20,797 nucleotides of DNA from a virus, in IMG/VR virus record IMGVR_UViG_3300025138_000472, positions 1 through 20,797 of that record. One strand, written 5' to 3'. The translations under genes and the position numbers were made by a program. The notes below the pieces were generated by a model, which was not told the origin of the DNA, did not search any database, and saw nothing but the letters and a program-made list of their open reading frames with translations. Numbering within the stretch: position 1 is the first letter of the stretch; each line of letters begins with the position of its first letter. Shown here piece after piece: positions 1 through 20,797 of this stretch.

Positions 1-32
1 TGGGGGAATCTACTGTGTCGTTTGACGGGGTT

Positions 33-182
33 ATGTCAAGAATTTGGAAACGATTTGAACGATTTTTTCTAACAGTAGGATATGCAAGAGCGGCCTCAGA
101 ATTGGCACGACAGGGATATCATGTACAAGCAAAAAAACTTATGATTGAACTGACTAAAATTAGAGAAGATTTTAAAAGATGA
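33..182 (+). CDS. Small basic helical phage protein, start uncertain
   Basis: A frame of 49 codons from the ATG at 33 to the TGA at 180-182. The same frame is open to the left edge of the window, so a GTG at 15 or a start further left is also possible. The product is short, basic and rich in Arg, Lys and Ala, with a pattern typical of one or two amphipathic helices (MSRIWKRFERFF at the N-terminus, then ARAASELARQGYHVQAKKLM). It has no clear membrane segment. The stop overlaps the start of the next gene as ATGA, which suggests translational coupling. I do not recognise a family with known function; small proteins of this general look occur in marine phage genomes. A real gene is likely because of the tight coupling, but the exact start is open. 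Confidence 0.55.
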   Translation: MSRIWKRFERFFLTVGYARAASELARQGYHVQAKKLMIELTKIREDFKR

Positions 183-385
183 GCGACGAAGTAAAGGCCC
201 AGGCACAAGAGCAAGCAGAAATTGGTTTTGATGGATTCATGCTGTGGTTAAAGCGCGGAACCCTATGCTCGTGCCTATTTCTTGCCGTAGTGATTTTCGG
301 TTGTAATGCTGGGGTAGAAGATAATTCTTACCCAGCATATAACGGAGAACAATATGCACCTTCCAATATGGACATTAGAAAATAA
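179..385 (+). CDS. Small membrane-anchored or lipoprotein-like protein
   Basis: The product has 68 residues. An acidic, Gln-rich N-terminus of about 25 residues is followed by Lys-Arg and one hydrophobic stretch (about residues 28-43, CSCLFLAVVIFG), then Cys-Asn-Ala-Gly and a polar tail ending near residue 68. The Ile-Phe-Gly-Cys just after the hydrophobic core resembles a lipobox but has Phe at position -2, and the stretch before the hydrophobic core is long for a signal peptide. It may therefore be a lipoprotein or simply a single-pass membrane protein. Its start overlaps the stop of the preceding frame, and its stop lies 3 nt from the stop of the convergent 1146-residue gene. The function is unknown. 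An outer-membrane spanin is one possibility, but no partner inner-membrane spanin is seen next to it. Confidence 0.6.
   Translation: MSDEVKAQAQEQAEIGFDGFMLWLKRGTLCSCLFLAVVIFGCNAGVEDNSYPAYNGEQYAPSNMDIRK
306..338. other. Imperfect hairpin at the convergent gene junction
   Basis: ATGCTGGG at 306-313 is the exact reverse complement of CCCAGCAT at 331-338. The stem continues inward as TA-GAA/TTC-TA with one bulged base on each side (G314 and T328) and a 5-nt loop at 320-324. It lies inside the small membrane-protein gene and about 50 nt beyond the stop of the convergent minus-strand gene. No T-run follows on either strand, so it does not look like a standard intrinsic terminator. It could still cap transcripts arriving from the minus strand, or it could be chance. 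Confidence 0.4.
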
Positions 386-388
386 GAA

Positions 389-3300
389 TTAAAAACTACC
401 CACACCTCTTGAAAACTTTTCATAACTAGGATCAGAATTTCTAACTGTTGGTTTGGGTTGAGATAATTGTGTTGTAGAATTATTCACGGTGTTGATTGTG
501 CTATTCTTCGGCGCGATTACCACGTTGTTTCCACCAGAACCATTGCCAGTAGATTTGTCCAGAGCGTTTTGGTTCATTAGGGTTGCATTTTCATTTTTTG
601 AAAGTCGGTCGCTGTTTCCACTAACATTTTCCAGCTCAGAACTAGACCTTCCGCCAGGCATTGCCGCGGCCGTTTGGCTCCGAGCAGATTGTTCTTGCGT
701 ACTACCCCCACCCATTCCTACAACTAGATCGGGTCTTCTCGCCTTTGCTCTCAATACAAGTCTCTTTTTTGCCGTTCTGACCAGTGAATCTTTAACTCCA
801 GCTGGGGGATTTTGTAACATCTCATATGTAACTTTTCCGTCGGCAGTAGTTGCGCCACCTGCGTTAACCCATCCCAAAGGTGGTTTGATAGTATGTCCAT
901 CAGTTAGTTTCATATTGTTACTAGGCAAATCCGTAGAATTTGTTTCAGCAGAACTTACATTATCCTGTTCTGTTTCGGTGGCCATTGGTACTGCGGCTGC
1001 TGCGGCTGCAACAGGTGCTGCGGCGGATGTTGCAACGTCTGCATTTAATCCACTTTCGCTATTTGCATCGGGACGAATAGGTGCCTGTGCGGGAACGGGT
1101 GATGCCGATGCCGCAGGATTGTTTTGCTTCAGTTCTTCTAATTTTTTCTCATTCTGTGCCATACGTCTTTTCGCCAGTCGTGGTTTGTTACTTTCATACC
1201 ACGCAAAGTCTTTGCTTTCTGCAATTTCTTTATCCGCCGCAATTTTTCCTTCGAGTTCTGCGACTTGTCTTTTATGTTCTTGTGCATTGAAGTCTTGTAC
1301 TTGTTTCTCCGCCCCCAGAACCATATCTTTAGCCATTGCAGTAATTTCATCGAGGCGGGCCTGTGCCTGTACTGGATTATTTGCAAGATCATCCTCTAAC
1401 GGAAAATCATTGCCTGGCGTTTTATAATAATCATTATATGAATCTCTTGCCATTAAACCAATATCAAGCGCAGCGCCTGATACGCTAGGTAAAAATACCC
1501 CAGCACCTTCTGCCGCGGCACCAAGAAAATCTCCATCCCAAAGCCTTCCAGCGGTAAAACCGAGACCCGTAAGTATACCAAGGCCGGGCACCATCTTTGT
1601 TGCCATCTTAGTGAAGTTTTTCCCTAAAATACCTTTCATTTTCTTTTGCGCGATTTTCTTGCCTGTTTCCACAACGCTAGATGCGGCATCTGGAATTTTC
1701 ACGACATTTGATATGGCCGCAGCAGCACCAGCGGCCTTCTTTCCCACTAAGTCCTTTGCGGTTTGAAGTCCACCACCCCCACTTCTGGGTTTCGCACTTA
1801 CTTTTGGCGAACTGGATGCGGATTTGGTAGGCATGTTTGTGTCGGGTTTTACATTTGCGTTGGCGGCAACCGGAACAGATTTGGGCTTTGCGGGATCTAA
1901 CTCGACAACATTATTTTTTCGATTGAATTTTTCTGTTTCTGCATCCGCAATACGGTTTTTGTCTAAATCGGCTTGTCTTGTAGTTTCTTGTGCCTGTAGA
2001 TCTCCGGTGTCAGTACCTTTTGGTGCCTCCATATTTTTCTGTTCTGTAGAAGTTTTTCTATCAACGCCGTCAAATTCGTCTGGGGCCGTGGAAATATTCT
2101 TATTTTTATCAGGAGTGTCAACACTATCATCAGACAAAAATTGGTTGGCCGCTACGGCGGCTCCAGCTCCAGCAACAGCGGTTCCTGCTAGGACTTTAGG
2201 ATTGATTTTTGTTGCCATAGATGAAAAAAAGTTCTTCAATCTTCCAAGTTTTGAATTTTTAGTGTTTCTGCCTGAGCCCGTACCCTGTTGATTATTTGTA
2301 CCCTGTTGATTATTTGTACCCTGTTGATTATTTCCTGAAGTGGTCGTTGTATTAGAAATATCTGGTACAACATCTGTAACATCTGATACAACATTTAACG
2401 CCGTCGATAATCCAAGAAGGGCAGGAATTCCTTTTACTAGACCCTTGAACCCCCCTTTCTTAAATAGTTTAAACGCGCCTTTTAATCCTTGAAGTGCTGC
2501 AATACCCCCACCGATATCACCAATAGTGTCTAGCAAACTTCCTTCGTTTCCACCACCACCAGCAGCACCCCTGCCACCAGCGCCGCCTCGCGCCCCTTCT
2601 TGCATTGCCTTGAGTTGTGCCAATTCGATATCAAGTCTCTTTTTTCTTTCACGGCGTAATTCTCTCGCCTCTTCAATTTCTAACGAATTGGGGTTGTCTG
2701 CATTTTCTCTTTGCCAGACCAATTCGTCATAAATTTTTTCAAGAAACGGTTGAAATTCTAATTGGGTTTCTGTGAGCTGTGTCACCTCTCCATCGGTGCC
2801 AAACTCGCCTTGCGTGGATGCCGTGTCGGTTGTGATACCCTCCGCCGGTGTAGAAATATTCTCATTGTCGGATGTTCCCCGCCGTGCTCTTGGTTGTAGA
2901 TCCGGGCCCCGCCCTCTTCTAACAGTTTGTGCGTCCGTATTTTCAATTTCTTCTGTTGCGGACGGGATGTCTTGAACTGCGGCCGGTGATATATTGTCAT
3001 TTGGTGTAGGAGCGGGTATATTGTCATTTGGTGTAGGAGCGGGCCGTGAATTTTCTTCATCGGATATAGATATTCCATATCTTTCCGCTATCTTTTCTAA
3101 ATTTTTACGGGCCGCTATTTCGGCATCTTCTGCCTCTTTCGATGCCTGGGCCTTCCTAATAATAATATCTTTTTCTTGATCTATTATTTCCTGTTCGGAC
3201 ACCCCCGACACCGCGGCGTCACGTTGAATTTCTTCTTGAGTTTTATTTGACGCCCGAATTGCATCTTCATTTGATATACTTTCTCTAAGAACCTGCATTT

Positions 3301-3829
3301 CTTTTTGTTCGGTCTGTTCTTGAACGGCAAGTCTTTCTACTCTTTGGTCCTCTTCTGCCTTTTGTGCTGCCTTGCGTTCTTTAAACTGTGAAATTCTTTC
3401 ACCGATAAAACTCGCACCAAATGCAAGAATCGGACTTTGGGATAACGCACCCGAAATTAAATTCCCCAATGCACCAGTAGCACCTTTGGCAGCACCTTTT
3501 ACGACATCGCCCACGGTCGATTTAAAGTTTGAATTTTGATTGATACTATTCTGTGCATCTTTCATAGTTTGGTTTAGTGCTGCACTTTCCGCCCTCGACA
3601 ATCCTTCGAGATTTCTGATAGACCTTTGTAGAGAAGCAACACGTTGTTGGGTTTTTTTGTATTCTTCAACAGTCCTCTCTTCTTGACTATCTAAAATAGT
3701 TGTCAATTCGTCGAAGGCGGCTCTCGCACCAGACGACTGCAACGCCGAGCTAGCGTTTTCCAAGGACGCAGCAAGCGCCGCCTCATTTTCTCTTTGCAGT
3801 GTTGCGGTTACTGATGCGAGATCTGCCAT
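389..3829 (-). CDS. Large virion protein, probable tape-measure / hub protein (gp29 position)
   Basis: The product has 1146 residues and starts with ATG directly after the TAA of the EF-hand membrane gene, so the two are probably coupled. Residues 1-260 are rich in charged and Ala/Gln residues and look largely coiled-coil. Hydrophobic Gly/Ala-rich stretches interrupt it near residues 105-145, 438-478, 544-563 and 743-793. Low-complexity linkers separate them: a poly-Gly segment near 413-430, PAPTPNDNI twice near 263-280, and NNQQGT three times near 500-517. Long coiled coil plus membrane-active-looking Gly/Ala segments is the usual make-up of tape-measure proteins, and the gene sits downstream of gp26/gp51-like genes, close to where T4 has gene 29. 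It is about twice the length of T4 gp29 (about 590 residues). No enzymatic motif is visible. The family assignment is inferred from context and composition; another internal structural protein is possible. Confidence 0.6.
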   Translation of the reverse strand: MADLASVTATLQRENEAALAASLENASSALQSSGARAAFDELTTILDSQEERTVEEYKKTQQRVASLQRSIRNLEGLSRAESAALNQTMKDAQNSINQNSNFKSTVGDVVKGAAKGATGALGNLISGALSQSPILAFGASFIGERISQFKERKAAQKAEEDQRVERLAVQEQTEQKEMQVLRESISNEDAIRASNKTQEEIQRDAAVSGVSEQEIIDQEKDIIIRKAQASKEAEDAEIAARKNLEKIAERYGISISDEENSRPAPTPNDNIPAPTPNDNISPAAVQDIPSATEEIENTDAQTVRRGRGPDLQPRARRGTSDNENISTPAEGITTDTASTQGEFGTDGEVTQLTETQLEFQPFLEKIYDELVWQRENADNPNSLEIEEARELRRERKKRLDIELAQLKAMQEGARGGAGGRGAAGGGGNEGSLLDTIGDIGGGIAALQGLKGAFKLFKKGGFKGLVKGIPALLGLSTALNVVSDVTDVVPDISNTTTTSGNNQQGTNNQQGTNNQQGTGSGRNTKNSKLGRLKNFFSSMATKINPKVLAGTAVAGAGAAVAANQFLSDDSVDTPDKNKNISTAPDEFDGVDRKTSTEQKNMEAPKGTDTGDLQAQETTRQADLDKNRIADAETEKFNRKNNVVELDPAKPKSVPVAANANVKPDTNMPTKSASSSPKVSAKPRSGGGGLQTAKDLVGKKAAGAAAAISNVVKIPDAASSVVETGKKIAQKKMKGILGKNFTKMATKMVPGLGILTGLGFTAGRLWDGDFLGAAAEGAGVFLPSVSGAALDIGLMARDSYNDYYKTPGNDFPLEDDLANNPVQAQARLDEITAMAKDMVLGAEKQVQDFNAQEHKRQVAELEGKIAADKEIAESKDFAWYESNKPRLAKRRMAQNEKKLEELKQNNPAASASPVPAQAPIRPDANSESGLNADVATSAAAPVAAAAAAVPMATETEQDNVSSAETNSTDLPSNNMKLTDGHTIKPPLGWVNAGGATTADGKVTYEMLQNPPAGVKDSLVRTAKKRLVLRAKARRPDLVVGMGGGSTQEQSARSQTAAAMPGGRSSSELENVSGNSDRLSKNENATLMNQNALDKSTGNGSGGNNVVIAPKNSTINTVNNSTTQLSQPKPTVRNSDPSYEKFSRGVGSF
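2281..2333 (-). repeat. 18-nt tandem repeat encoding NNQQGT
   Basis: Three copies of an 18-nt unit lie head to tail (2281-2298, 2299-2316, 2317-2333, the last one nt short). They are identical at the base level. In the tape-measure candidate they encode NNQQGT three times, in a flexible linker. Identical DNA copies suggest recent slippage expansion. Confidence 0.9.
2990..3043 (-). repeat. 27-nt tandem duplication encoding PAPTPNDNI
   Basis: Two identical 27-nt copies (2990-3016 and 3017-3043) encode a Pro-rich linker peptide twice in the tape-measure candidate. The exact duplication indicates a recent event within a low-complexity linker. Confidence 0.9.
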
Positions 3830-4174
3830 TTATTTTTTACCCATTACTTCTTTTGCGTAGAACGCAGCAACGATTGCTGCGACTGATACGAAATATGTTG
3901 GTGCCATATCCCCCAGAATACTGGCGGCCTTGTCTAACCCAATAAGTACTGCAATTACGACTGCGAACGGATATAGTAACATTCCAAATAAAGCAAACCA
4001 AGCCATCGCTCTTTGAGCGTCTTGTTTTTTATCTTCATTTTCCATATCACTACGCAGATCTTCTAATTCTATCATTTGTCTTTCCATCGCCATTTCCTCA
4101 TCACTTACTGTTCCATCGCCGTCCTTGTCGAGATGTGCATACTTACTATTTTCTTCAAATTTTTTCGGTGCCAT
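3830..4174 (-). CDS. Two-pass membrane protein with EF-hand calcium-binding loop
   Basis: The product has 114 residues from the ATG at 4174. This start is chosen because an AAAGGA ribosome site lies 7 nt upstream; a longer version from 4264 would overlap the gp51-position frame and begins with unrelated residues. Residues 16-27 (DKDGDGTVSDEE) are a canonical EF-hand loop with acidic or oxygen ligands at positions 1, 3, 5, 9 and 12, so Ca2+ binding is likely. A charged, probably helical region (28-55) follows, then two hydrophobic segments at about 58-80 and 90-107, and a basic C-terminus (MGKK). The gene is squeezed between the gp51-position frame and the tape-measure candidate with no intergenic space. 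Its role is unknown. Possibilities are a virion protein that reaches the host membrane at injection, or a membrane factor in tail assembly or lysis. Confidence 0.8.
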   Translation of the reverse strand: MAPKKFEENSKYAHLDKDGDGTVSDEEMAMERQMIELEDLRSDMENEDKKQDAQRAMAWFALFGMLLYPFAVVIAVLIGLDKAASILGDMAPTYFVSVAAIVAAFYAKEVMGKK

Positions 4175-4181
4175 TTCGTGG

Positions 4182-4187
4182 TCCTTT
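4182..4187 (-). promoter_or_regulatory. Ribosome-binding site that decides the EF-hand gene start
   Basis: AAAGGA on the minus strand, 7 nt before the ATG at 4174 and overlapping the stop codon of the gp51-position frame (4186-4188). It supports the 114-residue start over the upstream in-frame ATG at 4264, which has no comparable site and lies within the preceding coding frame. Confidence 0.75.
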
Positions 4188-4368
4188 ATTGATTTTGTGC
4201 TTTTCTCTGTTCTTCTTCTTTTATATAAGTTATCAATAAATTTAAATAGACTTCGCGTTCCCACGGAATCATACCTTCCAACTCACTCAGACTATATTTA
4301 TGGTGTTGCATTAGTGCAAAATTATTCCTATACAAACTTATTAGGGATTCATGATTTAAGGTTAGGAA
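4186..4368 (-). CDS. gp51-position small protein, probably made as a -1 frameshift extension of the gp26-like protein
   Basis: A short frame between the gp26-like gene and the EF-hand gene. Read from the slippery site it gives about 60 residues: a linker, then LYRNNFALMQHHKYSLSELE and a segment with MIPWEREVYLNLL, ending in a charged tail with Lys-Glu-Glu-Glu. From its only ATG (4311) it would be just 41 residues. That ATG has no Shine-Dalgarno at a normal distance (an AGGA lies about 15 nt away), and a TTG at 4335 is also poorly served. The frame is the -1 frame of the upstream gene and opens exactly at its T8 run. The position matches T4 gene 51 (hub assembly), which follows gene 26, but T4 gp51 is much longer, so homology is not shown. 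The peptide looks like a real helical domain. Whether it is expressed alone or as a fusion is inference. Confidence 0.6.
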   Translation of the reverse strand, partial: FLTLNHESLISLYRNNFALMQHHKYSLSELEGMIPWEREVYLNLLITYIKEEEQRKAQNQ

Positions 4369-5087
4369 AAAAAATCAGCCACACCGCTCACTTTCATTTC
4401 TTTTTTAAAGTCGCATTTTCTACATCTTATATTTACCGCACAACTTGTTTCGGGCATAGTTTCAAAAAAATCATTGATAGACGCAAATTGATTTTGTGTC
4501 AGATTTTCGATAAAATCCACAAGTTCTTGTGTTGTGTAGTCAGTGGCGTTTAATACCTCGTCATCTTCCGTTATGTACTCAATACACCCTGCAATGACTT
4601 CCACAATGTCATCATAATTTTCTGACTGCAAAATGCTGTTAAGTATATGAAAATCTGGATATTTCATTACTAAATTAATTCTGTCGGTCAATTCTATAGT
4701 AGTGCTGTGGTTTTCATCGGTTTCTTGAACCGCAACATTTTCCAGATCCATCGTAAAAGGTATGTCACAATCCCCTGCTCCACCATCTTTGTCTGGACAC
4801 TCTGTTCTCTTATATGTTAGGTTTATTATATTTCCTACAGATTTAGATCTCAAATTAACGAACAAATATTCGATATCAAATGTCGCCAACTTGTCAATAT
4901 CAATATCTTCAATTAGGCAGTTTCGAATTATTTGTTTTATTGCGTGTATTTTTTCTTCTATATCTTCTCCTTGCTGAGCCATTAATAGTATTTTTTCTTC
5001 TTTTACTAAAAATGGCCGGAACCTTGTTTTTATACCTGTAGATGGTAATGTAATTTCATACGTTGGTGTATCAATCCGTGGTAACAT
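4362..5087 (-). CDS. 26: gp26-like baseplate hub assembly protein (T4_baseplate family)
   Basis: The product has 241 residues; T4 gp26 has 208. The N-terminus (MLPRIDTPTYEITLPSTGIK, then RFRPFLVKEEKILLMA) and the segment FDIEYLFVNLRSKSVG near 70-85 are the family's conserved pattern. Cys97, Cys107, Cys222 and Cys225 could form a zinc site, with the last pair in a C-x2-C knuckle near the C-terminus. In T4, gp26 acts in assembly of the central baseplate hub and is not a major virion part. A GAGGA ribosome site lies 7 nt before the start. The gene is followed immediately by an overlapping frame in the -1 register, and its last codons form a slippery T-run, so a longer C-terminally extended product of about 300 residues may also be made. 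The family assignment is confident; the extension is inferred. Confidence 0.85.
   Translation of the reverse strand: MLPRIDTPTYEITLPSTGIKTRFRPFLVKEEKILLMAQQGEDIEEKIHAIKQIIRNCLIEDIDIDKLATFDIEYLFVNLRSKSVGNIINLTYKRTECPDKDGGAGDCDIPFTMDLENVAVQETDENHSTTIELTDRINLVMKYPDFHILNSILQSENYDDIVEVIAGCIEYITEDDEVLNATDYTTQELVDFIENLTQNQFASINDFFETMPETSCAVNIRCRKCDFKKEMKVSGVADFFS
4368..4374 (-). promoter_or_regulatory. Candidate -1 ribosomal frameshift site (T TTT TTT)
   Basis: In the gp26-like reading frame the last codons are GAT TTT TTT TCC TAA. The heptamer T TTT TTT fits the X XXY YYZ slippery pattern exactly in the zero frame, within a run of eight T on the minus strand (4367-4374). One backward slip avoids the stop at 4362-4364 and enters the gp51-position frame, which stays open to 4186. 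No strong downstream stem was identified by eye. Confidence 0.55.
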
Positions 5088-5107
5088 AATTTTTCCTCAT
5101 AAGTTAA

Positions 5108-5917
5108 TTAACGGCCGAAACGACTTCCAAACGATCGGACTCTTTCTTTTGCTTTGCTCTCAATATTTAGTGCAGAACTTACTCTTTGATTGACCGTCTC
5201 TTCTAAACTTCTTTTGCCATTTTCCAGAGTACTTTTTGCATTTTCTAATTTTTTAACTGTCCTGTCAGATGCCTTCCTTGCACCCTGATATCCAGCAGTC
5301 AATGAGTTTGGAGTATCTGGTGAAGATACTGTCGATTTTACTAGATCTGCGACATCTGACCCACTACGTGCCGCATTTTCGTGCGTCATGCTGGAAATAT
5401 ATTTTAGATAAGATATTGTGATTTGGCAGGTGGCAGGTTCTTCGTTTGAATATGCAAACGCAACATCGCCCAATGCGAGTGGAAACGCATCTACAAAATT
5501 GTATGCCTGTTTTATATCCCCTGCCGCATTATATACAGATAGTGTCATATCCCCTAAATATTTTTCTGCATATTCAACTTTGTGCGACTCATAGTCAACA
5601 ATTAAATTCATCCATCTTTCAAAATATTCTCTTTCCGATAGCCCTTCGCTTAATAGCAGACTGAATGTTACTTGGTCATATGTCATTGCATATGGTGCCT
5701 GTCTGACCGGTCCATACACTTTTGTTTCTACGGTCGAAACGGATTTTCCGGGCAATGTAAAGTCTGCAACTCTATACTGCATGTCTTGATTTCCACCGTC
5801 AGCACCAGTGTTTATCGCCTCGGGGGCGTTGATAGATAATATATACCTGTTGGCGTGCAACAGTCCTTTTTTGCTTATTTCAGATACAAAGGTTGATATT
5901 GATGGATTGAAAGACAT
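5108..5917 (-). CDS. Tail-tube-fold protein (gp19/gp54 type)
   Basis: The product has 269 residues. Residues about 20-180 follow the contractile-tail tube pattern: an N-terminal NRYILSI strand, a central VADFTLPGKSVSTVE strand pair, the segment MTYDQVTFSLLLSEGLSERE followed by FERWMNLIVD, and a closing strand pair with CQITISYLKY. Residues about 195-269 form an added basic, probably helical tail not found in T4 gp19 (163 residues). That makes it closer in length to gp54 (about 320), the tube initiator on the baseplate. Which one it is cannot be settled without the rest of the genome, where a separate gp19 next to the sheath gene would point to gp54. Its start sits just after the stop of the upstream gene, with AGGAG about 10 nt before the ATG, so it is co-translated with the gp4 group. 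Confidence 0.75.
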   Translation of the reverse strand: MSFNPSISTFVSEISKKGLLHANRYILSINAPEAINTGADGGNQDMQYRVADFTLPGKSVSTVETKVYGPVRQAPYAMTYDQVTFSLLLSEGLSEREYFERWMNLIVDYESHKVEYAEKYLGDMTLSVYNAAGDIKQAYNFVDAFPLALGDVAFAYSNEEPATCQITISYLKYISSMTHENAARSGSDVADLVKSTVSSPDTPNSLTAGYQGARKASDRTVKKLENAKSTLENGKRSLEETVNQRVSSALNIESKAKERVRSFGSRFGR

Positions 5918-5920
5918 TTA

Positions 5921-6496
5921 TTAACGACTCCTTGCACTTTCTGCCCAAACTTTGGCGGCAGGTGCCTTTTGAAATTTCTGGACCGGTAAGAATACCGCAA
6001 CATCCCATTCGTTTGCATCTATCTTTACAAAGGTTCCTTTGACTTTAGTATATAGATATCGTTTCAGACAGGGTTTGATTACGTTATATTTAGACAAAGC
6101 TTTTAGAATGTTATACGAAATCTTTAATTTTGTTTCTTTGTTGTACCGTGTGTCGGAGACAACTTTAGAAAGAGACTCCATAATAAACAATCTTCGTTGT
6201 GGTGAGACATAATGTAGGTTGATTCCAACAAAGCCATCTTTAAGTTTTTCTATGACGAAAATGAGTGGAAATTCATCGTAGTATTTTAGTTTTAATTTCC
6301 ACTTGGGATCGTATGAATAACAATACATCGCGCCGAGTTCCAATCCAGAAAATCCTCTTGTGCTATCTGCCAACAGAGATTTTCTTGATATTCGGGTTTC
6401 GCTCACTTTAGTTCTAAACCAATTTCGCGCGGCATTTGTGTTTGGACGAATGCCTCGGGCTTCTAATCTTTTGAGTAATGGGGTAAAATCTGACAT
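5921..6496 (-). CDS. Conserved T4-like phage protein of unknown function
   Basis: The product has 191 residues and is basic and soluble, with no signal peptide or membrane segment. It starts with a helical LLKRLEARGIRPNTNAARNW segment. Later come a core with YYDEFPLIFVIEKLKDGFVG and INLHYVSPQRR, a helical YNKETKLKISYNILKAL region, and a C-terminal EWDVAVFLPVQKFQKA stretch. I recognise the general pattern from T4-like marine phage structural clusters but cannot name a proven function. Its position beside the gp4-like gene could suggest a role at the DNA end or neck, as for T4 gp2, but nothing in the sequence shows this. The start overlaps the stop of the gp4-like gene (TAATG), indicating translational coupling, and it leads directly into the tube-protein gene. 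Confidence 0.7.
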   Translation of the reverse strand: MSDFTPLLKRLEARGIRPNTNAARNWFRTKVSETRISRKSLLADSTRGFSGLELGAMYCYSYDPKWKLKLKYYDEFPLIFVIEKLKDGFVGINLHYVSPQRRLFIMESLSKVVSDTRYNKETKLKISYNILKALSKYNVIKPCLKRYLYTKVKGTFVKIDANEWDVAVFLPVQKFQKAPAAKVWAESARSR

Positions 6497-6936
6497 TATC
6501 TTCCTACTTGATCCTCTGTAATAATTTTAAATTCCCATTTTCTATCCAAACAGAATGTATTTGCGGCTTTCCACTTTGCTTCATTCACGCTCCACGTTTT
6601 CATTTCGTATAGATATCTGGGGGTAATTGTTTTCTTTTTCTTTGGTGGTTTCGTTTCTTTTTTAGGTTTGACTTCTATGACTATCGTTTGAGTTTTATCG
6701 CCTCTTTTTACTTTTATTAAAAAATCTGGAAAGTATCTGTGCAATTTTCGGTCAACCGGAGATAAATAGGGAATAACCAACTCTTCGCTCGACCAACTAA
6801 GGACTTCAGGATTTTCATCGCAATATTTCATAAATCGACGTTCCCACATGGAACGATAAACGATATTTTTTGTATTTCCAACATATTTTTCGCCGTTCGT
6901 CGGATTATATTTTCCTTTATATGTGAACCTTCTCAT
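6496..6936 (-). CDS. 4: gp4-like head completion nuclease
   Basis: The product has 146 residues from the ATG at 6936; T4 gp4 has 150. This ATG is preferred over an in-frame TTG at 6948 because family members begin close to the Y-K-G-K-Y-x-P motif found here at residues 6-12. The protein has the PD-(D/E)XK nuclease layout: Glu32 in the WERRFMKYCD helix, Glu51-Glu52 in the following strand, Pro70-Asp71 in RYFPDFLIK, and Glu88-Val-Lys90 in VIEVKPKKE, with a later helix NEAKWKAANTF near 118-127. In T4, gp4 completes the packaged head before tail joining and probably trims or processes DNA. The active-site residues all appear present. It is the first gene of the leftward block and couples to the next by TAATG. 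Confidence 0.88.
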   Translation of the reverse strand: MRRFTYKGKYNPTNGEKYVGNTKNIVYRSMWERRFMKYCDENPEVLSWSSEELVIPYLSPVDRKLHRYFPDFLIKVKRGDKTQTIVIEVKPKKETKPPKKKKTITPRYLYEMKTWSVNEAKWKAANTFCLDRKWEFKIITEDQVGR

Positions 6937-6955
6937 TTCGACTACCAAAAACCTT

Positions 6956-6963
6956 TATAAATA
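6956..6963 (+). promoter_or_regulatory. T4-type late promoter box upstream of the rightward tail operon
   Basis: TATAAATA matches the T4 late -10 consensus exactly, 26 nt before the ATG at 6990. It sits in the only divergent intergenic gap of the window, which is where the plus-strand block needs a promoter. In T4 this box is read by gp55 (late sigma) with gp33 and gp45; those genes are not in this window. No equally good box was found for the leftward genes. Confidence 0.65.
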
Positions 6964-6976
6964 TATTTAACTATTT

Positions 6977-6981
6977 AGGAG
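6977..6981 (+). promoter_or_regulatory. Ribosome-binding site for the tail-tube cap gene
   Basis: AGGAG, 8 nt before the ATG at 6990. It is among the strongest Shine-Dalgarno sites seen here, fitting the first gene of an operon; several downstream genes rely more on overlap or coupling. Confidence 0.75.
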
Positions 6982-6989
6982 AACTATTT

Positions 6990-7874
6990 ATGGCAAAAGC
7001 ACCGATGAATGTTGCATGGCAGCAGTCGAACATGAACAGGGAGCAAGGCCCGGGCGGAATGGGTGGAGCGGTCGCGGGTGATGCGAGCTCACTTGCCAAT
7101 TTTTCTGCATCTTTTCCATCAGACGCCGAGGGCGGAAGTTCTGAGGATACTGATTTTATTTCCTTTAAGGCATATTCGAATAATGTTCCGGGCTATACTT
7201 CTATGACATCCGCCGGTAGTGCCACTGCGGCATTGGAACCGCAAGGAAATGTAAAATTGTTTATACCGGAAAGTTTGGCCAATTCTTCTAAATCAAACTA
7301 CGAAGGAACGGCCAACGGCAGTTTACTTTCAGGCATTATGGGGGAGACGGCCAATCTTTCTGATGGGGAGGTCAACGCACTTGATAAGATTCTGGGAATT
7401 GGTACAGACGCCGCTGGAATTTTAGGTAGTCTGGGTGGCGACAGTGCTGAAGTGGGATTGCAGGCCGCCGGCATGACCTCTGCCGCGGCAAACAGACATG
7501 TTCTATTTAAAGGTGTTGAATATAGAACTTTTTCGTATCAATATAACATAATGCCACGAACTGCGTCCGAAAGCGCTCAAATGGCAGATATTATAAAATG
7601 GTTTCGTATTCAGATGCTTCCAGACGTAAATGCTTCTGGAAGTTTTTTTACACCACCAAATTATTTCGAAATAGAATATTTTATAAATGGAGCTCCAGCA
7701 GATTATTTGCATAAGATAAAACCATCTGTGCTGACTGATTGTGAAGTCACTTTTGGGGGCAATGGTTCATTTGGCAAGTTTAAGAATACGGGCGCACCTT
7801 CAGTGATTGCAATGAATTTGACGTTTCAAGAGGTACAACTTGTTACTAAATCAGACGCGGCCGCGGGGTATTAA
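6990..7874 (+). CDS. 48: Baseplate tail-tube cap / initiator (gp48/gp54 family)
   Basis: The product has 294 residues; T4 gp48 has 364 and gp54 320. The N-terminal 60 residues are Gly/Ser/Asn-rich and probably disordered. A Gly/Ala-rich middle (about 105-165) is followed by the conserved core at about 172-285: HVLFKGVEYRTFSYQYNIMP, then a helix SAQMADIIKWFRIQMLPD, the strand PPNYFEIEYFI, HKIKPSVLTDCEVTF, and a closing MNLTFQEVQLV. This is the tube-like fold shared by gp48, gp54 and gp19, which caps the hub and nucleates tube growth. It starts the rightward operon just after a late promoter box and a good ribosome site, and ends 3 nt before gp53. The choice of gp48 over gp54 is by position and pattern and is less sure than the family. 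Confidence 0.75.
   Translation: MAKAPMNVAWQQSNMNREQGPGGMGGAVAGDASSLANFSASFPSDAEGGSSEDTDFISFKAYSNNVPGYTSMTSAGSATAALEPQGNVKLFIPESLANSSKSNYEGTANGSLLSGIMGETANLSDGEVNALDKILGIGTDAAGILGSLGGDSAEVGLQAAGMTSAAANRHVLFKGVEYRTFSYQYNIMPRTASESAQMADIIKWFRIQMLPDVNASGSFFTPPNYFEIEYFINGAPADYLHKIKPSVLTDCEVTFGGNGSFGKFKNTGAPSVIAMNLTFQEVQLVTKSDAAAGY
7617..7649 (+). terminator. Terminator-like hairpin plus T-run inside the tube-cap gene
   Basis: CTTCCAGA (7617-7624) and TCTGGAAG (7635-7642) form a perfect 8-bp stem with a 10-nt loop, followed at once by seven T (7643-7649). That is the form of an intrinsic terminator, yet it lies in the middle of the coding region. It may be chance from the encoded Ser-Gly-Ser-Phe-Phe codons, or it may attenuate the operon. 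Confidence 0.35.
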
Positions 7875-7877
7875 GAA

Positions 7878-9110
7878 ATGTTTAACCATATTACCAATAT
7901 TAAATACGACATAAACAGAACTAAAACTCCTGTAGATGCTAAAAATATCTTCACTTATGCATATATTCTTAAAAAATATATGAGAGATAGTAGAAACATC
8001 GTCCACTACGTTCTCCAAAGTGGCGACACCCCAGAAAATCTTGCATATAGATATTATGGAGATCCTAAATTGTCTTGGATTATACTGCTCGCTAATGACA
8101 TTAAAGATGTGTATTCTGAATGGCCACAACACGATACCGAAGTTTTAGATACTATACTGGCACAATACAGACCAGATAAGATGCCACATAAAAAACTTAA
8201 AAGAATTGATCAACTTCCGCAACTACCACAGGTCGGTTTTGACGGACAAGTTGTTTATGTGGAAAATACTGACAAGACCTATGAGTGGGCCGCAGGGACA
8301 AATTCTTGGAATTTTGTATATAACGGATTGCCAAAAAGAACGACTTACGATCAAGAATTCACAATGACTTTAAACGACTACTATGCGCCTACAGCGATAA
8401 ATGTGTCAACTCCAACATCTCCGGAACCAATGGGGGGTAAAACTATAACCGTGTATAGAAATCATACGGCGGTTTTCAATGTTTGGTTTTCGAATCAGAC
8501 AAAGTTTTATTTGTCAACACGGGCAATTGGGGCGTGGCAGAAAAATGCATATGTGGGGGAATATAGGGAAGGTCTTAATATCAGTAGGCTCGGCGATGGT
8601 ATTGCCACATGGGAAGTACCAGCAGACGCACCGGATTATATTTACTATCACTGTTCGGACACAGGAGCCTCGGGCAGAATTAATGTTGTAAATGCAACGT
8701 CACAACATTATGTCGAAGGCACAGATTCCAATTCTTTAGACGGATATAATGGTAGGGGTGCGGGAAATCTTGCAAGAATCAAAGATAGTTGGTATATTTG
8801 GAACGGTTTGTATATTTCACCACAAACTGATAGTTTTAGATCTGGTTGGATTCCTTTGGCCAAAGAACTGCGAGTTTTACCTTTAGACATCGCAAAGAAA
8901 ACTCCGGTACATTATATGCATAATGATCTTGGACATAATATTTCGAACGAATCCTATGCCCTATTAGAAAACGTAGAAAGACTTTCATATACTATGTTTT
9001 CTAGATGGGATGAGAAACACAAAGAAAACGAAAAATTTAGAGAAATAAAAATTATTCGTCAAGAAATTGCAGATCAGTTCGTTAAAGAATGGAAAAGGAT
9101 TATTAAATAA
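7878..9110 (+). CDS. 53: Baseplate wedge gp53 with large internal insertion
   Basis: The product has 410 residues, about twice T4 gp53 (196). Residues 1-110 are the gp53 core: an N-terminal FNHITNIKYDINRTKTPVD segment and a LysM-like part at about 40-82 (HYVLQSGDTPENLAYRYYGD and WIILLAND). The C-terminal helix (about 355-410, rich in Glu, Lys and Arg) closes the family fold. Between them, about residues 115-330 are extra. They hold a Tyr/Trp-rich strand motif (VVYVENTDKTYEWAAG) and a similar later one near 305-328 (SWYIWNG, then GWIPLA), flanking a cupredoxin-like domain at about 165-272. The latter contains WEVPADAPDYIYYHCSDTGA with Cys259, but the expected His and Met copper ligands after it are absent. 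gp53 in T4 clamps neighbouring wedges. The insertion probably lies on the baseplate surface. The stop overlaps the gp27 start (TAATG). Confidence 0.85.
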   Translation: MFNHITNIKYDINRTKTPVDAKNIFTYAYILKKYMRDSRNIVHYVLQSGDTPENLAYRYYGDPKLSWIILLANDIKDVYSEWPQHDTEVLDTILAQYRPDKMPHKKLKRIDQLPQLPQVGFDGQVVYVENTDKTYEWAAGTNSWNFVYNGLPKRTTYDQEFTMTLNDYYAPTAINVSTPTSPEPMGGKTITVYRNHTAVFNVWFSNQTKFYLSTRAIGAWQKNAYVGEYREGLNISRLGDGIATWEVPADAPDYIYYHCSDTGASGRINVVNATSQHYVEGTDSNSLDGYNGRGAGNLARIKDSWYIWNGLYISPQTDSFRSGWIPLAKELRVLPLDIAKKTPVHYMHNDLGHNISNESYALLENVERLSYTMFSRWDEKHKENEKFREIKIIRQEIADQFVKEWKRIIK

Positions 9111-10402
9111 TGGCGGAGACGGCATATAATCGCGCAGGCGATTTTGAAATTAGAGAAATGAAACTGACAGCCCATAATGGGTTCGATGAAGCAAACCTTA
9201 TTCCGTTTTATAGAACAATACGGGTGTATGAAGATATATTTTCAACCAGCGTTACTGCCACTGTGTCGTTTGCTGATACGAGTGGGATGATGAGATATAT
9301 GCCCATTATCGGACAAGAAAAATTCGATCTCGAATATTCTTCTAAAAATATTGATGACTCAAGCACATTATTGAATATGATAGTAAGTAAAATTTCCGAT
9401 GTGACTGTTGTAGGCAGCACCATGAATTTTACTTTGCATTTAACTACAGAAGATGTGATAAAGAATTTTGAGACTAGAATATCAAAACAATTTACTGGGA
9501 GCGCGACAGAAATTGCACAAAAATGTTTTGACAAACTAGAGTCTAAGAAAACCCTCGAACTTGAAGAAAGTGATGACAGATATGAGAATGAAACTGCGTT
9601 TGTCATTCCCAACTTTACCCCAATGCGGGCTCTGGCGTTTTTAACACAGAGAGCATTTTCTGACACCTATAAAACTTCTTCATATATGTTTTTTGAAACT
9701 ACAAAAGATTATCAATTCAAACCTTTAGAATATTATACGCAACAGGAACCTAAAAACGCATTTACCGTGGGCGATATGCCAAATAATACTCTCGACCCAA
9801 ATGTTTCAAATAAACAAATCATAAATTATAGTTTCGATTCTGCCTTTTCGGTAATTGACAACATAACAAATGGTATGTATAATACTAAACTGCACACGAT
9901 AGATCTTATGACTAGACAGAAAAAGGAACATGTTCATTCTTATTGGGAAGATAATGATAAATATCAATACATGAATGATGGGCCTATACACGATGTTACT
10001 GGTGAGGGACGACAATACAAACCGGAAACCTTATACATCCAACCAGAAATAGAAATACAATCAGGATCGCCTATGTTTAATATGGAAAAGATTTTTCTTC
10101 AAAGAGTATTTTTTCAACAACTAATGAGGAATATTAAAAGTAGAATTACTATATTTGGAGATCATAAATTGACTGTTGGTGACATGATAGAATTGCAAAT
10201 ACCTTCGTATAGCACCACCGACCCAGACGAAACTAACGATTATTATAGTGGAAAATATCTTATCACTGCAATTCAGCATAGGATATTACTTGGAAAATAT
10301 GAACAAGACTTGGAATTGGTAAAAGATTCTTTCAACACAGAGTTGCCGAAAGAAAAACCAGTGCCAAAAGGTGATGTCAAATCGTCGGGAAGAGCAAAAT
10401 GA
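9110..10402 (+). CDS. 27: Baseplate central hub protein gp27
   Basis: The product has 430 residues; T4 gp27 has 391. It fits the gp27/VgrG-type hub fold: an N-terminal barrel beginning with GDFEIREMKLTAHNGFD and a segment on IRVYEDIFSTSVTATVSFAD, a middle with FETRISKQFTGSATEIAQKC and NFTPMRALAFLTQRAFSDTY, and a C-terminal barrel around GDHKLTVGDMIELQIPSY and YYSGKYLITAIQHRI. In T4 a gp27 trimer forms the torus that binds the gp5 spike and carries the tube. The gene lies between gp53 and gp5 and overlaps both (TAATG upstream, ATGA downstream), so hub and spike would be made together. AAGGA precedes the start. The C-terminus has a short Lys/Pro-rich tail beyond the usual end. No catalytic motif is expected or seen. 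Confidence 0.87.
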   Translation: MAETAYNRAGDFEIREMKLTAHNGFDEANLIPFYRTIRVYEDIFSTSVTATVSFADTSGMMRYMPIIGQEKFDLEYSSKNIDDSSTLLNMIVSKISDVTVVGSTMNFTLHLTTEDVIKNFETRISKQFTGSATEIAQKCFDKLESKKTLELEESDDRYENETAFVIPNFTPMRALAFLTQRAFSDTYKTSSYMFFETTKDYQFKPLEYYTQQEPKNAFTVGDMPNNTLDPNVSNKQIINYSFDSAFSVIDNITNGMYNTKLHTIDLMTRQKKEHVHSYWEDNDKYQYMNDGPIHDVTGEGRQYKPETLYIQPEIEIQSGSPMFNMEKIFLQRVFFQQLMRNIKSRITIFGDHKLTVGDMIELQIPSYSTTDPDETNDYYSGKYLITAIQHRILLGKYEQDLELVKDSFNTELPKEKPVPKGDVKSSGRAK

Positions 10403-12696
10403 ATTATTTTACGGGACGCGAAGGTTTGACGTGGTGGCAAGGAATTATTGAGGATGTCGTCGATCCAGAAGCCTTAGGTAGAGTCAGAGTTAGAATTTTT
10501 GGTTGGCACACAGACGATAAATCCGAATTGCCTACAAACCAACTTCCTTGGTGTGCAGCACTTATGCCAATTACTTCTGCTGCCATTTCTGGTATAGGAC
10601 AATCGCCAACAGGTGCGCTTCCAGGCTCTTGGGTTATGGGATTTTTTAGAGATGGGGAGATGGGACAGGACGCAATTATTTGGGGTACTGTTTATGGAAA
10701 GCCCGGGCCCAATTCTACAGGGTCCGGTGATGGACTCTATCCATCGACTGATGAGAGGACGCCTGGAGCGTCCACACAGGGCGAGGCAGATGTGAGCAGG
10801 TATGCTCGCGGCGTTGGTGTTGATACAGGTGCCAGTGATAATGCAGGCGCTGGACAGGGCACAGCACAACATTCAAATCATGGTAAGGCCATGAACGAGG
10901 GTGAAGTTGCCGACGATGCAACAAACCGCGAAAGACTTTCAAAAATTACAACTAAAAATGGTAAGAGCACATATATTGCAACTGCATATGCAGATAACTT
11001 TCAGGCGTTTATCAATGAATTTGAAAAAACCCCAGCACCAAACCATCCCGATGGATATACAATTTACAGTATAGGTGGTTATGTGCATAGGAAGAGCGCG
11101 GCCGGAACTGGTGCTTGGAGTTATCATGCATCTGGTGCTGCGATTGATATCAACCCAAAGGAAAACCCATATAGTAACACTTTTATTTCGGACATGCCGG
11201 AAAACTCTTCAGCGATTGCGGCAAAATATGGCCTCGGTTGGGGTGGTGATTGGAACAGTAAAAAAGATGCAATGCACTTTAGTATGGCATCCGGAGAACG
11301 TGGTTCGGTAAAATTAAAAAGAAATGGTGTTGTGCCAGATCCCGCTACGGGGGCACAAACCCCGTCAAATCCCAATGCGGTAAGTAGTGAAACGAGTTCG
11401 CAAAAATATGGCCATCCGTCAGGTGGTACAGCGCCATCACCAACACCACAGGGTGCTCCACCACCCTCTGCCGATATTGATGAATGGATACCCACAAACT
11501 CCTATAATGAGGGAGACTATGTTAGGACTCCGGCACTAACGGAGGAACAAAAAAAGAATCAGGGCGAGGGTGGCCCACCTTGGACTGTTAGAAGTGGAAC
11601 GATCTCTGCCGCGGCGACACTAGGAATTTCCGCACTCGACCTCGGTACTGTTATGTCTTATGAAACTGGTGGTACTCTTGATCCGCAGAAAAAAGGCCCG
11701 ACTACAAAATGGGGCACACATCGCGGATATATCCAATTCGGAGAACCGCAGGCAGAAGAGCACGGTGTCGATTTTAGCACAAAACAAAGGGCGATTGATT
11801 CTCAACTAGGACCATCCGGCGCTGTTGTAAAATATTTAAGGGCTCATGGTGTGAAATCTGGTATGGGTAGATTAGAAGTCTATTCTGCAATTAATGCCGG
11901 TGGTGTTGGCGAGAAATATTATGGTAGGTCTGATGCTGGAGCTGGGGGCGCGAAAGGTACAGTTAGGGATAAAGTCAATAACCAAATGGATGGACACGAA
12001 ACTAATGCCCGTAGAATGTTAAAAGGTGCTGATGGCTCTGCATTTATCGAACAGACAGTTTTCAGAGCAACGGTAGCAGGGACATCTGGCGATGATGGTG
12101 GTCCCAAGACTTCAAACCTAACCGATGGTGAGGTGGTGTGGGAAAAAGCACCAGATTCTATACAGGATTCGTCTAGTCAAGCGCAGAAGGATGCCGCAGA
12201 GGCCGCTGGACAGACAACTACAGATGGTTATACTAACGCACCACAGGGCACTGGTGGCAGCGGCACCCAACCACCAAAGCCACATGCCGTACAAGAAAAA
12301 AATAGAACTCAAGTGACTACGGAATTGTTTTCAGAGCCTGCAGCTCCATTCGCGGCCGAATATCCGTATAATAAAGTTTTATTTACCGAAAGTGGACACC
12401 TTCAGGAATTCGATGACACTCCAGGCGGTGAAAGAATAAACACAGAACATAGAACCGGTACATTTCAAGAAATGCACCCCGATGGTTCGATGGTTACGAA
12501 AGTGACTAAAGACAATTATGAGATCGTTTTTGGTAATGATAACATATATGTGCGTGGTACACTAAATATTGTTGTCGATAAAGATGTTAATATTAAAATA
12601 TCGGGTGCAGTGAATGCAGACATTGGAAAGACCCTTGATACTAAGAGTGGTGGCAACACTACTATAAAGGCACCCCGAATAGATTTAAACCCATAG
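10399..12696 (+). CDS. 5: Baseplate spike gp5 with M15-type peptidase and transglycosylase-like domains
   Basis: The product has 765 residues; T4 gp5 has 575. Residues 1-103 are the gp5 OB-fold (GIIEDVVDPEALGRVRVRIF; DAIIWGTVYGKPG). A Gly/Ser-rich linker leads to a D,D/L,D-peptidase-like domain at about 180-308, with SYHASGAAIDI (His243, Asp250) and DAMHFSM (Asp290, His293), the zinc and catalytic pattern of the M15/VanY group. A second Pro-rich linker leads to a lysozyme or lytic-transglycosylase-like domain at about 400-545: SYETGG (Glu422, probable catalytic acid), GYIQFG (443-448) and YSAINAGG (495-502). After another linker, residues about 640-765 form the repetitive beta-prism spike seen in gp5C. 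The protein would trimerise on gp27, pierce the outer membrane and cut peptidoglycan. T4 gp5 has only one lysozyme domain, of a different family. Overlapping ATGA couples it to gp27. Confidence 0.87.
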   Translation: MNYFTGREGLTWWQGIIEDVVDPEALGRVRVRIFGWHTDDKSELPTNQLPWCAALMPITSAAISGIGQSPTGALPGSWVMGFFRDGEMGQDAIIWGTVYGKPGPNSTGSGDGLYPSTDERTPGASTQGEADVSRYARGVGVDTGASDNAGAGQGTAQHSNHGKAMNEGEVADDATNRERLSKITTKNGKSTYIATAYADNFQAFINEFEKTPAPNHPDGYTIYSIGGYVHRKSAAGTGAWSYHASGAAIDINPKENPYSNTFISDMPENSSAIAAKYGLGWGGDWNSKKDAMHFSMASGERGSVKLKRNGVVPDPATGAQTPSNPNAVSSETSSQKYGHPSGGTAPSPTPQGAPPPSADIDEWIPTNSYNEGDYVRTPALTEEQKKNQGEGGPPWTVRSGTISAAATLGISALDLGTVMSYETGGTLDPQKKGPTTKWGTHRGYIQFGEPQAEEHGVDFSTKQRAIDSQLGPSGAVVKYLRAHGVKSGMGRLEVYSAINAGGVGEKYYGRSDAGAGGAKGTVRDKVNNQMDGHETNARRMLKGADGSAFIEQTVFRATVAGTSGDDGGPKTSNLTDGEVVWEKAPDSIQDSSSQAQKDAAEAAGQTTTDGYTNAPQGTGGSGTQPPKPHAVQEKNRTQVTTELFSEPAAPFAAEYPYNKVLFTESGHLQEFDDTPGGERINTEHRTGTFQEMHPDGSMVTKVTKDNYEIVFGNDNIYVRGTLNIVVDKDVNIKISGAVNADIGKTLDTKSGGNTTIKAPRIDLNP

Positions 12697-12705
12697 GAAA
12701 TTAAA

Positions 12706-13212
12706 ATGACCGATCACACAATTACTCATAAAGATTTTGATTTTAAATTTACCAAGAGGCAACTTATTGGTAAAAAAACTGATATCAGAACACTGATTGA
12801 TAATACAAGAAGATCTCGATTTCCTGTTATTGAACAAAGTATCGCAAATATTATTTTGACCAACAAAGGTGAACGGCCTTTCGACCCTTCGTTTGGCGGA
12901 AATATTTACCATTCTTTATTTGAACAAATTCCATTTTTCGGAGATGGCACCAGCGCATTGGAAATAAATATAACTGAGAGAATCAAAGCGGCATTGAATA
13001 ATTATGAACCAAGAATTTTGGTTTTGGGTGTGAGTCTAACGCCAGACAAAGACTCCATGTCTTTAAGAGAGCAGAAGTTGCGGAGGGTGGTTGGTGGTAA
13101 AGCAACTGCAAGTTCTGTAGATAGAAACGAAGTAAATATTCAAATTTTATATAAGGTAATTCCAATGCCTGAGGCGATAACATACAACTTAAAACTTAAA
13201 AGAGTAAGATAG
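12706..13212 (+). CDS. 25: Baseplate wedge gp25
   Basis: The product has 168 residues; T4 gp25 has 132. It shows the GPW/gp25 family signature: LTNKGERPFDPSFGGNIYHS followed by LFE at residues 51-73, and the strictly conserved Glu-Pro-Arg at 101-103 in YEPRILVLGV. gp25 joins the gp6-gp53 wedge core and contacts the first sheath ring, coupling baseplate change to contraction. The extra length lies mainly after residue 110, where a charged stretch (about 112-142, with DKDSMSLREQKLRRVVGG) extends what is normally a short turn between the last strands. An AGGA site lies 8 nt before the start. The TAG stop is directly followed by the ATG of gp6. Confidence 0.93.
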   Translation: MTDHTITHKDFDFKFTKRQLIGKKTDIRTLIDNTRRSRFPVIEQSIANIILTNKGERPFDPSFGGNIYHSLFEQIPFFGDGTSALEINITERIKAALNNYEPRILVLGVSLTPDKDSMSLREQKLRRVVGGKATASSVDRNEVNIQILYKVIPMPEAITYNLKLKRVR

Positions 13213-15219
13213 ATGGCAAAAAATATTAACATATCAGAATTAGATTTTAATTCTATTAAAAATTCTATTACCAACTATATGGCCGCGGACGAAACTTTCA
13301 GTGACTACAGTTTCGAGGGATCTGCTCTTAGTAGTTTGACCGATCTCTTGGCATATAACACATACTACAATTCGTTCTATCTTAACATGATTGCAAATGA
13401 AATGTTTTTAGACACGGCGCGGATGAGAAACAATGTTGCATCTAAGGCGAAACTGCTTGGATACCTACCAACATCTGCACGATCTGCAAGGGCGACAATT
13501 TCGGCAACCTTTGAAATAACAAACAGTACGGGCAGGAGTAATACGGAATTATCTGTTCTTAAAATTAATAGAGATTTCGTATTCAAATTTTCTGATTTGG
13601 GAATTGACTATAGATTTGTTCCGGATATAACCAGAATTGTTGACAGACAAAGAGTCGAAGATTTGGGCGATGGTACATATAAACATGTGTATGAAATTTT
13701 TGATCTTGTGGTCGTGCAGGGTGTCGAGGTTGTCGAAAATTATGTAGTAGACACGGCAGACCCCAACCAGAAATTTTTTATGTCAAATTCGAATGTTGAT
13801 ACAACCTCGTTAAGAGTATTTTCGTGTGAAAATCGGGAAAGTTCTTATTTCGAAGAATTTAAACTCAATACTGACACCATGAAATTGTCTGACATATCGA
13901 GAACATATTTCTTGCAAGAATCTCATGAAGAAAAATATGAAGTGGTGTTTGGTGACGGTGTGCTCGGAAAAGAGTTAATAACGGGCAATGTTGTTTCGTT
14001 GACATACCTGATCACCGATGGTGCAGTAGTAAATGGGTTGACGGGTAGTATGAATCTGCTTGGAAAGACCGGTGTCGCTGGTCTGAAACTTTCTACTGAG
14101 GCAGCCGCGCCGGACAATCTAACTATTATAGGTAGAACTTTCGGTGGCGCAGACAGAGAAACAACAGACTCAATTAGATTTTACGCACCAAGAACTTTTG
14201 AGGGACAAAATCGAGCCGTCACGGTGCGCGACTATATGACAATTATTCCTAAAATTTTCCCACAAGCAGAATCTATGAATGTGTGGGGTGGTGAAGATAA
14301 CGATCCACCACAATATGGCAGAATTTTTATGTCGATCAAACCTAGCAAGGGATTGTATTTGTCTTCGTCTGAAAAAGACGATATTATTACCAAACTGATG
14401 AGGAATTATTCGGTAGTGTCTCTGAAACCAGTTATCATGGATCCTGAATTTTTACGCCTAAAATTAACTATCCAAGTGAAATATGACGATGAGTCAACGC
14501 TAATAGAAGAGAGCGAGTTAAAACTGGCAGTTAGAAATTCGGTTATAGAATACAACAGAAAATTTCTAAACGATTTTAATAGCTATTTTAGATATTCGCA
14601 ATTATTGGCCACAATTGATGAAACGGACACCTCGATAACAAATAACTTAACTACCATGTCTCTTATCAACGAACAGTCTGTCACATATAACACTGTGGCC
14701 GAGTACACATTTAACTTTAGCAATGCACTACAACCAGGCAGCGTGTATTCTAATGGATTTAATGTTGCCGGTTCATCAGAGATTTACTATCTCGATGATA
14801 ACAGTCTTGGTAGTATCAGATTTTACACAGTCACCGGAAACAACACAAAGGTATATAGCGCAACGCTGGGAGGCACTATAAACTACACAACCGGAACGAT
14901 AGTAATATCCGGTGTCGCAATTACAAGCGTACTACAGGGGGACTCAATAGGCGTTGTGGCTGATCCCGCATCAAATGATATCTTCCCTGTCAGAAATCAA
15001 ATAATTTATTTAGATCTCGACGAACTAGAGATTACCATGCTACCAGACACAGACGAATTTAATGAAAATTATGAAATTTCAACACAGAGAGTTCAGGTAT
15101 CAAGATCTGTCGAAACAAGTTTTAACAATACGATGGGTACAATCTCTGATAGTGTCGCACCCACGACATCTGTTACGAGAGTTTATGGCACTAACGTAGG
15201 ATCGGGTAGTGGATACTAA
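13213..15219 (+). CDS. 6: Baseplate wedge gp6 (Baseplate J family)
   Basis: The product has 668 residues, almost the same as T4 gp6 (660). The N-terminus has the helical region SALSSLTDLLAYNTYYNSFY, and the phrase DTARMRNNVASKAKLLGYLP follows, both typical of gp6. The Baseplate J core is seen near 307-350: GRTFGGADRETTDSIRFYAP, then QNRAVTVRDYMTIIPKIFP. The C-terminal third contains beta-rich segments ending near an acidic LDLDELEITMLPDTDEF stretch. gp6 dimers form the inner ring of the baseplate that opens on contraction. It follows gp25 with no gap and is followed 2 nt later by the giant gp7-position gene, the same order as T4 genes 25-6-7. Confidence 0.93.
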   Translation: MAKNINISELDFNSIKNSITNYMAADETFSDYSFEGSALSSLTDLLAYNTYYNSFYLNMIANEMFLDTARMRNNVASKAKLLGYLPTSARSARATISATFEITNSTGRSNTELSVLKINRDFVFKFSDLGIDYRFVPDITRIVDRQRVEDLGDGTYKHVYEIFDLVVVQGVEVVENYVVDTADPNQKFFMSNSNVDTTSLRVFSCENRESSYFEEFKLNTDTMKLSDISRTYFLQESHEEKYEVVFGDGVLGKELITGNVVSLTYLITDGAVVNGLTGSMNLLGKTGVAGLKLSTEAAAPDNLTIIGRTFGGADRETTDSIRFYAPRTFEGQNRAVTVRDYMTIIPKIFPQAESMNVWGGEDNDPPQYGRIFMSIKPSKGLYLSSSEKDDIITKLMRNYSVVSLKPVIMDPEFLRLKLTIQVKYDDESTLIEESELKLAVRNSVIEYNRKFLNDFNSYFRYSQLLATIDETDTSITNNLTTMSLINEQSVTYNTVAEYTFNFSNALQPGSVYSNGFNVAGSSEIYYLDDNSLGSIRFYTVTGNNTKVYSATLGGTINYTTGTIVISGVAITSVLQGDSIGVVADPASNDIFPVRNQIIYLDLDELEITMLPDTDEFNENYEISTQRVQVSRSVETSFNNTMGTISDSVAPTTSVTRVYGTNVGSGSGY

Positions 15220-15221
15220 AA

Positions 15222-18200
15222 ATGCAAAAAAGTAATATATCGAATATCGCAAATCAAATAAAAACTCAACTACCACAATATATTTCATCTGATGAAGATT
15301 ATAAAATATTTGTCCGATTTTTAGAATTGTATTATGAATGGATGTCTGAAGAATCGAATCCCTCGGAAAGGGCATCAAAACTTGAGAGTTTTGCAGATAT
15401 TGATACGACTATTGATATTTTTACTTCCATGTTTAAGGATGAAATGGCCTCAGTATGGCCTACTATCGTAAGAATAAAATCCAATGCCGAAACGGCAACA
15501 GAAAGAAATCAAAACAGAAATAAAGAGGGTGATGCCGGGACCACCGTCGAAAGTATTTCCGATCAACATTGGTTGACGGATGGAGTCTCCTCTGTTTTTG
15601 ATATGGACTATTTTAATCCGTTTTATTATTTTGGTGGTGACTATGAAACGGTTGTAACAAATATCAGAGTTTTCATTAATTCTAACGGTTCTGCGCGGGG
15701 CGGTTTTACTACCGCCGCTGACATTTCAGAATTTTTGACATCGCCTGCGAAAGACCCATTAGGCGATTTGGGTGATTATGTAGAATTGACAGAAAATATT
15801 GATTATACTCTTTCGGGAAATAAACTTAAATTTGTAGACAGTATCGGCAATCCAGACATTTATAGTATTAATGATCTTATCAAGGTAAGATTTCGACTCG
15901 CAACAATTACGCCTGCGGTTGGAGTGGATACTAGCGATGTGGCCGTTGCTCAGATTGCTTCTGAATCAAAATTAAAAAAAGGTAGCTATACAAATCAGGC
16001 AAATTTTCTGAAATATATGAAAGACTTTTATCAATCTAAAGGTTCTGAAGATTCGTATAGGTTTTTATTTCGGGCCTTGTTTAACGAACCCATAGAATTT
16101 TACTACCCAAAAAATTATACATTTAAATTGAGCGACAACGAATGGGACACTACCACCAGCGTTAGAACAAAACCGTATGTGCAGAACAGTCCGACAAGTG
16201 TACCAATCGAAAGTCCTTATCGTATAACAGGTCAGACCTCTTCTGCCACTGCTACTGTGCAGAGTTTTGAAGACAACATGTTGAATTCGACCGCCTTCAG
16301 AGAATATTATATCACTAATATAGTAGGCGAGTTTTTGCCTAAAGAGAATATAACAGTAGAGCAACAGGATGGCACAAGTTATTCTGAAGAACTTTATAAT
16401 TGTGTAGTCGGATTTGACATTATTAATGCAGGAACCAATTATCCAAGAAATGTTGCCCTGCAAAATTATTTTGCCACAAATGGTAGTGGTAGTGGACAAG
16501 GATTTGCAGCATATATCCACCACACGACTATAGGTTCTATAGACAATTTAGAAATTGTGTCTGGTGGCGATGGATACATCATCGGGGAACAGATTGAATT
16601 CAATGCAGATGGACTCGGCGGTTCTGGTGAATTCAATCTGTTCCCCGATGTCCGTGGCGAAGAAGAGAATTATGAAGTCGTTTTCGTGCAAAATCCACAT
16701 GCAGGCGAATATCCAGAAACGATATTTGAAATCGATCTTGCAACAATGGACGATGACAATAAACAAGATCCGAATGGAACGACTCCGCTTCCATATCCGA
16801 GTAACGCCTTGAATACTTTAGTGTCAATAGAAAATGTAGATTTTCTTGAGGACGATGTGTTTTATCTGCATGGGTTTGAGAATTTTTATGATCCGACCAG
16901 AAAACTTTTAAAAGATGGCACTCCTTATTGGGGTTATTATACAAACCAAGCTCAAAAAGGTAGTGTTACGTCACTTAGATATAGCAGTTCGGACATGTCG
17001 GTATCAAATCCGACACCAGAACTTATAAATTTAAATCACAATTCTGTGACAGAAACTAGATATCGTGCAGATTTGAAATTTACAGTTTCATCCGTAGATG
17101 CCGATGGCGCAATTACTAATATATCAATAACATCAGCCGGAGAGAACGACACACTATCTTTACCAGCAAATTCGCAATCTATCTTTCCACTCACAGTAAA
17201 TTTACAAAAACAACCAGCACGATTAGAGGGCGGGAGGGGATTTGGATTATTATTTGATATTGCATGGAACAAAACTGACAACACGTTAAGTGTTACATCA
17301 AACTCTAATACCGCATCGCAATTATATGTAATTGGCGATACTGTAAAAATTAGAGGTAGCGATCTTGGCGCGCTTGGAGTAGATGGGGTAAACGACATTT
17401 TTGTCAGTGTTACTGGTGTTTCTGGCGGTGGCGTATATACTGACATAAATTCCACTGGATACACTGTCGCCACAAAAAATGGTACGGGTGCCGTATGGGA
17501 TGTCGATACACAAATACCATACACCCACAAACAGGCCGTTTTACTGAGCGATTTGGATGGTTCTACTTTATCACCAACAACAGGTTATGCAGTCGGAGAT
17601 GTGTTTAAAATTCTTGGCAGCGATTTGGGTGGTACTGATGCATCAAACACACTATTCATAACAGTGGACTCCGTTGACGACGAAGGCAGAATTATATTGT
17701 TTACGACAAGTGGTATTGCTGTCGGCGGTGTTATTGACACGTTTACTATACAAAGTGGTTATGTCTTACCAGATGTAGTTAAGACAGTTTACGGGGCAAC
17801 TTTATCGGGAGGGTCTGGATTTGATGCACAAGTAAATGTTGTACAGAGTGGCACAACATATGATGTCAGACTACCTTCAAGAACAGACCGTGGTAGGAAC
17901 TATATTGTTGGCGAAACTTTGACAATATTAGGTACAGCCTTTGGCGGAACATCTGCCAATAACTTAACATTTGTTGTATCTGATGTAGACGCCTCGGGCG
18001 GAATTACTGGTATATCAAGCGTTGTCGGCACAGCTCTTAATGCAGATCAGGTGACTGAAGTAAAACCTCAAAATCGCGTAGGTATAGGTGCCCTTTTTGA
18101 CATCGATATCTCTTTAACTACAACTTGTACTGTAACAGTTTCGGGCGGTAATGGTGGAATAAATTATAATGTCGGTGATAGATTGGTAATTCCCGGCGAT

Positions 18201-20797
18201 CAGTTATCAGAACAGTGGATTAAGGATGGATTTACTTCCAAGTTGGATCAAGTCGGCAATATCGCCCTATACACTAATCATGGCTATTTAAGAACTGATG
18301 ATATAGATAAACAGTTTGCGGAGCATTTAACAAATGATGAACTGACTATTGATTTCTGGTATTTCAGAAAATCAACTGCCATAACGACTCTTGGGGATAT
18401 TGAATCTGGATTGTTATCATTCAACGAATTACTTGGTGGAGCTCAAAAAACTCTTTTAACACAACGTCCAGACGGTACGATAAAACTATCTAAATCTGAT
18501 GGAACGCCTAGCGGCGGATCTGCAACAGGGCGACATGCCAACCACCTCGTATCTCCCGTTCTTTCGTTTGGCGAATGGTGTCATATTGCAATATATTTCA
18601 GTAATGGAGAAACGAGTTTATACCTCAATGAAAAAAGAGTAGATACAGTAAATGAGAATTTGTTAGAATATGTTTCTGGTACATCGGTTTATTTGGGTGG
18701 CCGCCAAGGTTACTCTGCAAACTTTGGTGTTGGCAATCATACTGTTGGATTTTTCGGTAGTCTCAGATTTACTTCTGGACGCAGATACGAGGAATATGTG
18801 TCTGGATCCGACACATTGATAACCGATGACGGAACTGAAAACCCCAAATCTGGTGGGGCGCTGTCGCCAATATATGTGAATCCAGTTCCGAGTGTTGAAT
18901 ATGTCAGACAATCGCTTCCATTTGTAGATAATTTTATTGCAACCGATTCGCAGACAACACATTATATTGACTACGATCCCGATCAAGTTATTACAATAAA
19001 AATAAATGGCGTAAAAGCCATCAGCGGATTTACTGCAACCAGTGGAACAACTATTACGTTCTCTCCCGCACTTGCCGAAAATGATACAGTAAAAATAACG
19101 GCGTATGCAACTCTTTCTGACAATTTGGAATATATCATATATGATACCGATGCCCCTGCGTCAAATAGAAATAAAATATCTTTGAGAATTTATGACTCTG
19201 TTACCAATGTATATTCTAATTATCAATTACCAGACGGGAGGGCCTTACGTGTTAAGTGGACTGCCAAATTGCGTTCTGATATAACCAGCACAGAGTTGGT
19301 CACTGGTGGTTATGGATATTTTAGAGCACCATATGGATATGTGCAGACAGAAACTTTAGGATATGATTCTATGGGTACTGGGTCACAATTCATCGGTCAT
19401 GGAAAAAATATTGGCGCGATAGATAAGATCCGAATAAATGATGCACATCTTAACAGTTCCCTAGATGGTTTTGGCATCGGTTACGATACTGCCCCCACAT
19501 TTGATCTCACTGGAATTGGCGATGGCCAGGCTATAGTCAATGCAGTCATCGGTCCGTTATGTGTTACGTCTGGAGATTTTAGAGACCAAAGATCGTTTGC
19601 GTCCGCCGATAATAGAATTACTGATAGTTATTTGTGGCAAGATTATTCATATGTTATAAAGGTTGGAAGATATATTGATGAGTGGCGCAAGATTGTCAAG
19701 AAAGTTTTACACCCAGCCGGACTTATGATGTTTGGCGAATATTCTGTTGTCACTGATGCCGAATTGCGCCGCGGCACAGAAGTTTGGCAACAGTTAATAT
19801 ATGAGATTATTAAAAATGTCAATGTAAAAGTGAGAAATATGGATGGTCTTGGGCGATGGACATACCTCAGTCACGATTCACTCCCACAAGATACAAACTT
19901 CTTAAATTCTACTGGACTGCGTATTACATATGATAATCGTCAAGAGACAGCAGATGGTTATAGAGATGGAGCAGGCGCAGTGATTGGACTGTATAACGGC
20001 GTCGGCCGGGGCGAGGTCGCGGACGACACAGTAGGGAGCGCTTCAGTAGATCGCGGCACTGGGCGCTATGCGTTGTTAGGCGCGGATGATGTAGACGCAT
20101 ACGATTGGTATGACGTGCAGAAAATCGCATTAAATTACAGCGATGCATCTGGCAAAGACTATGGATATTATTATGAGTCGGAAATTATCGGAAATACTGT
20201 TACGATATATGACACATCTGACGCGACAGTTACCGAAGACGAATGGTTAAATACTCAATCTTGGGGCAAGTATAGAATTCTTGCGGTGACATTTTGGGAC
20301 AGCGCCATAGATCGTAGAGTTACTTTTGACGTTCAATTTTTAGGCAAGTATGGCAATTTACCTATTGATTATGGATCGCCATCTTACCAGCCAAATAAAG
20401 TAGAATTTAGATGGGATACTGTCTTTAGAGGTAACGTCGACCGGTTGCCTAACTATTGGGTTGGTTCCATTATGGATGGAGCGAATCCACGCGACGAAAA
20501 AATGATTATAAATATTTCAGGAAGATTTAATAACAACAAAGAGGGAGATGTTCCTACTCTACATACGACTTACAGATCCCTCGAACGTTTCAAATTTTAT
20601 TTTACAGATAGATATCCTTGGCAACGACTGTCGGCTGCATTGTTTAGCCCCGTTGAAGAAATTTACGATTCGCCGTATTGGAAACATAGACCTCTGAACA
20701 ACGGCAACGGGTTGTCATATGTTCCGCGCAAAGGTAGTGGTTATAATATTTGGTACTATTTGCCTATAGACGAATCTGCCGATAGTGATTGGGTTGC
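15222..20797 (+). CDS. Giant baseplate wedge / fibre-like structural protein in the gp7 position (3' end outside window)
   Basis: The frame is open from the ATG at 15222 to the window end, at least 1858 residues, against 1032 for T4 gp7. The N-terminus (LPQYISSDEDYKIFVRFLEL, then YYEWM; DIDTTIDIFTSMFKDE) and a helix near 262-300 (FLKYMKDFYQSKGSEDSYRF; PIEFYYPKNYTF) match the start of large wedge proteins in T4-like marine phages. Later parts are beta-rich: a tandem module with VGD/VGE followed by GSDLGG-like motifs at about 700-990, a LamG/concanavalin-like domain at about 1035-1180 (LTIDFWYF; WCHIAIYFSNGETSLYLNEK), and a conserved YIDEWRKIVKKVLHPAGLMM segment near 1480-1507. The N-terminus probably anchors it to gp6, with the middle exposed for glycan or surface binding. 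The gp7 assignment rests on gene order. A perfect inverted repeat lies in it. Confidence 0.8.
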   Translation, partial: MQKSNISNIANQIKTQLPQYISSDEDYKIFVRFLELYYEWMSEESNPSERASKLESFADIDTTIDIFTSMFKDEMASVWPTIVRIKSNAETATERNQNRNKEGDAGTTVESISDQHWLTDGVSSVFDMDYFNPFYYFGGDYETVVTNIRVFINSNGSARGGFTTAADISEFLTSPAKDPLGDLGDYVELTENIDYTLSGNKLKFVDSIGNPDIYSINDLIKVRFRLATITPAVGVDTSDVAVAQIASESKLKKGSYTNQANFLKYMKDFYQSKGSEDSYRFLFRALFNEPIEFYYPKNYTFKLSDNEWDTTTSVRTKPYVQNSPTSVPIESPYRITGQTSSATATVQSFEDNMLNSTAFREYYITNIVGEFLPKENITVEQQDGTSYSEELYNCVVGFDIINAGTNYPRNVALQNYFATNGSGSGQGFAAYIHHTTIGSIDNLEIVSGGDGYIIGEQIEFNADGLGGSGEFNLFPDVRGEEENYEVVFVQNPHAGEYPETIFEIDLATMDDDNKQDPNGTTPLPYPSNALNTLVSIENVDFLEDDVFYLHGFENFYDPTRKLLKDGTPYWGYYTNQAQKGSVTSLRYSSSDMSVSNPTPELINLNHNSVTETRYRADLKFTVSSVDADGAITNISITSAGENDTLSLPANSQSIFPLTVNLQKQPARLEGGRGFGLLFDIAWNKTDNTLSVTSNSNTASQLYVIGDTVKIRGSDLGALGVDGVNDIFVSVTGVSGGGVYTDINSTGYTVATKNGTGAVWDVDTQIPYTHKQAVLLSDLDGSTLSPTTGYAVGDVFKILGSDLGGTDASNTLFITVDSVDDEGRIILFTTSGIAVGGVIDTFTIQSGYVLPDVVKTVYGATLSGGSGFDAQVNVVQSGTTYDVRLPSRTDRGRNYIVGETLTILGTAFGGTSANNLTFVVSDVDASGGITGISSVVGTALNADQVTEVKPQNRVGIGALFDIDISLTTTCTVTVSGGNGGINYNVGDRLVIPGDQLSEQWIKDGFTSKLDQVGNIALYTNHGYLRTDDIDKQFAEHLTNDELTIDFWYFRKSTAITTLGDIESGLLSFNELLGGAQKTLLTQRPDGTIKLSKSDGTPSGGSATGRHANHLVSPVLSFGEWCHIAIYFSNGETSLYLNEKRVDTVNENLLEYVSGTSVYLGGRQGYSANFGVGNHTVGFFGSLRFTSGRRYEEYVSGSDTLITDDGTENPKSGGALSPIYVNPVPSVEYVRQSLPFVDNFIATDSQTTHYIDYDPDQVITIKINGVKAISGFTATSGTTITFSPALAENDTVKITAYATLSDNLEYIIYDTDAPASNRNKISLRIYDSVTNVYSNYQLPDGRALRVKWTAKLRSDITSTELVTGGYGYFRAPYGYVQTETLGYDSMGTGSQFIGHGKNIGAIDKIRINDAHLNSSLDGFGIGYDTAPTFDLTGIGDGQAIVNAVIGPLCVTSGDFRDQRSFASADNRITDSYLWQDYSYVIKVGRYIDEWRKIVKKVLHPAGLMMFGEYSVVTDAELRRGTEVWQQLIYEIIKNVNVKVRNMDGLGRWTYLSHDSLPQDTNFLNSTGLRITYDNRQETADGYRDGAGAVIGLYNGVGRGEVADDTVGSASVDRGTGRYALLGADDVDAYDWYDVQKIALNYSDASGKDYGYYYESEIIGNTVTIYDTSDATVTEDEWLNTQSWGKYRILAVTFWDSAIDRRVTFDVQFLGKYGNLPIDYGSPSYQPNKVEFRWDTVFRGNVDRLPNYWVGSIMDGANPRDEKMIINISGRFNNNKEGDVPTLHTTYRSLERFKFYFTDRYPWQRLSAALFSPVEEIYDSPYWKHRPLNNGNGLSYVPRKGSGYNIWYYLPIDESADSDWV
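16580..16650. repeat. Perfect 23-bp inverted repeat with 25-nt spacer
   Basis: The left arm (16580-16602) and right arm (16628-16650) are exact reverse complements over 23 bp; the spacer is 16603-16627. The repeat lies wholly within the giant wedge gene, which stays in frame through it (residues about 453-477). Confidence 0.93.
17320..18200 (+). repeat. Diverged tandem protein modules in the giant wedge protein
   Basis: Four related modules share the pattern Y-x-V/I-G-D/E-x-x-x-I-x-G-x-x-L/F-G-G. The first three continue to a strand with V-x-D/G-V; the last is shorter. Starts are near 17323 (YVIGDTVKIRGSDLG), 17584 (YAVGDVFKILGSDLGG), 17895 (YIVGETLTILGTAFGG) and 18163 (YNVGDRLVIPGDQL). A weaker copy, YIIGEQIEF, lies at the 16580 inverted repeat. 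They suggest a repeated beta structure grown by duplication. Confidence 0.7.

Follow-up and report, generated by a model that had tools for sequence, protein, structure and literature searches.

Organisation of the gp26-like/gp51 locus

The window, that is, the whole stretch of 20,797 bases analysed here, carries on its minus strand a gp19-like tail tube gene, followed by the gp26-like/gp51 locus, one gene for a 114-aa protein and one for a presumed tape measure protein of 1146 aa (Table 1). The gp26-like protein scores 192.6 bits against PF12322, for a curated Pfam cut-off of 24.5, and is about 41% identical to the gp26 of its nearest named relatives. It is the single gp26 match within the 20,797-base record, which is a fragment. 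The 1146-aa protein is probably the tape measure protein, judging by its position only; Pfam/PHROG-type profile searches returned no family match for it, and its comparison with the tape measure protein of pelagiphage HTVC008M gave no match either.

The neighbouring 114-aa protein displays one EF-hand-like loop, DKDGDGTVSDEE, together with hydrophobic segments, and HTVC008M has in the same place a gene of comparable length, whose product also bears such an NGDG loop. On the plus strand, a small ORF (179-385), which adjoins another small ORF (15-182), encodes a hydrophobic segment followed by a cysteine (LFLAVVIFGCNAG) and is possibly a lipoprotein.

Table 1. Coordinates of the chaperone locus and of its neighbours in the window
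Feature	Position	Strand	Evidence or remark
Tail tube (gp19-like) gene, upstream	5108..5917	-	PF06841 E 4.4e-07, PHROG_45 E 4.5e-34
gp26-like gene, zero-frame product, 241 aa (short chaperone)	4362..5087	-	PF12322 E 9.7e-57, PHROG_150 E 1.9e-61
SD-like element before the slip	4384..4388	-	AGCGG here (weak); many relatives have GAGGG
Slippery heptamer T TTT TTT	4368..4374	-	Zero-frame TTT 4373-4371 and TTT 4370-4368
Zero-frame stop TAA	4362..4364	-	One codon (TCC) past the heptamer
-1 frame extension, gp51 domain, 60 residues plus stop	4186..4368	-	PHROG_634, purifying selection, alignment with the T4 gp51 C-terminus
114-aa protein with EF-hand-like loop, between gp51 and the presumed tape measure gene	3830..4174	-	EF-hand below cut-off, E 0.006
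1146-aa protein, presumed tape measure	389..3829	-	Position only

On the minus strand, the gp26-like ORF (241 codons, ending at 4362) closes with ...GTG GCT GAT TTT TTT TCC TAA. Within a run of eight T (4374-4367), the heptamer T TTT TTT fits the X XXY YYZ motif in the zero frame, and the letters 4374-4362 agree with the original prediction, which had placed it in this frame 3 nt before the stop. A slip to -1 had been expected to enter a frame open for about 60 residues; indeed, it gives 60 residues plus a stop, the frame being open through 4189 with its TAA at 4188-4186. Directly upstream of the slip, the -1 frame is closed by a TGA and therefore cannot begin earlier. Its first start codons after the slip are TTG 4335 and ATG 4311, and the count of 41 residues given for a product starting at this ATG is right.

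The -1 peptide, 62 residues long when the FF of the slip is counted with the 60 that follow, matches PHROG_634 (E 3.3e-26, profile positions 56-116 of 121), in line with the earlier assignment of the downstream frame to gp51, and the homology begins at the slip. It also matches the C-terminal end of PHROG_150, which indicates that this profile includes proteins with both parts. Together with the gp26-like protein it makes a predicted gp26-gp51 fusion of 300 aa. In the AlphaFold model, which is of moderate confidence, helix 1 of the -1 peptide occupies residues 11-25 and spans the first ATG, at residue 22, so that initiation there would leave half a helix. A fold search with the 62-aa peptide found nothing, and only weak helical matches were obtained when PDB sequences were searched with a gp51 profile. 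In S-SM2, the predicted slip-spanning counterpart reads ...GLAGFFRIALIHMDLENYYR.

Conservation of the T-run and of the -1 register

Two surveys of relatives were carried out. In the gp51-anchored survey, IMG/VR was searched with an alignment of the gp51 frame and the best 80 of at least 597 relatives were kept; with the window and 11 annotated phages, this makes 92 loci, which fall into 72 clusters at 70% amino acid identity. The gp26-anchored survey was run so that loci would not be chosen by the -1 peptide under test: genome contigs were searched with a gp26 alignment, with the N-terminal motif RP[FY]LV[KR]EEK as seed. It yielded 41 loci on contigs from many bacterial and some archaeal assemblies, which we infer to be mostly phage DNA binned with these assemblies. 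One of these loci is N-masked at the site and was left out, so that 40/41 were readable.

TTTTTT is found in the same phase in 92/92 of the gp51-anchored loci, which include the best 80 of at least 597 relatives. In this same sample, the six T are followed by C in 51 loci, T in 33, A in 7 and G in 1; the zero-frame stop lies 2-11 codons past the slip, and the gp51 domain always stands in the -1 register (92/92). Likewise, all 40 readable gp26-anchored loci have TTTTTT in phase, followed by C, T or A, and the gp51 domain in the -1 frame. Across both surveys, the site takes the form NNT TTT TT[C/T/A/G], the register is -1 and a zero-frame stop lies close by. The original prediction had proposed looking among relatives for a good start of the downstream frame, for a missing T-run or for another register; the T-run and the -1 register turned out to be universal in both surveys, which did not refute the prediction.

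This conservation concerns the nucleotides. In some loci, the second zero-frame codon is a Leu codon, giving U UUU UUA, which is the shift site of HIV, or U UUU UUG. As these variants are still slippery, it is the nucleotide run that is conserved and not the FF dipeptide. All 72 clusters use TTT as the first Phe codon (p about 10^-12.8 under the genes' own codon usage) and all 72 have a T-ending codon before this TTT (p about 10^-14.9, given the amino acid), the clusters being treated as independent in both calculations.

The same counts bear on two other explanations of the split. First, a homopolymer sequencing error could have cut one gene in two, and the site is indeed a homopolymer on a single metagenome-derived contig. 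However, the same split and register are present in the finished isolate genomes of S-SM2, P-SSM2 and HTVC008M, and in all 132 loci read, most of which have a short run. The relatives thus refute such an artefact, to which we attach a negligible probability.

Second, RNA polymerase could add U on the T-run, a transcriptional switch by which some mRNAs would encode the fusion in frame. Eight T in a row, the length of the run in the window, are within reach of known polymerase slippage. A run of six is short for it, and the commonest form of the site, NNT TTT TTC (51/92 loci, best 80 of at least 597 included), has only six T; moreover, the heptamer form and its zero-frame phase are always kept in both surveys. 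We regard polymerase slippage as the source of the fusion as extremely unlikely.

Two contigs of the gp26-anchored survey may be described here. The N-masked locus lies on CP070695.1, a Candidatus Heimdallarchaeota chromosome, where a T4-like gp26 fragment (42% identity over residues 2-165) adjoins the masked sequence in this archaeal MAG; it is probably phage DNA that was scaffolded in. A chaperone locus of T4 type and of the cyanophage kind is found on NZ_RMVE01000006.1, a 188 kb contig of a Nonlabens xiamenensis isolate assembly, which may equal a whole phage genome.

Start codons, selection and the upstream SD-like element

The start codons of the -1 frame bear on a further explanation, in which gp51 is a separate small gene, translated from TTG 4335 or ATG 4311 or through restart by a terminating ribosome, the T-run being incidental. 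Database annotation in many relatives treats gp51 in this way, and some relatives possess an ATG 3-8 codons past the slip, for example ValKK3 and Cr30, where stop and start overlap. Nevertheless, among the 92 loci (best 80 of at least 597 included), 63 have no ATG and 47 have no ATG, GTG or TTG before codon 16, and in 91 the -1 frame contains no start codon ahead of the slip. This stretch is under purifying selection: in pairwise comparisons, pN/pS for -1 codons 3-19 is 0.34 (1.16 and 1.63 for the two remaining frames), and it is 0.38 in the 46 loci without ATG, GTG or TTG before codon 16. Purifying selection where no nearby start exists indicates that translation of this -1 stretch matters.

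A separate gp51 would also leave unexplained the universal TTTTTT in one phase and the constant -1 register, and the SD-like element described below appears too distant from most of the ATGs in question. The startless relatives, the selection from the slip onwards and the cut through helix 1 by a first-ATG start lead us to reject an independent start as the main route to gp51, and a separate gene with an incidental T-run is very unlikely. In those relatives with an ATG 3-8 codons past the slip, a separate gp51 could be made in addition, through initiation that is either independent or coupled. The comparative evidence for a programmed -1 frameshift is strong: it very probably joins the gp26-like gene to the gp51 frame, and the phage would be a marine T4-like one with its tail assembly chaperones encoded here.

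Upstream of the heptamer, a purine followed by GG is present at positions -12 to -10 in 65/72 and 34/40 loci of the two samples (the first drawn from the best 80 of at least 597 relatives), often as GAGGG. Pairing with the anti-SD in the last six codons exceeds that obtained by synonymous resampling, with z of -7.8 and -6.8 in the two samples; for control windows along the same genes, z lies between -3.3 and 3.2 in the first sample and between -2.2 and 2.1 in the second. The spacing between the SD-like element and the slip in relatives is 9 nt, and spacings of 9-14 nt have been reported for stimulation of -1 shifts. The element may thus stimulate the slip. Since SD-like sequences located ahead of a stop codon can also act in translational coupling, as a separately translated gp51 would have it, we put this role forward as a hypothesis; the element is a directly testable candidate stimulator.

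As for RNA structure, no consensus downstream structure was found among relatives with RNAalifold, and none stands out in the window itself. Downstream stretches of at least 45 bases in relatives are slightly more structured than synonymous shuffles (z of -0.75 to -1.23 on average), so that lineage-specific hairpins are possible. We consider it an even call whether the marine T4-like chaperone slip is actively stimulated, with the SD-like element 9 nt upstream and lineage-specific downstream hairpins setting the ratio of short to long form. If it is, this would be a stimulated version of the G/GT shift, dnaX-like in its SD-like element, which lineages would tune differently and which would be degenerate in the window. 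The -1 frameshifts of E. coli dnaX and of IS elements have a slippery heptamer after an SD-like stimulator, and the relatives studied here have a heptamer after an SD-like element; they differ in that the proteins are unrelated and in that no consensus downstream stem-loop was found at the chaperone locus. In certain tailed phages, G-T shifting seems to proceed without stimulators (PMC5009743), in contrast to the SD-like element of the relatives analysed here.

Predicted short and long chaperone forms and the comparison with T4

With a programmed -1 frameshift at this site, most ribosomes would terminate at TAA 4362, with the short chaperone (gp26) as product, and a minority would slip by -1 on T TTT TTT and read the 60 additional codons of the 300-aa gp26-gp51 fusion. 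In lambda, the tape measure protein is bound by the short and long chaperones G and GT, and the extension recruits tail tube subunits (PMC5009743). By analogy, the tape measure protein of this phage would be a partner of both forms, tail tube subunits would be brought in by the gp51 part, and both forms would leave before tail completion. We infer that ribosomes actually slip, and likewise how often they do so and what the two proteins bind. Lambda gpG/gpGT is likewise a pair of chaperones of unequal length, the longer one arising when ribosomes slip by -1 shortly before the first gene ends, as is predicted for the window; no sequence relationship between the two loci was found.

The predicted model of gp26 has a pLDDT of 93.8. 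Among the PDB matches listed by Foldseek, those of highest probability (0.93 and 0.80) are to 2ob9, a tail assembly chaperone from HK97; their E-values of about 0.4 are not significant (E 0.47 and a TM-score of 0.42 on the target for the match with probability 0.93). The next match, equally not significant, is 3fgx, an uncharacterised Bacillus protein, with a probability of 0.72, and a PDB sequence search with the gp26 profile returned nothing credible. Taken with the gene position and with T4 gp51 as an in-frame fusion, the weak structural match to the HK97 chaperone is consistent with the G/GT-like system suggested in the original prediction.

In T4, genes 26 and 51 lie on opposite strands. 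Both gp26 and gp51 belong to PF12322 (E 8.8e-64 and 3.9e-52, respectively), and gp51 matches PHROG_634 as well as PHROG_150, the latter over nearly its full length; its alignment with the 300-aa fusion predicted for the window runs through the junction. T4 and the window thus have homologous N-domains and a homologous gp51 C-terminal domain; they differ in that the two forms of T4 are separate genes, on opposite strands and without a heptamer. A Krischvirus and IME13 share the T4 arrangement, the long form being one ORF, gp51. In the three genomes checked, gene 26 ends without the heptamer (TTC TTT in T4), so that phages with a dedicated gene for the long form lack the slip site. Judging from these alignments, T4 gene 51 encodes a paralogue of gp26 that continues in frame into the gp51 C-terminal domain and is in effect a permanent version of the predicted frameshift product. 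A PDB sequence search for a solved relative of T4 gp51 found none. T4 gp51 is needed for assembly and absent from the particle, and both gp26 and gp51 are listed as hub assembly chaperones (PMC3004832). The frameshifted state on one side and the two unlinked genes of T4 on the other offer a natural experiment for studying the control of chaperone ratios in phages.

Several groups of T4-like phages reportedly retain the frameshift, while T4 itself relies on two separate genes, 26 and 51. Within this division of T4-like TAC-N/TAC-NC genes, the window fits the frameshifting group, at about 41% gp26 identity to the nearest named phages. By its title, as cited in PMC10885494, a study by Vladimirov, Gautam and Davidson (2022, Virology 566:9-15) deals with the tail assembly chaperone genes of T4-like phages, and a later paper (PMC12846349) refers to it for -1 frameshift signals of poly-T type in the TAC-N genes of such phages. 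By these citations, the frameshift had already been proposed for T4-like phages and the present one is thus not a new system. The window adds a good further example of a mechanism already known; the broad survey of relatives and the SD-like element upstream of the slip come from the present analysis.

The predicted fusion also bears on a puzzle raised in 2010 by Sullivan et al., who found that cyanophage gp51 has about 20% of the length of T4 gp51 and is without its first ~200 residues (PMC3037559). As gp26 would supply these ~200 missing residues through the frameshift, the short cyanophage gp51 would be accounted for. Many database entries for gp51 are probably C-terminal pieces of a fusion, often given the wrong start codon, and not separate genes. 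Probable annotation errors were also noted in two phages: in S-WAM1, gp51 is unannotated and the start of gp26 is placed too late, and in Mosig the annotated start of gp51 falls inside the conserved domain.
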